64,000 nt of DNA from Pseudomonas brassicacearum (lineage in GTDB: Bacteria; Pseudomonadota; Gammaproteobacteria; Pseudomonadales; Pseudomonadaceae): positions 3,596,001 to 3,660,000 of the forward strand of contig NZ_CP045701.2 in NCBI RefSeq assembly GCF_009601685.2, written 5' to 3'. The notes under the pieces were generated by a model that was not told the DNA's origin, did no database searches, and was given only the letters and a program-made list of their open reading frames with translations. Numbering within the stretch: the first letter of the stretch is position 1; every line of letters starts with the position of its first letter. The translations under genes were made by a program, and so were the position numbers. Positions 1 through 64,000 of the stretch are shown here, one piece after another.

Positions 1-161
1 GCTGGCGCTCGATTGCGCCGCACGTGCAGCGAGTCGCCGTGGAGGGTGACCACCTGACCATGATGCGCGAGCCGCACATTGAGCGAGTGGGCCAGTGCAT
101 CCTGTCGCGGATGGACCTGGCCCGGGCCAGGAACGCCGAATCCATGAGCGCACTGGCTTAA
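1..161 (+). CDS. C-terminal fragment of an NRPS/PKS thioesterase domain
   Basis: An open frame enters from the left edge (first full codon at base 3) and stops at TAA 159-161, giving 52 residues. It contains VEGDHLTMMREPHIE, which resembles the catalytic-His end of type I thioesterase domains of NRPS and PKS enzymes (GDHFxMxxEPHV pattern), followed by a short helix as in such C-termini. This is probably the last part of a megasynthase that lies outside the window. The next gene is a co-directional FAD monooxygenase 85 bp downstream, which fits a tailoring enzyme in the same operon. The body of the enzyme is not visible, so its substrate cannot be read. Confidence 0.6.
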   Translation, partial: WRSIAPHVQRVAVEGDHLTMMREPHIERVGQCILSRMDLARARNAESMSALA

Positions 162-246
162 CCAAGACCGACGATCACGGGGCGGATTGACGGTCCCGCT
201 TGACTCCCATCGCCCGGTCGTTCCGGGCCGATACAGGTGAAACAAC

Positions 247-1407
247 ATGACAGCACTCAGAAAAGCCATTGTCGCCGGCGCCGGGATCGGCGGGCTGACC
301 GCCGCCATCGCGCTGCAGCGCGCGGGCTGGCAGGTCAAGGTCTTCGAAGCGGCGCAGACACTGCGCACCGGTGGCACCGGCCTGTCCGTCATGGCCAATG
401 CCATGGCGGCGTTGCACTCGATTGATGCCCATGTCCCGGTGGAACAGGCCGGCCAGGTGATCCGCGACTTCTTCTTCAAGAAACACCAGGGCGATGCCAT
501 TACCCGCATGCCGATCCATGAGATCGGCGAACAGTTGGGCCATCCCAGTGTGAATATCCAGCGCCCGCTACTGCTACGTGCACTGGCGCAGCAGCTCGCA
601 CCCGATACCCTCACGACAGGGTTGCGCTGCACGGGGTATGACCACCGCCCCGATGGCGTCGTGGTGCGGTTCGAAGACGGCAGCCTTCAGGAAGCGGATC
701 TGTTGATTGGCGCCGATGGCCTGAACTCGGTGATTCGCCAGCAGATGCTCGGCCAAACCCCAACCCGCCCATCGGGTTATGTCGCCTGGCTGGCGGTGGC
801 GCCCTTCAGCCACCCGGTCATGACCGAAGGCTACGTGGCGCATTACTGGGGACGCGGCAAGCGCTTCGGGCTCTGCGATGTCGGCGACGGCCAGGCGTAT
901 TGGTGGGGCACCTGCAATCACGAAAACGCGGCGGATGCCGCCTTGAACATCAGCAAGCAAGAAGTGCTCGCGGCCTATGCCGGCTGGGCACCGGAAGTCG
1001 TGGCGGCCATCGAGGCCACCCCCGAGAGTGCCCTACTGAAAATGCATGCCCGGGATCGCCATCCCGTCGAGCAATTCTGCGAGGGACACGTGGTGCTCTT
1101 GGGCGATGCGGCTCACCCCATGCTACCCAGCCTGGGCCAAGGTGCCGCACAGGCGATCGAGGATGCCGTGGTATTGGCCGATCGATTGGCGCAAACGCCG
1201 GACCTGCGCACCGCACTGCTGCATTACCAGGCCCATCGGCACCCCCGGGCCAACGGGATCGTCAACGCCGCGCGCTTCATGAGCGGCATCGAGCAAGCCG
1301 AGTCGGCCCTCGCCTGCTGGCTTCGAGAATGGTATATGCGCCTGACACCGCAGAGCAGCTTGCGCAAAAAAAACATCGACATCCTCTCGTTTAAGCCCTG
1401 CGCATGA
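247..1407 (+). CDS. FAD-dependent monooxygenase (PF01494-like), putative tailoring enzyme
   Basis: This 386-residue protein has the class A flavoprotein monooxygenase signatures. The N-terminal dinucleotide fold is AGAGIGGLTAAIALQ (about residues 11-25), a DG motif is seen in LIGADGLNSVIR, and the GD motif is VVLLGDAAHPMLPSLGQG near residue 285. Such enzymes use NAD(P)H, FAD and O2 to hydroxylate or ring-expand a substrate in the cytoplasm. ATG 247 follows an AGGTGA ribosome site. The position right behind a thioesterase-ended megasynthase matches pathways in which an NRPS product is remodelled by a flavin monooxygenase, as in the brabantamide and azabicyclene families. That link is inference; an aromatic hydroxylase role cannot be excluded. 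Confidence 0.8.
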   Translation: MTALRKAIVAGAGIGGLTAAIALQRAGWQVKVFEAAQTLRTGGTGLSVMANAMAALHSIDAHVPVEQAGQVIRDFFFKKHQGDAITRMPIHEIGEQLGHPSVNIQRPLLLRALAQQLAPDTLTTGLRCTGYDHRPDGVVVRFEDGSLQEADLLIGADGLNSVIRQQMLGQTPTRPSGYVAWLAVAPFSHPVMTEGYVAHYWGRGKRFGLCDVGDGQAYWWGTCNHENAADAALNISKQEVLAAYAGWAPEVVAAIEATPESALLKMHARDRHPVEQFCEGHVVLLGDAAHPMLPSLGQGAAQAIEDAVVLADRLAQTPDLRTALLHYQAHRHPRANGIVNAARFMSGIEQAESALACWLREWYMRLTPQSSLRKKNIDILSFKPCA

Positions 1408-2007
1408 ACCGCGCGAACGGCCACTGAGCGACATGGGCTGGACGGCGTGGGACCCCCTCCCGTTAGTCGCCCCCCTAAAGCGCCAATGACAAAAAGCGAC
1501 TCCTAGATAGACAAAAAGCGACACATACCGACAGAAAAATCGAGAAATGAGAAGTTTTCACCATACTGGGAATCCAGGTTCCGGACATGTCTGCCAGATG
1601 CTTCCTACATTGATGATTCTAAAAAAACAGGCATCCCGAAACCAAACCCAGAACACAACCTTTTAATTTAACTGGATATTTTTTCTGGAATCGCGCCAAA
1701 GCCTGGCCGCGCAGCAATCGTTGCCAGGGGAAAAACCTTTGGTCCAACGTGTTTTTTTGCTCGGAGGTATCACAAACCAACACTCACTGGCCGGCCCGGA
1801 ATGTCCCTGTTTTCCCTTACAGACTTTTCCTACATGGAAACGCCTAATAGCCCTACCGGCTAAACCGTTTAAGTCAATAGGTTCACAAGACCGGCATTGA
1901 CTCCGAGTATCAAATCCAGAAGAGGCTTCAACTTTCTCGAAACCGTCGGATTTTTTCCGTCAACATCAGCGATGCGGAGCCTTTTCGAGTAAGCAGGAAT
2001 AAGGACT
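1408..2007. other. 600-bp AT-richer intergenic region without a supported gene
   Basis: No frame here has coding character and the base composition is clearly richer in A+T than the flanks. It contains the spaced direct repeats listed at 1488-1522. It probably carries the promoter of the LuxR-type gene that starts at 2008. No convincing terminator was found behind the monooxygenase. Confidence 0.6.
1488..1522. promoter_or_regulatory. Pair of 13-bp direct repeats on a 22-bp period
   Basis: GACAAAAAGCGAC occurs exactly at 1488-1500 and again at 1510-1522, a start-to-start distance of 22 bp (about two helical turns). A weaker relative, GACAGAAAAATCGA, begins at 1530. Phased direct repeats in a promoter-sized gap suggest a binding site for a regulator, possibly the LuxR-type protein encoded downstream. 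No protein can be assigned from sequence alone. Confidence 0.4.
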
Positions 2008-2832
2008 ATGAATCGACATGCGCGTATTGGGGGTGCAGAAAAGTCGCACCTCTACGTAGAGCTAGGAAAGCTGATTTCAAGTGTCGGACACGAAAGTTTC
2101 TTGACCAACATGCACCAGATGATCGAGACATCAGTGCCTGTCAGTCGCCTCGAATTGAGTGAATGGACAGCCGACGACACCCAGTCGAACGTCCTCGATG
2201 TACAGCTGTTGGGGTATGCGGGTTCGGAAAAAAGCGCGCACATGCAATCCCCCTGCCCCACCACGGCGATACGGCGCAACGATCACCCCTTGGTGAAAAG
2301 AGTGCTGGAGGTGGATGACGCCCTGCTGATCCATCTGAACGCACGGATGAAGGACGAAAGAGGCAACGACTGCCTCGGTACGTCCCACCAGTGCATTCTG
2401 ATTTCGCGCAAGGCCAATCGCCGCTGTGTGATTTCGTTGCAACGCCCCCAGGTACAGCGCGACTTTTCCCTCCAGGAACTGTCCTTTCTGAAATACCTTT
2501 CCGAAACGCTGCTGCCCTTGGCCGAGCGTCATGCGCACCTCAATCGCCAATGTTTCAAAGCTTCTGGCAGCGCTACGGGCCATCCGCTCGATGCCGCTGA
2601 ACAGACCCAATTGCAGCGCGATTTCAATGATCGGTTGAGCCCCTGCGACGTGACCCTTTCGGTGCGGGAAAAAGAAGTCTGCCTGGGCCTGCTGGCCGGG
2701 GGCACCGTGCCGGAGATCGCGGAAAAACTACAGGTCAAGAACAGTTCCATCGAAACCTACCTCAAGCGTGCCGCCGCCAAGCTGGGCGTGAGCGGGCGAC
2801 ATGGGCTGGCGAAATGGATGATCGGATCATGA
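2008..2832 (+). CDS. LuxR-family transcriptional regulator
   Basis: This 274-residue protein ends in a LuxR-type helix-turn-helix: LSVREKEVCLGLLAGGTVPEIAEKL followed by VKNSSIETYLKRAAAKLGVSGR, about residues 215-268. The first 200 residues show no phosphoacceptor receiver pattern and no clear acyl-homoserine-lactone-binding signature, so the signal is unknown. The gene lies between the NRPS-tail/monooxygenase pair and an OprM-like efflux gene. LuxR genes of this architecture commonly flank Pseudomonas lipopeptide clusters, so it probably controls the neighbouring biosynthetic locus. ATG 2008 has AAGGA immediately upstream. Confidence 0.8.
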   Translation: MNRHARIGGAEKSHLYVELGKLISSVGHESFLTNMHQMIETSVPVSRLELSEWTADDTQSNVLDVQLLGYAGSEKSAHMQSPCPTTAIRRNDHPLVKRVLEVDDALLIHLNARMKDERGNDCLGTSHQCILISRKANRRCVISLQRPQVQRDFSLQELSFLKYLSETLLPLAERHAHLNRQCFKASGSATGHPLDAAEQTQLQRDFNDRLSPCDVTLSVREKEVCLGLLAGGTVPEIAEKLQVKNSSIETYLKRAAAKLGVSGRHGLAKWMIGS

Positions 2833-2914
2833 CGGCTCGCCGCGCACGGCCCGCCAGAACCCGCCTGCCTGCGCCAGTGGGGTCCGGGCAGGCACCACAA
2901 TGAGATAACGGTCG

Positions 2915-4339
2915 ATGCATAAACTCTTGAGCCCCCTGGCGGTCGCGGCATTCATGTTGGGCGGTTGCTCGCTGATCCCGGACTACCAACGCCCCGACTC
3001 ACCGGTCGCCGGGCAGTATCCGCAAACCTCGGCCTATGCCCCGGCCTTGTCGGGGCCCCTGGCGGCCGAACAGGGTTGGCGTGACCTGTTCCAGGATCCG
3101 GTGTTGGCGCAACTGATCGAAAGTGCGCTGGCCAACAACCGCGACTTGCGCGTAGCGACCCTGAACGTCGAGGCTTACCAGGCGCAGTATCGGATCCAGC
3201 GGGCGGACCTCTTCCCGGCGATCAGTGCCAACGGCACCGGTTCGCGCCAGCGCCTGCCGGCCAGCCTCACCGGAACCGGCGACGCGGCCATCAGCCGTTC
3301 GTATTCGGCAACCCTGGGGATCAGTGCTTATGAGCTGGATCTGTTCGGGCGCATACGCAGCCTCAGCGACCAGGCATCGCTGATCTATCTGTCCAGCGAA
3401 GAAGCCCGCCGCAGTAGCCAATTGAGCCTGGTGGCCAGTGTGGCCAGTGCCTACCTGACCTGGCGTGCCGATCAGGAGTTGCTGGCGTTGACCCAAGACA
3501 CGCTGCAGTCCTATGAGCAGAGCCTGCGCCTGACCGAACGCAGTAACCAGGTCGGCACCGCCTCGGCATTGAACCTGAGCCAATCGCGAACCTCGGTGGA
3601 AAGCGCCAGGGCCAGCCTGGCCAAGTTCCAGCGCCAGGTCGCCCAGGACCTCAACAACCTCACGTTACTGGTCGGCACGTCGGTCGCCGATGACCTGCCC
3701 GGCCGCCCATTGTCATCGGACCTGCTCAGCGAAGTACCGGCGGGCCTGCCTTCAGACTTGCTGCAACGCCGGCCGGACATCCTAGAGGCCGAGTACCTGC
3801 TGCAATCGGCTAACGCCAACATCGGCGCGGCCCGTGCCGCGTTTTTCCCGAGCATCAGCCTGACCGCCAACGCGGGCAGTTCCAGCAACGAGCTGTCCGG
3901 GCTGTTCAAGGGCGGGTCGGGCAGTTGGACGTTTCAACCGCAGATCAATTTGCCGATTTTCAACGCCGGCAGCCTTCGGGCGAGCCTGAACTACTCGAAA
4001 ATCCAGAAAGACATCCGTGTGTCGCAATACGAGAAAGCCATCCAGACCGCCTTCCAGGAAGTCTCCGATGGCCTGGCGGCACGCAAGACTTATAAAGACC
4101 AGTTGATCGCCCAGCGCGACCTGGTGCAAGCCAACCAGGATTACTACCGCCTGGCGGAGAGGCGCTATCGCATCGGCGTGGACAGCAGCCTGACGTACCT
4201 CGATGCCCAACGCTCGCTGTTCAGCGCCCAGCAAACCCTGATCGTCGACCGGTTGTCGCAGCTGCTCGCCGAAGTCAACCTGTACAAGGCTCTGGGCGGG
4301 GGTTGGGTAGAACGCACAAGCAACGTGACTGTGAGGTGA
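2915..4339 (+). CDS. OprM/NodT-family outer-membrane efflux lipoprotein
   Basis: The 474-residue product starts with a lipoprotein signal ending in LGGC (Cys18). It then carries two OEP repeats, with typical segments such as [14 protein letters not shown] and [36 protein letters not shown]. These proteins form the trimeric outer-membrane channel of RND or MacAB tripartite pumps. No inner-membrane pump or adaptor gene is adjacent. It follows the LuxR gene by 82 bp on the same strand, so it may export the product of the megasynthase at the left edge, in the way OprM-like proteins accompany lipopeptide clusters. The partner pump is unknown. Confidence 0.88.
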
Positions 4340-4345
4340 TTGCAG

Positions 4346-4552
4346 ATGGGGACATTCGAACCCGGAACACTGGTGCGCTTACGCTCGGGAGGTAAGACGA
4401 TGGTGGTCAAACATTCGTCGTCCATTTCCCAGATGCCGGATACATTGCTGCTCCTGTGCGAGTACCGGGCCAAGAATCGCCTGGTGCAGGGCTTCTATGC
4501 GACACGCGACCTCATCCCGGCTGTCGGCAACTCGGACACCGAACGGTCCTAG
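4346..4552 (+). CDS. Small DUF2158-like protein
   Basis: A 68-residue protein beginning MGTFEPGTLVRLRSGG. The F-x-x-G-x-x-V-x-L-x-S-G-G opening is characteristic of the small uncharacterised DUF2158/YodC-like family. I chose ATG 4346 because AGGTG lies 7 bases upstream, overlapping the end of the efflux gene; an in-frame TTG at 4340 is less likely. It is only a few bases behind the efflux lipoprotein and is probably co-transcribed with it. No function is known. Confidence 0.65.
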   Translation: MGTFEPGTLVRLRSGGKTMVVKHSSSISQMPDTLLLLCEYRAKNRLVQGFYATRDLIPAVGNSDTERS

Positions 4553-4592
4553 ACCCGCAGCGAGGCTACTTTTGTGGCGAGGGGTTCGGGCT

Positions 4593-5981
4593 TCAGACCG
4601 TACGCGAATACTGAACCGCCTGGTCCGCCCCCAGGTACGCGTCGAAGGCCATGGCCACGTTGCGCATCATCAATTGCCCCTGGGGCAACAACACCAGCGC
4701 GTCGTCACGAAGGTCCAGCAACCCATCGCGCACCAGCTCCTGAAGCCGGTCCAGGGCATCGGCGAAGTACTCGCTAAACCGAATGCCATGGGCGCTCTCG
4801 ATCCGGCCGAAATCGATGCAGCCATGACACATCAATTCGCTGATGACCTCGCGCCGCAGGCGATCGTCATCGCTTAACCGATAGCCACGTTGCACCGCCA
4901 GCAGGCCTTGATCCAGCCGGGCGTAATACTGGGAAAGCTCCTTGACGTTCTGGTTGTAGCTGTCGCCCACCTTGCCGATCGAAGACACCCCCAGGCCAAT
5001 CAGGTCGCAGTCGGCATGGGTGGAATACCCCTGGAAATTGCGCTGCAGGCTGCCCTGGGCCCGGGCGCGTACCAGTTCGTCATCCGGCAAGGCAAAGTGG
5101 TCCATGCCGATATAGACGTAGCCAGCTTCAGTCAGGCGATTGATGGTCAACTCCAGCAACTCCAGCTTGCGCTCTGGCGGCGGCATGTCTTCTGGCCGGA
5201 TCATCCGTTGCGCCCGCACCCGTTGCGGCAGGTGGGCGTAGCTGTAGGCCGCGATCCGATCCGGACGCAGGGCGATGATCTTGCTCAAGGTGACATCGAA
5301 GCTGGCGATGGTCTGCAACGGCAGGCCGTAGATCAGATCGACGCTGACCGACTTGAAGCGCGCCAGGCGCGCAGCTTCCACCAGCTCGACGACCTGGGCT
5401 TCGCTTTGCACCCGATTGACGGCGATCTGCACCTGGGCATCGAAATCCTGGACGCCAAAGCTCAGGCGGTTGAACCCCAGCTGGCGCAGGCCTTGGATCT
5501 GTTGCGCATCGATGGTCCGCGGATCGACCTCGATGGAAAACTCATGGGCGTCGCTGTCGTCCATGTCGAACGATTGGTGCAGGCAGTCCATCAGGTCGGC
5601 CAGTTGCTCATGGGTCAAGTACGTCGGCGTGCCCCCGCCCAGGTGCAGTTGAGTCAGTTTGCGCGAGCGGTCGAACAAGGCCGCCTGCAGGGCAATTTCG
5701 CGCTTGAGGTAGGTCAGGTATTCGACGGCGCGATGGGTCTTGCGCGTGATGATCTTGTTGCACGCGCAGTAATAGCAGAGGCTCTGGCAGAACGGGATAT
5801 GGATGTACACCGATAACGACTTGGGCAGCGGCGCCTGGTTACTGCGCTGGGCAGCCTGCTGGTATTCGTCCATGGCAAAGGCCTGGTGGAACTGCGGCGC
5901 GGTCGGATAGGAGGTGTAGCGCGGCCCCGGGCGGTCGTATTTTTCCACCAGGGCACGATTGAAACCGGATGCAGCATTCAT
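4593..5981 (-). CDS. hemN: Oxygen-independent coproporphyrinogen III oxidase HemN
   Basis: This 462-residue radical-SAM enzyme decarboxylates coproporphyrinogen III to protoporphyrinogen IX under low oxygen. It shows the cluster motif with Cys65, Cys69 and Cys72 (PFCQSLCYYCAC), the GGGTPTYL SAM-contact motif, and HemN-typical blocks such as GVQDFD and LIGLGVSSIG. Length and the N-terminal trip-wire segment (KYDRPGPRYTSYPTAPQF) match bona fide HemN rather than HemW. Its start overlaps the stop of the upstream paralogue by 4 bases (ATGA, 5978-5981), so the two are translationally coupled and share the Anr box upstream of the pair. Confidence 0.95.
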   Translation of the reverse strand: MNAASGFNRALVEKYDRPGPRYTSYPTAPQFHQAFAMDEYQQAAQRSNQAPLPKSLSVYIHIPFCQSLCYYCACNKIITRKTHRAVEYLTYLKREIALQAALFDRSRKLTQLHLGGGTPTYLTHEQLADLMDCLHQSFDMDDSDAHEFSIEVDPRTIDAQQIQGLRQLGFNRLSFGVQDFDAQVQIAVNRVQSEAQVVELVEAARLARFKSVSVDLIYGLPLQTIASFDVTLSKIIALRPDRIAAYSYAHLPQRVRAQRMIRPEDMPPPERKLELLELTINRLTEAGYVYIGMDHFALPDDELVRARAQGSLQRNFQGYSTHADCDLIGLGVSSIGKVGDSYNQNVKELSQYYARLDQGLLAVQRGYRLSDDDRLRREVISELMCHGCIDFGRIESAHGIRFSEYFADALDRLQELVRDGLLDLRDDALVLLPQGQLMMRNVAMAFDAYLGADQAVQYSRTV

Positions 5982-7351
5982 GATGGGTTCAACTTTTCAA
6001 AAGGGTGTGGGCCTGTGTCATCCAGTCCTGGGTCGAACAGATTGCAGATCGCATCGACGCTCAAGCGCCCGGCGGGCAGGATGCCGATAAACCGGCTCGA
6101 CAGTTCGATCAATCCTTGGTCATGCAACGCTTCCAGCGACGGCCAGACGAATGCGAAATACTCGCGAAACACCAGGCCGAAGCGTGCCTCGATGGCCGGG
6201 ATATCCAGCTCCAGGTCACAGGAAAGCTGCTCGGTCACGCAGGCCTTGACCTGATCCTGCGCTTCACAGCGCCAGCCGCGACAGACCGGCAACTGCCCGG
6301 CGTCCAGCTGTTGGCAATATTGATGCAGGTCGTCGGTGTTCTGCACGTACAGGTGCTCGATCTGAGTGATGGCCGACAAACCGAAGCCCACATGATCACA
6401 GCAACCGTGACGGGTAAAACCCTGGCAATTGCGATGCAGGCGTCCGTGCTCCTGGGCCACCGCCAGGTCATCGTCGGCCCTGACAAACTGGCCCAGGCCG
6501 ATGTAGTGATAACCGGCACCAATCAGTTGCTCGCAACAGATCCGCCACATGGCATCCTTGTCGACCGGGCTGCAAAAATCACCGGCCACCCCGGCGTTCT
6601 TCGAGCGATAACGATAAGGCGCGCGGGCATAGTCGAAAACGTGCAACCGGTCCGGTTCCAGTTCGATCAGCGTCGCCAGTTTCAGGGCGAAGCTGTCGGG
6701 TGTCTGCCAGGCGTGGCCGTAGCCCAGGTCAATGTTGATGGAGCGAAAACCAAACGTGCGCGCCGCATCGATCAGCGAATGGATCGGTGCCGGGTTCTGG
6801 TAGCAATCGACCGACAGGTCGCTGTCCACGCCAATGTCGGGGACGCCGATGCTGACATGGGTGAACCCCTGGTCACGGATCAGGCCCATGGTCGACCAGT
6901 CCGTGTGGTGCAGGTCCACCTCGATGCTGTGGTCGCCGCCGTCGTATTCATTGAAGTCAAAGCGCTTGCGCAGGCCACTCATCAGCTTCTGCAGGTGTGC
7001 GATCACCGGTGTACCACCGGTCAGGCAAAACTGCTCGACGCGCCGCCCTGCGCCCAGGTGGCAACCAACCAAGCCCATCTCATACGTCAGGCGTTGCAGG
7101 TAGCCCTCGATCTCACCGCACCGGCAGTCGCTGGCCAGGGGCGAACACGACGCCAGCCGCAAGCGCGAAGGCAGGTGCACCGCCAGGGACAAGGGCCGTC
7201 GTTTCTGGCGGCTGCTGCGCAACCCTCGAAGCAGGTCGAGCGAACCGATGCCTGTGTGGAATCTACGTGTACCGACCGGACAATCGAAATCAGCCACCAC
7301 AGGGGCACGTCCCGAGGGTCGCTCACCGAGGGTATGGAACGGGTCGAACAT
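5978..7351 (-). CDS. HemN paralogue lacking the radical-SAM cysteines
   Basis: This 457-residue protein aligns with HemN along its length. Shared blocks include TGGTPVIAHLQKLMSGL, HSIEVDLHHTDWSTMGLIRDQGF and HVGFGLSAITQIEHLYVQNT. At the position of the CxxxCxxC cluster ligands it reads HLPSRLRLASCSPLASDC, so all three ligand positions are replaced. GGGTP has become TGGTP. It therefore should not bind the catalytic [4Fe-4S] cluster in the normal way. The reading frame is intact, which argues for a retained non-enzymatic role (regulatory, chaperone or partner subunit) rather than a decaying copy. It is the first gene of the pair with hemN and overlaps it by 4 bases. Confidence 0.8.
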   Translation of the reverse strand: MFDPFHTLGERPSGRAPVVADFDCPVGTRRFHTGIGSLDLLRGLRSSRQKRRPLSLAVHLPSRLRLASCSPLASDCRCGEIEGYLQRLTYEMGLVGCHLGAGRRVEQFCLTGGTPVIAHLQKLMSGLRKRFDFNEYDGGDHSIEVDLHHTDWSTMGLIRDQGFTHVSIGVPDIGVDSDLSVDCYQNPAPIHSLIDAARTFGFRSINIDLGYGHAWQTPDSFALKLATLIELEPDRLHVFDYARAPYRYRSKNAGVAGDFCSPVDKDAMWRICCEQLIGAGYHYIGLGQFVRADDDLAVAQEHGRLHRNCQGFTRHGCCDHVGFGLSAITQIEHLYVQNTDDLHQYCQQLDAGQLPVCRGWRCEAQDQVKACVTEQLSCDLELDIPAIEARFGLVFREYFAFVWPSLEALHDQGLIELSSRFIGILPAGRLSVDAICNLFDPGLDDTGPHPFEKLNPS

Positions 7352-7407
7352 GACAATCTCCCAGTGGCTGTGCGCGAGCAGTTTGCGGGGTAACCCGCGG
7401 GGCCACC

Positions 7408-7421
7408 TTGACCTGTATCAA
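7408..7421. promoter_or_regulatory. Anr/FNR box upstream of the hemN pair
   Basis: TTGACCTGTATCAA matches the Anr/FNR consensus TTGAT-N4-ATCAA in 9 of 10 defined positions. It lies 57-70 bp upstream of the start of the hemN paralogue (minus strand), a distance suited to activation. Pseudomonas hemN genes are known Anr targets, so control by low oxygen is likely. Confidence 0.75.
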
Positions 7422-7447
7422 GCGCTTTGGAAGCACGCTGCCAGCGC

Positions 7448-7891
7448 TTACCAGGTGACGTAGAACATAGCCTTGGCCAGCAGCACGATCGCGACCATAT
7501 GCAGGAACACACTGGTATGGATGATGCGCACGTAGCGGGCATTCATGCGCCCGCTCCTGAACAGCCACATGGCCCAGAGGAAATGCCCCAGCACACTGCC
7601 CGCCAACAGGATCTTGAGCCCCAGCAGCAAACCGAAGGATGACTGCAACGGTGACGAGAGCACCGGCCAATAGCGCAGCCAGACCATGCCAATGCCCGCG
7701 CCGAACAGCACCAGTAGCACCCACGGCATCAACTGCCGGGCGCGTTGGCTGATGCCTTGTTCCAGCAGCACCATGACCTTGACAGGCAGTTGCTTGCGAA
7801 TGCTCTCCAGGAACAGGACTTCGAAGAAAACCGTGCCGATGAATATCAGCGCGGCAAACAAGTGCAAGGTCAGAAACAGCGGATAACTCAT
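7448..7891 (-). CDS. CopD/HemJ-like integral membrane protein
   Basis: The 147-residue protein has four hydrophobic segments. His residues lie in the first (LFLTLHLFAALIFIGTVFFE) and last (IIHTSVFLHMVAIVLL) helices, a pattern seen in small haem- or copper-associated membrane proteins of the CopD and HemJ type. GAGGA precedes ATG 7891. It lies just upstream of the hemN pair on the same strand, and both units have their own Anr box, which suggests a role in haem or porphyrin metabolism at low oxygen. A HemJ-like protoporphyrinogen oxidase role is possible but unproven. Confidence 0.6.
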   Translation of the reverse strand: MSYPLFLTLHLFAALIFIGTVFFEVLFLESIRKQLPVKVMVLLEQGISQRARQLMPWVLLVLFGAGIGMVWLRYWPVLSSPLQSSFGLLLGLKILLAGSVLGHFLWAMWLFRSGRMNARYVRIIHTSVFLHMVAIVLLAKAMFYVTW

Positions 7892-8207
7892 GAGCTTCCT
7901 CGGTCGCCCTCTTCAGCGGGGCGATGGTTTATTGGAGGTTATCGCGCCGTCCCCGAAGTGAGGTTGATGCCAATCAAGGAAACCCCCTGTCTGCCCCCCG
8001 CAAAGGGGACATCGTTCGGCCTTGAAAGCGTCAACAAAACGTTTCCCATGCGCAATCCCTACAGAACCGCTGATCAGTTAGTCCGGCTTTTTGACACTTT
8101 CCCCGATATGCGGTCACAACTTTTGCGCCTCCCTGGGTCATAACACCGAGGTCGTCGATGGAATGTTGGCGTCTACCTAGGTTCAAGCCTGATACGGAGA
8201 TAAGCTC
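7892..8207. other. Divergent intergenic region between the CopD-like gene and the epimerase
   Basis: This 316-bp gap carries the Anr box at 7964-7977 on the side of the CopD-like gene and GGAG nine bases before the epimerase ATG. No coding frame is convincing. The 3' half should hold the epimerase promoter, but I see no clear consensus sigma site. Confidence 0.5.
7964..7977. promoter_or_regulatory. Perfect Anr/FNR box
   Basis: TTGATGCCAATCAA matches TTGAT-N4-ATCAA at every defined base and is a perfect dyad outside the centre. It sits 73-86 bp upstream of the CopD-like gene (minus strand) and about 230 bp before the epimerase gene on the other strand. It most likely activates the CopD-like gene at low oxygen. 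Confidence 0.8.
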
Positions 8208-11200
8208 ATGATTTTCAACGTACAAAATTTTGGCGCCAAAGGAGATGGCATCACGGACGACACGGCAGCCATCCAGAGTGCGATTGATGCGGCGGCCGCG
8301 GCCGGCGGTGGGCAGGTGTACATGCCGACCGGCACCTACATCGTGTCGGGGGGAGAGGAACCTTCCGATGGCTGCCTGATGCTCAAGAGCAATGTCTACC
8401 TGTACGGCGACGGCATGGGCCAGACGACGGTCAAGTTGGTCGATGGCTCCGACACCAAGATCACCGGGATCATCCGTTCTGCCTACGGCGAGGAAACCCA
8501 CGACTTCGGCGTCAGCAACCTCACCATCGACGGCAACCGCGACAGCACCACCGGCAAGGTCGACGGCTGGTTCAACGGCTACATTCCCGGCGAAGAAGGC
8601 TACGACTCCAACGTCACCCTCGACAGCGTCGAGATCAAGGATTGCTCCGGGTACGGTTTCGACCCCCACGAGCAAACCGTCAACATGGTCATCAAGAACA
8701 GCGTGTCCCACGGCAACGGCCTGGACGGTTTCGTCGCCGACTTCCTCAGCGACAGCACCTTCGAAAACAACGTCGCCTACGACAACGACCGCCACGGTTT
8801 CAACGTCGTCACCAGCACCCACGATTTCACCATGACCAATAACGTCGCCTACGACAACGGCGGCAATGGCATCGTGGTCCAGCGCGGCAGCGAGGACATC
8901 CCCTCGCCCAGCAACATCACCATCACCGGCGGCGAGGTGTATGGCAACGGCGCCGAGGGGGTGCTGATCAAGCTCTCCAGCGAGGTGACCGTCAGCGGCA
9001 TCGACATTCATGACAACAGCAGCGCCGGGATTCGTATCTACGGCAGCAACCACGTCGAGATCATCGACAACACCCTCAACAACAATGCCCTGGGCAGTGC
9101 CGTACCGGAGATCATCATCCAGTCCTACGACGACACCCAGGGCGTGTCCGGCAAGTACTTCAACGGCAGCGACAACCTCATCCAGGGCAACATCATCAGC
9201 GGCAGCGACCTGTCGACCTATGGCGTGGCAGAGCGCAACGAAGACGGCACCGACCGCAACGCCATCATCGCCAACACCATCAGCCACACCAGCAAGGGCG
9301 CCACGCTGGTCTATGGCGACGGCAGCTACGTCAGCGCCACGGTGCCCATGACCACCGTACAAGGTACCGCGGGCAACGACACCCTGCTCGGCAGCGCCGC
9401 CAACGAGATTTTCTACGGCGGCGCAGGCAACGACACCATCAATGGCGCGGCCGGTAGCGACATCCTCGTCGGTGGCGCCGGCATTGACAAACTCACCGCA
9501 GGCACCGGTGCCGATACGTTCCGTTTCGTCGCGCAGTCGGACAGTTACCGCAACGCGACCACCAGTTTCGATGACACCATCACCGACTTCGACGTCACCC
9601 AGGACAAGATCGATCTCGCCGGCCTGGGTTTCACCGGACTGGGCAATGGCCGTGGCGGCACCCTGCAGGTCAGCTACAGCGCCAGCAGCGACCGCACCTA
9701 CATCAAGGACTACGACGCCGACGCCAATGGCAATCGCTTCGAGCTGATCCTCTCGGGCAACCTGACCAGCACCTTGACCTCCAGCAACTTCATCTTCAAT
9801 CGGGTGGTCACCGGCACCAGTGGCAGCGATTCGCTGCTGGGTAGCGATGCGGCCGATACCCTGCTCGGCCTGGCGGGCAACGACAGCCTCAGTGGCGGCG
9901 CCGGCGATGACAAGCTCGACGGCGGTGCCGGCAAGGACACCCTCACCGGTGGTGCCGGGGCGGACACCTTCGTGTTCGCCAGCCGCCAGGACAGCTACCG
10001 CAACTACAACACCGGCGGCGTCAACCTGGGCGACCTGATCACCGACTTCGACATCAACGCCGACAAGATCGACCTCTCCGCCATGGACTTCACCGGCCTG
10101 GGGGACGGCAAGAACAACACCGTGTACCTGGTGCTCAACAGTGCCGGCACCAAGACCTACATCAAGTCCCTGGAGGCCGACGCCAATGGCAACCGCTTCG
10201 AAGTGGCGCTGGACGGCAATTACCTCAACACCCTGACCAGCGCCAACTTCGTCTTCGCCACCTCCTCGCCGACCAACCAGACACCCGTGGTGGCGACGCC
10301 GCTGCTGGACCAGAATGCCACCGAAAACACCCCGTTCAGCTACGTGGTGCCGGCCACCAGTTTCACCGATCCGGATAACGACAGCCTGAGCTACACCGCC
10401 AAGCTCGCCGATGGCAGCGCCCTGCCCAACTGGCTGACCTTCGATGCCGCCACCCGTACCTTCAGCGGCACACCACCCGACACCGCGTCGGGCACCTACG
10501 CCATCCAGGTCACCGCAACAGACGGCAGCAACGCCATCGTCAGCGACAGCTTTACCCTCGCGGTGCAGGACGTCCCCACGGCCATTGTGATCAATGGCAC
10601 GCCGAACAACGACACGCTGACCGGCACCACAGCCAACGAGCAACTGTTCGGTGGCGCGGGCAACGACACCCTCGATGGCGGCGCCGGCAACGACATCCTG
10701 GTCGGCGGCACCGGGGTGGACAAGCTCACCGGCGGCGCCGGGGCCGATGTGTTCCGCTACACCTCCAAGCTCGACAGCTACCGCACCAGTTCCACCAGCG
10801 CCAGCGACCAGATCCTCGACTTCGACGTGGCCGCGGACAAGATCGACGTGTCGGCGCTTGGCTATACCGGCCTGGGCAATGGCAGTGGCGGCACGCTGCA
10901 GGTGACCTACAGCGCCTCGACCAACCGCACCTACCTCAAGGACTTCACGGTCGACGCCAACGGCAATCGCTTTGAAATTTCGCTGGCCGGCAACCTGGCC
11001 GGCAGCCTGACGGCCAGCCACTTTGTCTTCGCCGACCAGAACACCCCCACCAACGTAGCGCCGGTCGTGGCCATTGCGCTGTTGGACCAGAATGCCAGTG
11101 AAAGCACACCCTTCAGCTACACCCTGGCCAGCAACAGCTTCACTGACGCCAACCAGGATGTACTGACCTACACCGCCACCCTCGCCAACGGCAACGCTCT

Positions 11201-13820
11201 GCCCGCGTGGCTGAGTTTCAATGCCACCAATCTGACCTTCAGCGGCACCCCGACCAGCACCGCGGCAGGCAACTACGACGTATTGGTCAAGGCCACCGAT
11301 CCCTCGGGCGCCTCGGTCAGTGACAGCTTTGCCCTGGCGGTGGCCGATGCGCCCGCCAACACCATCACCGGCACCAACAACGCCGAAACCCTCAACGGCA
11401 CGACCGGTGCGGACCTGATCCTTGGCCTGGGCGGCAACGACACGATCAAGGCCGGCACCGGCGCGGACATCATCGACGGCGGTGTGGGACGCGACTCGCT
11501 GTACGGCGGCGACGGTGCCGATACGTTCCGCTACACCAACGGGCTCGACAGCTACCGCGACTACGACGCGGGAGGCGTCACGGCCACCGACACGATTTAT
11601 GACTTCACCATCGGCGTCGACAAAATCGATGTCTCGGAGCTGGGTTTTCTCGGCCTCGGCGATGGCAGCAACGGCACGCTGTACATGACCTTGAACGCCG
11701 CCGGCGACAAGACCTACATCAAGTCCGCCGAAGCCGATGCCGACGGCAATCGCTTCGAGATCGCCCTCAGTGGCAACTACCTCAACACCCTCACCGCCAG
11801 CGACTTCGTCTTCGGCGAGCGTGCCCAGCAGGACATCCTCTACCTGCCGACCCTCGGCCAATCCAATGCACGCCTGCTGCGCATGACCGAGGACGACGAC
11901 CAGTCCGGCACGTCGATGCTGGTCAATGACCTGGACCGTTACACCACCTACGACGTGCGCAGCCAGTTCACCGATGCCGATGGCAACGGCATCGACATCG
12001 CGGTGGGCGGCAGCACGGTCAACGGCCTGTCCACACTCAGCGCCGAGGAGCTCCAGCTGTGCTGGTGGTTGACCGACACCAACCAGCCCGGGCCGGCACT
12101 GTTGCGGGCGGTGACGTTGCTGCGCGACCAGCTCACCGAACTGCAGTCGATCGATAACGTCACCATGGGCATCATCTGGGGCCAGGGCGAGGAAGCCGCC
12201 CAGGAAATCGCTCGCGCCACCGACAAGGCGGCGGCAGCTGCGGCCTATAAGGCCGCGACCTTGAAGGTGTTCGACTACTTGCACGCCCAGTTCGGCAATT
12301 TCAGTGTGTACATGATGGAAACCGGTCACTACTCAGAGGACGCGGCCCGGGCGCGGGGTTATTCGGAAGAGAAAATCGCCTCCATCGTCGAGGGCGTCGG
12401 TTATGTCCGCGCCGCCCAGGAAGCCATCGCCGCCGAGCGCGCCGACGTCAAGCTGGCGGTGGACTACACCGACCTGCCCTTGCGCTACGAAGTCGACCCG
12501 CTGGTATACCCCGATGACGTCTGGCACCTGCACGAGGAATCGGCGGAAATCGTCGGCCAGCGCCTGGCGGACTACATTGCCGATGACCTGGGCTTGCAGG
12601 GCAATCCCGACGACAACAACAGCGTGCAGGACATCTTCGACAACGCCCAGAACCAGGGCGGGATGATCTCCGGTACCGACCAGGACGACACCCTGGTGGG
12701 CAGCTCGGGCAACGACACGCTGGATGGTGACCTGGGCGCTGACACCCTCACCGGTGGCGACGGCAACGACATCTACGTGGTCGACAATGCCTTCGACAGC
12801 GTGGTGGAAACCAACACCTCGGCATCGCAGATCGATACGGTGCAAGCCTCGGTCAGTTGGACCCTGGGCGCCAATCTGGAGAACCTGTTGCTCACCGGTG
12901 TGTCGGACATCGACGGCACCGGCAATGAACGGCGCAACTTCATCACCGGCAACGCCGCCAATAACGTGCTCAACGGCGCCGCAGGGGCCGACAGCCTGAG
13001 CGGTGGCGATGGCAACGACACCTACTTTGTCGACAATGCCGACGACAGCGTGATCGAGACCAACAGCAATACGGTGACCGGCGGGATCGACAGTGTGCAC
13101 AGCAGCCTGGCGGCCTATACCTTGGGCAACAACGTCGAGAACCTGTATGTCGATAGCACCGGCGCCGCCAATGGCACCGGCAACGCGCTGGACAATACGC
13201 TGTTCGCCGGCGCCGGCAACAATGTGCTGGATGGACGCGATGGCATTGACACGGCCAGCTTTGAGCGCGCCCTGTCCGGCGTGACCGTCAACCTCTCGAC
13301 GTCGGCGCAACAGAACACCGTGGGGTCTGGGCTCGACACCTTGAAGTTCATCGAGAACCTGAAGGGAAGCGCCTACGCCGACACGCTGTCGGGGAACAGT
13401 GCGGCGAACGTCCTGGACGGAGGGGCCGGCAACGATACGCTGGTGGGTGGTTCGGGCGACGATCGGTTGATCGGCGGCGCTGGCACCGACAATCTTACCG
13501 GTGGCACTGGTGCGGACACCTACGTGTTTGGTGCGCTGTCGGACATGGGCGTCGGGGCCTTGCGCGATGTGGTCAGCGGTTTCAAGAGCGCGGAGTTCGA
13601 CAAGTTGGACCTCACCGGCCTGGACGCCAACCCGCTGACCGCCGAAGTCGACGCCTTCACCTTCATCGGCAGCAACGCCTTCGACCCCACCAACGCCACC
13701 GGTCAACTGCGCTTCGCCGATGGCATCCTCTCCGGCAGCACAAACGCCGACGCCACCCCCGAGTTCGAATTCGAACTGGTCGGCGTCAAGGAGCTGCACG
13801 CCAGCGACTTCACCGCCTGA
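8208..13820 (+). CDS. psmE: Bifunctional mannuronan C5-epimerase / SGNH O-acetylesterase (PsmE-like), RTX secreted
   Basis: This 1870-residue protein converts mannuronate to guluronate in alginate outside the cell and probably also removes O-acetyl groups. Residues 1-380 form a right-handed beta-helix A-module with catalytic Tyr149, Asp152, His154 and Asp178 (YGFDPHE and GLDGFVAD), the same numbering as Azotobacter AlgE4. Four AlgE-type R-modules follow (about 383-535, 535-685, 795-943 and 1051-1205), with two Ig-like He_PIG domains at 686-791 and 944-1050. Residues 1207-1465 are an SGNH/SASA esterase: GQSN with Ser1219, WGQGE at 1324-1328 and DVWH ending at His1440. RTX nonapeptides (GGxGNDxL) and a type I signal fill 1485-1870. 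No Sec signal is present. P. syringae PsmE is the known bifunctional precedent. Confidence 0.88.
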
Positions 13821-13849
13821 ATGCCCCCCTGAGCAGGCTTGCCCGCAAT

Positions 13850-16692
13850 AGCGGCGGCACATTCAGCAAGGATGCTGACTGACCCACCGCCTTCGCGAGC
13901 AAGCTTTGCTCCCACAGGGGATTGTTGTTGGCCGGAAAATCCCAGGCGGGCACCGATCCAAACGGTGGGAGCAAAGCTTGCTCGCGATGACGGCGGCACA
14001 TCCAACATCAAGACAGACTGACCCACCGCCTGCGCGAGCAAGCTCTGCTCCCACAGGGGATTGTTGTTGGCCGGAAAATCCCAGGCGGGCACCGATCCAA
14101 ACGGTGGGAGCAAAGCTTGCTCGCGATGACGGCGGCACATCCAACATCAAGGCAGACTGACCCACCGCCTTCGCCAGCAAGCTTTGCTCCCACAAGGGAT
14201 TTTTGTTGGCCGGGAGATCCCAGGCTGGCACCGATCCAAACGGTGGGAGCAAAGCTTGCTCGCGATGACCGCGGCACATCCAACATCAAGGCAGACGGAC
14301 ACACCGCCTTCGCCAGCAAGCTCTGCTCCCACAGGGGATTTTTGTTGGCCGGGAAATCCCAGGCTGGCACCGACCCAAATGGTGGGAGCAAAGCTTGCTC
14401 GCGATAACGGCGGCACATCCAACATCAAGGCAGACTGACCCACCGCCTTCGCGAGCAAGCGCTGCTCCCACAGGGGATTTTTGTTGGCCGGGAAATCCCA
14501 GGCGGGCACCGATCCAGACGGTGGGAGCAAAGCTTGCTCGCGATGACCGCGGCACATCCAACATCAAGACAGACTGACCCACCGCCTTCGCCAGCAAGCT
14601 TTGCTCCCACAGGGGATTTTTGTTGGCCGGGAAATCCCAGGCGGGCACCGGTCCAAACGGTGGGAGCAAAGCTTGCTCGCGATGACCGCGGCACATCCAA
14701 CATCAAGACAGACTGACCCACCGCCTTCGCGAGCAAGCTTTGCTCCCACAGGGGATTTTTGTTGGCCGGGAAATCCCAGGCGGGCACCGATCCAAACGGT
14801 GGGAGCAAAGCTTGCTCGCGATGACCGCGGCACATCCAACATCAGGGCAGACTGACCCACCGCCTTCGCGAGCAAGCTTTGCTCCCACAGGGGATTTTTG
14901 TTGGCCGGGAAATCCCAGGCGGGCACCGATCCAAACGGTGGGAGCAAAGCTTGATCGCGATGACGGCGGCACATCCAACATCAAGACAGACTGACCCACC
15001 GCCTTCGCGAGCAAGCCCTCACACATGGGATTTTTGTTGGCCGGGAAATCCCAGGCGGGCACCGACCCAAACGGTGGGAGCAAAGCTTGCTCGCGATAAC
15101 GGCGGCACATCCAACATCAAGGCAGACTGACCCACCGCCTTCGCCAGCAAGCTTTGCTCCCACAAGGGATTTTTTTTGGCCGGGAAATCCCAGGCGGGCA
15201 CCGATCCAAACGGTGGGAGCAAAGCTTGCTCGCGATGACGGCGGCACATCCAACGTCAAGGCAGACTGACCCACCGCCTTCGCGAGCAAGCTTTGCTCCC
15301 ACAGGGGATTCTTGTTGGCCGGGAAATCGCAGGCTGGCACCGACCCAAACGTTGGGAGCAAAGCTTGCTCGCGATGACCGCGGCACATCCAACATCAAGA
15401 CAGACTGACACACCGCCTGCGCGAGCAAGCTTTGCTCCCACAGGGGATTTTTGTTGGCCGGGAAATCCCAGGCTGGCACCGATCCAGACGGTGGGAGCAA
15501 AACTTGCTCGCGATGACCGCGGCACATCCAACATCAAGGCAGACGGACACACCGCCTTTGCGAGCAAGCTTTGCTCCCACAGGGGATTTTTGTTGGCCGG
15601 GAAATCCCAGGCTGGCACCGATCCAAACGGTGGGAGCAAAGCTTGCTCGCGATGACCGCGGCACATCCAACATCAAGGCAGACTGACACACCGCCTTCGC
15701 GAGCAAGCTTTGCTCCCACAGGGGATTTTTGTTGGCCGGGAAATCCCAGGCGGGCACCGATCCAAACGGTGGGAGCAAAGCTTGATCGCGATGACGGCGG
15801 CACATCCAACATCAAGACAGACTGACCCACCGCCTTCGCGAGCAAGCCCTCACACATGGGATTTTTGTTGGCCGGGAAATCCCAGGCGGGCACCGACCCA
15901 AACGGTGGGAGCAAAGCTTGCTCGCGATAACGGCGGCACATCCAACATCAAGGCAGACTGACCCACCGCCTTCGCCAGCAAGCTTTGCTCCCACAAGGGA
16001 TTTTTTTTGGCCGGGAAATCCCAGGCGGGCACCGATCCAAACGGTGGGAGCAAAGCTTGCTCGCGATGACGGCGGCACATCCAACGTCAAGGCAGACTGA
16101 CCCACCGCCTTCGCGAGCAAGCTTTGCTCCCACAGGGGATTCTTGTTGGCCGGGAAATCGCAGGCTGGCACCGACCCAAACGTTGGGAGCAAAGCTTGCT
16201 CGCGATGACCGCGGCACATCCAACATCAAGACAGACTGACACACCGCCTGCGCGAGCAAGCTTTGCTCCCACAGGGGATTTTTGTTGGCCGGGAAATCCC
16301 AGGCTGGCACCGATCCAGACGGTGGGAGCAAAACTTGCTCGCGATGACCGCGGCACATCCAACATCAAGGCAGACGGACACACCGCCTTTGCGAGCAAGC
16401 TTTGCTCCCACAGGGGATTTTTGTTGGCCGGGAAATCCCAGGCTGGCACCGATCCAAACGGTGGGAGCAAAGCTTGCTCGCGATGACCGCGGCACATCCA
16501 ACATCAAGGCAGACTGACACACCGCCTTCGCGAGCAAGCTTTGCTCCCACAGGTTTTTTTTGTTGGCCGGGAAATCCCAGGCGGGCACCGATCCTAACGG
16601 TGGGAGCAAAGCTTGCTCGCGATGACCGCGGCACATCCAACATCAAGGCAGACTGACCCACCGCCTTCGCGAGCAAGCCCTCACACAGGGAT
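13850..16692. repeat. Tandem array of 20 REP-type units, 139 bp each
   Basis: The marker GACTGAC/GACACACCGCC recurs at 13877, 14016, 14155 and so on to 16651. That is 20 intervals: 18 of 139 bp and two of 136 bp. Each unit holds two inverted REP-like arms (GCGAGCAAGCTTTGCTCCCAC and GTGGGAGCAAAGCTTGCTCGC) around a spacer of GGGATTTTTGTTGGCCGGGAAATCCCAGGC type, so each can fold as a long cruciform. The array lies between the convergent epimerase and TolC-like genes and could end transcription from both sides. It is a REPIN multiplied as a satellite, not CRISPR: there are no unique spacers. Confidence 0.92.
14850..16511. repeat. Higher-order duplication of a six-unit, 831-bp block
   Basis: Units starting at 14850-15680 recur as units 15681-16511 at an offset of 831 bp (5 x 139 + 136). 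Shared rare variants prove the block copy: CTTGATCGCGATGA at about 14951 and 15782, the 3-bp-short unit with GCAAGCCCTCACACATGGG, the TTTTTTTTGG spacer, and the GTTGGGAGC variant. Only scattered bases differ, so the event is recent. Confidence 0.85.
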
Positions 16693-16719
16693 AAGTTGCA
16701 AACTTGAGCCCTGGATTGT

Positions 16720-18075
16720 CTAGAACAAGCTTTGCACCTGCTCCAGCACCGCGCGGTTCATCTGCCCGGTGTGGGTGTGCAGGCTCACATAGCTTTGCAG
16801 CATGTCGAGCTTGGTATCGAGCAGATCTCGACGGGCCTGGAACACCCGCTGTTGTGCATCAAGAATATCCACCGTGGAACGCACGCCACCCTGGAAGCCT
16901 TTTTCCGTCGAGGTCAGCGCTCGCTGGTTGGACTCCACCGCCCGTTGCATCGCCTTGCTCTTGGCAAACCCGGCCACGACGCCCAGGTAATCGGCCTCGA
17001 TATCCTCGGCCAGTTGCTGGCGTTGCACGTCGTAGTCGGACTGGGCGCCGGCCAGTTGCGCTTCGGCCTTGGCCACCGAGGCCCGTACCGCCCCGCCGCG
17101 ATACAACGGAATGTCCAACTGCACCCCCACGTAGTAGGTGTCCTGGCGCGGGTCGAGTTCCTGGTATTGACGGGTTTCCCGGCGGGTCAACTGGGTGGTC
17201 AGCGACAAGGTGGGATAATGCCCGGCGCGCTGGCTGTCAGCCTGGGCTTCGGCCACTTTCACCGCCGCCAGCCGGGCGGCCAGCTCGGGGCTGGCTTGGC
17301 GGGCAATCGCCGTCCAGTACGATAAGTCCTGTTCCGGCGGAATCGGGCTACCGGCGGCAAGCTCTTCGCGCATCGGCAAGATGTCATCGATGGGCACGCT
17401 GGCACGCCCGGACAAGGCCCGCAAAGCCGCCACCCGGCGCGCCTGGGCTTCAGCCTCCTGGGCTTGCACCAGATCGAGCCGCGCCTGGGCCTCATCGATA
17501 TCGGTGATCGCGCCCTGGCCGCCCTCATAAAGCTTTCTACTTTGAATGACCAAGCCTCGGATGGCGGACTTTTGCTGGGCGATCAACTTGATTTCGTTCT
17601 CCGCCCGGGCAACATCGAAATACCCCTTCGCCACCCGGTCATACAGGGTCTGACCGGCCACGTCGAACACCTGGACGCCCAGTTGACCGCGCGCCTTGCC
17701 CTCCTGGTACGCCGCCCAGCGCGCCTTGTCGTAGAGCGGCTGTTGCGCCGCCAGGGTGACGTTGTTCGCCTGGTAATCGTTGCTGTTGACATAGGTGCTG
17801 TCATCACCGCCGTCGGTCCGCCCGCCGTAGCCGTAGCGCGAGGTCAGCGACACTTGCGGGTAAAGGCCGCCACGCCCGATGTCTTCTTCATGCCGCGAAG
17901 CTTCATAGGCGTGGGCAGCCGACTGCACGGTCGGATCGTTGAGGCGCGAGGCATCATAAGCGGCGCTCAGGCTCAGACCGCCCTCAGCGGCCCACACCGG
18001 ATTGAGCGCCGCCCAACCCGCACACAGGCTCAGCAATACACGCAAACGGTAGCGGCAACGATCGACCACGCTCAT
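16720..18075 (-). CDS. TolC-family outer-membrane protein of a type I secretion system
   Basis: The 451-residue protein has a Sec signal (ending near AA30, NPVWAAEGG) and TolC-type helical hairpin repeats, for example QQPLYDKARWAAYQEGK and QLDIPLYRGGAVRASVAKAEAQL. It forms the outer-membrane exit channel. It is the last gene of a three-gene operon, overlapping the HlyD-like gene by 4 bases (18072-18075). Its neighbour across the repeat array is the RTX epimerase, which needs such an exporter, so that is the likely cargo. Confidence 0.9.
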   Translation of the reverse strand: MSVVDRCRYRLRVLLSLCAGWAALNPVWAAEGGLSLSAAYDASRLNDPTVQSAAHAYEASRHEEDIGRGGLYPQVSLTSRYGYGGRTDGGDDSTYVNSNDYQANNVTLAAQQPLYDKARWAAYQEGKARGQLGVQVFDVAGQTLYDRVAKGYFDVARAENEIKLIAQQKSAIRGLVIQSRKLYEGGQGAITDIDEAQARLDLVQAQEAEAQARRVAALRALSGRASVPIDDILPMREELAAGSPIPPEQDLSYWTAIARQASPELAARLAAVKVAEAQADSQRAGHYPTLSLTTQLTRRETRQYQELDPRQDTYYVGVQLDIPLYRGGAVRASVAKAEAQLAGAQSDYDVQRQQLAEDIEADYLGVVAGFAKSKAMQRAVESNQRALTSTEKGFQGGVRSTVDILDAQQRVFQARRDLLDTKLDMLQSYVSLHTHTGQMNRAVLEQVQSLF

Positions 18076-19442
18076 TCCTCCTTGAAGGCTGCAAGCAAGC
18101 GTTCACGCAAAGGCTTCATCAGGTAGTTCATCAAGGTGCGCTCGCCCGTCACCACCGTGACGTCGGCGAGCATGCCCGGGCGCACCAGCAAGCCTGCGCC
18201 CTGCAACGCAACCACGGTGTCGGCGGGAATCTCGACCTTGGCGGAGAAGTACGGTTGGTGGGTCTGTTCATCGATCAGTTGATCCGCCGACACCGTCGTC
18301 ACCGTGCCGGTAACCGTTGGCGTATCCACCCGCTGCAGCGCCGTGAAATGCACATGCACCGGCAGGCCCGGGCGCAGTTTGTTGGCCATCAGCGGCTCGA
18401 AACGCGCGGTGATCGCCATCGGTGCATCCAGCGGCACCACTTGCATCAGGGTCTGGCCGGCCTGCGCCACGCCGCCGACGGTATGAATGCTTACGTCCAT
18501 GACCTGCCCGGCCACCGGCGCACGGATCGCACCGTTGTCGACTTCAAACTGCAAGGCGCGAATCTGATCGGCATAACCGGCCGCCTCGGCCGAGACTTCG
18601 CTGAGCTGGGTTTCGGCATCGCGGCGGAATTCCTGCTGCGCCTGCAAGGCCTTGAGCCGGCTTTCATTGATCGCCTGGCGAGTCCTGCCGACATCACCCA
18701 CACCAGAAGCGATCTGCCCCGCCAACTGGGCCGCGTTGCGCTCGGCCTCGAAGAGTTTGTTGCGCGGAACGTAACCCTCCCGAGCCAAATCACGCAGGCC
18801 TTCGAGTTCCTGCTGCTGGAAGCGCATCTGCGCGTCGTAGTTGCGCTTGACGCCTTCGTAGCCAAGCAATTGCTGCTGCAAGGCCGCGGCTTCGTGCTCG
18901 ATGATCTGCAAGCGGCTGCCCAGCTCCGCGCGGCGGGTGATGAACAACTGGCTCTGCAAGGCCATGGCCGCCTTGACTCGCGGTTCGTCGGCGTGCGCCA
19001 GCAGCTCCGCGGGCCATTGGATCTGGGCACTGCCCAGGCGCTCGGCAATCAAGCGCGCCTCGATGCTGCGATCATTGAGCAGCTTGCCCAAGGTCACGTC
19101 CAGTTGCGACTGCGCCTGCACCGTATTGAGTTGCACGAGCAATTGCCCCTGGGTGACGCGGTCGCCATCGCTGACCAGCAGTTTTTCCACCACCCCACCG
19201 ACCAGCGACTGCACCGCCTTGCGCTCCCCCGCCACCACCACGGTGCCGCTGCCTACCACCCCTTGGTCGAGCGGCGCCAGGCAGGCCCAGAGCAGGAAAC
19301 CACCCAGCGTCAGGACCAGGAATCCCACGCCATAGCGAGCCGCGCTCCCGGCGTCGGTGCTGGCGCTGGGCAGTGTCGTGGTGCTGCGCACGCTCAGCCC
19401 CTGCTCGCTGTACGCTTGTGTTCCTGGAGTCAGATCACGCAT
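18072..19442 (-). CDS. HlyD/PrtE-family membrane fusion protein
   Basis: This 456-residue adaptor has one N-terminal membrane helix (GVGFLVLTLGGFLLWACLAPLD, about residues 36-57). A long coiled-coil periplasmic section and a lipoyl/beta-barrel part (IRAPVAGQVMDVSIHTVGGVAQAG) follow. It links the inner-membrane ABC exporter to the TolC-like channel. It overlaps the ABC gene by 8 bases and the TolC-like gene by 4, so the three are one operon. Confidence 0.92.
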   Translation of the reverse strand: MRDLTPGTQAYSEQGLSVRSTTTLPSASTDAGSAARYGVGFLVLTLGGFLLWACLAPLDQGVVGSGTVVVAGERKAVQSLVGGVVEKLLVSDGDRVTQGQLLVQLNTVQAQSQLDVTLGKLLNDRSIEARLIAERLGSAQIQWPAELLAHADEPRVKAAMALQSQLFITRRAELGSRLQIIEHEAAALQQQLLGYEGVKRNYDAQMRFQQQELEGLRDLAREGYVPRNKLFEAERNAAQLAGQIASGVGDVGRTRQAINESRLKALQAQQEFRRDAETQLSEVSAEAAGYADQIRALQFEVDNGAIRAPVAGQVMDVSIHTVGGVAQAGQTLMQVVPLDAPMAITARFEPLMANKLRPGLPVHVHFTALQRVDTPTVTGTVTTVSADQLIDEQTHQPYFSAKVEIPADTVVALQGAGLLVRPGMLADVTVVTGERTLMNYLMKPLRERLLAAFKEE

Positions 19443-21156
19443 CGCCGCCCGCCTCCCTGACCGCGGCCGGTCTCGGCCCCGGCATCAATGCCTTGAGCAC
19501 CCGGTCCCGTGGGCCGAACGCTTGTTGAGTACCGTCCTTGAGCACCAGGATGTGATCGACCACCGCCAGCACACTGGGTCGGTGAGTAATCAACACCACG
19601 GTGCTGCCAGCCGCCTTGAGCGCACTGATGGCCTGCACCAGCGCCAGCTCGCCGGCGTCATCGAGATTGGAGTTGGGCTCATCGAGCACGATCAGCGATG
19701 GCCGTCCATACAGCGCGCGAGCCAGGCCCAGGCGTTGTTTCTGCCCACCGGACAAGCCAAGCCCACCGGGGCCCAACGGCGTGTCGTAGCCCTTGGGAAA
19801 GCGCAGGATCATTTCGTGAATGCCGGCATGACGCCCGGCGACGATGATCTTGTCGGCGTCCTGCTCACCGAAGCGGGCGATGTTGTCGGCGACAGTGCCG
19901 TCGAACAACTCGATGTCCTGCGGCAGGTAGCCAAGGTGTGGGCCCAGGGCGTCGTGGGACCACTGGCTGATCTCGGCGTCGTCCAGGCGCACCGACCCGC
20001 CCATGGCCGGCCATACCCCGACCAGCGCCCTGGCCAGGGTCGATTTACCGCTGGCACTGGGGCCGACCACGGCCAGCACATCGCCCTTGGCGAGGCTGAA
20101 ATTGATCCCGCGCAGGATCGGCTGCGAAGCGCCCGGCGGACCGACATACAACTGCTCCAGGCGCACCGCGCCGGTCGGCGGTGGCAACGGCATGCGCAGG
20201 CGCTCGCGCGGATGCTGGGCCAGCAATTGGCTCAGGCGCTGGTAGCTCTGGCGTCCGGCGTTGAATTGCTTCCACGAGCCGATGGCGATTTCCACGGGCG
20301 CCAGGGCCCGTCCCAGCAACAGCGACATAGCGATCATCATGCCTGCCGACAGTTGGCCTTCAAGCACCAGCAAGGCGCCCAGCCCCAACGCCAGGGACTG
20401 CCCGGAGATGCGCACGAAACGGGTCGTCGAGGTGATACGCGCGCTGCGATCGCTGGCATGGGCCTGAGCGGCAATGATCCGTTGCTGCAGCAGGCTCCAG
20501 CGCTGACGCAGCGGCCCGAGCATGCCCAGAGCCTGGATGACTTCAGCATTGTGCAGCGTGCTGTTCACATAGATAGACGACTGCACCCCCAGTCGATTGG
20601 CCTCCCCCAAGCGTGCTCGCGTCGCCAGTTCTCCCCACAGCGCCAGGCCGATCAGCACCAAGGCCAGCACCAGTGTCAGCACGCCGAACCAGGGGTGAAA
20701 GATGAACGCCACCAGCAGGAAGATCGGCAGCCAGGGTGCATCGAGCAAGGCGATCAGGCCCTGCCCGGTAATCAACTGGCGCAGCGTCGCCAGATCGGTG
20801 AGCACCTGCGCCGGGTTGGCGTTGTGCTCGCGCAGGCTGCGGGAGAAGGCGGCGTCGAAAATCCGCTCCCCCAAGGCATCGTCCAGCCCCGCGCTCATGC
20901 GAATCATCACCTCGCCACGGACCCACTCGATCAGGGCGCTGAACATGAACAGCCCCAAGGCCATCAAGGTGAGCATGAACAAGGTGGTTTCGTTGCGGCT
21001 GGTCAGGACCCGGTCGTAGACCTGCATCATGTAGAGCGACGGCACCAGCACCAACAGATTGATCACGCCACTGAACAATGCCAGGGCCCAGAACACCCGG
21101 CGGTAGCTCAATAAGGCAGCATCAATGTCATGACGCGGATCGAGTAGAAAGCGCAT
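19435..21156 (-). CDS. PrtD-type ABC exporter of the type I secretion system
   Basis: The 573-residue protein joins a six-helix exporter membrane domain to a nucleotide-binding domain. The latter has Walker A GPSASGKST, signature LSGGQKQRLGLARAL and Walker B LIVLDEPNS, with an H-loop in ITHRPS. There is no N-terminal C39 peptidase-like domain, so it belongs to the PrtD/AprD group that exports RTX proteins with C-terminal signals. It is the first gene of the exporter operon. The RTX epimerase on the other side of the repeat array is the only visible substrate. Confidence 0.93.
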   Translation of the reverse strand: MRFLLDPRHDIDAALLSYRRVFWALALFSGVINLLVLVPSLYMMQVYDRVLTSRNETTLFMLTLMALGLFMFSALIEWVRGEVMIRMSAGLDDALGERIFDAAFSRSLREHNANPAQVLTDLATLRQLITGQGLIALLDAPWLPIFLLVAFIFHPWFGVLTLVLALVLIGLALWGELATRARLGEANRLGVQSSIYVNSTLHNAEVIQALGMLGPLRQRWSLLQQRIIAAQAHASDRSARITSTTRFVRISGQSLALGLGALLVLEGQLSAGMMIAMSLLLGRALAPVEIAIGSWKQFNAGRQSYQRLSQLLAQHPRERLRMPLPPPTGAVRLEQLYVGPPGASQPILRGINFSLAKGDVLAVVGPSASGKSTLARALVGVWPAMGGSVRLDDAEISQWSHDALGPHLGYLPQDIELFDGTVADNIARFGEQDADKIIVAGRHAGIHEMILRFPKGYDTPLGPGGLGLSGGQKQRLGLARALYGRPSLIVLDEPNSNLDDAGELALVQAISALKAAGSTVVLITHRPSVLAVVDHILVLKDGTQQAFGPRDRVLKALMPGPRPAAVREAGGDA

Positions 21157-21606
21157 AGAGAATCAACCCGCAATAGGAATAGTCGGTCCCGGCGCAATCC
21201 ATCGCGAGTTACTTGCCCTAAGGCGTCAAAAAAAAGAGCGTCATGTTGCTGACGTGCCGCTATCAGAGCCGATCGTCGCCGCTACGGACGCCAAGTACTG
21301 ACAACGTAACCTCAGGTAAGTGCCAGCCCCCAAGTGAGTGTTTTCACCTCAATGACCAGCGGGTTGCCGCACTTCAAAGGTGAACCATCGAAATAACCGC
21401 TTTAAATTTTTTACCCAGTTAAGTATTTTGCGTGATATCTGAGCGCCGATGGCAACTACGAACCCTGTGGGAGCGAGCTTGCTCGCGATAGCGGTCTGTC
21501 AGTCGACATTAATGCTGCTGATCCACTGCTATCGCGAGCAAGCTCGCTCCCACAAGGGATTGGTGCCGCTCTTCTAGCCTCTTCTTCCCGACAACAAGGA
21601 CCTCCC
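21157..21606. other. Promoter-containing gap between the exporter operon and the TetR gene
   Basis: This 450-bp divergent region holds the promoters of the exporter operon (minus) and probably of the TetR gene (plus). An AT-rich stretch lies at about 21400-21440. The REPIN at 21466-21554 fills its right end. No coding frame is supported. Confidence 0.5.
21466..21554. repeat. REPIN (inverted pair of REP elements)
   Basis: TGTGGGAGCGAGCTTGCTCG at the left and its inverted partner CGAGCAAGCTCGCTCCCACA at the right enclose about 45 bp. This is the standard Pseudomonas REP doublet, a non-autonomous element mobilised by RAYT transposases. No RAYT gene is in the window. Confidence 0.9.
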
Positions 21607-22218
21607 GTGAGCGGACTGCGTGAACGTCAAAAAGCCGAACGCCGCCAAGCCATCAGCAAGGCGGCGGTCGAACTGTTCGAGCGCCAGGGTTTCCAGAACA
21701 CCACCATCGAACAGATCGCCAGCCAGGCCGGCGTATCGGCTCCCACGGTGTTCAAGTATTTCGGCAACAAGCAGGAGATCATCCTGGAGATCCTGCACGA
21801 CGCCGACCAGCGCGCACTCACCGACACCCGCAACCAGATGCCTGAAATCGACGACCCGGTCCAAGCGCTGTGTTATCTGGAGCGGCTGTTGACCGGCTAC
21901 GCGCTGGAGGTCATGCACCCGAGCCTGTGGCGCGAGTTGCTGCCGCTGATCCTGTTTGGTGGCGACAACGGGCTGCCCGAGGGGTATCGCGCCATGAACG
22001 ATGCGCTCAGGGCCGAAATCAGTGGGTTGATCAGGGAATTGCAACACGCTGGCAAGCTGCGCGCCGACCTCGACGTCGACCTCGCCGCCTTCCTGTTGAA
22101 CGACTATTCGCACTTGCAGCTGTTCCGGTTGGTCAACCAGGAACAACCGGACATCGAGGCACACTCCACCCAGGTCCGGCGGATCACCGAATTGCTCTTC
22201 CAAGGCATGCGCGCCTGA
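21607..22218 (+). CDS. TetR-family transcriptional regulator
   Basis: This 203-residue repressor-like protein has an N-terminal TetR helix-turn-helix (TTIEQIASQAGVSAPTVFKYF, about residues 32-52, followed by GNKQEII) and an all-helical C-terminal ligand domain of usual length. It converges on the binding-protein gene that ends at 22262 and may regulate that transport and hydrolase operon. Its ligand is unknown. Confidence 0.88.
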   Translation: MSGLRERQKAERRQAISKAAVELFERQGFQNTTIEQIASQAGVSAPTVFKYFGNKQEIILEILHDADQRALTDTRNQMPEIDDPVQALCYLERLLTGYALEVMHPSLWRELLPLILFGGDNGLPEGYRAMNDALRAEISGLIRELQHAGKLRADLDVDLAAFLLNDYSHLQLFRLVNQEQPDIEAHSTQVRRITELLFQGMRA

Positions 22219-22261
22219 CCCACCAATACGGACCCGGCGCCGCAACGCCGGGTCACGCTGA

Positions 22262-23365
22262 TCAGCGATGGGTCTTGATGCCAGTCCAGGTGCGGGTGCG
22301 GATCCGCTCCACTGCCGCCGGCACCGGCTCCAACGCGAACAGGGTCTTGCGCGCCTCGTCCGGCACATACATGGCGGGGTTGTTGCGAATATCGGCGTTG
22401 ACCAGCGCCGTGGCTTCCTTGTTCGGGTTGGGGTAACCGATCTTGTTGCTGATCCGCGCGATGACATCGGGACGCAAGATGTAATTGATGAACGCGTAGG
22501 CCTCTTGGGTATGAGGGGCGTTGGTGGGCACCATCATGACGTCCGACCACATCGGCGCACCTTCCTTGGGCAGCGCCATTTCCACCTTGACCCCCTTCCC
22601 TGCGTCTTCGGCCAGCCTCTTGGCCAGGGCCACCCCACCGGACCAACCCACCCCGACGCAGATTTCGCCGTTGGCCAGGTCCATGCCGTAGCGCGACGAA
22701 TTGAAGTAGGTGATGTAGGGGCGAACCTTGAGCATGGCCGCTTGCGCCTTTGCGTAGTCCTCACGTTTCTGGCTGTTGGGGTCGAGCCCTTCGTAGTGCA
22801 AGGCGATGGGCACGATCTCGTTGGCGGCGTCGAGCAGACCGACGCCGCAACTGGCCAGCTTGGCCATGTTCTCTTCCTTGAAAAGGATGTCCCAGGTGTT
22901 CATTTGCACATCGGCGCCCAGCACCTGGCGCACCTTGTCGACGTTATAGCCGATCAGGGTCGTGCCCCACAGGTACGGCGCCGCATAGCGGTTACCCGGA
23001 TCGCCCACCGCTTCCAGGGACTTCATGAACTCGGGGTCCAGATGCTGCCAGTTCGGCAACTGGCTGCGGTCCAGGGGTTGGACGGCGCCAGCGGCAATCA
23101 GGTGACTGACGTTGGAACTGCTCGGGTAGACCACGTCATACCCGGAGTTGCCGGTCAGGAGTTTGGACTCCAAGGTCTCGACGCTGTCGAAAACGTCGTA
23201 GATGGGACGGATGCCGGTTTCCTCCTGGAAGCTCTTGAGGATTTCAGGCGGCAGGTACTCGATCCAGTTGTAGATTCGCACCGTCCGCTCTTCGGCCAGG
23301 CTCGCGCCACTGACCAGCATCGAAACAACAGCGCCCAGCAAGGTGTTGCGCAAAAACAGGCTCAT
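22262..23365 (-). CDS. PotF-like periplasmic polyamine-binding protein
   Basis: The 367-residue product has a Sec signal (MSLFLRNTLLGAVVSMLVSGASLA) and a PotF/PotD-type fold. Segments such as VRIYNWIEYLPPEILKSFQEETG and YDVVYPSSSNVSHLIAAGAVQPL are diagnostic of spermidine/putrescine receptors. I chose ATG 23365 because GGAG lies upstream and the signal peptide starts there. The matching permease and ATPase genes are absent. It lies 39 bp behind a beta-barrel gene and downstream of a NylB-like amidase, suggesting uptake of an amine or amino-amide. Confidence 0.85.
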   Translation of the reverse strand: MSLFLRNTLLGAVVSMLVSGASLAEERTVRIYNWIEYLPPEILKSFQEETGIRPIYDVFDSVETLESKLLTGNSGYDVVYPSSSNVSHLIAAGAVQPLDRSQLPNWQHLDPEFMKSLEAVGDPGNRYAAPYLWGTTLIGYNVDKVRQVLGADVQMNTWDILFKEENMAKLASCGVGLLDAANEIVPIALHYEGLDPNSQKREDYAKAQAAMLKVRPYITYFNSSRYGMDLANGEICVGVGWSGGVALAKRLAEDAGKGVKVEMALPKEGAPMWSDVMMVPTNAPHTQEAYAFINYILRPDVIARISNKIGYPNPNKEATALVNADIRNNPAMYVPDEARKTLFALEPVPAAVERIRTRTWTGIKTHR

Positions 23366-23404
23366 GATCAAACACTCCAGCGCGGCCGCGAAGGCTCGCG
23401 GCAC

Positions 23405-24742
23405 TTAATAGCGGTAGGTGAAGTAGAGTTCCAGCGCGCTGAACTTCCGGTCGTCGCCGAACACTTGCTTGGCCGCTGCCATGGGCTTGACCCAGTTATA
23501 GGACAGCGAGGTGGACAGCGACTTCGAAGGCGCCCAATCCAGGAAGACGACACTCTCATCGGCAAACCGCCGGTCACTGACGGCAGCGCCCATGTAGTTT
23601 TTTTCGTCGAGCCAGAACTGGTAGTGGATCGCCCCCAGCGTAAGGGTTTCGTTGAGGTGGGTCTTGAGTGAGAACTGCTGGACGTTTTCGTTGCTGTTGA
23701 ACAGCAGGTAGTTGCCGACGACATCGCCGATCAGCCAGGTGCTCCAGTCGACGAAGCCCTTGCTCAACGGATCCCAGGCTTTCTGTCGGTTGTCGGTGAG
23801 GTTGTCGTCGCCGGAAAAGCTCGCGTAGCGGTAGCCAATCACCGGGGTCAACGGCAGCGTGCTGAAGGTGTAATCCGCCTGGCCGTACCAGGCCTTGGCG
23901 TCGTAATCCACGCCTTCGCCGCTGCCTCGCTCCAGGGCGTATTCGGCATTGAGGGTCAGGTCCGCGATGCCCGGGAGCTTGGCGTTCAACGCCCTGACGT
24001 TGTACACCAGCATGCCATCGCGGCGGCGCGGCAATGCGCTGCCCTTGGGCCCCATGGCCTTGACCTTCAACGCGGTGGCGCCCAGCGTCACCTGGTCGTC
24101 GAGGTTGTAGTCCAGGTTCACGCCGCTCATGCGAAAGTCACCCAGGTCGCTGTCGGTGCCCAGGCTGAAGCCCTGGACCTTCAACGCGCCATGATCCCAG
24201 GCGACCACCGCCGAATCCTTGAAGGCAGTGCGTGGGGCGAGCCAGTAGGCGCCGTCGTTCAACTGGTCGAGGTTGCCATCCATCACGATGAAACCGTTGC
24301 CGATCATGTAGTTCTGGCGACCGCCGGTGACCGTCCACTCCCCGGCCCGGAAACCGCCATAGAACTCTTCGGTCGACACCTTGCCATCGGAGCTGCGGGA
24401 GAAGCCACCGGCATCGCCATCACCCAACGTGGTCGCGCCCACCAGGGAGCCACCGGCCAACAGGCTGAAATCCGGCTGCACGGCGTATTCCAACTTGACG
24501 CCCGGCTTGACGTAGAACTCCTGCCAGTCGATTTTCGTGCCGCGATTCTTGCCGCTGCGCATGTCCACCACACCGCCGCCAAAGTTGACGTTGCGGGTAG
24601 AAAGGACTGCGCCACCGGCACTGAAGTTGACCTCGCCCTTGAGGTTGCCCTCCTCGAAGGTGTAGCTCGCCCAGGCAACCTGGGCGGTCAAGGGTAACCC
24701 GAGCACGAGGAACGTTCGGGACAAACGCATCATGGAAACCAT
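23405..24742 (-). CDS. Outer-membrane beta-barrel protein, substrate unknown
   Basis: The 445-residue protein starts with a signal peptide (MVSMMRLSRTFLVLGLPLTAQVAWA). It continues with alternating polar/aromatic strands and a C-terminal aromatic residue (LELYFTYRY), a beta-barrel export signature. ATG 24742 has AGGAG six bases upstream. I do not recognise the exact family. It sits between a NylB-like hydrolase and a PotF-like binding protein on one strand, so it is probably the uptake channel for the same substrate. Confidence 0.7.
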   Translation of the reverse strand: MVSMMRLSRTFLVLGLPLTAQVAWASYTFEEGNLKGEVNFSAGGAVLSTRNVNFGGGVVDMRSGKNRGTKIDWQEFYVKPGVKLEYAVQPDFSLLAGGSLVGATTLGDGDAGGFSRSSDGKVSTEEFYGGFRAGEWTVTGGRQNYMIGNGFIVMDGNLDQLNDGAYWLAPRTAFKDSAVVAWDHGALKVQGFSLGTDSDLGDFRMSGVNLDYNLDDQVTLGATALKVKAMGPKGSALPRRRDGMLVYNVRALNAKLPGIADLTLNAEYALERGSGEGVDYDAKAWYGQADYTFSTLPLTPVIGYRYASFSGDDNLTDNRQKAWDPLSKGFVDWSTWLIGDVVGNYLLFNSNENVQQFSLKTHLNETLTLGAIHYQFWLDEKNYMGAAVSDRRFADESVVFLDWAPSKSLSTSLSYNWVKPMAAAKQVFGDDRKFSALELYFTYRY

Positions 24743-24860
24743 ATGGAGCTCCTGTGTGATTATTGTTGTTACAGGGCAGTAAATGGCGGCGCAAAACCGC
24801 GCCAACACCTGGTGGGGCCAGGTGAGCGGAACGCAAAATTCTTGTGTTTATCGGATGACG

Positions 24861-26123
24861 TCAGGGCGTCAGGTGCGCCGCGATGGCACGCAGCATGCGC
24901 ACGCTGTCGCCGTCGAATGGGCTGACGGCCTCGCCCAGGGACGACTGCTTGACGATCACCACGCCGGACGGTTTGTCGATGAACAGGTATTGACCATGGA
25001 TGCCACCGGCCATGAGCGCCTGCCTGTGGTCGTTGAAGACATACCATTGGCTGCGGTAGGACGCGCCTGGGGTCCAGCTCGAAAAGTCAGGGGATGCAGC
25101 GTAGATCGCGGGGTCGGCTCCGGCGGCGATACCGGCCAGCGCCTCGGCCGAGAGCAGTTGTGTCCCACCCTGGCGGCCATCGTTGGCCAGCAGACGGCCG
25201 AAGCGCGCCATGTCACGCAAGGTCGCACTGAAACCGGCACCGGCGACGCTGCGGCCCCAGGGGTCCGCCAGGAAGTAGCCGTCACGTTCACAGCCCAACT
25301 GGCTCCAGATCTCTTGGAGCAACTGATGGCAGGCCTTGCCTGATGCCCGCTCCATGACCCAGGCCAACGCCTCGGTGGTGGCCGTCACGTAATGGAAAAA
25401 GCCACCGTGACTGCCGCGTTTGCGCAGTGAGGGCAAGTACTGATACAGGGATTCGAACGTCGCGTACTGCGCCGGCGCCGGCTGGAAACCGCAGGCGTAA
25501 CCGTATTGGGAACTCTCTGAATCCGGATCCTCATAGACCTCGCTGTAATCGACCGCCACGGCCATGTCGAACAACTGGCGCACGGTCGCATCGCCGAACG
25601 CGCTGCCTGTCAGTTCCGGTACGTAATGGGCGGCCGTCAACGTAGGGTCCAGCAGGTCTTCGCAGACCAGTTGCTCGCCCAAGGCACCGATCAGCGACTT
25701 GGTCACCGAAAACATGATGTGCCGGTCCTGGGGACACTGGCCGTTGAAGTAGCGCTCAAACAGTACGGTGTCGCCCTGCAAGACCAGGAAAGCATCGGTC
25801 TGGCTGGCGACCAGGTGATCGATCACGCTGATGCTCAAGCCACATTCGCTGTCGAAGTGCAGCTCATCCAGCGGCTGGAGCGCCTGCTTGAACGCGCTGA
25901 CCGGCCCGCTGCCGGCCTGCACGTCGATGCAAGGACGCAAGCGCGCCAGGTTGCGGAAACCCCATTGGTTGAACGGTGGGCTCATCCAGTTGTGCCAGGT
26001 AACGCGGCGCTGGGGTTCGGCGGGAAAGCCTTGCATGAGTGAAGGCGCCAGGCGTGCGTCAAATGACGATTCGTGAGTCTCGACGTAAAGACTGGCCAGT
26101 GAAGGCACGGTGTTCTGATTCAT
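24861..26123 (-). CDS. Beta-lactamase-fold hydrolase, 6-aminohexanoate-dimer hydrolase-like
   Basis: This 420-residue serine hydrolase carries the SxxK motif Ser139-Val-Thr-Lys142 (FSVTKS) and the segment VAVDYSEVYEDPDSESSQYGYACG. The YSE-Y-DP-S pattern resembles the Tyr-containing region of NylB-type amide hydrolases. No signal peptide is evident, so it probably acts in the cytoplasm on a short linear amide, ester or peptide. It is the first of three co-directional genes with a beta-barrel protein and a polyamine-type receptor. The real substrate is unknown; esterase activity is an alternative. Confidence 0.75.
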   Translation of the reverse strand: MNQNTVPSLASLYVETHESSFDARLAPSLMQGFPAEPQRRVTWHNWMSPPFNQWGFRNLARLRPCIDVQAGSGPVSAFKQALQPLDELHFDSECGLSISVIDHLVASQTDAFLVLQGDTVLFERYFNGQCPQDRHIMFSVTKSLIGALGEQLVCEDLLDPTLTAAHYVPELTGSAFGDATVRQLFDMAVAVDYSEVYEDPDSESSQYGYACGFQPAPAQYATFESLYQYLPSLRKRGSHGGFFHYVTATTEALAWVMERASGKACHQLLQEIWSQLGCERDGYFLADPWGRSVAGAGFSATLRDMARFGRLLANDGRQGGTQLLSAEALAGIAAGADPAIYAASPDFSSWTPGASYRSQWYVFNDHRQALMAGGIHGQYLFIDKPSGVVIVKQSSLGEAVSPFDGDSVRMLRAIAAHLTP

Positions 26124-26224
26124 CGGGTTGCCCCTGCAAAATGACTCTGCGTGAAAGCAGATGCAGGAGAATAATTACTCGATGTAATTTTTTAGTCAAT
26201 AAAACTTTTTATCGACATTATTCC

Positions 26225-26260
26225 TGTAGGAGCTGTCGAGCGAAGCGAGGCTGCGATCTT
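26225..26260. repeat. Single TGTAGGAGCTG-type repeat half
   Basis: The sequence TGTAGGAGCTGTCGAGCGAA and the following GCGAGGCTGCGATCTTGT match one arm of a second Pseudomonas repeat family; the same arm occurs inverted at 33320-33410. No inverted partner is adjacent here. Confidence 0.6.
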
Positions 26261-26402
26261 GTCCCAGACACTTGAGTCGCAAGCAATAGATCAAAGGCCA
26301 GCGCCTGGCGATCGCCCCAAGCCGTCAGTACGGTTGATCCAGGCAAAGGCGCAATGCCACGCTATGATCCCGCAAACGTCAGCACCTCAAACAAGGGCAA
26401 CC

Positions 26403-26780
26403 ATGAACACTCACGCAGCGTGCCTCGGACTGTCTGCCTTGACGCTCGCCTTCCTGTGCGAGCCGGTCCAGGCCTCGACGTGGCAGATCTGTCACCTGGA
26501 GCTGCGTATCGTCGAGGTCCTGAAACAACCCTATCCGCAGCTGCAGGCGCAGATCGTGAAAGCCAGGCCAAAGTCCTCCTCGGTGGAGTGTCCGGCGCAA
26601 GGCTCATTGCTCACTTTCACCCCGGAAACCCCGGACTACCAAGCCACGCTCCCCCGCCGGCAATGGCCCCGGAAAGGACAGTCGCTACAGGTCGAGTACC
26701 GTTACCTGGATGGCGTCTGTAAAGGCGACGGCAACTCGTATGCGTGTCGTATCAAGCACTACCCGGTGGTGGGCCGATAA
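26403..26780 (+). CDS. Small secreted protein of unknown function
   Basis: The 125-residue product begins with a signal peptide (MNTHAACLGLSALTLAFLCEPVQA). The mature part has four cysteines (ICHLEL, VECPAQG, GVCKGDG, YACRIKHY), consistent with two disulfides in the periplasm. I chose ATG 26403 over upstream in-frame starts because of the signal peptide. No family is recognised and the neighbours give no clue. Confidence 0.65.
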   Translation: MNTHAACLGLSALTLAFLCEPVQASTWQICHLELRIVEVLKQPYPQLQAQIVKARPKSSSVECPAQGSLLTFTPETPDYQATLPRRQWPRKGQSLQVEYRYLDGVCKGDGNSYACRIKHYPVVGR

Positions 26781-26818
26781 TCAGGCGGCTGGAGAACGTG
26801 GCATTTAGCTGATGACCT

Positions 26819-26895
26819 CATCGCGAGCAAGCTCGCTCCCACAAAAAGGACTTGCGCAACCTCCTGTGGCTAGCTTGCTCGCGATGACGTCGGCA
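26819..26895. repeat. REPIN, slightly degenerate
   Basis: TCGCGAGCAAGCTCGCTCCC and, inverted, TGTGGCTAGCTTGCTCGCGA flank a 25-bp spacer. The right arm is decayed. It lies between the convergent small secreted protein gene and trmK. Confidence 0.8.
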
Positions 26896-26912
26896 CAGCC
26901 AACCTCAGCGAC

Positions 26913-27614
26913 TCAAGCCAACAACTCAGTGATCCAACGGGCCTGCCGGGCTATGTCTTGCAGCTTCTCTTCCGGCACGGCTTGCCGCGCCTTGGCGAAA
27001 CTGGTGAGGGTCTTTTGCTTCTGGCGCAGCAGGCGCTGCCACTTGGCCAGGAAGATCGGGTTACGGGCTTGCAGCTGCAGCGGGCCGAAGTACAGCTCCT
27101 CGGCCGTGTACGTCACTGGCCCAGCGCGCTCGGCGACGATGATCTCGTAGTAGAAACGGTTTTCCCGCAGCACTTCCTCGCAGAGGATGCGGTAGTCGTG
27201 TTCCATCAGCCATTGGCGCAGCGGTTGCTCGCCGCCGTTGGGCTGCAGGATCAGGCGTTCCTGGCCACTCAACCGCGCTTTGCCGCTGTCCAGGATGTCG
27301 CGGATCGTCTCGCCGCCCATGCCACAGAGGCTGATCGCGGTGATCCCGTCTTCCGGCTCGATCGCCGCCAGGCCATTGGCCAGGCGTACGCTGATCTGCT
27401 GTTCCAGGCCATTCTCGCCCACGGTGCGTTCGGCGGCGCGAAACGGCGTCAGCGCCACCTCGCCAGCCACCGCCATCGCGATGGCGCCACGGCGCAGCAA
27501 GGCTACCGGCAGGTAAGCGTGATCCGAGCCGATATCGGCCAGGCGCGCACCCGCTGGCATATGCGCCGCCACGCGCTCCAGGCGCATGGACAAGGTCTGT
27601 TCGTTCAACTGCAA
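26913..27614 (-). CDS. trmK: tRNA (adenine(22)-N1)-methyltransferase TrmK
   Basis: This 233-residue SAM-dependent enzyme methylates A22 of tRNA. It shows the family blocks ADIGSDHAYLP (SAM site), GMGGETI and ILQPNGG, and the basic C-terminal coiled helix (LLRQKQKTLTSFAKAR). Length matches bacterial TrmK. It ends an operon-like run behind the Gfo/Idh oxidoreductase, with a 9-bp gap. Confidence 0.9.
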   Translation of the reverse strand: MQLNEQTLSMRLERVAAHMPAGARLADIGSDHAYLPVALLRRGAIAMAVAGEVALTPFRAAERTVGENGLEQQISVRLANGLAAIEPEDGITAISLCGMGGETIRDILDSGKARLSGQERLILQPNGGEQPLRQWLMEHDYRILCEEVLRENRFYYEIIVAERAGPVTYTAEELYFGPLQLQARNPIFLAKWQRLLRQKQKTLTSFAKARQAVPEEKLQDIARQARWITELLA

Positions 27615-27623
27615 TTCCCTGGA

Positions 27624-28550
27624 TTAATCGTAGAACGGCTCGACCGCCGTCCGGCTGCCGACAAAAAAACTGTCCGCGACCAACCGCAGCGGCTGCAGGT
27701 CCATGTCGCTGGCGTTGTCGGCAATCAGTTGCTGGAAATGTCGATACACCGCCGCGTACTCGGCTTCCTCGGATACAGCCTGGCGCACGCCGTCGATGCT
27801 CAACAGTGCACCGCCGTTGTCCAGGCGCAGGACGCCTTCGGCGCAGCGAATCTCGATACTCCAGAGCTCGTCATGGCCATGGTCGAAATCGAACTCCGCA
27901 CGAATATCGAGGTGGCGCGCGTCGGCCATCTTGATGCTGGCGGCAATTGGCGACTGGCAGTTGTCCGGCACGCGCAACTCGGCGGATTCCACGAACAGCG
28001 GCAGCGCCAGCAGATGGGTCACAATCGACAAGGCATTGATACCCGGATCGAAGACGCCCAGGCCACCGGGTTGCCAGATCCATGCCTGGCCGGGGTGCCA
28101 CTTGCGCACGTCTTCCTTCCAGTCGATCTGCACGCTCTGCAAGGTGCGACTCGCCAGCCAGTCACGGGCGGCTGCGATGCCCGGCGCGTAACGCGAATGC
28201 CAGGCGAACAGGCCGCTGACGCCTTGCTCGCGGACCTGCTCCACCAACGCCATGGCTTCTCCCAGCGTGGCGCACGGCGGTTTTTCCACCAGCACGTGCT
28301 TGCCAGCCGCCAGCGCCTGTTGCACCAGGGCAAATCGACCTTGTGGCGGTGTGCAAAACGCAATGGCATCGACCTGCGGACCGTTTTCGAGCAGTTCGCC
28401 CAGGGACCGGAAGTTATCCACCCCGGCGCAAGGCAGCCCTTGCGTGGCGACAGCCACCAGTTGAAACGCGGGGTTGGCGTGGATGGCTGGAACGTGTTGA
28501 TCCTGGGCAATCTTGCCGTAGCCCACCAGCCCGAGACGAATCGGTTGCAT
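27624..28550 (-). CDS. Gfo/Idh/MocA oxidoreductase, probable D-galactose or L-arabinose 1-dehydrogenase
   Basis: The 308-residue protein has an N-terminal NAD(P) fold (RLGLVGYGKIAQDQHVPAI) and the EKPP motif with the catalytic Lys (HVLVEKPPCATLGEAM). An additional WHPGQAWIWQPGGLGVFDPGINALS segment is typical of pseudomonad aldose 1-dehydrogenases. ATG 28550 has AGGAG upstream. The adjacent DeoR-type regulator is a common controller of sugar catabolism. The exact sugar cannot be read from sequence. Confidence 0.8.
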   Translation of the reverse strand: MQPIRLGLVGYGKIAQDQHVPAIHANPAFQLVAVATQGLPCAGVDNFRSLGELLENGPQVDAIAFCTPPQGRFALVQQALAAGKHVLVEKPPCATLGEAMALVEQVREQGVSGLFAWHSRYAPGIAAARDWLASRTLQSVQIDWKEDVRKWHPGQAWIWQPGGLGVFDPGINALSIVTHLLALPLFVESAELRVPDNCQSPIAASIKMADARHLDIRAEFDFDHGHDELWSIEIRCAEGVLRLDNGGALLSIDGVRQAVSEEAEYAAVYRHFQQLIADNASDMDLQPLRLVADSFFVGSRTAVEPFYD

Positions 28551-28681
28551 CGATGACTCCTGATTTTTGTACTTGTGATCGGCCAGCAAACTAGACGCAA
28601 ATCGCCCGGCGGACAATGGGGGCCGTGCAGTATCTATACGATGGTCCTGCGCAATTGGGTAACAGCAGTGCCGCAAAGACC

Positions 28682-29476
28682 TCAGCTGTGCCGTAGCTCA
28701 CTGGCTGCAGTCACGACGTTGGTCACCCGGCCGAAGAAGGGTTCGAGTCGCTCACGCGGCGCATCGTGCTCGACCACCAGGGAGGCGACCTCTTCGCAGG
28801 CGGCCACCTGATAGTGGGCAACGCTGGAGAGCTTCTCGTTGGTCACCGCCGCGATCACCTGCCCGCTTGCCGCGACCACCGCGCGCTTGAACTCCGCGTC
28901 ATCCAGGCCGAACGCCGTGACGCCATTGTCCGGATCGATGGCGCAGGCGCCGAGGACACACACGTCAAAACTGAACTGGCGCAATTGCTGGACAGCCGTC
29001 AACCCGATCACGCCACCCGCGTTTGGACTCAAGCGGCCACCCAGCAGGATGACCTCAGCGCGGGGCAGCTTCATCAACTGAACCGCAATCAGCGGCGAAT
29101 TGGTGGTGAGGGTCAGCTGCAGTTGCGGATCGATGGCGCAGGCCACGGCCAGATTGGTCGACCCGGCGTCGATGAAGACGTGCTGGCCCGCGCGCAGCAG
29201 TGCAGCGGCCGCTTGGCCGAGACTGCCCTTGCGCGCCGGGTCTTTGCGCACGCGTACGTCCAATGAGCCTTCGACAGCGGGCACGAGTATCGCGCCGCCA
29301 TAAACGCGCTTGCACACCCCCGCCGCTGCCAATGCCCCCAGATCACGCCGTATCGAGTGCTCGGACACATTGAATTCGCTGGCCAAGTCAGCCGCGATCA
29401 CCCGGCCATACCGGGCAAGACGCTCGCTGATCAATTGCTGGCGTTCGCCGGGGAACGCTTCGTGAGGAGAAGTCAT
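28682..29476 (-). CDS. DeoR-family transcriptional regulator
   Basis: This 264-residue protein has an N-terminal DeoR helix-turn-helix (RYGRVIAADLASEFNVSEHSIRRDLGALAAAG, followed by VYGGA) and a sugar-isomerase-like ligand domain. The latter has the DAGSTN and TTNSPLIAVQL phosphosugar motifs. ATG 29476 is preferred because MTSPHEAFPGERQQ begins the domain; an ATG at 29503 is possible. It likely controls the downstream aldose dehydrogenase and itself through the phased repeats at 29491-29522. Confidence 0.88.
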   Translation of the reverse strand: MTSPHEAFPGERQQLISERLARYGRVIAADLASEFNVSEHSIRRDLGALAAAGVCKRVYGGAILVPAVEGSLDVRVRKDPARKGSLGQAAAALLRAGQHVFIDAGSTNLAVACAIDPQLQLTLTTNSPLIAVQLMKLPRAEVILLGGRLSPNAGGVIGLTAVQQLRQFSFDVCVLGACAIDPDNGVTAFGLDDAEFKRAVVAASGQVIAAVTNEKLSSVAHYQVAACEEVASLVVEHDAPRERLEPFFGRVTNVVTAASELRHS

Positions 29477-29490
29477 GACGTTACAACCTG

Positions 29491-29522
29491 CATAAACGAG
29501 CACTAATGATCATAAACGAGCA
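29491..29522. promoter_or_regulatory. Phased direct repeats upstream of the DeoR gene
   Basis: CATAAACGAGCA occurs at 29491-29502 and again at 29511-29522, exactly 20 bp apart, just upstream of the DeoR-type start. Repeated half-sites on one face of the helix are usual for DeoR-family operators, so autoregulation is likely. Confidence 0.55.
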
Positions 29523-29584
29523 AATAGTGCCGGTTATGCAGCGAGGCGTCAAACCCAAGCCACCTCAACCAGCACACAAAAAAA

Positions 29585-29611
29585 GCCCCGCGACCGAATA
29601 CGGTGCGGGGC
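29585..29611 (-). terminator. Rho-independent terminator of the lipoprotein gene
   Basis: GCCCCGC (29585-29591) pairs with GCGGGGC (29605-29611). Read on the minus strand the hairpin is followed by seven T (A-run 29578-29584). It lies 60 bp downstream of the lipoprotein stop. Confidence 0.85.
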
Positions 29612-29671
29612 AAGAAAATTGGTTGGTTGCGGCCAACCAAAGGAGCACAGTGAAAAACGTTTACGGGCCGC

Positions 29672-30004
29672 TCAGATGCATTCCTGTGCGGCGCGTTCGA
29701 AACTCGAAGGCAGGAGGTTGGAGGCCAGCAAATGCCGCTCGTAGATGAACACCTTGCCGCCGCTGCCGGCCTTGTAGGCTTCCAGCACGTTGTCTGCCGA
29801 GACTTTGCTCGGCACCACGATGCGGTAGCTGCGCTGGGTCTGCGAGACCATCGGGTTGCCCTGCAATTTCGGCACGACGCATTCAGCGTATTGGGCCGGT
29901 GTCTTGCTGGTCTGCAAGGTCAGGGTCGGATTGTTCGGTGCCGAGACACAACCGGCCAGCAACAACGGGAAAAACGCCAGGGGAAGCAAAAATAAAGGGC
30001 GCAT
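29672..30004 (-). CDS. Small lipoprotein of unknown function
   Basis: This 110-residue protein has a lipoprotein signal MRPLFLLPLAFFPLLLAGC, with the modified Cys19. A short mature domain follows (YAECVVPKLQGNPMVSQTQRSYRIVVPSKVSADNVLEAYK). ATG 30004 was chosen for the lipobox. A clear terminator follows at 29585-29611, so it is a single-gene unit. The family is conserved-hypothetical in appearance; no function is proposed. Confidence 0.75.
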   Translation of the reverse strand: MRPLFLLPLAFFPLLLAGCVSAPNNPTLTLQTSKTPAQYAECVVPKLQGNPMVSQTQRSYRIVVPSKVSADNVLEAYKAGSGGKVFIYERHLLASNLLPSSFERAAQECI

Positions 30005-30154
30005 GGGTGGGGTCCTGAAAATAAAATAGTGGGCTGCGTATTCGATGGCGTTGATTTTCCAATGATTGTCGGCAAAGCAGAACTTGCATTTCGTAATGGT
30101 CACTATTACTCCTAGCAATAGTTGCAAGCCGAGAAAGATTGAGGGGGTATAGCC

Positions 30155-30400
30155 ATGAGAACGTTTGATCTGATTCGCGACGCGGTATTGCCCGACTTCC
30201 GTGAGCGGGTGGCTGATTACCTGATCCAGTACGAAAGCGTGCTGCTAAGCAAGACCGAACTCGATCCGGAGCTCAAGCGGGCCACGGCCAATCAACTGCG
30301 CGGTTATTTGCGCGGGTTGAACACCACTCGGGTACTGGGCATGGCGGATTGGGAGGAGCTGGATCGGCGGGTGGTGGATACGTGGCTTTTGACAGGCTGA
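30155..30400 (+). CDS. Small cytoplasmic protein of unknown function
   Basis: An 81-residue, soluble, probably helical protein (FRERVADYLIQYESVLLSKTELDPELKRATANQLRG...). GGGGG is found 13 bases before ATG 30155. It is divergent from the lipoprotein gene. No family is recognised. Confidence 0.55.
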   Translation: MRTFDLIRDAVLPDFRERVADYLIQYESVLLSKTELDPELKRATANQLRGYLRGLNTTRVLGMADWEELDRRVVDTWLLTG

Positions 30401-30432
30401 TCCCCTGACTCTGGATTCCTCTGGCACGAGCC

Positions 30433-31463
30433 ATGGCTCGGCAAATGTGCCAAACGGTCCAAGACAGCGGTTGGCGGCAACTAGCCGCCGACGGCGAGGA
30501 CACCGTATTGCTGGATTCGGGCACCTTGAGCCAGAACAACGCCCAACGCTCGATATGGGCAGGCATCGACTATGCGCGCCTGCGCCTGGATGAAACGAAA
30601 GCAAGCCCTACGATCGCCGGTTCGAGCGTGTAGAAATCAATTGCGCAACCCGCCAAGCCAGCACCCGCCTGACTTATCGTTTAAGCGACCAAGGCCTGCT
30701 GCCGCCACCCGGCCAGCCACTCGACAGTGCATTCGACGCAGCGCAACGCGCTCAGTTGATTGACGCGGTGTGTGCCGAGCCCACCCACTTGACGAAACTC
30801 GCCACGCCCGGCCCGCGCCGGAAAAAACTACCGCCAAACCTGCCTGCGCCGCAGGTACCGGCAGCGCTGTTGGCCCAGGTGAGCGCACTGCCTCAAGGAC
30901 AACCGACCAACACCCTCAACCATTTGCAACTCACATATGACGCGGTCTCCCCGATGGCGCCAAGTGCCGTGATCAAAGACACGCCTATGGATTTGTACCT
31001 GCAGCCAGGTCCTGCTCGCGGCATATGGCGCGAGCAGGCAACTGGCGCATTGAGTAGTAAACAGGTGAGCGTCCGCTGGCGCGGGTTGATCGAACTGGCC
31101 GCGACGAGCGACGCCGGGCTCGATGGCCTGCCCGCCCAAGAAAGTCGCCTGACGAGCATCGATTTGGTTGGGGACTGGCAAAACCTCAAGCCTGGCAGTG
31201 CTCTGGGCTACAGCAAGACGTTGGCTGCCAGCACGGGCAAACCTTTCGTGCAGAAGTTTGAATGCTCGGTGGGTGAATCCTTTCCTGCGGCACAACACTT
31301 CGCCTCGCTGCTGGGGCTGGCGCGCAATGTGACGTGCAGCGCAGACAATGGACTGAAGTCCAGTAGCACCTATCTCTACCTGGAGGCCTATGACCTGTTC
31401 GTAAAAACCGCTGAAAGGTCCATGCTGCTGGTCCAAGTCAGAAAGCTCAAGGCAGCGCAATAA
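30433..31463 (+). pseudogene. Frameshifted gene of unknown function
   Basis: Two frames make one protein. Frame one (30433-30633) runs ...RSIWAGIDYARLRLDETKAS and then hits TAG. From base 30606 the next frame continues the sense as YDRRFERVEINCATRQASTR and reads openly to the TAA at 31461-31463, through the 235-codon ORF that starts at 30756. Restoring one C in the CCC run at 30606-30608 joins both frames. The start also lacks a signal peptide, so the N-terminus may be lost too. The joined frame resembles secreted proteins with an IDYA...YD-R...CA-R core. A sequencing error is an alternative for the frameshift. Confidence 0.6.
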
Positions 31464-31501
31464 CGGGCAATCCTTAGCAATCCGGTGGAACGGATCGGTA
31501 C

Positions 31502-31996
31502 TCAGCCCGTCAGTAGCTCGAACCACTGAGGTGGCGTCATCTTCGTCACCATGATCAGCACAATGACAAACATCCCCAAAAATCCAAAAACGCCCATCCA
31601 GAACCATTTTTGATACACGGATGAGTATCGATCATCGAGCGCCCTCCCATCCCCAACCGCGTTCGAAGCCATCACGTATAGCCGCTTCTGGAGCACCAGC
31701 ACCGGAAGCCAGAGCGCGCCCACGCAAAGAAAGATGATCAACGACGTCATGATCCATGCAGTGGTCAGGGGAAGTCCGGCCAGCCTCAGCAGCAGGTAGC
31801 CCGTCCCTATCTGAATAAAGCCCGCCGGCGTGGTAATCCAGGTGTCGAACTGGACGACGGTCCTGGCCACGTGGGCAATAACCTGAGGGTTGGCGGTGCG
31901 GCTGGCAGCGATCAGGTAGAGGTAGGACCCCATGCCGAAGCCGAACAGGAAAATGGCAGCAATGATGTGGAGGTACTTCAGGCAAAGATAGAGCAT
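31502..31996 (-). CDS. DUF2269 integral membrane protein
   Basis: The 164-residue protein has four membrane helices. It opens with KYLHIIAAIFLFGFGMGSYLYLIAA, the characteristic His-containing first helix of DUF2269. It begins 3 bp behind the saccharopine-dehydrogenase-like gene and is surely co-transcribed with it. Function is unknown. Confidence 0.75.
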   Translation of the reverse strand: MLYLCLKYLHIIAAIFLFGFGMGSYLYLIAASRTANPQVIAHVARTVVQFDTWITTPAGFIQIGTGYLLLRLAGLPLTTAWIMTSLIIFLCVGALWLPVLVLQKRLYVMASNAVGDGRALDDRYSSVYQKWFWMGVFGFLGMFVIVLIMVTKMTPPQWFELLTG

Positions 31997-31999
31997 CTG

Positions 32000-33127
32000 T
32001 CAGCCCTGCTCGTCAGAGAAGTGTACAGACAGGCTCAAGTTTTCGGGGTCGTTGATGGCAGCCATGTATTCATCGACGGTAATTTCACCCACGCAGGCCC
32101 GAGCACCGGGTGCGGGCAGATACCCTTGGGCGATTTTTGCCGCCAAGGCAACGGCTGCACAGCTGGGAATTTCCGGCCCTTTGTCGTTCATGGCGGTGAG
32201 CTGCACGTTCATCGACAGCGGTTCGCCATCGGCACCGATGCCCTGGACGTCGATGTACATTGCGCTTTTGCCATCGCCAAATCGTTCGAACCAGAGTCCC
32301 CACCGATGAAGCCTGGCGGCCCAAGGGGCATGGTCACGCACCATCCCCATCCTCATTGCCTGGGCCAGCAGATAGTTGGCAACGCCGCCAAGCTTCAGGC
32401 CTGAGCCGGCCTTGAAGCTCAGGGTCTGCGCACCATAGCGGCTGGCGAAGATATCCATGTCCGGCACGTCGACATTGGCCAGTACCCGGGTTCCCATATA
32501 GCGCATTCTGCGAAGCGTCAGATCCTGCCATCCCAGGACCTCATGTACCCGGCCACTCCTGAGTTGCTTGATCGGCTTGCCTGCATAGGCCAGAACACCT
32601 TCGACGGTGGACAACCCCGGCATCTTGGCCGAAGAGGAAATACCATGCTCGATCGTGTCGATGCGTTTAAAGCGATGCCGCTGCTGATCGATGAGGGCCG
32701 CCGAGAGCGTCGGCACTGAGCTGCAACCACTGAGGACCGCGACGCCTGCCTGTTTTGCCCGGGCGTCGAGTGCACCAATGCCGGTGACGAAGGCTCTGGA
32801 ATCGGACAGGTCGCAGTAGTTCACGCCCGCGTCGATGCAGCTCTCGGCAACGGCATAGGATTGCCCTTGAAATGGGCCGCCGGTATGGATGACCCATTGG
32901 ATGTTCATCAAGCCCAGGACAGATTTGAAGCCCGCGCCCAAGGCGTCGCCGCACCAGCTTTCACACACAGTGCCCGATTGAGCGTTCAATTCATCGACTT
33001 TGCGCTGCAGTTTTTGGGCGTCGCGCCCCGAAATCACCAACTGTACGCCTGGCATCACCACCAGGTGCCTGGAGACGATACTGCCGAAGTTTCCATACCC
33101 GCCGACCACCATGACTCTGAGCGTCAT
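32000..33127 (-). CDS. Saccharopine-dehydrogenase-like NAD(P)-binding protein
   Basis: This 375-residue protein opens with a Rossmann fold (LRVMVVGGYGNFGSIVSRHL) and continues with the saccharopine dehydrogenase-like core (HTGGPFQGQSYAVAESCIDAGVNYCDLSD). The domain is shared by trans-acting enoyl reductases and other poorly known oxidoreductases, so true saccharopine activity is not implied. ATG 33127 has GGAAGGA just upstream. It forms a two-gene unit with the DUF2269 membrane protein. Confidence 0.75.
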   Translation of the reverse strand: MTLRVMVVGGYGNFGSIVSRHLVVMPGVQLVISGRDAQKLQRKVDELNAQSGTVCESWCGDALGAGFKSVLGLMNIQWVIHTGGPFQGQSYAVAESCIDAGVNYCDLSDSRAFVTGIGALDARAKQAGVAVLSGCSSVPTLSAALIDQQRHRFKRIDTIEHGISSSAKMPGLSTVEGVLAYAGKPIKQLRSGRVHEVLGWQDLTLRRMRYMGTRVLANVDVPDMDIFASRYGAQTLSFKAGSGLKLGGVANYLLAQAMRMGMVRDHAPWAARLHRWGLWFERFGDGKSAMYIDVQGIGADGEPLSMNVQLTAMNDKGPEIPSCAAVALAAKIAQGYLPAPGARACVGEITVDEYMAAINDPENLSLSVHFSDEQG

Positions 33128-33196
33128 TCCTTCCGTCCCTAAATATTCGATGAAGCCCGCAACCTTGCCACAAGGAAGGCTCGGTGGTGTACCCAT

Positions 33197-33410
33197 TGTG
33201 GCGGGGGAGCTTGCTCACGATGGTCTTTGTAGGAGCTGCCGAAGGCTGCGATCTTTTGATCTTGATCTTGATCTTGATCTTGATCTTGATCTTGATCTTT
33301 CGCTTTTGACTCAATTGTTTGGGACAAGATCGCAGCCTCGTTGCACTCGACAGCTCCTACAACAGCTCCTACAACAGCTGCTCCTACAACAGCGCCTTCG
33401 ACAGCTCCTA
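33197..33410. repeat. Compound repeat with a GATCTT hexanucleotide tract
   Basis: The gap before the xylR stop starts with a decayed REP (TTGTGGCGGGGGAGCTTGCT). It continues with TGTAGGAGCTGCCGAAGGCT, then seven perfect GATCTT copies at 33258-33299. An inverted arm follows (GACAAGATCGCAGCCTCGTT), ending with repeated CAGCTCCTACAA 12-mers. The hexamer extends the GATCTT that ends the repeat arm, so it looks like replication slippage inside a repeat element. The xylR stop codon (33408-33410) lies in the last copy. Confidence 0.88.
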
Positions 33411-34592
33411 CATCGCCGCATTGGCCCCCTGCTGATACTCCCGAGGCGTGCAGCCGAACTCGCGGCGAAACACGGTGTGCAGGTATTGCGCCGATTTGAA
33501 GCCACAATTCTGGGCGATGTCGGCAATCGGCGCGTCGGTGTTTTCCAGTCCGTTGGCGGCGGCGGCGAGTTTGAAGCGCAGGATTTCGTCGTGGACGCTG
33601 CAACCGCGCTCCTTGCGAAAGTGCGCTTCCAGCGATGAGCGCGACACTCCCACATAGGCCGCCACCTGGGCCGTCTTGATGCCCTGGCAGGCGTATTGGC
33701 GGATGAAGAGCAGCGCCTGCATGACATAAGGGTTGCCCAACGGTTGATGCAGGCTCGATACCTGAACGTTGATCGCATCCGGCGGTATCAGGATCTGCGT
33801 GCCCGTGGAAGGCATGCCGTGCAGCATCTGATGGAGCAGGCGCGCGGCGGTGCGGCCCATGGTTTCGGTGCCCTGGATCACCGAGCTCAGCGGCACCCGC
33901 GTCAGGCTGCGGGTCAGGGGATCGTTGTCGATGCCGATCAACGCCACTTGCTCGGGCACGGCAATCCCGGCGGTCAGGCAGGCTTGCAGCAGCTGCCGGG
34001 CGCGGGCGTCGCTGACGGCGATGATGCCGATGGGTTTGGGCAGGCTTTGCAGCCAGGCGATCTGCTGTTCGACGGCGCTGTCCCACAGCGGTGCGCTGGT
34101 GCCCATGCCGCGATAGACCTCGGCGTGCAGGCCGTCGCGCTGCACCAGCCGGCGGAAGGCCTTTTCCCGTTCCTGGGCCCAGCGATTGGCTTGTGCTTCA
34201 GGCAGGCTGAAACAGGCAAAACGCGTCAACCCGGCCTCGATCAGGTGCTCGTAGGCCAACGTCATCAACGCATCATTGTCGGTGGCGACATAGGGAATGC
34301 CCTTGGGGTAGGCGCGTTCATCCTGGTAAGAGCCGCCCACCGCCACCACCGGCAGCTTGATCCCGGCCAGCGCCTCGCCGATCAGTGGGTCGTCGAAGTC
34401 GGCGATGATCCCGTCGCCCTGCCAGCGCTCGATGCCTTTCAAGCGACAGAGAAAATCCTCCTCGAGGAACAAGTCCCAGGACGCACGCGTGCTGCTCAGG
34501 TAATTGCCGATGCCGCTGATGATGCCGCGGTCGTAGATCTTGCTGCCGTTGAACAACAGAGCAATGCGGTGAACGGGCGGGACGGTTTTCAT
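33408..34592 (-). CDS. xylR: Xylose operon regulator XylR (AraC family)
   Basis: This 394-residue activator joins a periplasmic-binding-protein-like sugar sensor (residues 1-270, with [18 protein letters not shown] and [10 protein letters not shown]) to two C-terminal AraC helix-turn-helices. The second has [20 protein letters not shown] and FGCTPREYQ. The architecture matches E. coli XylR. It is divergent from xylA, so it most likely binds in 34593-34746 and activates the xyl operon with D-xylose. Its stop codon is in a repeat element. Confidence 0.92.
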
Positions 34593-34746
34593 TGGTTTAA
34601 CCCTGTGCCGGTCGACACAGACTAGGCGTGCAGCCGACGAATCTCAATACTCAAAATCGAACTGCCCATTGGTGATTTTCATAATCAGCAGCCACAGGGC
34701 CGGCGTTAGTATCGAGACACCGCCAAGAATAAAAAGGAAATTGCAC

Positions 34747-36063
34747 ATGCCGTACTTCCCCGGTGTCGACAAGATTCGCTACGAGGGCTCCAACAGCGAT
34801 TCACCGCTTGCCTTCCGTCACTACGACGCCAACAAAGTGGTGCTCGGCAAACCCATGCGCGAGCACCTGCGCATGGCGGTCTGCTACTGGCATACCTTTG
34901 TCTGGCCGGGGTCGGATGTGTTCGGTGCCGCCACGTTCAAGCGCCCGTGGCAGCACGCAGGGGATCCCATGGAGGTGGCCATCGGCAAGGCCGAAGCGGC
35001 CTTCGAGTTCTTCTCCAAGCTGGGCATCGACTACTACTGCTTCCACGACACCGATGTCGCCCCGGAAGGTAACTCGCTGAAGGACTACCGCAACCACTTC
35101 GCCCAGATGGTCGATCACCTGGAGCGCCATCAGGAAGAGACCGGGATCAAGCTGTTGTGGGGCACCGCCAATTGCTTCAGCAACCCGCGTTTTGCCGCCG
35201 GCGCCGCCAGCAACCCGGACCCGGAGGTGTTTGCCTGCGCCGCCGCCCAAGTGTTCAGCGCCATGAACGCCACCCAGCGTCTCAAAGGCTCCAACTACGT
35301 GTTGTGGGGTGGCCGTGAAGGTTATGAAACCCTGCTCAATACCGACTTGAAACGCGAGCGCGAACAGCTGGGTCGTTTCATGCGCATGGTGGTCGAGCAC
35401 AAGCACAAGCTCGGCTTCAAGGGCGACCTGCTGATCGAGCCCAAGCCCCAGGAGCCGACCAAGCACCAGTACGATTACGACAGCGCCACGGTGTTCGGTT
35501 TCCTGCAACAGTTCGGCCTGGAAAACGAGATCAAGGTCAACATCGAAGCCAACCACGCCACCCTGGCCGGGCACAGCTTCCATCACGAGATCGCCACGGC
35601 CGTCTCCCTGGGTATTTTCGGCAGCATCGACGCCAACCGTGGCGACCCGCAGAACGGCTGGGACACCGACCAGTTCCCCAACAGCGTCGAGGAAATGACC
35701 CTGGCCACCTATGAAATCCTCAAGGCCGGGGGCTTCGGCAATGGCGGGTTCAACTTCGACTCCAAGGTCCGGCGCCAGAGCGTGGACGATATCGACCTGT
35801 TCCACGGCCATGTCGCCGCCATGGACGTCCTGGCCCTTGCCCTGGAACGCGCGGCGGCCATGGTGCAGAACGATCAGTTGCAACAGTTCAAGGACCAGCG
35901 CTATGCCGGCTGGCAGCAACCGTTTGGCAAAGAGGTACTGGCCGGTAATTTCAGCCTTGAAACACTGGCCGAGCATGCCTTCGAACACGAGCTGAACCCC
36001 CAGGCCGTCAGCGGGCGCCAGGAGATGCTCGAGAACGTGGTCAATCGGTTCATCTACCCCTGA
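34747..36063 (+). CDS. xylA: Xylose isomerase
   Basis: The 438-residue enzyme interconverts D-xylose and D-xylulose. Visible signatures are the catalytic-His strand [13 protein letters not shown], metal-ligand segments [16 protein letters not shown] and [17 protein letters not shown], and [23 protein letters not shown] 34747 follows AAGGAAATTGCAC. Length fits class II xylose isomerases. It opens the xylAFGH cluster; no xylulokinase gene is present in the window. Confidence 0.97.
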
Positions 36064-36209
36064 CAACGGGCAATGGTCGGGGCACAGGGGCTGTTACATT
36101 CGCGCGACAAATCTGTGCCCATGGCGCCCTGCAACGCTCTACAGTTCTACCCGGTATCACGCTCATCGTCAGGCAGTGTCTTTCAAACAACAATAAAAGG
36201 ACGCACCAC

Positions 36210-37211
36210 ATGAATACATTCAAACGTACCCTGCTCGCCGGCGCCCTCGCCCTGCTCTCGCTTCCGGTCATGGCCGATGCGGCCCATCCGAAAATCGGTT
36301 TCTCCATCGATGACCTGCGCCTGGAACGCTGGTCGCGGGACCGAGACTACTTCGTCGCGGCGGCGGAAAAACTCGACGCCAAGGTCTTCGTCCAGTCCGC
36401 CGATGCCAACGAGCAGAAGCAGATCTCGCAGATCGAAAACCTGATCTCCCGCGGCGTCGATGTGATCGTCATCGTGCCATTCAACGCCACCGTGCTGACC
36501 AACGCCATCGCCGAAGCCAAGAAGGCCGGGATCAAGGTCGTGTCCTACGACCGACTGATCCTCAACGCCGATATCGACGCCTACATTTCCTTCGATAACG
36601 AAAAGGTCGGCGAGATGCAGGCCAGCGGTGTGCTGAAGGCCGCGCCCAAGGGCAACTACTTCCTGCTCGGTGGCGCCCCCACGGACAACAATGCCAAGGT
36701 CCTGCGTGAAGGCCAGATGAAGGTGCTGCAACCGGCCATCGACAAGGGTGACATCAAGATCGTCGGCCAGCAGTGGGTGAAGGAATGGAACCCCACCGAA
36801 GCCCTGAGCATCGTGGAAAACGCCCTGACCCGCAACGACAACAAAATCGATGGCATCGTCGCCTCCAACGACGCCACCGCCGGCGGCGCCATCCAGGCCC
36901 TGGCCGCACAGAAAATGGCCGGCAAGGTGCCGATCTCTGGCCAGGACGCCGACCTCGCAGCGGTCAAGCGCGTAATCGATGGCACCCAGACCATGACCGT
37001 CTACAAGCCGCTGAAGCTGATCGCCTCCGAAGCCGCCAAGCTCTCGGTACAACTGGCGCGCAACGAGAAACCCACCTTCAGCTCGCAATACGACAATGGC
37101 AGCAAGAAAGTCGACACCATCCTGCTCACCCCTACTGCGTTGACCAAGGACAACATCGACCTGCTGGAAAAGGACGGGTTCTACACCAAGGCGCAAATAG
37201 CCGGGCAGTGA
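36210..37211 (+). CDS. xylF: D-xylose-binding periplasmic protein
   Basis: The 333-residue product has a Sec signal (MNTFKRTLLAGALALLSLPVMADA) and a type I sugar-binding fold. Blocks such as KIGFSIDDLRLERWSRDRDYF and ISGQDADLAAVKRVIDGTQTMTVYKP are typical of XylF. It delivers xylose to XylGH. It lies 146 bp after xylA and is separated from xylG by a REPIN that may protect or limit the transcript. Confidence 0.96.
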   Translation: MNTFKRTLLAGALALLSLPVMADAAHPKIGFSIDDLRLERWSRDRDYFVAAAEKLDAKVFVQSADANEQKQISQIENLISRGVDVIVIVPFNATVLTNAIAEAKKAGIKVVSYDRLILNADIDAYISFDNEKVGEMQASGVLKAAPKGNYFLLGGAPTDNNAKVLREGQMKVLQPAIDKGDIKIVGQQWVKEWNPTEALSIVENALTRNDNKIDGIVASNDATAGGAIQALAAQKMAGKVPISGQDADLAAVKRVIDGTQTMTVYKPLKLIASEAAKLSVQLARNEKPTFSSQYDNGSKKVDTILLTPTALTKDNIDLLEKDGFYTKAQIAGQ

Positions 37212-37234
37212 CCTGACCAGTCAATCAAGCCCCC

Positions 37235-37325
37235 TGTGGGAGCGAGCTTGCTCGCGATGACGGCAGCACATCCAACATTGATGCAAGCTGAACCGCCGCT
37301 ATCGCGAGCAAGCTCGCTTCCACAG
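37235..37325. repeat. REPIN between xylF and xylG
   Basis: TGTGGGAGCGAGCTTGCTCG at the left and CGAGCAAGCTCGCTTCCACA at the right form an inverted pair around about 50 bp. It lies inside the xyl operon, directly behind the binding-protein gene, where a strong hairpin can raise the level of the upstream mRNA relative to downstream genes. Confidence 0.9.
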
Positions 37326-37388
37326 GTCACATGGCTTGACTGCCTGCCCCACTGCTGATGTGTGAGCCCTTTTTCATGAGTCCTTGCC

Positions 37389-38945
37389 ATGCCCGACTAC
37401 CTGCTGCAAATGAACGGTATCGTCAAAACCTTTGGCGGTGTCAAAGCCCTGAACGGCATCGACATCCAGGTCAGGCCGGGTGAGTGTGTCGGCCTGTGCG
37501 GTGAAAACGGCGCCGGTAAATCCACGCTGATGAAGGTCCTGTCGGCGGTCTACCCCTACGGCACCTGGGAGGGTGAGATTCTTTGGGACGGCCAGCCGCT
37601 CAAGGCGCAATCGATCAGCGAAACCGAAGCCGCCGGGATCGTCATCATTCACCAGGAGCTGACCCTGGTTCCCGACCTGTCGGTGGCTGAAAACATCTTC
37701 ATGGGCCACGAAATCACGCTTCCCGGCGGACGCATGAACTACCCGGCGATGATCCACCGCGCCGAAGCCCTGATGCGTGAACTCAAAGTACCGGACATGA
37801 ACGTCTCGCTGCCGGTATCGCAGTACGGCGGTGGCTACCAGCAACTGGTGGAAATCGCCAAGGCGCTGAACAAGCAGGCGCGGCTGTTGATCCTCGATGA
37901 GCCCTCCTCGGCCCTGACTCGCTCGGAAATCGAGGTGCTGCTGGACATCATCCGCGACCTCAAGGCCAAGGGCGTCGCCTGCGTCTACATCTCCCATAAA
38001 CTCGATGAAGTGGCCGCCGTGTGCGACACCATCTCGGTGATCCGCGACGGCAAACACATCGCCACCACCGCTATGACCGACATGGACATCCCGAAGATCA
38101 TCACCCAGATGGTCGGACGGGAAATGAGCAACCTCTACCCCACCGAACCCCATGACATCGGCGAGGTGATTTTCGAGGCGCGCCACGTCACCTGCTACGA
38201 CGTCGACAACCCCAGGCGCAAACGGGTCGACGACATTTCATTCGTGCTCAAGCGCGGGGAAATCCTCGGCATCGCCGGACTGGTCGGCGCCGGTCGCACG
38301 GAACTGGTCTCGGCGCTGTTCGGCGCCTACCCCGGTCGCTACGAAGGTGAAGTCTGGCTGGACGGCCAGCCCATCGACACGCGCACGCCGCTCAAGTCGA
38401 TCCGTGCCGGCCTGTGCATGGTTCCCGAAGACCGCAAGCGCCAAGGCATCATTCCAGACCTGGGCGTGGGACAGAACATCACCCTCGCAGTGCTGGACAA
38501 CTACGCGAAACTGACCCGCATCGATGCCGAAGCCGAACTGAGCAGCATCGACAAGGAGATCTCGCGCATGCACCTCAAGACCGCGAGCCCGCTCCTGCCG
38601 ATCACCAGCCTCTCCGGTGGCAACCAGCAAAAAGCCGTGCTGGCGAAAATGCTCCTGACCAAACCCCGCGTGCTGATTCTCGATGAACCCACCCGCGGCG
38701 TAGACGTCGGCGCCAAGTACGAGATCTACAAGTTGATGGGCGCGCTGGCAGCCGAAGGCGTGTCGATCATCATGGTGTCCTCGGAGCTGGCCGAAGTATT
38801 GGGGGTTTCCGACCGCGTGCTGGTGATCGGCGAAGGCCAGTTGCGCGGCGACTTCATCAACCACGAACTGACCCAGGAACAAGTGCTTGCCGCCGCGCTC
38901 AGCCATCCCGATGGCCATAACAATAATGATCGGAAGTCCGCGTAG
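37389..38945 (+). CDS. xylG: Xylose ABC transporter ATP-binding protein
   Basis: This 518-residue protein holds two ATPase domains, the usual form for sugar ABC importers. The first has Walker [10 protein letters not shown] and Walker [12 protein letters not shown]; its signature is [16 protein letters not shown], a loose version of LSGGQ. The second has [15 protein letters not shown] and Walker [13 protein letters not shown], and its P-loop is degenerate ([10 protein letters not shown]), as in RbsA/XylG proteins. The stop codon abuts the xylH start. Confidence 0.96.
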
Positions 38946-40082
38946 ATGAATCAGGTCAAACAACTCTTCAGTCGCTACAAAATGCTCGCCCTGGTGATCG
39001 CCGTGGCGATGATCTGGCTGTTCTTCAGCTGGCAGACCGACGGTGGGTTCCTGACCCCGCGCAACCTCTCCAACCTGCTGCGGCAGATGTCCATCACGGG
39101 CATTCTCGCCTGCGGCATGGTGCTGGTGATCATCAGCGGCGAGATCGATCTGTCGGTGGGCTCATTGCTTGGGCTGCTGGGTGGCCTGGCGGCGATTCTC
39201 GATGTGGTCTATCACATCCCGCTGCTGGCGAACCTGAGCCTGGTAGCCCTGTGCGGCTTGGTAATCGGCTTGGGCAATGGCTACATGACCGCCTACCTGC
39301 GCATCCCGTCGTTCATTGTCGGCCTGGGTGGCATGCTCGCGTTTCGCGGCGTCCTGCTGGGGGTGACCGGCGGTACCACCATTGCCCCGGTGTCACCGGA
39401 ACTGGTCTACGTTGGCCAGGGTTACTTGCCGCACACGGTCGGGACCGGGCTCGGCATCCTGCTGTTTGCCCTGACGCTGTTCCTGACCTGGAAACAGCGA
39501 CGTAACCGTGCCCTTCATGGCCTGGCGGCCCACTCCCTGGGACGTGACGTATTGCGCGTGGTGGTGATCGGTGCGGTGCTGGGCGGGTTCGTCTATACCC
39601 TCAACAGCTACGACGGCATCCCGGTGCCGGTGCTGCTCCTGCTGATCCTGCTGGGCGTATTCAGCTACGTCACCAGCCAGACCGTGTTCGGCCGACGCGT
39701 CTATTCGGTGGGCAGCAACATGGAAGCCACGCGCCTGTCCGGCATCAACGTGCAGGCCGTGAAGCTGTGGATCTTCGGCATCATGGGCGTGATGTGCGCC
39801 CTCGCCGGCGTGGTCAACACCGCACGCCTGGCCGCCGGTTCCCCCTCGGCCGGCAACATGGGCGAACTCGACGCCATCGCCGCCTGCTTTATCGGCGGCA
39901 CCTCCATGCGCGGCGGCTCCGGCACCGTTTACGGCGCCCTTCTCGGCGCGCTGGTCATCACCAGCCTGGACAACGGCATGTCCATGCTCGACGTCGACAG
40001 TTATTGGCAGATGATCGTCAAAGGCAGCATCCTGGTGCTGGCGGTATGGGTGGATGTGAGTACGCGCACGGGGCGGCGTTGA
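38946..40082 (+). CDS. xylH: Xylose ABC transporter permease
   Basis: The 378-residue permease has about ten membrane helices and the sugar-permease motif region SVGSNMEATRLSGINVQAVK, followed later by FIGGTSMRGGSGTVYGALLGAL. It starts at the base after the xylG stop, so the two are translationally coupled. It forms the channel with XylG and receives xylose from XylF. It converges on the LysE-family gene with a 10-bp gap. Confidence 0.96.
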   Translation: MNQVKQLFSRYKMLALVIAVAMIWLFFSWQTDGGFLTPRNLSNLLRQMSITGILACGMVLVIISGEIDLSVGSLLGLLGGLAAILDVVYHIPLLANLSLVALCGLVIGLGNGYMTAYLRIPSFIVGLGGMLAFRGVLLGVTGGTTIAPVSPELVYVGQGYLPHTVGTGLGILLFALTLFLTWKQRRNRALHGLAAHSLGRDVLRVVVIGAVLGGFVYTLNSYDGIPVPVLLLLILLGVFSYVTSQTVFGRRVYSVGSNMEATRLSGINVQAVKLWIFGIMGVMCALAGVVNTARLAAGSPSAGNMGELDAIAACFIGGTSMRGGSGTVYGALLGALVITSLDNGMSMLDVDSYWQMIVKGSILVLAVWVDVSTRTGRR

Positions 40083-40092
40083 CCTGTACTCG

Positions 40093-40701
40093 TCACTTGC
40101 TGGCAGACGCCATCAGCACACCGAAACCCAGGAAGGTGATGCCCGACAGTTTGCCGACAATCCTGGCGCCCTGGGTCGAGGAGAGCCAGCCCCTGGCGCC
40201 ATTGGCCATGAGCGCATAGCCGCCATGCACCAGTACGACCAGCACGCTATAGGACGACACCAGCAAGAAGAACTGGCTGTAGTAGTCACCCGCCGGCTTG
40301 ATGAACAGGGGAAACACAGCCAGGAAGAAAAACCCGGCCTTGGGATTGAGCAACTGGATCGACAACGCCTCGACGAATCGCCGCCACGGGCGCGGCGACG
40401 TGGCCTGGAGTTCGGGAATAAAGCGCTGGGTACGCCACATCTTGATGCCCAGGTACAGCAAGTACAGGGCGCCGATGTATTTGAGCACCGTGAAGGCCGT
40501 CGCCGAGGCGGCCAGGATCAACCCCAAGCTGCTGGCGCAAATACCCGCCACGATAAACGCGCCCGACGCGATCCCGAAGATACCCGGCAACGCACCGCGC
40601 CAGCCATGGCGCAAGGCGTTGGTAATCGTCAGCACTACGCCGGGGCCCGGGCTGAGCACCGTCAGGGTCGCCAGGATCAGAAAAAGTCCGTAACCGGCCA
40701 T
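40093..40701 (-). CDS. LysE/RhtB-family amino-acid exporter
   Basis: This 202-residue, six-helix protein begins MAGYGLFLILATLTVLSPGPGVVLTITNALRHG, the LysE/RhtB N-terminal signature. It is likely to export an amino acid or derivative. It is divergent from a LysR-type gene that probably regulates it. Substrate unknown. Confidence 0.88.
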   Translation of the reverse strand: MAGYGLFLILATLTVLSPGPGVVLTITNALRHGWRGALPGIFGIASGAFIVAGICASSLGLILAASATAFTVLKYIGALYLLYLGIKMWRTQRFIPELQATSPRPWRRFVEALSIQLLNPKAGFFFLAVFPLFIKPAGDYYSQFFLLVSSYSVLVVLVHGGYALMANGARGWLSSTQGARIVGKLSGITFLGFGVLMASASK

Positions 40702-40788
40702 GCATCACTCCACATTCAGGGCAAATTGCTGTGGCCTTCAGGGTGGCGTGGCACCGGGACGCTGACAAACGCTTTAATTGCACCGCCT

Positions 40789-40809
40789 ATGTGACTAAAT
40801 TAGACACAT
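40789..40809. promoter_or_regulatory. Near-perfect palindrome over the LysR start codon
   Basis: The 21 bases pair outward from centre A40799, with 9 of the 10 base pairs matching (ATGTG at the left, CACAT at the right, and CTAA/TTAG inside). It contains a LysR-type T-N11-A core and covers the first two bases of the LysR start codon at 40808. It lies in the 106-bp gap between the divergent LysE and LysR genes, so it probably serves as shared operator and autoregulatory roadblock. Confidence 0.6.
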
Positions 40810-41761
40810 GATCGCCAACCTCCCCCCGTTGAACGCCGTCCGCGCCTTCGCCGCTGCCGCTCGCCACCAGAGTTTCAGCCGCGCCGCCGAAGAACTGCAC
40901 GTCAGCCACAGCGCCGTCAGCCGCCACGTAAAGTTGCTCGAAGAGCGCTTGGGCGTGCTGCTGTTCGAACGTCGAGTCCGGCAGTCCGTGCTCACGCCCG
41001 CCGGCCGGGCTTTCTACGAAGAGGTCAGCGAGGCACTGACCCAGATCGCCAACGCCGCCACTGCACTGACCCGCAGTGCTGCCCAGCGCAAAGTGACCAT
41101 CAACGTGCGCCCCTCCTTCGCAGTGCGTTGGCTGATCCCGCGACTGCCCGACTTCATGGCGCTCCATCCAGACATCAAGCCCGACGTCGTCACCAGCACG
41201 CGGCCTCCCGATCCATCACGGGAAACGTTCGACGTGGTCATCCGTCGCGGGCATAGCGGCTGGTCGCCGCATGTGCAGCCCATGGTATTGCTGGAAGACG
41301 ACCTGCTGCTGGTCGCCGCACCGTCGTTGCTGCAAAGCGTGCCATTGCAAAACATCCACGACCTGGCCCGGCACACCTTGTTGTCGGGCAGGACGCGCAG
41401 CAGCGATTGGCAAGACTGGGTGGAGCACGCAGGGATCGATCCATTGAACCACCCGCCGCCCCTGCAATTCGATCACATGCACCTTGTGCTGCAGGCCGCC
41501 GTCGATGGGCTGGGCGTGGCGTTGTGTCCGGCTTCGCTGCTGGGCAGGGATTTGTCCAACGGGCGCCTGACCTGTCCGTTGCCGGCGTTGCGCCTGCCGT
41601 TAGCCCGCTATTACTACGGGGTGTCCGGGAATGCGGTGGCTGAGACGCAGGTTTTTGTTGATTGGTTGTTGACTCATATTCATCAGGGTTGGGATGGGCG
41701 GGGTTTCAGTCATTCAGATCCAGTTGGCAGTGCTGCAAATAGCCAGCCGCATCCAGGGTAA
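40808..41761 (+). CDS. LysR-family transcriptional regulator (GcvA-like)
   Basis: The 317-residue protein has an N-terminal winged helix (LNAVRAFAAAARHQSFSRAAEELHVSHSAVSRHVKLLEE) and a periplasmic-binding-like effector domain. The SHSAVSRHVKLLE sequence is typical of the GcvA subgroup. It is divergent from a LysE-type exporter. Its 3' end overlaps the convergent NUDIX gene by 56 bp. The effector is unknown. Confidence 0.9.
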   Translation: MIANLPPLNAVRAFAAAARHQSFSRAAEELHVSHSAVSRHVKLLEERLGVLLFERRVRQSVLTPAGRAFYEEVSEALTQIANAATALTRSAAQRKVTINVRPSFAVRWLIPRLPDFMALHPDIKPDVVTSTRPPDPSRETFDVVIRRGHSGWSPHVQPMVLLEDDLLLVAAPSLLQSVPLQNIHDLARHTLLSGRTRSSDWQDWVEHAGIDPLNHPPPLQFDHMHLVLQAAVDGLGVALCPASLLGRDLSNGRLTCPLPALRLPLARYYYGVSGNAVAETQVFVDWLLTHIHQGWDGRGFSHSDPVGSAANSQPHPG

Positions 41762-42158
41762 CGGTCAAAAAACGTAGCGCTCGGCAAAAGACGGGATGAC
41801 ATTGGTCATAAGGTAAATCGTCGAAAGGTGCCCAAAAGAACTCAAAGGCAAGACCGCCGCCGTCACACGTGTTGTATGTCCATCGCTCGGGGAGTGCGAT
41901 CCTTGGGTCACATAGATGGAACGACCATACTTGGGCAAGGTGGTCAGCGTCCCAACATCCGAGATCAGCCGAGACTGTCGCGCAGTCGATGCCAGCCTCC
42001 TCATTCAGCTCTCGCAGTGCGGCCTGCCAGGCAAACTCGCCGACCTCAATCGTGCCCTTCACAATTTGCACACCTGCCAACGGATGATGGAACAACAAGA
42101 TTCGCGGCGGGTGAGAATGGGAAAGAATGATGGGACAAGCTTTGTTTGGACGCATCAT
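41706..42158 (-). CDS. NUDIX hydrolase
   Basis: The 150-residue protein contains a full Nudix box, GTIEVGEFAWQAALRELNEEAG (about residues 35-56), with the REL-EEAG metal-binding residues. It hydrolyses some nucleoside diphosphate linked to another moiety; substrate not predictable. It overlaps the end of the convergent LysR gene by 56 bp, so one of the two C-termini could be shorter in vivo, although both frames are clearly defined. Confidence 0.82.
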   Translation of the reverse strand: MMRPNKACPIILSHSHPPRILLFHHPLAGVQIVKGTIEVGEFAWQAALRELNEEAGIDCATVSADLGCWDADHLAQVWSFHLCDPRIALPERWTYNTCDGGGLAFEFFWAPFDDLPYDQCHPVFCRALRFLTVTLDAAGYLQHCQLDLND

Positions 42159-42184
42159 GTTTTCCAGAGAGAAGGCCAGGTTGC

Positions 42185-42598
42185 TTAAGGTTTCTCAAGC
42201 AATGTCGGCTCAACGCAATCCGACAAGACTAGCCATTCAAAGCTGGTTTCGCGGTAGCTGTGCTGTTGTTTGTGAGGTGTGAAATCAGTATCAAGAGTGG
42301 CTACGGCAACCGATATCCAGTCTGGAAACGCACCGTGAGGGTCAGACCAGAACAAGCTTGAACCGCAGGCCCCGCAGAACTGCCGTTTGACGCCAGTTTC
42401 GGATTCATACAACCTGAGCACGTTTCCATTTGCCGAGATTTTCAGTGATGCAGCCGGAACGCTGGCATAGGTTGCGAACGCAGCACCATGAGCTTTCTGG
42501 CAGCGCCTGCAATGGCAATGAGTCAACGCCTTGAGCTTTGCCGAAATTTCGTAACGTATCTCGCCGCATAGGCAGCTTCCGTGGTGACTTTCATTCAT
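42185..42598 (-). CDS. GFA-family zinc protein (CENP-V/GFA fold)
   Basis: The 137-residue protein has the family zinc ligands: GSCLCGEIRYE (CxCG), HCHCRRCQKAHGA and RQFCGACGSSLFW. The fold was named for glutathione-dependent formaldehyde-activating enzyme, but most members have no proven reaction. It is 26 bp upstream of the NUDIX gene on the same strand. Confidence 0.85.
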   Translation of the reverse strand: MNESHHGSCLCGEIRYEISAKLKALTHCHCRRCQKAHGAAFATYASVPAASLKISANGNVLRLYESETGVKRQFCGACGSSLFWSDPHGAFPDWISVAVATLDTDFTPHKQQHSYRETSFEWLVLSDCVEPTLLEKP

Positions 42599-42724
42599 CC
42601 TTGACGCTCTGTTTAAACTTGGGCGGGGACTCTAGCGCAATGATCGCTGAGGGCCAACACATTGGGCAAGAATGTCCGAGAGCCTAGGTCGAAGCGATGC
42701 CGATGTCTAAGCCCCTGAGCCGCT

Positions 42725-43234
42725 TTGCCCTCAACTTCCAACAACTGCTTCCGGATCAGTAACTTTAGTCCAGTGATTGAATCAACACGACAACTGACGG
42801 TACGGCAACTGCTAGAACTTCCTTCAGCGATTCTGCAACTGGAGGCAGAATCTGTTACAGAGGGTTTTAGGTTTCTTACTCGCTTGATCACCGATTGGAG
42901 AGACGGGTCCAATCGATTCGATCAACCTGGAGAGTGCTTTCTAGGAGTCTTCGACAACGGGCAACTGATTGCTGTTGGCGGACTTTCATGTGATCCCTAT
43001 GTCGCCCCGAGTGTCGGGAGGTTGCGAAGGGTATATGTCACGCGAACCTCAAGGGGCCTGAAGGTGGGCAGGTTTTTGGTGGAGCATCTCTTGGAACATG
43101 CGGCATCACGGTTCCAAGCGGTGCGCCTGTCTACAGACACACCAGAGGGCGCAGCCTTTTACCTGCGCTGCGGATTTCGGCCGGTAGAAGATGATTTTGC
43201 GACCCATGTCATGTCATTTTCAGATGCCAGGTAA
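42725..43234 (+). CDS. GNAT-family N-acetyltransferase
   Basis: This 169-residue protein shows GNAT motifs: LRRVYVTRTSRGLKVGRFLVEHLLEHA (acetyl-CoA pyrophosphate loop, here R-x-x-x-x-G-R) and YLRCGFRPVED. The start used is TTG 42725; no ATG gives a full N-terminus, so the start is uncertain. Base use is AT-richer than in nearby genes. The substrate amine is unknown. Confidence 0.78.
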   Translation: MPSTSNNCFRISNFSPVIESTRQLTVRQLLELPSAILQLEAESVTEGFRFLTRLITDWRDGSNRFDQPGECFLGVFDNGQLIAVGGLSCDPYVAPSVGRLRRVYVTRTSRGLKVGRFLVEHLLEHAASRFQAVRLSTDTPEGAAFYLRCGFRPVEDDFATHVMSFSDAR

Positions 43235-43251
43235 TCAGGACGAAAACACTC

Positions 43252-44391
43252 ATGCTCATCGAACCTTTCTCCATCAACATCCCTGACAGCGCTCTTGAAG
43301 ACCTTCGACACCGCCTGTCGAACACGAGGCTGCCTGAGCCCTTGGCCGACCAAGGCTGGAGCGAAGGCATGGACATGGATGTGCTTCGGGAGCTTCTGGC
43401 CTATTGGTCGAACACGTTCGATTGGCGTGCCCAGGAAGCCGCGCTGAATCGCCTGCCGCAGTTTGTCAGCCACATCGGCGGGCAAAGGGTCCACTTCATT
43501 CATCAACGTGGCGTCGGGCCGAATCCGATGCCATTGATCCTCACCCATGGTTGGCCCGGCTCGTTCATCGAGATGCAGCGCATCATCCCATTGCTGACGG
43601 ACCCGGCCCGCCATGGCGGCGATCCTGCGGACGCCTTCGATGTGGTGGTGCCGTCGCTGCCCGGCTACACCTTTTCCGCACCGTTCCAGCAATCCGGCAT
43701 GGGGCCTTATGAGGTCGCCGGTTTATGGGCTGAGTTGATGACGGGGTTAGGCTATGACCGGTTTGGCGCCCAGGGTGGGGACATTGGTGCTGGCGTGTCG
43801 ACGTGGTTGGGCGTGCGCTTTGCCGAGCGGGTGACGGGCATTCACCTCAATTACATCCCGGGTTCCTATCGCCCTCCCCTTGGCGAAACCGAACCCGCGC
43901 TGACCGAGGCAGAAACCACCTTCCTGCAACGCGCCGGGGCCTTTGCCGATACCGAAGGCGCCTATGGGCACATCCAGCGAACCAAACCGCAGAGTCTGGC
44001 CGTGGGCTTGAATGATTCACCGGCGGGACTCTTGGCGTGGATGGGGGAAAAGATCCTGTCCTGGTGCGATACCCAACCCGCCATCGATCGTGACTGGCTG
44101 CTGACCAACGTCACGCTGTACTGGCTGACGAACTGCATCGGCTCGTCGTTCCGCCAATACGTTGAAGGTAGCAAGCGGCCGTTGCTGTTCAACCACGGCG
44201 AACGGGTGAAGCCCCCGGTGGGTGTCGCGCTGTTTCCCAAGGAACTGCCCCTGCCGCCGAGGAGCTGGGTGGAGCGCTGCTGCGAGGTGAAGCGCTGGAC
44301 CGAGATGCCTCGGGGCGGTCATTTTGCCGCGTTGGAGCAGCCGGAGTTGTTGGCGGAGGATATCAGGGCTTTTTTTCGCGGCTGTCGCTAG
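43252..44391 (+). CDS. Epoxide hydrolase (microsomal/EHN type)
   Basis: The 379-residue alpha/beta hydrolase has the EHN N-terminal domain (INIPDSALEDLRHRLSNTRLPE) and an HGWPGSF oxyanion motif. The nucleophilic Asp is in GAQGGDIGAGVS and the catalytic His in RGGHFAALEQP near the C-terminus. It opens epoxides to diols; natural substrate unknown. It follows the GNAT gene by 17 bp. Confidence 0.88.
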   Translation: MLIEPFSINIPDSALEDLRHRLSNTRLPEPLADQGWSEGMDMDVLRELLAYWSNTFDWRAQEAALNRLPQFVSHIGGQRVHFIHQRGVGPNPMPLILTHGWPGSFIEMQRIIPLLTDPARHGGDPADAFDVVVPSLPGYTFSAPFQQSGMGPYEVAGLWAELMTGLGYDRFGAQGGDIGAGVSTWLGVRFAERVTGIHLNYIPGSYRPPLGETEPALTEAETTFLQRAGAFADTEGAYGHIQRTKPQSLAVGLNDSPAGLLAWMGEKILSWCDTQPAIDRDWLLTNVTLYWLTNCIGSSFRQYVEGSKRPLLFNHGERVKPPVGVALFPKELPLPPRSWVERCCEVKRWTEMPRGGHFAALEQPELLAEDIRAFFRGCR

Positions 44392-44439
44392 AAAAATCTG
44401 AAAATACTCGCCGCAAGCCTCCTGGGGGAGCACGGTTCC

Positions 44440-44527
44440 TGTGGGGGCAAGGCTTGCCCGCGATGAAGACGACGCGGTCTTCCGGGGAACCGAGGTGCCT
44501 GCATCGCGAGCAAGCTTTGCTCCCACA
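44440..44527. repeat. REPIN
   Basis: TGTGGGGGCAAGGCTTGCCC and the inverted arm CGCGAGCAAGCTTTGCTCCC enclose about 45 bp. The two arms belong to different REP subtypes (GGCAAGGCTTGCC versus AGCAAGCTTTGCT). Confidence 0.8.
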
Positions 44528-44591
44528 GCAAGCCGTACACTCCAGTGGTAGCGGCAAGAAGCGCTCCGAAAATCTCGTAGGAATTTACCTC

Positions 44592-44724
44592 TGTGGCGAG
44601 GGGATTTATCCCCGCTGGGCTGCGAAGCGGCCCCAAACCAGGCACCTCTTTTCGCCAGGTACTCCGCTGGTACCGGTTTTACGACTGCTGCGCAGCCGAG
44701 CGGGAGCAAGCTCCCTCGCCACAG
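44592..44724. repeat. Inverted pair of TGTGGCGAGGGG-type repeats
   Basis: TGTGGCGAGGGGATTTATCC with GCTGCGAAGCGGCCCCAAAC at the left, and CTGCTGCGCAGCCGAGCGGG with CAAGCTCCCTCGCCACA at the right. This is a distinct Pseudomonas intergenic repeat family, again as an inverted pair. Confidence 0.8.
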
Positions 44725-44883
44725 GGGACGGGGGCGTCCTACAGGTCGGTTGTGGGTGCCGGGATCGACTTCTATAGTTGGGTCGTCGCTGGCTTTGGCC
44801 GGTGGCTGGGTTTCGCAGCCCTCGATGAAAAAGATCTAATACCGTCAAATGAAATTCAGGCAAACTTGCCCGCGTTCATTTTA

Positions 44884-45010
44884 TGGCGGTTGTGCGCGGG
44901 AGACTTTCGGGTCTGCCGAGTTTTTGGATTCTTTCCTCGGTCTGCGAACCCTCGCGCAACTGCCACCCATTTGATTCGCAGCAAAAAGGTGGCATTTCTT
45001 CTTTCTTAAA
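44884..45010 (+). promoter_or_regulatory. Structured 5' leader ending in a terminator-like hairpin
   Basis: The stretch TGGCGGTTGTGCGCGGGAGA and GTCTGCCGAG...CTCGGTCTGC can form several hairpins. TGCCACC (44961-44967) pairs with GGTGGCA (44988-44994) and is followed by TTTCTTCTTTCTT, as in a terminator. The 52-codon gene starts 30 bp later with AAGGA. I recall similar leaders before small pseudomonad genes, but cannot verify that here. Confidence 0.5.
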
Positions 45011-45024
45011 AGGAATTCAACCTC

Positions 45025-45183
45025 ATGACAACTCACTCATCCAGCCGCTTCACCCCTCTCACCCAAACCGCCACCACCCACCCCGTCCTGCTGATCGACA
45101 CCCTCACCAACGTCGCCCGGATCCTGGTGCAGGATGTGGCGGATGTGTTTGGCGTGATCGAACAGCGCGGCCTCGAAGACTAG
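45025..45183 (+). CDS. 52-residue hypothetical protein behind a structured leader
   Basis: ATG 45025 follows AAGGA at a 10-base distance; the frame ends at TAG 45181. The peptide starts MTTHSSSRFTPLTQTATTHP and ends in VARILVQDVADVFGVIEQRG. The two halves look like the ends of a longer helical pseudomonad family with the middle removed, but I cannot verify this. Translation is supported by the ribosome site and leader only. Confidence 0.5.
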   Translation: MTTHSSSRFTPLTQTATTHPVLLIDTLTNVARILVQDVADVFGVIEQRGLED

Positions 45184-45274
45184 CCAGCCCCTGTCCCTTG
45201 GTCCAAACAGGGGCCGTATACATCTGCGCAAGCAAGACTTGCCAGGCTGGATTGCCTACAGGTACTGTCAGGCC

Positions 45275-45343
45275 ATGAATCTTGCTCAGATCGCCTCGAC
45301 CACCATAATCACGACCGCCAAGGCGGGTCGTGAGGTGTCGTGA
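45275..45343 (+). CDS. Candidate attenuator leader peptide rich in Thr and Ile codons
   Basis: A 22-codon frame (ATG 45275, TGA 45341-45343) encodes MNLAQIASTTIITTAKAGRE plus two residues. The run STTIITT resembles the E. coli thr operon leader (ISTTITTT). It overlaps a protector hairpin (45310-45332) and precedes a terminator (45364-45393). The Thr/Ile codons at 45299-45316 run into the 5' arm of the hairpin, as needed for ribosome stalling to change folding. The ribosome site is weak (TCAGG). The downstream gene is the isochorismatase-family hydrolase at 45437. Confidence 0.6.
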   Translation: MNLAQIASTTIITTAKAGREVS

Positions 45344-45393
45344 GCCAATAACACACGCATCTCAAAGGCCCGCCAGCGATGGTAAGGGCCTTT
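45310..45393 (+). promoter_or_regulatory. Attenuator: protector, antiterminator and terminator segments
   Basis: Three exclusive pairings are visible. The protector pairs CACGACC-GCC (45310-45319) with GGC-GGGTCGTG (45322-45332). The antiterminator pairs GGCGGGTC (45322-45329) with GGCCCGCC (45367-45374), 8 bp with one G-U. The terminator pairs AAAGGCCC (45364-45371) with GGGCCTTT (45386-45393). Stalling in the leader peptide would free segment 2 to form the antiterminator. Confidence 0.6.
45364..45393 (+). terminator. Rho-independent terminator before the isochorismatase-family gene
   Basis: An 8-bp stem AAAGGCCC/GGGCCTTT, extended inside by GCCA/TGGT, is followed by a T-rich tail (TTTTCTTTT). 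It lies 43 bp upstream of ATG 45437. Confidence 0.85.
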
Positions 45394-45436
45394 TCTTTTG
45401 CCCTTGCGTCACTGGCCCAAACGCAAGGAAAGCACC

Positions 45437-45955
45437 ATGCACGCGCTGTTGATTCTCGATATGCAAGTTGGGTCGTTTCACGGCCCGGATAAACCCTGGG
45501 CTGGCGAAGCGTTGCTGGACACATTGAATGGCTTGCTGTTCAAGGCCCGGAGGGCTGGCGCACCGATTTTCCTGGCTCGCCACGTAGGCCCGCCTGGCTC
45601 GCCCATCGAGCCTGCAAGCCCGCTGACGCAACTGGTGCAGGAACTGCAGTTGGAAGGTGATGAAGTCATCTTCGAAAAAAATCGCCCCAACGCCTTCACC
45701 CTGACGGGCCTGGAAGAGCGGCTAAAGGTTTGTAACGCTGAAGGCCTGGTCATCGCCGGTATGAAAACCCAGTATTGTATCGACAGCACATGCCGAGCCG
45801 CCCGGGACCTGGGGTTCGACGCGGTCCTGATCGCCGACGGTCATACCTGTTCCGACACGCCTGAATTGAAGGCAGAAATGATCGTCGCCCATCACAACGC
45901 AACCCTGGCAGGCGCCTTCTGTCGTGTCGTTCGCGCTGAGGACTGGTGCTTCTAA
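45437..45955 (+). CDS. Isochorismatase-family cysteine hydrolase
   Basis: This 172-residue protein has the family triad in order: Asp8 (LLILDMQ), Lys (FEKNRPNAF) and Cys (AGMKTQYCIDSTCRAA), with the non-proline cis-peptide region before the Cys. Members include isochorismatases, nicotinamidases and carbamoylases; the exact reaction is unknown. ATG 45437 follows AAGGAA. It lies behind a Thr/Ile-type attenuator and 60 bp before a PchB-like gene. Confidence 0.85.
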   Translation: MHALLILDMQVGSFHGPDKPWAGEALLDTLNGLLFKARRAGAPIFLARHVGPPGSPIEPASPLTQLVQELQLEGDEVIFEKNRPNAFTLTGLEERLKVCNAEGLVIAGMKTQYCIDSTCRAARDLGFDAVLIADGHTCSDTPELKAEMIVAHHNATLAGAFCRVVRAEDWCF

Positions 45956-46015
45956 ACTCCATCAGAAGATCGGCTCACGTTGGGCCGGTCTTGTTCAACA
46001 AGCGGAGCTCACAGC

Positions 46016-46327
46016 ATGGACCCGTTGCAACCCTCGCAATGCACAAACATGGAGGACATCCGACGCGAAATCGATGCCCTCGACCAGGCCGTCATCACGC
46101 TGCTGGGCAAGCGTTTTCAATACGTGCTCGCGGCCTCGAAGTTCAAGACATCAGCCACTTCGGTGCAGGCACCGGAGCGTTTCAAAGCCATGTTGGCGAC
46201 ACGACGCGCATGGGCCGAGGCCGAAGGCCTGAGCCCGGATGCCATCGAAAAAATGTACAGCGACCTGGTGCATCACTTCATTGCCGAAGAAATGAAACGC
46301 TGGACGGCCCAGCAATCCGACACCTGA
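46016..46327 (+). CDS. PchB-like chorismate mutase / isochorismate pyruvate lyase
   Basis: The 103-residue, all-helical protein has the AroQ pattern NMEDIRREIDALDQAVITLL...RFQYVLAASKFK...PERFKAMLATRRAWAEAEGL, with PchB-like residue order. PchB splits isochorismate into salicylate and pyruvate; chorismate mutase activity is an alternative. ATG 46016 has GGAG ten bases upstream. No isochorismate synthase (PchA) gene is in the window, so a salicylate role needs one elsewhere. Confidence 0.75.
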   Translation: MDPLQPSQCTNMEDIRREIDALDQAVITLLGKRFQYVLAASKFKTSATSVQAPERFKAMLATRRAWAEAEGLSPDAIEKMYSDLVHHFIAEEMKRWTAQQSDT

Positions 46328-46346
46328 TCGTCCCCCCCATGGAGTT

Positions 46347-46380
46347 GCGAAGCGGCCTCAAACCAGCCACCCCGCTTCGC
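46347..46380. terminator. Hairpin between convergent genes
   Basis: GCGAAGCGG (46347-46355) pairs perfectly with CCGCTTCGC (46372-46380). It lies between the PchB-like gene and the binding-protein gene that ends at 46450. There is no U-tract on either side, so factor-independent termination is uncertain. Confidence 0.45.
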
Positions 46381-46449
46381 CAAACACACCACATGCACTG
46401 CTTTTACAGCCTTATCGCGGGGACAAAGCGCTCGGCCGTACCTGGATGC

Positions 46450-47481
46450 TTACAGCGTCTCGGAAACTTTCTTGAACACCTCTTCAGGCACCCACCCCTT
46501 CCAATCAGCAGTATGGTTGCGCAAGTAATAACGCGCCGTTTGCTCGGGGGTTTCTTTGTTGGAGACCATTCGTGTTGCCAGCGTCCGGATGGTATCGGTA
46601 CCAACGAACATCGACTTCAAGAAAGGGATGACTGCCTGATGCTCTTTGGCGAATTTAGCTGACGTATATTTATTGAGGGCGATATCTGCGTATGCGCACG
46701 CTTGTCGACTCCCGACGCCCTCCTTGAACTGGGCAAGGCTATCGCTGATGGCGTCCCAGCAGGCTTCGCTGTAGGTAGGCTCCTCAAGGCGTGTAAGGGC
46801 CAGTTCACCCATCAGAGGGCTAGGGTCCCAGTAATAGGTCATGAAGGGCTGGCCCTTCTCGTAAGCTGAAATAATCGCGGCGTTGAGCGCTGACTCAGAC
46901 TTGAGTTCCACTGGCGTAAAAGAGCGATCCACCCCGTAAGTGGCCATTTTGATCAGGTTGATTTCCCGACACGCCCAACTACTGATGCAGTTTAACCAAG
47001 TGGCCTTGCCTGATCCCGATGCGCGCTTGAATACCTCAGCATACTTGGGAAGGTCTTCGACACGTTTCAGATCAGGGGTCGTAGGTTTGATTCCACGCTT
47101 GGCATCGCCCTTGATCATGTATGTGGGCACATAGAATGCCTGCGTGAGACGCTCATAAGTGGGACCGAAATCGAGGATGGCTTTTTTTGCCCTCTGATCC
47201 TCGACCCACTGAGGCATCAGCGACGTAAACATCTCCATATTGATGTCGATGTCGCCCGTTTCCATCGCTTTTTGCATTTGCGCGATATCAAGACTTACCG
47301 ACTCTACGTTCATGCCGTATCCATGCTTGAGGATGTACATGGCGATATGGTTGTCGATCTGGATATTTTCCCAGCCACCGTCGTAGAACCGGATCGAGCG
47401 AGCGTCAGATGACGCGAACGCCAAGTGAGCGGTCAGGCTTAGAACGAAGCACAGTGCAGTACGTACGAAAAATGAAGGCAT
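46450..47481 (-). CDS. Orphan glycine-betaine/choline-type ABC substrate-binding protein (OpuAC)
   Basis: The 343-residue periplasmic protein starts with a Sec signal (MPSFFVRTALCFVLSLTAHLAFA) and has the OpuAC fold (WENIQIDNHIAMYILKHGYG; MEMFTSLMPQWVEDQ; PFMTYYWDPSPLMGELALTRLEEP). Such receptors hold quaternary ammonium groups in an aromatic cage. It starts 10 bp after the polyketide synthase stop on the same strand, so it is in the biosynthetic operon. No permease or ATPase is present. The pairing suggests capture or recovery of a betaine-like product; ordinary betaine uptake is an alternative. Confidence 0.85.
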   Translation of the reverse strand: MPSFFVRTALCFVLSLTAHLAFASSDARSIRFYDGGWENIQIDNHIAMYILKHGYGMNVESVSLDIAQMQKAMETGDIDINMEMFTSLMPQWVEDQRAKKAILDFGPTYERLTQAFYVPTYMIKGDAKRGIKPTTPDLKRVEDLPKYAEVFKRASGSGKATWLNCISSWACREINLIKMATYGVDRSFTPVELKSESALNAAIISAYEKGQPFMTYYWDPSPLMGELALTRLEEPTYSEACWDAISDSLAQFKEGVGSRQACAYADIALNKYTSAKFAKEHQAVIPFLKSMFVGTDTIRTLATRMVSNKETPEQTARYYLRNHTADWKGWVPEEVFKKVSETL

Positions 47482-47491
47482 TTGAACTCTC

Positions 47492-50400
47492 CTATTGATG
47501 GACGGTTTCTGCTGAGTGGCTGTTTTTTGAATTGGAGGAAGTGGCGAGGGTTTCCACCACGATACTGGCTATCAGATCGCGCTGCCCTTCCACGAAGTAA
47601 TGGTCCCCCGCACAGAACACCGACTTGAACGCATGAGTCGTATGCTCACGCCAGCCGGTGATGTGAACGCCCGTGGCGTAAGGGTCGATACGCCCTCCAA
47701 TAGAGGTAATGGGGACCTCGAGACGGGGGCTGGTTTCGTACAGATAGGTATTATTTATTTCATAGTCAGCCTTGATGATGGGAAGCATCAAATCACGCAT
47801 TTCAGCGTCATCGAACAGTGCTTGATTGTTGGCAAAATTCATTTCCTTGAGCATCGCAATGAGCTCGCCGTCATCGCTCACCGCGGGCTCACGATCCGAC
47901 TCATAGTTGAACTGCAGTACATCGGAAGCGAATTGATGCTCGTTGTAAAAGTGCGGTGCCCGACTCCCTGCGAAAATCAAATGTGTCGGATGCAGGTTAT
48001 GTACATTGACCAGGCGTTGAGCCACCTCGAATGCCTGTACACCGCCCAAGCACAGACCAAAGAATGCGAACGGCCGGTCTAGATAGGGGATCAGATCAGG
48101 TGTCAGTTTTGTCACCAGTTCTTCCATGCGGGTGTAAGATTTTTCCCTCAGTCGTGCATTACGACCGGGCAGTTGCAGTAAGCAAAGCTCGATATGATTG
48201 GGCAACCGGCCCGCCCAATCCTTGAATACCGCGGGCCCGCCGCCTGCATAGGGAAAGCAAAACAAGCGAAGCGTTGCTTCTGGTCTAGGGATTGGGATAA
48301 CCACACAGTCCGATGTCTGCACTGCTTGCGGCTCAGGAGGGCTACTGCTTGCTCGCTCGGTTGGGTTGCATTGACGGACCGCCTCAAGCTGCTCAAGTAC
48401 GAAGTCGTTGATGTCGCTGAGGGTGGCACCGACGATAAGCCTGTCCAGGGGAAAGTTAATACCGAGCTTTTTTAGGCTGTTGCGAAATTCAACGGTCATC
48501 AACGAATCAAAGCCCATCATTGTGAGCGACTTGTCCACTGGACTTGCGTCGGCATCGAGACTGCCTGCAACCCGGGCCGCAACAGACATCAACTTGCTCC
48601 GGATGAATGCCTGTCTTTGCTCGTCATCCAGCAACAACACAGCCTCGAGAAAGGGAACGGTGTCGCGCTCCACGATTGCTTTGTCTGCTGAGTGTTGCGC
48701 ATCAATAAGCGATAGGTACGGCCAATCGCTGGATTGTAAATGCGCCTTATAGGGCGCCCAGTCGATCGGTGCTATACCGACGACACCTTGTGCACCCAGG
48801 TTGTCCCACAACTTTTGCAGGCCGACTTTCGCAGTAATGTAATTGATGCCTAACGTCGACAGACGCGTCTTGAACACCTTATCGACCCGACTGGCCATGC
48901 CCTCGGATGACCAAGGTCCCCACGCGATGCTTAAACCAGGTAATCCCGAACCAGCGCGGTTTTCCATGATGGCGTCCATCGCGCTATTGGCCGCAACATA
49001 GTTCGCCTGGCCCTTGAACCCCAGCGACGCGCTAATTGACGAGAAGCCTACGAAAAAGTCCAGCGACTGGGCGCGGGTGACATGGTCCAGCACCTGGGTG
49101 CCCTGCAGCTTCGGCGACAAGACATGCCTGAGAGAGGATGTGCTCAATTTCGAGAGGACAGCATCTTCAACAGTCCCCGCCAACTGCAGCACACCTCGTA
49201 GCGGCCATTGCAGAGCACCTATATACGACATCAGCGGCTCAACAGCCTCACGGGATGCGATATCCATAGTGAGATAGTCGATTTCCACGCCCTGGCGTCT
49301 AAACGTTTCCAGCACGGTCGAGCCAGTCGCTTCCAGTGATTTGCGTCCGACCACCGCCAAATGACGGGCCCCCTTTTCCACTAACCATGCAAGGACCTCG
49401 CGCCCTAGCCCACCCAGCCCACCGGCGACCAAATAGGTCGCATCCGGACTTAGCGCCATAGGCCTCGATTTAGCTGGCGACACCTCTATGAGTCGAGGCA
49501 CATGAACGCTGGAATGACGAATAGCGAATTGATCTTCCTGCCCGTTTGCAAGAATCAATTGCGATGCCAGAAGCAGATCGGCACCGACATCCTCGATGCT
49601 CGGTGGCAAGTCTATGAAACCGCCCCAAACAGCCGGCTCTTCCTGCGCGATCACTTTGGACAGCCCCCAAAGTGTGGCCTGCGAAACGTTGATCGATGAA
49701 GCAGCGGAACTCACGTTTACCGCTGCACGCGTTACGATCCAAAGCCTGGCAGCCTCTGGTCTGGAGCTGGTCGTCAGCGCTTGCAACGTGGCCAACACGC
49801 TATAGAGACCGGCATTCAGGGCACCAAGGTCTTCATTATCCAAGGGATGGTTGTCTGCGGACCGTTGCTCGGTCCCACCGAGGTGAACAACGCCTCTGAG
49901 CGGGTTGCGCGCTGAAATGGGCAGTGTTCGAAACACCTCGTGGATATCCGAGGGGGAGTCGGACCTGATGTGCCAGGTATTGGCGCTGATCCGGCAGCAA
50001 TCGGTCGCGAATATAGCGCGAACAAAGTGTTCGTCACGAATTGACAGGCCATTGCGGATACCCTGGACGAGTTCACTCGTCCCTCCAATGAACAGCCAGA
50101 CCCCGGTGACGTTCTGATCGTCATGGGTTACTTGAGCTTTGATGGGGTGCTGCACCCAGTCCACGGCCGTCATCCACTGAGGCTTTGCCGAAACGCGAGG
50201 GCCTATCCAATGGGGCACCCGCTGAAATGGGTAGCTTGGCGTGTCTACGCGCGTCGCCGTCGCCCCCTCTAAAAGGACCTCCCAGTCAAGTTCAATCCCG
50301 GCCTCGAACAAGCGCCCCGCGCTTTCCAGCATTTGTTCGCGATCAGCGACCTTGCTGTTCAGACTCGTTATCCAGGTGGTCTGGTCGGCGTCATCAGGTT

Positions 50401-52867
50401 GCAGGCATGCCGCTCCAATCGTCGACAACACCGCCTTTGGCCCGATCTCCAGAAAAGTCCGGCCACCTATTTCGAATGCGCTCTGGATGCAGTCCATGAA
50501 GCGTACCGGCTGGCGAACATGGTCAAGCCAATGCTCCGACGTCATTAGGTGCTCTTTGGTTATCTCCCCGCTGACGTTGCTGATCAGTGGATAGCGGGGT
50601 GCCGACATTCTGGTGCGCCCCAGAACGCTGGCAAAGGGCTGGAGTATCGGTTCCATCAGTTCGGAATGAAACGCATGGGAGACATTCAGGCGCGTGTACT
50701 TGGTACCCAGAGTGTCGAGCACTGAGTAGAGTCTGCTCAACTCGCTCAGGGCGCCGGAAACCACTACGTTGCCAGGGGCGTTGACGGCTGCGATGCTCAG
50801 ATCAATGGCATGCTGAGCCAGCAACTTGCGCACCTCGTCGTGGCTCAGCGAGACGGCGGACATTCCGCCATCCAAGGGGAGCGCCTGCATGAGGCGCCCA
50901 CGCTCGGCGACCAGGGTCATACCGTCCTCAAGACTGAACACACCCGCCACACAAGCCGCCGAAAATTCACCGAGACTGTGCCCAAGCAAAATATCGGGGA
51001 CAACGCCAACGTTCAGCCAAACCTGTGCAAGGGAATACTCCAACGCAAACAAGGCAGGTTGCGCATAGCGTGTCTGATCTATAAGCCCAGCTTCATCGCC
51101 TGGTGCAGGAAAAAGGATCGTGCGCAGGGATATTCCCATGCAGGTTTGCGCGATAGAATCGCAACGATCAATAGAGGTTCGAAACACCTCGTTATGCTGG
51201 TAGAGATCTTTGCCCATGTCTGGAAATTGAGCACCTTGCCCCGTGAACACGAAAACCAGCCCGGTCTCCTTGGCAGGGTCGACCCAGTGAATATCTTTGT
51301 CTTGCTGTTGGAGTTTTGTCAGAAGGGTTTCTGGCTGGCGGGCCGACACGGCGTATCGAAAAGGGAATTCTGCCCGTCCGGCACGGGCGCTGTAACAGAT
51401 ATCGCGCAGCGACGACACAGCCGGGCGTTCGAGCCATTCGCGGTACTGGTTGATGAGGTCCGCCAGGGCGTCACGATCCTTCGCGCAAAGAGCCAGAAGG
51501 TAGGGGCTGCCGGACTCAGTCAGCGAATGCGCCGATGTCAGGGGGGCCTCCTCAAGAACGACATGAGCATTCGTACCGCCCACCCCAAAGGAGCTGACGC
51601 CTGCGCGGCGGGGTGAATCGGTGGTCGGCCATGGGAGGGTTTTGGCGCTGATAAAGAACGGACTGCCGTCAAGATGGATGTCTTTATTGGCGCTCTTGAA
51701 GTGCAGCGTGGCGGGAATCGTCCGGTGCTTGAGCGCCAACACAGTCTTGATAAAACCCGCCACGCCAGCTGCTGCGATGAGATGACCGATGTTGGTTTTC
51801 ACCGAACCCAATGCACAGGTGTTTGCCTTGGCACCGTGCTGTGTAAACACGTCCATCAGCGCTTTGAATTCTATCGGATCGCCTAATGGGGTGCCTGTAC
51901 CATGAGTCTCTACAAAGTCGAGAGTCGCAGCGCTTACCTCCGCATTCTCAAGTGCCCGTTCAATGACTTGAGCTTGTCCTTGGGAGCTGGGGGCGGCAAA
52001 GCTGACTTTCTTGGAACCGTCGTTATTGATGGCCGATCCCTTAATTACAGCCTGAATGGGATCACCCGCTTCCAGTGCATCACTAAGCCTCTTGAGAGTG
52101 ACCAGTGCGGCGCCACTTCCAAAGACCGTGCCCTGCGCCGCGCAATCGAACGCCCGACAATGTCCATCTGGCGATTGGATCATCCCCTCTTGGTAGACAT
52201 AACCCTGGGCATGGGGCACCAGAACGGTCACGCCCCCGGCCAATGCAACATCGCACTCGCCCAGGAGTAAGCTTTGGCACGCCATATGAATCGAGACCAA
52301 CGAAGTCGAGCATGCCGTCTGGATGTTTAGACCGGGACCACGCAACCCCAATTTATAAGCAATCCGTGTCGACAGGTAATCCTTATCGTTACCCAACAAA
52401 TTCATGAAACCGGCGCTGCTGTCCAAAAAGCCGGTTTCGCAGACGTCCTCCTCCCCCATAACATTGGTGTGAAGGTAACCGTTGTTACCTGCGCCAGCGA
52501 ACACGCCAATGTTCAACGCCTCACGGTCCTTGCTAAATCCCGCAGCGTCCAACGCCTCCCAGGCACACTCAAGTAACAGTCGGTGCTGGGGGTCGGTAAT
52601 CGCTGCCTCGCGTGCTGACATTTCGAAAAAACCAGCATCGAACCGATCGACATTATTCAGACGCGCCGCCATGGCAACGTAGTCTTCCCGATTGGCCCGT
52701 TCAGCCGGAACACCCGCTTCCAGCAAGGAGCCCAGAGAAACAGGCTCAATGGACTCGTGACCCGCTGTTAAGTTTTCCCAGAATTGCTCGATGGAGTCGG
52801 CGCCCGGGAATCGGCAAGCCATGGAAATAACGGCAATCTCATTTCCGTGATATCTGATCTCGCTCAT
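47492..52867 (-). CDS. Type I PKS module KS-AT-KR-ACP with a cysteine thioesterase
   Basis: This 1791-residue enzyme has, in order: a KS with Cys186 (TACSTS) and His motifs HGTGTPLGDP and NIGHLIAAAG; an AT with Ser631 (GHSLGE) and HAFH, the malonyl-CoA motif; a KR with GGLGGLG near 1147 and Tyr1290 in QANYVAAN; an ACP with Ser1455 (GFDSL); and a C-terminal thioesterase. The TE nucleophile site is GLCLGG with Cys1606 instead of Ser, and Asp and His follow in GGRIDPYA and AGDHYF. No DH or ER is present. ATG 52867 has GGGAGA upstream. It should extend the acyl group of the NRPS partner by one C2 unit, reduce it to a beta-alcohol and release it. Confidence 0.93.
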   Translation of the reverse strand: MSEIRYHGNEIAVISMACRFPGADSIEQFWENLTAGHESIEPVSLGSLLEAGVPAERANREDYVAMAARLNNVDRFDAGFFEMSAREAAITDPQHRLLLECAWEALDAAGFSKDREALNIGVFAGAGNNGYLHTNVMGEEDVCETGFLDSSAGFMNLLGNDKDYLSTRIAYKLGLRGPGLNIQTACSTSLVSIHMACQSLLLGECDVALAGGVTVLVPHAQGYVYQEGMIQSPDGHCRAFDCAAQGTVFGSGAALVTLKRLSDALEAGDPIQAVIKGSAINNDGSKKVSFAAPSSQGQAQVIERALENAEVSAATLDFVETHGTGTPLGDPIEFKALMDVFTQHGAKANTCALGSVKTNIGHLIAAAGVAGFIKTVLALKHRTIPATLHFKSANKDIHLDGSPFFISAKTLPWPTTDSPRRAGVSSFGVGGTNAHVVLEEAPLTSAHSLTESGSPYLLALCAKDRDALADLINQYREWLERPAVSSLRDICYSARAGRAEFPFRYAVSARQPETLLTKLQQQDKDIHWVDPAKETGLVFVFTGQGAQFPDMGKDLYQHNEVFRTSIDRCDSIAQTCMGISLRTILFPAPGDEAGLIDQTRYAQPALFALEYSLAQVWLNVGVVPDILLGHSLGEFSAACVAGVFSLEDGMTLVAERGRLMQALPLDGGMSAVSLSHDEVRKLLAQHAIDLSIAAVNAPGNVVVSGALSELSRLYSVLDTLGTKYTRLNVSHAFHSELMEPILQPFASVLGRTRMSAPRYPLISNVSGEITKEHLMTSEHWLDHVRQPVRFMDCIQSAFEIGGRTFLEIGPKAVLSTIGAACLQPDDADQTTWITSLNSKVADREQMLESAGRLFEAGIELDWEVLLEGATATRVDTPSYPFQRVPHWIGPRVSAKPQWMTAVDWVQHPIKAQVTHDDQNVTGVWLFIGGTSELVQGIRNGLSIRDEHFVRAIFATDCCRISANTWHIRSDSPSDIHEVFRTLPISARNPLRGVVHLGGTEQRSADNHPLDNEDLGALNAGLYSVLATLQALTTSSRPEAARLWIVTRAAVNVSSAASSINVSQATLWGLSKVIAQEEPAVWGGFIDLPPSIEDVGADLLLASQLILANGQEDQFAIRHSSVHVPRLIEVSPAKSRPMALSPDATYLVAGGLGGLGREVLAWLVEKGARHLAVVGRKSLEATGSTVLETFRRQGVEIDYLTMDIASREAVEPLMSYIGALQWPLRGVLQLAGTVEDAVLSKLSTSSLRHVLSPKLQGTQVLDHVTRAQSLDFFVGFSSISASLGFKGQANYVAANSAMDAIMENRAGSGLPGLSIAWGPWSSEGMASRVDKVFKTRLSTLGINYITAKVGLQKLWDNLGAQGVVGIAPIDWAPYKAHLQSSDWPYLSLIDAQHSADKAIVERDTVPFLEAVLLLDDEQRQAFIRSKLMSVAARVAGSLDADASPVDKSLTMMGFDSLMTVEFRNSLKKLGINFPLDRLIVGATLSDINDFVLEQLEAVRQCNPTERASSSPPEPQAVQTSDCVVIPIPRPEATLRLFCFPYAGGGPAVFKDWAGRLPNHIELCLLQLPGRNARLREKSYTRMEELVTKLTPDLIPYLDRPFAFFGLCLGGVQAFEVAQRLVNVHNLHPTHLIFAGSRAPHFYNEHQFASDVLQFNYESDREPAVSDDGELIAMLKEMNFANNQALFDDAEMRDLMLPIIKADYEINNTYLYETSPRLEVPITSIGGRIDPYATGVHITGWREHTTHAFKSVFCAGDHYFVEGQRDLIASIVVETLATSSNSKNSHSAETVHQ

Positions 52868-52909
52868 CCTGTTCTCTCCCAAATTGATGGTGACTTAGCC
52901 GCGCGGCGC

Positions 52910-55900
52910 CTATAGCTGCTTCTGGCGTTTACGAGCCGCTGATTTAATGGCTGCGTTCCTGCGGCTCATACTGGAAGAAGGGCCCAACTTCGAGGGCGAG
53001 GCGTCATCCAACCCCAGCTTTCTGCCAATCAAACGCGTTTGAGCGTCGATGCTGTTTTCTTCAAAAAGCTCAGTGACTTGAAGGTTCAAACCGAAGGCAT
53101 CGTTCAACGTCCTGGTCAGGTTTACGATGAGCAGAGAGGAACCTCCCTGGGCAAAAAAACTTCGCATGGGATGTACCGAAGGGGTCATCAGGATGTCGGA
53201 CCATATTCGCGTCAGGCGCTGTTTTACCGACAACGGTTGATCGTCTGCTTGTGATGGCCTGGGTTGGACGTGAGGCGCTAGCCGCTCGAGCGCTGCGACA
53301 TCCAGCTTTCCGTTGAACGTGAGCGGGAAACGCTCCAGGAAAACAAAATGGGCGGGAATCATGTACGAGGGAACATGGGTTCGGAGGGAGTCTTTGAGTT
53401 TCTCAATGACATCTTGCCGGATAGCGAGGTCGTCGATTTCCCTGACAAAGGCTTGCTCAACCCGCGCGCTACCCACGGCAGGGCGAGGTTCGAAAGTGGG
53501 GTCCAAGCTGTTATGCGGCCCCACGAATACATCCATCGTTCCTGCGGGGAGACTATCGTTCCAGCGCACCCTGGCTTGACGATGGCGGCTGGAGGCCCAG
53601 CGGCGAAAGTATTCGGGGTCGTAAGCTTCGTCTGGGATGATTGAGGGAGCGTTTCGGGAAAGCTGCAGGTCCAGGCTGATTCTAGCGTTTGGAACACCTG
53701 TAAGCACAAACGCCGAAGGGGCGGATGCCAACCATTGACTCAGGTCTTGCTCGTATAGACGCTCATGTTGATACGAGTAGCGTGTAACCGGTTCTACGAT
53801 TGTTCGGTCATCCGTGTCGAGCCTTATGATGACGTCGTAACGATAACGAGTCATTTCATCGCTACCTTGCCCTGCTCGCAACTCGGTCTCTACGTTGACG
53901 ATTCGCTCAAGCGTGTAGGCCACTTGCTTGATTTGCAAAGGATCGAGCCACAACTCCCCTTCTCCGATCATGGGGAGTGCACGCTGCAACTTTTTGCGGG
54001 TACGACTCGCGGCAGCGGACAGGACGTGTTTCAGAGACTCGTAGGGAACATCTCCGATCACAATCACGCCACCGTCTTTGCACAACGTGCATGCTTTTTG
54101 AAGCACATCGACAAGGTAATCAATGCCTGGGAAGTACTGAATGACGGAGTTCAGAAGTACGACGTCGAAAGGTGCCTCACCCAGCGCATCAAGCTCATGA
54201 GCCGCCATTTTTACCAGCGCAAATGAGGCTGTATTGCTACCGGCCGCCTCCAGCCGTCGTCGCGCGGACTCAATCGCCGCTTCAGAAGCATCGCAGCCTA
54301 CATAACGCCGAACGCCGCTTTCCAGCAGCGCGGCTCCAGTCATCCCGATACCGCAGCCTACATCCAGCACTGAATGGCCTGAGAAAGCCAGAACACGAGA
54401 AGCTGTCGCCTGCACCCATTCACGCAGATCGCTGTCCGGGATCAACTCGCCGGAGAAACTTGAGGTGTAACCACTTTCGGCACTGGCGATCTCATTTTTC
54501 TGCGCCGACAGATAAGCCGCTTCCCACACGTCGAGCCAGACCCCGGCATCGGCATCGCGCTGCTGCCCCAACACTTTATTATCCAGCACGACATAGGCTG
54601 CCAGCCTGTGGTCATCATGAGCGTGTTCCACAAGCGTGACGACCGATTGGCTGACGAGGCCGGACTTATAAAGGGCGGCCTCGACCTCGCCCGGCTCGAT
54701 ACGGTAACCGTTCAACTTCAGTTGGCGGTCTTTACGTCCGATGAAAACCAGGGAGTTATCGGGCTGGCGTCGAACCCGATCGCCGGTGTAGTAAGCCACT
54801 GAAGTGCTGCTCTTTGCTTCAGTTGTTTGAAATTTCTCCAGCGTCAGATCGTCCCGATTGAAATAACCGGCACTGACCCCAGGCCCTTCAATCACCAGTT
54901 CGGACTCTAAAGGGTCATTTGACGGACACAATCGATAGTGAGTGCCAGGCAACGGCTGGCCTATGGGGACACTTGTGGCAGAACCGGTAAAGTCGTCGGC
55001 CTGCAATCTGTGACAGAAAGACCAAATCGTTGTTTCTGTCGGTCCATAAAGGTTCCATGCCGCCCGCGCCGACTGAAAGATCTTCTTACCCAGATCGACG
55101 GGTAATGTTTCACCGCCACACAGCGCTCCGACGGCGCAGGTGCGGGGCCACCCTGCTGCTATCAGCAGTCTCCAGGTGGCTGGGGTGGCTTGAAGCAGCG
55201 CACGGTCACATTGATCAAGTAATTTCGCGATCGCCTGTCCGTCCCTGGCCTGTTGCTCACTGGCCAAGTACAGCGTTCCACCTTGAGCCAAGGGCAGAAA
55301 AAATTCCAGGATGGAAATATCAAAGCCGTAGGTCGTCGTGGAAACCAGCGCGCCCCATGCCGAAAAATTGATCACCTCATTGATCGCAGATAAAAAATAG
55401 GCAAGATTTTGCCGACGGACCATCACGCCCTTGGGGAGACCCGTTGAGCCTGAAGTGAACAGCATATAGGCAAGCGAAACATCATCGATAACGGGGTCAA
55501 AGGGCAGCGTCGAATCGCTCCAATCGACGTCCTCGATATTTAAAAAAGCGTCCACCGGCCATCGTAAAAGATCAACAGATTGAGGTTTAATCACGGCATC
55601 GAGGTTGGCGAGCGAGGCTATAAGCTCATTACGCTGTAATGGCGAATCCGGGGGGAGCGGAACAAAGATTGCCCCTATCGACAGTACCGCAGTCAGCGCG
55701 ACGATCAGATCAGGCTCCCGGGGCAAGTAGATCCCAATCTTGCTCCCCAATCCAAAGCCTTCGCGGGCAAGGTGTTTGGCGAGTGCCTTTCTTCGGTTTG
55801 AAAGTTCAGCGTAGGTAATCGGCTGTCCTCGAGACATTATTGCTGTTTTCTCGGGGTGCTGATTCGCCCATGTATCGATTCTGGCAACAAGGTCCAGTGA

Positions 55901-55942
55901 AACGGGTGAGTAATTAACGGGGGGTATTGGCGGCTGCATCAT
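52910..55942 (-). CDS. Free-standing NRPS loading module: adenylation (Gly code), N-methyltransferase, PCP
   Basis: The 1010-residue protein has no condensation domain. The A domain shows LFTSGSTGLPKGVMV, FDIS with Asp208, YGPTETT and Lys879 (NGKLD). The binding-pocket code reads D-I-L-Q-L-G-L-I-W plus K, a known glycine code. Between A8 and A9 lies an N-methyltransferase (LDVGCGIG near 527, NSVIQYFP near 597, MTRYRYDVII near 696). The PCP Ser936 is in GGSSLL. ATG 55942 has AAGGAG 8 bases upstream. It should load and N-methylate glycine, then pass it to the PKS encoded 42 bp downstream. Confidence 0.92.
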   Translation of the reverse strand: MMQPPIPPVNYSPVSLDLVARIDTWANQHPEKTAIMSRGQPITYAELSNRRKALAKHLAREGFGLGSKIGIYLPREPDLIVALTAVLSIGAIFVPLPPDSPLQRNELIASLANLDAVIKPQSVDLLRWPVDAFLNIEDVDWSDSTLPFDPVIDDVSLAYMLFTSGSTGLPKGVMVRRQNLAYFLSAINEVINFSAWGALVSTTTYGFDISILEFFLPLAQGGTLYLASEQQARDGQAIAKLLDQCDRALLQATPATWRLLIAAGWPRTCAVGALCGGETLPVDLGKKIFQSARAAWNLYGPTETTIWSFCHRLQADDFTGSATSVPIGQPLPGTHYRLCPSNDPLESELVIEGPGVSAGYFNRDDLTLEKFQTTEAKSSTSVAYYTGDRVRRQPDNSLVFIGRKDRQLKLNGYRIEPGEVEAALYKSGLVSQSVVTLVEHAHDDHRLAAYVVLDNKVLGQQRDADAGVWLDVWEAAYLSAQKNEIASAESGYTSSFSGELIPDSDLREWVQATASRVLAFSGHSVLDVGCGIGMTGAALLESGVRRYVGCDASEAAIESARRRLEAAGSNTASFALVKMAAHELDALGEAPFDVVLLNSVIQYFPGIDYLVDVLQKACTLCKDGGVIVIGDVPYESLKHVLSAAASRTRKKLQRALPMIGEGELWLDPLQIKQVAYTLERIVNVETELRAGQGSDEMTRYRYDVIIRLDTDDRTIVEPVTRYSYQHERLYEQDLSQWLASAPSAFVLTGVPNARISLDLQLSRNAPSIIPDEAYDPEYFRRWASSRHRQARVRWNDSLPAGTMDVFVGPHNSLDPTFEPRPAVGSARVEQAFVREIDDLAIRQDVIEKLKDSLRTHVPSYMIPAHFVFLERFPLTFNGKLDVAALERLAPHVQPRPSQADDQPLSVKQRLTRIWSDILMTPSVHPMRSFFAQGGSSLLIVNLTRTLNDAFGLNLQVTELFEENSIDAQTRLIGRKLGLDDASPSKLGPSSSMSRRNAAIKSAARKRQKQL

Positions 55943-56082
55943 TCCAAGAACTCCTTCTACCGTGATCGGTACATAGAATCTAAATGGGTTATGCATGCAG
56001 TACTAAATGACTACCTGATGCATTCAGCACAACAATATTAGTCATTCCTTAAAGCGATGAGCGGAAAATGGGTAAATTTCGA

Positions 56083-56943
56083 TTATTTGTAACTTAGTAA
56101 AAATACGCCAACAAGAACAGTACCTATCCCAACCTTCTGCACCACCGTCGTTATCTCTCTGTAGATCACGATAGCTAGCAACACCGTTACACCGGAGTAT
56201 ACCGAACTGATAGGCGTCACTAACGATAGATCACCCACCTTGGAGGCGAATATATAAAACACCCAGCCTGCATTGACTAACAAAGAGTGCGCAAAGAAAA
56301 TCCACCCGCGACGCTGAGTTACGTCGCCTTTTTCCAGCTTGCCGTTCCTGATCAGCGCCAATGAAGTAAAAAGAACAGCCTGAGTTAATGCCGAATAAAA
56401 GAAAGCATTCGTGACATCAAGTGTTTTTGCGGAAAAACCAAGAATAAAAAAGGCCACACCAAAGCCGGCCATGGCCAAGATAGCTTGGAGGAACCCTTGC
56501 GAGCCGCCACGCAGTGAGCGGAAGATATTGCCGGATGTCATGACAATACCAATAAAAATAATAGATACGGCAGTCCAGGCAGCCGGGGCCAACCTTTCTT
56601 GTAGAAAAATGATGGAGAAAAGGATAGTGACCAAGCTATAGGTAGAAGCAATCGGAGAAACCAAGGACAAGTTTCCGACCTCACACCCTCGCATGTAGAA
56701 ATAATACCCTGATACGTAGGCGGCAGAGCTGCAGGTAATAATCAACACGGCACTGGTGTCGAACCTGAGCTGGTGTGACATGATCAAATATGCCCCCAAG
56801 AGGGAGGCCACAGCAAAGGTAAATATATTGCGAACCAGCATTGTTTTTGCGGTACCTAACTGGCGAATCATCAGACTTTGAATAAAGTCTGAAATCCCCC
56901 AGCACAACATAACCATCAGTCCGCCAAAAACTCCGCCATCCAT
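56083..56943 (-). CDS. EamA/DMT-family transporter
   Basis: The 286-residue protein has ten hydrophobic segments in two EamA repeats (start GGLMVMLCWGISDFIQSL; paired VSPIASTYSLVTILFSIIFLQERL and VTPISSVYSGVTVLLAIVIYREI). DMT members export or import small metabolites. It lies between the ArsR-type gene (21 bp) and the NRPS gene (140 bp) on the same strand, so product export is likely. Base composition is visibly AT-rich. Confidence 0.85.
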   Translation of the reverse strand: MDGGVFGGLMVMLCWGISDFIQSLMIRQLGTAKTMLVRNIFTFAVASLLGAYLIMSHQLRFDTSAVLIITCSSAAYVSGYYFYMRGCEVGNLSLVSPIASTYSLVTILFSIIFLQERLAPAAWTAVSIIFIGIVMTSGNIFRSLRGGSQGFLQAILAMAGFGVAFFILGFSAKTLDVTNAFFYSALTQAVLFTSLALIRNGKLEKGDVTQRRGWIFFAHSLLVNAGWVFYIFASKVGDLSLVTPISSVYSGVTVLLAIVIYREITTVVQKVGIGTVLVGVFLLSYK

Positions 56944-56964
56944 ACCGGAAAAACTCCATCTCCA

Positions 56965-57279
56965 TTAGACTTGCTGCGTCAGCCAAGCCTTGTATTCATC
57001 GATTGCAGTTTCATCTCTTGAATAAAATGCCCATTTGCCAATTTTGTTCACACGCAAAAAGCCTGCTTGTTTCAATAGATCCAAGTGCCTGCTCACAGTT
57101 GGCTGGCTCATGCCGAGTTTTTCAGTAATCAACGTTACGCACACGCCGATCAACGCTGGATCACCGGTAACTTGATGAGAGAAGTGCGCACGAGGCTCCT
57201 TAAGCCATTGAAGGATTAAGATTCGAGGTTCACCCGCAAACGCTTTGGATTGCTCTATGTATTTATCGTGTGGCTTCAT
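56965..57279 (-). CDS. ArsR-family transcriptional regulator
   Basis: This 104-residue winged-helix protein has the ArsR recognition region KLGMSQPTVSRHLDLLKQAGFLRVNKIGKWAFYSRD. It has only one Cys (GVCVTL), so a thiol-metal switch of the classic type is unlikely and the signal may be organic. It is the first gene before the EamA-NRPS-PKS-OpuAC run and probably regulates it through the dyad at 57325-57337. Confidence 0.88.
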   Translation of the reverse strand: MKPHDKYIEQSKAFAGEPRILILQWLKEPRAHFSHQVTGDPALIGVCVTLITEKLGMSQPTVSRHLDLLKQAGFLRVNKIGKWAFYSRDETAIDEYKAWLTQQV

Positions 57280-57324
57280 CCTATCCTCATATAGCTAAAT
57301 GTCAATGCGTTTTTTTAGATTGAT

Positions 57325-57337
57325 GTGAATCGTTCAC
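57325..57337. promoter_or_regulatory. Candidate ArsR operator
   Basis: GTGAATCGTTCAC is a perfect 5-3-5 dyad in an AT-rich stretch, 46 bp upstream of the ArsR-type start codon. Position and symmetry fit autorepression of the cluster. Confidence 0.45.
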
Positions 57338-57552
57338 GATTATCTTATAACTTTGCTTCTTCAGGCGAACCAAGGCATACGGAGACGAATGGAGAAGATC
57401 GGGGACTATCCATCAGCAAAGTGCCATCATGCCCTTCAGGCACTACAACGCCAAGGACTTATGATGCATGACGCCTAGATGGTTTGCATGAAAGGTGGGG
57501 GCATGGACGCTTAGCATGGCGTTGGCACCACACTCATCACCCATTAAATACT

Positions 57553-57591
57553 GTTCCTTTTTGACGGTGTCGGTTGCCGTCAAAAAGGAAC
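57553..57591. repeat. Perfect 15-bp inverted repeat at the cluster edge
   Basis: GTTCCTTTTTGACGG (57553-57567) and CCGTCAAAAAGGAAC (57577-57591) pair without mismatch around 9 bases. It lies 20 bp behind the end of fdsD. The T-run is in the stem, not in a tail, so it is unlike a normal terminator. It could be a terminator variant, an operator or a recombination site. Confidence 0.7.
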
Positions 57592-57610
57592 GTATTTGCG
57601 AAACGGGACG

Positions 57611-57832
57611 CTAGGTCTTCTCTTTAGGCTCCGCCAGCGCCTCCAGCACCAAGGGGTGCAGGACAGCCTCTGGATGCATCTGTTGCCACCCCTGCAATTG
57701 CTGGCGCATGCCCGGCGTCCAGAAGCTCTTGATGTGCTGGCGCACGCCATTGACCGCCAATGTGTGATCCGGCTCGCTGGCGAAATACTGAGCGATCTGG
57801 TTGGCCATCTTGATCAAGCTATCAGAGCTCAT
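57611..57832 (-). CDS. fdsD: Formate dehydrogenase delta subunit
   Basis: The 73-residue protein (LIKMANQIAQYFASEPDHTLAVNGVRQHIKSFW, then MRQQLQG) matches FdsD, the small subunit of soluble NAD-dependent formate dehydrogenase. It overlaps the alpha-subunit stop by 4 bases (57829-57832) and ends the operon. Confidence 0.9.
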   Translation of the reverse strand: MSSDSLIKMANQIAQYFASEPDHTLAVNGVRQHIKSFWTPGMRQQLQGWQQMHPEAVLHPLVLEALAEPKEKT

Positions 57833-60705
57833 CGACGCACCTCGGCCTTCTCGGCATGGCGACGTTCCCTGAGCAAGCGGCTTTGTTCATCACTGAACGC
57901 CTGGTAGCGCTTCTGCCATTCCGAAGGCTGGCTGACCCGCACGATCTCGACCGCCGTCACCTTGTATTCCGGGCAGTTGGTGGCCCAGTCGGAGTTGTCG
58001 GTGGTGATCACGTTGGCGCCCGATTCAGGGAAGTGGAACGTGGTGTAGACCACGCCCGGTGCCACCCGCTCGGTCACCTTCGCACGCAGCACTGTTTGCC
58101 CGGCACGACTGCCGATACCCACCCAGTCTTCGTCGACGATCCCGCGGTTCTCGGCGTCGGTTGGGTGAATCTCCAACCGGTCCTCCTCGTGCCAGGCCAC
58201 GTTGTCGGTACGCCGGGTCTGGGCACCGACGTTGTACTGGCTGAGGATACGTCCGGTGGTCAGCAACAGTGGATAGCGGCTGTTGACCTTCTCATCGGTG
58301 GGCACGTAGCCGGTGAGCATGAAGCGCCCTTTGCCGCGGACGAACTGATCGATGTGCATGGTCGGCGTGCCGTCCGGTGCGGCATCGTTGCAAGGCCATT
58401 GCAGGCTGCCGTGACGATCCAGTTCGGCGTAGCTGACGCGGGTGAAAGTCGGCGTCAGGCGGGCGATTTCATCCATGATTTGCGAAGGATGGTTGTAGTG
58501 CATCTTGTAGCCCAAGGCGTCGGCCAGGGCGATGGTGGCTTCCCAATCGGCCTTGCCGGCCAGTGGGTCCATCACCTTTCGAACGCGGGAGATGCGGCGT
58601 TCGGCGTTGGTGAAGGTGCCGTCCTTCTCAAGGAACGAGCTGCCCGGCAGGAACACGTGGGCGAACTTGGCCGTCTCGTTGAGGAAGATGTCCTGGACGA
58701 TCACACATTCCAACGCGGACAACGCGGCCGTCACATGCTGGGTGTTGGGGTCGCTCTGGGCGATGTCCTCGCCTTGGCAGTAAAGCGCCTTGAAGGTGCC
58801 GTCCAGGGCCGCCTCGAACATGTTCGGAATGCGCAGGCCCGGGTCGGGTTGCAGAGTGACGTTCCAGGCCTGTTCGAACTGGGCGCGTACGGTTTCGTTG
58901 GAAATGTGCCGATAACCCGGCAGCTCGTGGGGGAACGAGCCCATGTCGCAGGAGCCCTGGACGTTGTTCTGTCCACGCAGCGGGTTCACGCCGACACCTT
59001 CGCGACCGATGTTGCCGGTGGCCATGGCCAGGTTGGCGATGCCCATCACCGAGGTGCTGCCTTGGCTGTGCTCGGTGACGCCAAGGCCGTAGTAGATGGC
59101 CGCGTTGCCGCCGGTGGCGTAGAGCCGTGCAGCGGCGCGGATCTGCTCGGCAGGCACGCCACACACCGGGCCCAGGACCTCAGGGGAGTTTTCCGGCTGG
59201 CTGACGAAATCGCGCCAGCGAGCGAAGTCCGCCGCCTCGCAGCGTGCCTCGACAAAAGGCTGGTCAATCAAGCCTTCGGTGGCAATCACATGGCCCAAGG
59301 CATTGAGCATTGCCACGTTGGTGCCCGGACGCAGTTGCAAGTGCAGCTCGGCACGGGCGTGAGGCGAATCCACCAGGTCAATGCGCCGTGGGTCGATGAC
59401 AATCAGCCGTGCGCCCTGACGCAGGCGGCGCTTGAGCTGTGAGCCGAACACCGGGTGCGCGTCAGTCGGGTTGGCGCCCATCACCAGGATGACGTCGGCC
59501 TTCATCACCGAGTCGAAATTCTGGGTGCCGGCGGACTCGCCCAAGGTCTGCTTGAGGCCGTAACCGGTAGGCGAATGGCAGACGCGGGCACAGGTGTCGA
59601 CGTTGTTGTTGCCGAACGCGGTGCGCACCAGTTTTTGCACCAGGTAGGTTTCTTCGTTGGTGCAGCGGCTGGAGGTGATGCCCCCGATGGAGTCGCGCCC
59701 GTACTTGAGCTGGATCCGGCGCAATTCGCTGGCGGCATAGGTGACCGCCTCGTCCCAACTGACTTCCTGCCACGGGTCGTTGATGTGCTTGCGAATCATC
59801 GGCTTGGTGATGCGGTCCGGGTGCGTGGCGTAGCCCCAGGCGAAGCGCCCCTTGACACAGGAGTGACCGTGGTTGGCCTGGCCGTTCTTGTCCGGGACCA
59901 TGCGCACCAGTTGTTCGCCTTTCATCTCGGCGCGGAACGAGCAACCCACGCCGCAGTAGGCGCAAGTGGTGATGACGCTGCGCTCCGGCTGGCCGATCTC
60001 CACGACGCTCTTGTCGATCAGGGTCGCCGTCGGGCACGCCTGCACGCAGGCGCCGCAGGACACGCATTCGGAGTCGAGGAAGTTGTCACCGCCGGCTGCC
60101 GCCACTCGAGAGTCAAAACCACGTCCGGTGATCGTCAGGGCGAAGGTGCCCTGGATTTCCTCGCAGGCACGCACGCAGCGGTTGCAGACGATGCACTTGC
60201 TCGGGTCGTACTCGAAATAGGGGTTGGAAACGTCCTTGGCTTCATCCAGGTGATTGGCGCCGTCGTAGCCGTAGCGCACTTCGCGCAGGCCCACCTGCCC
60301 CGCCACCGTCTGCAATTCGCAGTTGCCGTTGGCTGCGCACGTCAGGCAGTCCAGCGGGTGGTCGGAGATGTACAGCTCCATCACGTTGCGTCTCAAATCG
60401 GCGAGTTTGGAGGTCTGGGTGCGCACCACCATGCCCTCGGTCACCGGTGTGGTGCAGGAGGCCGGATAACCGCGCATGCCGTCGATCTCCACCAGGCACA
60501 TGCGGCAGGAGCCGAACGCCTCCAGGCTGTCGGTGGCGCAGAGTTTGGGAATGGTGGTGCCGAGCAAGGCCGCGGCACGCATGACCGAGGTGCCGGAGGC
60601 GACGCTGATTTCGCGCCCGTCGATGGTCAGGCTGACCTGCACGTCGCTTTCGCGCGCCGGGGTGCCCAGGTCGATATCACTGCTGGGGTCGAAGATAGTG
60701 ATCAT
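57829..60705 (-). CDS. fdsA: Formate dehydrogenase alpha subunit (Mo/W, NAD-linked)
   Basis: The 958-residue catalytic subunit oxidises formate to CO2. The N-terminus holds a 2Fe-2S ferredoxin part (FGSCRMCLVEIDG) and 4Fe-4S clusters (CIVCNRCVRACEEIQG; CVSCGACVQACPT). Then comes YCGVGCSF at the pterin domain. The active site is RVCHSPTGYGL, with Cys rather than selenocysteine and the conserved His. ATG 60705 overlaps the fdsB stop (ATGA, 60702-60705); the longer upstream frame is not used because it runs into fdsB. Confidence 0.96.
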   Translation of the reverse strand: MITIFDPSSDIDLGTPARESDVQVSLTIDGREISVASGTSVMRAAALLGTTIPKLCATDSLEAFGSCRMCLVEIDGMRGYPASCTTPVTEGMVVRTQTSKLADLRRNVMELYISDHPLDCLTCAANGNCELQTVAGQVGLREVRYGYDGANHLDEAKDVSNPYFEYDPSKCIVCNRCVRACEEIQGTFALTITGRGFDSRVAAAGGDNFLDSECVSCGACVQACPTATLIDKSVVEIGQPERSVITTCAYCGVGCSFRAEMKGEQLVRMVPDKNGQANHGHSCVKGRFAWGYATHPDRITKPMIRKHINDPWQEVSWDEAVTYAASELRRIQLKYGRDSIGGITSSRCTNEETYLVQKLVRTAFGNNNVDTCARVCHSPTGYGLKQTLGESAGTQNFDSVMKADVILVMGANPTDAHPVFGSQLKRRLRQGARLIVIDPRRIDLVDSPHARAELHLQLRPGTNVAMLNALGHVIATEGLIDQPFVEARCEAADFARWRDFVSQPENSPEVLGPVCGVPAEQIRAAARLYATGGNAAIYYGLGVTEHSQGSTSVMGIANLAMATGNIGREGVGVNPLRGQNNVQGSCDMGSFPHELPGYRHISNETVRAQFEQAWNVTLQPDPGLRIPNMFEAALDGTFKALYCQGEDIAQSDPNTQHVTAALSALECVIVQDIFLNETAKFAHVFLPGSSFLEKDGTFTNAERRISRVRKVMDPLAGKADWEATIALADALGYKMHYNHPSQIMDEIARLTPTFTRVSYAELDRHGSLQWPCNDAAPDGTPTMHIDQFVRGKGRFMLTGYVPTDEKVNSRYPLLLTTGRILSQYNVGAQTRRTDNVAWHEEDRLEIHPTDAENRGIVDEDWVGIGSRAGQTVLRAKVTERVAPGVVYTTFHFPESGANVITTDNSDWATNCPEYKVTAVEIVRVSQPSEWQKRYQAFSDEQSRLLRERRHAEKAEVRR

Positions 60706-62261
60706 TGGTCGGCCTCCGTGGTCGCCAGACCGAAGTCGGCGGGGAAATGCTTGAGGGCGCTGGCGACAGGGTAGGACGTCATCCCACCGAGGGCACAGAG
60801 CGAACCGTATTGCAGGGTATCGCACAGATCCTGCAACAGCAGGGCCTGTTCCTGACGAGCAGCGGTTTCGGTGCTGGCGATCAAGCGATCCACCACTTCC
60901 ACCCCACGGGTGGAGCCGATCCGGCACGGCGTGCACTTGCCACAGGATTCCTCGGCGCAGAACTGCAAGGCGAAGCGGGCCATCTGGGCCATGTCCAGGC
61001 TGTCGTCGGCAACCACCACGCCACCGTGGCCAAGCATCGCGCCCATGGCGGCGAACGCTTCGTAGTCCAGCGGTGTATCGAATTGCGAAGGCGGCACCCA
61101 AGCCCCCAACGGCCCGCCCACTTGCGCGGCCTTCAGGGGACGACCGCTGGCGGTACCGCCGCCGTAGCCTTCCACCAGTTCACGCAGGCTCAGGCCGAAG
61201 GCGCGCTCCACCAAGCCACCCTGACGGACGTTGCCGGCCAGTTGGAACGGCATCGTGCCCAGGGAACGGCCCATGCCGAAGTCGCGATAGAACTGCGCGC
61301 CCTTCTCAAGGATGATCGGCACCGAGGCCAGGGTCACCACGTTGTGCACCAGCGTCGGCAGCCCGAACAGGCCTTGAATCGCCGGCAGTGGCGGTTTGGC
61401 GCGAACCGTGCCGCGCTTGCCCTCGAGGGATTCCAGCAGTGCGGTTTCTTCGCCACAGATATAGGCGCCGGCGCCGACACGAACCTCAATGTCGAAGGCG
61501 CAGCCGCTAGCGCTCACGTTCGCCCCCAGATAGCCGGCGTCGCGAGCGATGCGCAGCGCTTCGTTCAGCGTACTGATGGCGGCCGGGTATTCCGAACGCA
61601 CGTAGATGTAGCCCATCGTCGCGCCTACGGCGATGCTGGCAATGATCATGCCTTCAATGAGCAGGAAAGGGTCGCCCTCCATCAGCATGCGGTCGGCGAA
61701 GGTGCCGGAGTCGCCTTCATCGGCGTTACACACCACATACTTCTGTGCACCCACGGCATCGCGCACCGTGCGCCACTTGATGCCCGCCGGGAATGCCGCA
61801 CCGCCCCGACCGCGCAGGCCGGAATCCAGCACGCTGGCGACCACATCTGCGCCATCCATCTGGATGGACCGGGCCAGGCCCAGGAATCCGCCCCGGGCAC
61901 GGTAGTCGTCCAGGGACAGCGGTTGCGTGATGCCGGCGCGCGCGAACAGCAGGCGCTGCTGGCTCTTGAGATAGGGAATCTCCTCCACCGGCCCCAGTGC
62001 CAGCGGATGGCTGCCAGGATCGCCTGCCAGCGCATCCAGCAGGCTCGGCACGTCGGCCGGTGTGACGGGGCCAAACCCCAGACGGACGCCGGCGCTTTCG
62101 AGCTCTACCAGCGGTTCCAACCAATAGAGGCCACGGGAACTGGTGCGCAACACCGTCAACGGCAGTTGTCGACGCTCAGCCTCATGGGCCAACGCATCGG
62201 CCACCTTGTCCGCGCCCACGGCACGGGCCACAGAATCGCGGGGGATACAGAGCGTCAGCAT
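60702..62261 (-). CDS. fdsB: Formate dehydrogenase beta subunit (NADH/FMN)
   Basis: This 519-residue NuoF-like protein has the FMN/NAD region (GLRGRGGAAFPAGIKW, NADEGDSGTFADR) and the cluster site ESCGKCTPCRIG. Its N-terminal extension contains a thioredoxin-like part, typical of FdsB. It passes electrons from FdsA and FdsG to NAD. ATG 62261 overlaps the end of fdsG by 7 bases. Confidence 0.95.
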   Translation of the reverse strand: MLTLCIPRDSVARAVGADKVADALAHEAERRQLPLTVLRTSSRGLYWLEPLVELESAGVRLGFGPVTPADVPSLLDALAGDPGSHPLALGPVEEIPYLKSQQRLLFARAGITQPLSLDDYRARGGFLGLARSIQMDGADVVASVLDSGLRGRGGAAFPAGIKWRTVRDAVGAQKYVVCNADEGDSGTFADRMLMEGDPFLLIEGMIIASIAVGATMGYIYVRSEYPAAISTLNEALRIARDAGYLGANVSASGCAFDIEVRVGAGAYICGEETALLESLEGKRGTVRAKPPLPAIQGLFGLPTLVHNVVTLASVPIILEKGAQFYRDFGMGRSLGTMPFQLAGNVRQGGLVERAFGLSLRELVEGYGGGTASGRPLKAAQVGGPLGAWVPPSQFDTPLDYEAFAAMGAMLGHGGVVVADDSLDMAQMARFALQFCAEESCGKCTPCRIGSTRGVEVVDRLIASTETAARQEQALLLQDLCDTLQYGSLCALGGMTSYPVASALKHFPADFGLATTEADQ

Positions 62262-62737
62262 GCGCCCTCCTCCATGCAATCATTGACCAACTGACGCAGA
62301 CGCTCGGGCGTGATCCGCGCATGCAGCTCCCCGTCCAGCTCCAAGGCCGGCGAGCAGACGCAGGCACCCAGGCAATAGACCGGCCGCAGGCTGATGCTCC
62401 CATCGGCGCTGGTGCCGTGATCGTCCAGCGCCAGTTGCTCGCGCAGCTGCGCAGCCAGGGCTTCGGCGCCCATGCTCTTGCAGGACTCGGCCCGGCACAA
62501 GCGCAGGGTATGGCGCGCCGGCGGTGTGGTGCGGAAATCGTGGTAGAAACTGATGACCCCGCGCACTTCAGCCTGGCTGAGGTTCAGGGCGTGGGCGATC
62601 TCCGGGACGGCGCTGTCGGGGACATACCCGCAGCCTGCCTGGATGGCATGGAGAATTGGCAGCAAGGCACCGGGGGTGTCCTTTTCGCGCGCAAGCACGC
62701 TATGGATCAAAGGCAGGTGAAGCGTCTCATCGGGCAT
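62255..62737 (-). CDS. fdsG: Formate dehydrogenase gamma subunit (2Fe-2S)
   Basis: The 160-residue NuoE-like protein has the four Cys of its 2Fe-2S cluster in LRLCRAESCKSMG and VYCLGACVCSPAL. ATG 62737 has GAGG 7 bases upstream. It is the first gene of fdsGBAD, whose three junctions all overlap. No fdsC/fdhD-type sulfur transferase gene is in the window. Confidence 0.94.
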   Translation of the reverse strand: MPDETLHLPLIHSVLAREKDTPGALLPILHAIQAGCGYVPDSAVPEIAHALNLSQAEVRGVISFYHDFRTTPPARHTLRLCRAESCKSMGAEALAAQLREQLALDDHGTSADGSISLRPVYCLGACVCSPALELDGELHARITPERLRQLVNDCMEEGAC

Positions 62738-63100
62738 AAACGTACCTCGGCATCTCGAACGCCACCGCCGCATAGCGGCAGCCGTCCGGAGTCTTGGCTG
62801 CGGCGGCCGGCCCACGTCACGGTCGCGTGGCACATCCGATCGCCATTCTCGCTCTCCGGCCAGTGTCTTAGATGCACTTGGTCCGGGGCATCCTCACAGC
62901 TTGCCACTCCCGGGGGTTGGCGATTGCACATGGGCGACGAAACGTGTTCTGAAAGCGACTTGGGGTAAATAAGTCGCAAAAACAGGAAAGCCGATTTGAT
63001 CGATAGGTTCGTGCAAACAAACATATCTGACAAACCGGCGCAATTGGACTGCGTCAGAGAGACGCTTGGAGCGCGGCACTCATTGCCGTCAACCGAGTAG
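62738..63100. other. Gap upstream of fdsG with no recognised element
   Basis: These 363 bp separate fdsG from the cytochrome b561 gene on the same strand. The fds promoter should lie here. I found no convincing operator, repeat or coding frame. Confidence 0.45.
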
Positions 63101-63652
63101 TCAAGACCGATTTCGCCCCGGCAGCATCCGGGCCAGGGTATTGTCACCCACCCAGTAATGATGGAACAGACCGGCCGCCGCATGCAGGCCGATCAGCCAG
63201 TAGCCGCCGCTGCCGAGCAACTCGTGCCAGTACTTGAGTTGTTTGGCCAAATCGGGATCCACCGCCACGGGGGCCGGCAAGAAGAACCCGAAGTACGGCA
63301 CCGGCTTGCCTCCGGCGGCCAGCATCAGCCAGGCCAGCACCGGTGTCGCGATCATCAGGCCATACAAGGCGGCATGCATCAGGTGGGAAGCCCCCGTCTG
63401 CCAGGCCGGTGGCGCGGGTGTAACCGGCGGGCGCGGTGTCAAGCGCCCGAACAAGCGGACCCAAACCAGTGCAAAAATGCTCACCCCGAAGAGCCCGTGC
63501 AACCCCAGTAACAGGCTTCGCCCGGTGCTGCCACGGGGCAACAAACCCTTGATCTCAATGCAGGCATACACACCGACGAACAGCGCCAGCATCAACCAGT
63601 GCAGGGTCATCGACAGTTTTCCATAACGGTTTACGGCAATATCGCGGGTCAT
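63101..63652 (-). CDS. Cytochrome b561
   Basis: The 183-residue membrane protein has four helices with the expected haem-ligand His residues: MTLHWLMLALF, LGLHGLFGVSIF, HLMHAALYGLMIATP and WLIGLHAAAGLFHHYW. It probably moves electrons between quinol and a periplasmic acceptor. ATG 63652 begins MTRDIAVNRYGKLSMTLHW, the usual start; the longer frame adds a non-homologous leader. Confidence 0.9.
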   Translation of the reverse strand: MTRDIAVNRYGKLSMTLHWLMLALFVGVYACIEIKGLLPRGSTGRSLLLGLHGLFGVSIFALVWVRLFGRLTPRPPVTPAPPAWQTGASHLMHAALYGLMIATPVLAWLMLAAGGKPVPYFGFFLPAPVAVDPDLAKQLKYWHELLGSGGYWLIGLHAAAGLFHHYWVGDNTLARMLPGRNRS

Positions 63653-63895
63653 AACGCGCCTCGTGAAGGTCTGACGGACTGCCGACTCGTTCGCCAGCCC
63701 CGATTCGGTCGATGGGAACCGATGCTGCCAACTTGCAGGTGAAGTCTTAAGGCAGTCTGAAGACCGACATTTCAAGAAGCTCTAAGAACCAAATATTTGT
63801 TTTTCCCTGTTATTGATAACACAAGCGTCTTAACTGCCCTCGCAAACTGATAGTTCTGACAGGTCAAAAGTCCAACCAACAAGCGCATAAACATC

Positions 63896-64000
63896 ATGAC
63901 AGGCAGCGAAGGACGTCCTTCAACTTCTTTCACGGACCGCATCGAGCCCCTTGACCATGAATATTCTTCGCGCCGAGACCAGATGACCTACTCCTCGACA
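63896..64000 (+). CDS. Possible start of a gene running off the right edge
   Basis: From ATG 63896 the frame is open for 35 codons to the edge (MTGSEGRPSTSFTDRIEPLD...). No good ribosome site precedes it, and the ATG at 63979 in the same frame is an alternative. The product is not recognised. Confidence 0.3.
   Translation, partial: MTGSEGRPSTSFTDRIEPLDHEYSSRRDQMTYSST

What the first reader, a model, noticed from the sequence alone, without database searches (positions are those of the whole stretch)
46450..57279. Compact five-gene NRPS-PKS island predicted to make a betaine-like or carnitine-like zwitterion
Seen: ArsR regulator, EamA transporter, A-NMT-PCP, KS-AT-KR-ACP-TE and OpuAC receptor, all on one strand in AT-richer DNA. 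Known: this domain order gives one aminoacyl unit plus one C2 unit with a beta-hydroxyl. Inference: glycine, N-methylated, extended and reduced gives 4-(methylamino)-3-hydroxybutanoate; three methylations would give carnitine; ring closure would give 4-hydroxy-1-methylpyrrolidin-2-one. The quaternary-ammonium-type receptor 10 bp behind the PKS supports a charged small product. From memory, BurA of Burkholderia, a bimodular NRPS-PKS making the zwitterion gonyol, is the closest conceptual precedent.
Basis: partly seen in the sequence, partly recalled or inferred. Interest (0 to 1): 0.88.

Follow-up and report, generated by a model that had tools for sequence, protein, structure and literature searches.

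The report
Mobile cluster for a zwitterionic hydroxy-amino acid
Five neighbouring bacterial genes, whose core is also found reshuffled in nitrogen-fixing rhizobia, look like a complete kit to build, export and take back up a very small charged molecule made from glycine and a two-carbon unit, a predicted relative of carnitine.

Summary
In detail: five minus-strand genes at the stated coordinates encode ArsR, EamA, A-NMT-PCP, KS-AT-KR-ACP-TE and an OpuAC periplasmic receptor, in DNA of 54% GC against 61-62% around it. The host is a Pseudomonas; 3 of 298 Pseudomonas species sampled, own genome included, carry it. The core trio (NRPS, PKS, receptor) recurs at 40-47% identity, in another order, in Rhizobium and Agrobacterium vitis, in R. 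sullae 4.6 kb from nodC. Exporter and regulator there are unrelated or far diverged members of the same families. The adenylation code (DILTLGLIWK, or DILM(L/I)GLIWK in the rhizobial type) fits glycine and keeps the Asp that BurA lacks: free glycine is loaded, then N-methylated. A related line without the methyltransferase lacks the receptor in the two plasmid stretches searched. Best reading: glycine, N-methylation, one malonyl extension and ketoreduction, released as open 4-(methylamino)-3-hydroxybutanoate (0.5). The degree of methylation is open. The receptor does not settle it: the same aromatic pocket occurs in a receptor encoded beside histidine ammonia-lyase. A catalytic cysteine in the thioesterase hints at ring-forming release but is common in its clade. 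Carnitine itself is possible, unproven and disfavoured by the ketoreductase type.

The parts
56965..57279 (-). ArsR-family winged-helix regulator, 104 aa
   Evidence: Pfam HTH_5, NCBIfam HTH_metalloreg 54.7 bits against cut-off 55; tblastn hit in L013 and L016, none in L014, L015, L017
56083..56943 (-). EamA (DMT) family transporter, 286 aa; inferred exporter
   Evidence: PF00892 E 2e-25; 88-90% identical in the Pseudomonas copies; no significant similarity to the EamA proteins of three rhizobial/A. vitis clusters
52910..55996 (-). NRPS loading/modification protein A-NMT-PCP, 1028 aa as ORF (probable start MMQ at 55942)
54572..55876 (-). adenylation domain core, code DILTLGLIWK (glycine-type)
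   Evidence: PF00501; code positions chosen by recalled A-domain motif anchors, read across rows by alignment; no direct alignment to GrsA was made
53447..54547 (-). SAM N-methyltransferase inserted before the A-domain C-terminal subdomain
   Evidence: PF08242 etc.; best solved relative 5wmm, named 'NRPS', E 1.8e-26, next hit 2.8e-5
53030..53221 (-). peptidyl carrier domain with conserved GGSS
   Evidence: PF00550; S953/S954 invariant in 14 of 14
47492..52882 (-). type I PKS module KS-AT-KR-ACP-TE, 1796 aa (ATG at 52867)
51548..52843 (-). ketosynthase, Cys191-His327-His367
50294..51256 (-). acyltransferase, GHSLGE and HAFH (malonyl-type, recalled) in Pseudomonas; VASH/FASH in the rhizobial/A. 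vitis rows
48908..49441 (-). ketoreductase, K1258-S1282-Y1295-N1299; VED at the LDD position, no Trp at the A-type position
   Evidence: motif meaning recalled
48410..48586 (-). acyl carrier domain, GFDS1460L
47564..48268 (-). thioesterase, Cys1611-Asp1733-His1761, RifR-like
46450..47481 (-). OpuAC periplasmic substrate-binding protein with a signal-like N-terminus; pathway-specific clade; no permease or ATPase among the five genes
   Evidence: PF04069 E 7e-39; signal sequence judged by eye

Best explanation
A self-contained, horizontally moving pathway for one very small zwitterionic gamma-amino-beta-hydroxy acid. The A domain loads glycine on the PCP. The built-in methyltransferase N-methylates the tethered glycine at least once. 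The KS extends it with one malonyl unit, the KR reduces the beta-ketone, and the TE releases the chain, giving 4-(methylamino)-3-hydroxybutanoate or its dimethyl form. EamA exports it, and the OpuAC receptor binds it in the periplasm for re-uptake through a host permease of the choline/betaine type; ArsR sets expression where present. Shown: gene content, domain order, conserved catalytic residues, co-inheritance of NRPS, PKS and receptor. Inferred: glycine from the code, malonyl from the AT motif, number of methyls, hydrolysis rather than ring closure, direction of EamA, ligand of the receptor, partner permease.
For: Glycine-type code with the alpha-amino-binding Asp in the 10 rows read and the Asp in 14 of 14; a survey gives L/M299, L/M322, I/V330, W331, K517 for glycine domains and DILQLGMIWK for four of them (PMC12283262, passages). 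The NMT resembles the one NRPS structure far above all other methyltransferases listed. KS, AT, KR, ACP and TE catalytic residues conserved in 8 of 8. NRPS, PKS and SBP sit together, reordered, in R. etli 8C-3, R. sullae, R. gallicum and A. vitis at 40-47% identity. 12 of 16 full-length receptors of the clade lie on a contig with an NRPS or PKS homologue: 9 by equal contig length, plus the window's own, the SJZ074 contig and the R. gallicum plasmid; 4 were not placed. The related line without NMT has no hit to receptor, EamA, ArsR or NMT at E 1e-3 in the two plasmid stretches searched (33 and 26 kb). The host has two permeases above the choline-permease cut-off; that CaiX of P. aeruginosa works with the CbcWV core is in PMC5806209 (passages).
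Against: No product is known. The rhizobial/A. vitis AT has VASH/FASH instead of HAFH (3 of 3), so extender and product may differ there. The TE nucleophile is Cys, as in the ring-forming ObiF and SulM thioesterases. Free secondary gamma-amines close to lactams easily (chemistry, recalled). The receptor pocket is shared by most other homologues and by a receptor beside histidine ammonia-lyase, so it only argues for an amino-acid-like or betaine-like ligand. EamA could import rather than export. The exporter and regulator are not recognisably orthologous between the two groups, and ArsR is missing from 3 of 5 named Pseudomonas loci.
Confidence: 0.5

Rival explanations
1. The methyltransferase works three times and the product is carnitine or its mirror image: a de novo assembly-line route to carnitine, used as osmolyte, plant-facing signal or nutrient store.
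For: The glycine amine stays free on the line, since neither protein has a condensation domain. The receptor belongs to the betaine/DMSP/choline-binding family and its solved relatives by profile are DmpX, ProX and ChoX, with aromatic residues at the five cage positions in 17 of 17 (four positions aligned to DmpX, W169 placed through ProX W140 only).
Against: Trimethylation by an NRPS-embedded NMT has no precedent known to me (recalled). Pseudomonas KRs have VED at the LDD position and no Trp (5 of 5 rows), which points to the B type; by the priority rules that would give the D form, not L-carnitine (recalled rule, not tested). The same cage is present in most other homologues and in a receptor beside histidine ammonia-lyase.
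Confidence: 0.13
2. Release by ring closure: 4-hydroxy-1-methylpyrrolidin-2-one (gamma-lactam), or a beta-lactone formed by the Cys thioesterase.
For: TE has Cys1611 with the Asp in the RifR position, the combination described for beta-lactone-forming ObiF (PMC6668435, passages) and beta-lactam-forming SulM (PMC11298585, passages); a 5-membered lactam forms readily from a gamma-amino thioester (recalled).
Against: Control: of 161 domain matches in 121 proteins scanned (query and the 120 listed hits), 101 have the same Cys-Asp-His triad, 41 Ser-Asp-His, 19 other or incomplete, so Cys is a clade trait. A neutral lactam does not fit an OpuAC receptor.
Confidence: 0.2
3. The product is a precursor for another pathway encoded elsewhere in the genome, and the cluster is not complete.
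For: The genome holds many other NRPS genes, and a gamma-amino-beta-hydroxy acid is a plausible building block (statine-like).
Against: The core recurs without further NRPS or PKS genes in the annotated stretches of two Rhizobium plasmids, and it carries its own terminal TE, transporter and receptor.
Confidence: 0.1
4. The receptor is not for the product but for a precursor or host compound (for example glycine betaine or an amino acid), and only its regulation links it to the cluster. This can hold together with any of the products above.
For: OpuAC receptors of this family bind different ligands (PMC10030565, passages); the nearest paralogues found in the genome are an orphan (30.5%) and the receptor beside histidine ammonia-lyase (26.5%).
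Against: The receptor clade travels with the NRPS-PKS across two classes of bacteria, and stands between PKS and NRPS in rhizobia.
Confidence: 0.15

Closest known systems
BurA (Burkholderia thailandensis), gonyol synthase of the malleicyprol pathway (PMC7496086; parts 1 and 2 of 3 of the text read)
   Same: NRPS-PKS line: A and T, one malonyl extension, KR; product a small zwitterionic beta-hydroxy acid.
   Different: BurA-A lacks the Asp at 235 and activates preformed DMSP; the S-methylation is done before loading by a separate SET-domain enzyme. Here the Asp is present, the code is glycine-type, the NMT is embedded, and NRPS and PKS are separate proteins. No receptor is mentioned for bur in the parts read.
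A-PCP plus KS-AT-KR-ACP-TE pair on Mesorhizobium japonicum pMLa and Rhizobium sp. BT03 plasmid
   Same: PKS alignable over its whole length, 42% identical to the window's PKS and 39% to the rhizobial copies; A-PCP gene directly before the PKS.
   Different: No NMT, code DVQLHAQVVK (proline-like, recalled), GntR regulator annotated nearby; no receptor, EamA or ArsR hit in the stretches searched.
ATRR, glycine-betaine-activating A domain (as described in PMC7496086)
   Same: Handles a glycine-derived zwitterion.
   Different: Has the D235 loop replaced according to that paper; D235 is present here.
DmpX / ProX / ChoX / HutX periplasmic receptors
   Same: PF04069 family and aromatic pocket.
   Different: Usually encoded with permease and ATPase (recalled; dmpXWV in PMC10030565, passages); this one is an orphan in a biosynthetic cluster.
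ObiF1 and SulM thioesterases
   Same: Cys nucleophile and RifR-position Asp.
   Different: Ends a PKS module here, and Cys is common in its PKS-TE relatives.

Membership tests
BurA-type gonyol synthase | A domain lacking D235, zwitterion-specific | tested here: not met
   D226 of P0001 (=235 by motif anchor) invariant in 14 of 14; contrast in PMC7496086
BurA-type gonyol synthase | one PKS extension with KR after an NRPS loading unit | tested here: met
   domain order
Glycine-activating A domain | specificity code DIL-x-(L)G-(L/M)-(I/V)-WK | tested here: met
   DILTLGLIWK in the 5 Pseudomonas-type rows read (of 9 in A1), DILMLGLIWK in 4 and DILMIGLIWK in 1 of the 5 rhizobial-type rows (3 named, 2 unnamed); PMC12283262. 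Positions mapped by recalled motifs; activity not tested
NRPS N-methyltransferase (A8-A9 insertion) | SAM motif and insertion before the A-domain C-terminal part, relative of known A-NMT proteins | tested here: met
   that 5wmm is an A-NMT protein is recalled
Malonyl-specific AT | GHSxG with HAFH | tested here: met
   5 of 5 Pseudomonas rows; 0 of 3 rhizobial/A. vitis rows, which have VASH or FASH. Motif meaning recalled
OpuAC quaternary-ammonium receptor | aromatic cage (DmpX W35, W84, W152, W202 with Y200) | tested here: met
   17 of 17 aromatic; W152 position placed through ProX W140. Also kept by most of 100 other homologues and by a receptor beside histidine ammonia-lyase, so not diagnostic of the ligand
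OpuAC quaternary-ammonium receptor | binds a quaternary ammonium compound | not testable with these tools
   needs ITC or thermal shift
Beta-lactone/beta-lactam-forming TE (ObiF, SulM) | Cys nucleophile and RifR-like Asp position | tested here: inconclusive
   met in 8 of 8 but also in 101 of 161 matches among relatives, cluster members included
Carnitine biosynthesis | trimethylation of the amine | not testable with these tools
   no sequence marker known to me
Carnitine biosynthesis | L configuration at C3 | tested here: inconclusive
   VED, no Trp in Pseudomonas suggests the opposite configuration; NEN/TES in rhizobial/A. vitis rows ambiguous; rules recalled

The most novel reading that the evidence does not exclude
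Plant-associated Pseudomonas and rhizobia share a mobile assembly-line cassette that makes carnitine or a nor-carnitine de novo from glycine and malonate, secretes it, and recovers it with a dedicated receptor: a private-goods zwitterion system serving both pathogens and nodule symbionts.
Probability: 0.15. Interest if true: 0.85.

Novelty: new variant of a known kind. Interest (0 to 1): 0.6.

Why it matters
It would be a very small complete NRPS-PKS pathway, with a prediction concrete enough to test by mass (134.08, 148.10 or 162.11). The pairing of an assembly line with a transporter and a pathway-specific receptor of the betaine/amino-acid type, with unrelated or far diverged transporters in two bacterial classes, suggests a molecule that is released and taken back. 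Its presence in Pseudomonas related to plant pathogens and beside nod genes makes a role at the plant surface worth testing. The listings of my paper searches showed no report of this cluster or product; they cover only open-licence PMC papers, several listings were capped (for example 20 of 39, 20 of 675, 12 of 30), and I read only a few of those papers, in part.

Tried and rejected
Beta-lactone from the Cys thioesterase: attractive at first, weakened by the clade control. Quaternary ligand from the receptor cage: weakened by the controls. I first took P0003 E110 as equivalent to DmpX E113; the profile alignment places E113 at a gap, so that claim is dropped although one search counts it. In one search the rows L103, L106 and L107 were picked in a wrong or doubtful frame and are not used; the control rests on L100. 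Agrobacterium vitis necrosis/biocontrol NRPS-PKS genes (lead recalled): only a reference-list entry was readable, identity with the L019 cluster not shown. Empty-site search: homologues of the flanking genes are scattered in relatives (11 of 57 and 32 of 57 genomes with a hit, own included), so no empty site and no insertion mechanism was found. Structure prediction of the receptor was submitted and had not finished at the last try, so no structure result is used and no fold search was run. The glycine code DILQLGLIWK is recalled; it was in no paper searched. The R. gallicum copy lies on a 2.47 Mb replicon typed non-mobilizable, against mobility there. L018 (PKS split in two frames in that draft) was left out of the PKS alignment. 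L022 has frame breaks and no PKS hit and was used only as a receptor fragment.
Full report
Observation. Cluster GC is 54.0% against 61.0% and 62.5% on either side. The window is Pseudomonas (names of the best orthologues; named loci), contig position 3596001-3660000 of a 6.58 Mb genome. In 3 of 3 Pseudomonas copies translated, a stop codon lies a few residues upstream of MMQ, so the NRPS probably starts at 55942.

Distribution. In the protein search 11 listed proteins match the NRPS over 95-98% of its length at 77-93% and 5 over 96-97% at 40-41% (Mesorhizobium, Rhizobium, Agrobacterium vitis and two unnamed); most of the next listed rows match only the A domain, with a few multidomain proteins at 32-33% (120 rows shown of 7738). 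In sampled genomes, 3 of 298 Pseudomonas species (own genome included) pass E 1e-150, and 1 of 398 genomes of the phylum sample, the own genome, passes 1e-120 with the Rhizobium query. It is rare and patchy.

Mobility. blastn between the window and the other Pseudomonas copies runs through the cluster and stops at its ends (46449-46451; 56943-56958 or 57306-57307), with only short pieces matching elsewhere. P. corrugata, P. mediterranea and strain SJZ074 share flanks with each other; P. cichorii and P. mediterranea share only the cluster. So there are several chromosomal sites. I found no empty site. In rhizobia the cluster is on plasmids that MOB-suite calls conjugative (R. etli 8C-3; R. sullae) and on a 2.47 Mb R. 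gallicum replicon called non-mobilizable. In R. sullae nodC, nodB and nodA are annotated downstream (NRPS end 18027, nodC 22645 in L094).

A core and two sets of accessories. Order in Pseudomonas: (ArsR) EamA, NRPS, PKS, SBP. In R. etli 8C-3, R. sullae and A. vitis: ArsR divergent, EamA, PKS, SBP, NRPS. A PPTase lies on the other strand between EamA and PKS in R. sullae and A. vitis (Pfam), and an ORF with a near-identical N-terminus is there in R. etli. NRPS, PKS and SBP align at 40-47%. The EamA proteins show no significant similarity between the two groups and the ArsR proteins align only over 58 residues. Either these two genes diverged past recognition or an EamA transporter and an ArsR regulator were added twice.

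Chemistry read from sequence. The A-domain code is DILTLGLIWK in the 5 Pseudomonas-type rows read and DILMLGLIWK (4) or DILMIGLIWK (1) in 5 rhizobial-type rows. The positions were set by recalled motif anchors, not by alignment to GrsA. A survey of A domains gives L/M299, L/M322, I/V330, W331 and K517 for glycine and prints DILQLGMIWK for four glycine domains (PMC12283262, passages). The Asp at 235 is kept in 14 of 14; BurA-A and the betaine-activating ATRR-A lack it (PMC7496086, parts 1 and 2 read). So the line is predicted to load an alpha-amino acid and methylate it in place. For the methyltransferase the best solved relative is the NRPS 5wmm at 1.8e-26, the next at 2.8e-5. KS, AT, KR, ACP and TE catalytic residues are intact in 8 of 8 PKSs. 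The AT has HAFH (malonyl-type, recalled) in 5 of 5 Pseudomonas rows but VASH or FASH in the three rhizobial/A. vitis rows, a sign that the rhizobial product may differ. The KR has VED where B-type reductases have LDD and no Trp at the A-type position in Pseudomonas; the other rows have NEN or TES. From recalled rules this favours D configuration in Pseudomonas, spatially opposite to L-carnitine.

Release. The TE triad is Cys1611-Asp1733-His1761. Its nearest solved relatives are thioesterases 3qmw/3qmv (RedJ, recalled), 6vap and RifR; ObiF1 appears at 2.7e-9. ObiF (beta-lactone) and SulM (beta-lactam) combine Cys with Asp at the RifR position (passages). As a control I scanned 121 proteins (query and the 120 listed hits): of 161 domain matches 101 have C-D-H, 41 S-D-H, 19 other or incomplete; cluster members are among the 101. 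Cys is therefore a trait of this TE clade and not a sign of ring closure by itself.

Receptor. The SBP belongs to a clade of 16 full-length database clusters at 44-100% identity (plus one fragment, P0151, at 49% over 57%); the next listed are at 37-40%. 12 of the 16 can be placed on a contig with an NRPS or PKS homologue: 9 by equal contig length, plus the window itself, the SJZ074 contig and the R. gallicum plasmid. The other 4 were not placed. Its solved relatives by profile are DmpX (5e-19), ProX (2.7e-8) and ChoX (6.7e-5). Aromatic residues occupy the five cage positions in 17 of 17 (query and 16 clusters; DmpX residues from PMC10030565, passages; W169 placed through ProX W140). But the cage is not specific: of 100 other homologues 92 keep W37, 96 have W or Y at 85, 99 keep W169, 96 Y216 and 97 W218, and the SBP encoded with permease, ATPase and histidine ammonia-lyase in this genome keeps all five. 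So the receptor argues for an amino-acid-like or betaine-like zwitterion and against a neutral lactam, not for a quaternary nitrogen. No permease is among the five genes; the genome has two permeases above the choline-permease cut-off, and CaiX using the CbcWV core in P. aeruginosa is described in PMC5806209 (passages).

A natural contrast. The same PKS architecture (42% to the window's PKS) occurs with an A-PCP protein without NMT on M. japonicum pMLa and Rhizobium sp. BT03, with code DVQLHAQVVK (proline-like, recalled). I fetched 2 of the 4 plasmids that matched above 80%. tblastn with the window's receptor, EamA, ArsR and NMT, and with the rhizobial receptor and NMT, gave no hit at E 1e-3 in either stretch, while the R. 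gallicum stretch used as positive control gave receptor, NMT, NRPS and PKS. In these samples the receptor goes with the N-methylating variant.

Verdict. A real, apparently complete and mobile small-molecule cassette, for which the search listings I saw held no description. Most likely product: open 4-(methylamino)-3-hydroxybutanoate or its dimethyl form (0.5), then a ring form (0.2), then carnitine (0.13).

Noticed in passing
L117:12098-19343 and L118:10087-17325: Related mini-line A-PCP plus KS-AT-KR-ACP-TE on Mesorhizobium japonicum pMLa and Rhizobium sp. BT03, code proline-like (recalled); BT03 copy near KamA and aminotransferase genes. Product unknown.
   Followed up: partly
window 52910-53000 (C-terminus of the NRPS) and orthologues: Basic, Arg-rich C-terminal tail on the NRPS in the 14 rows printed and at the end of both related A-PCP proteins; possible docking tail for the PKS.
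   Followed up: no
L094:18027-24610: In R. sullae pWSM1592_2 the cluster lies 4.6 kb from nodC/nodB.
   Followed up: no
G000:C1:3896892-3897749 (L102, L119): Orphan OpuAC receptor, nearest paralogue found (30.5%) of the cluster receptor in the same genome, between cation/proton antiporter genes and a chemoreceptor-like gene.
   Followed up: partly
window 57829-61101 (-): 1090-aa molybdopterin/iron-sulfur oxidoreductase (formate dehydrogenase-like) next to the cluster; homologues lie elsewhere in relatives.
   Followed up: partly
   Followed up: partly
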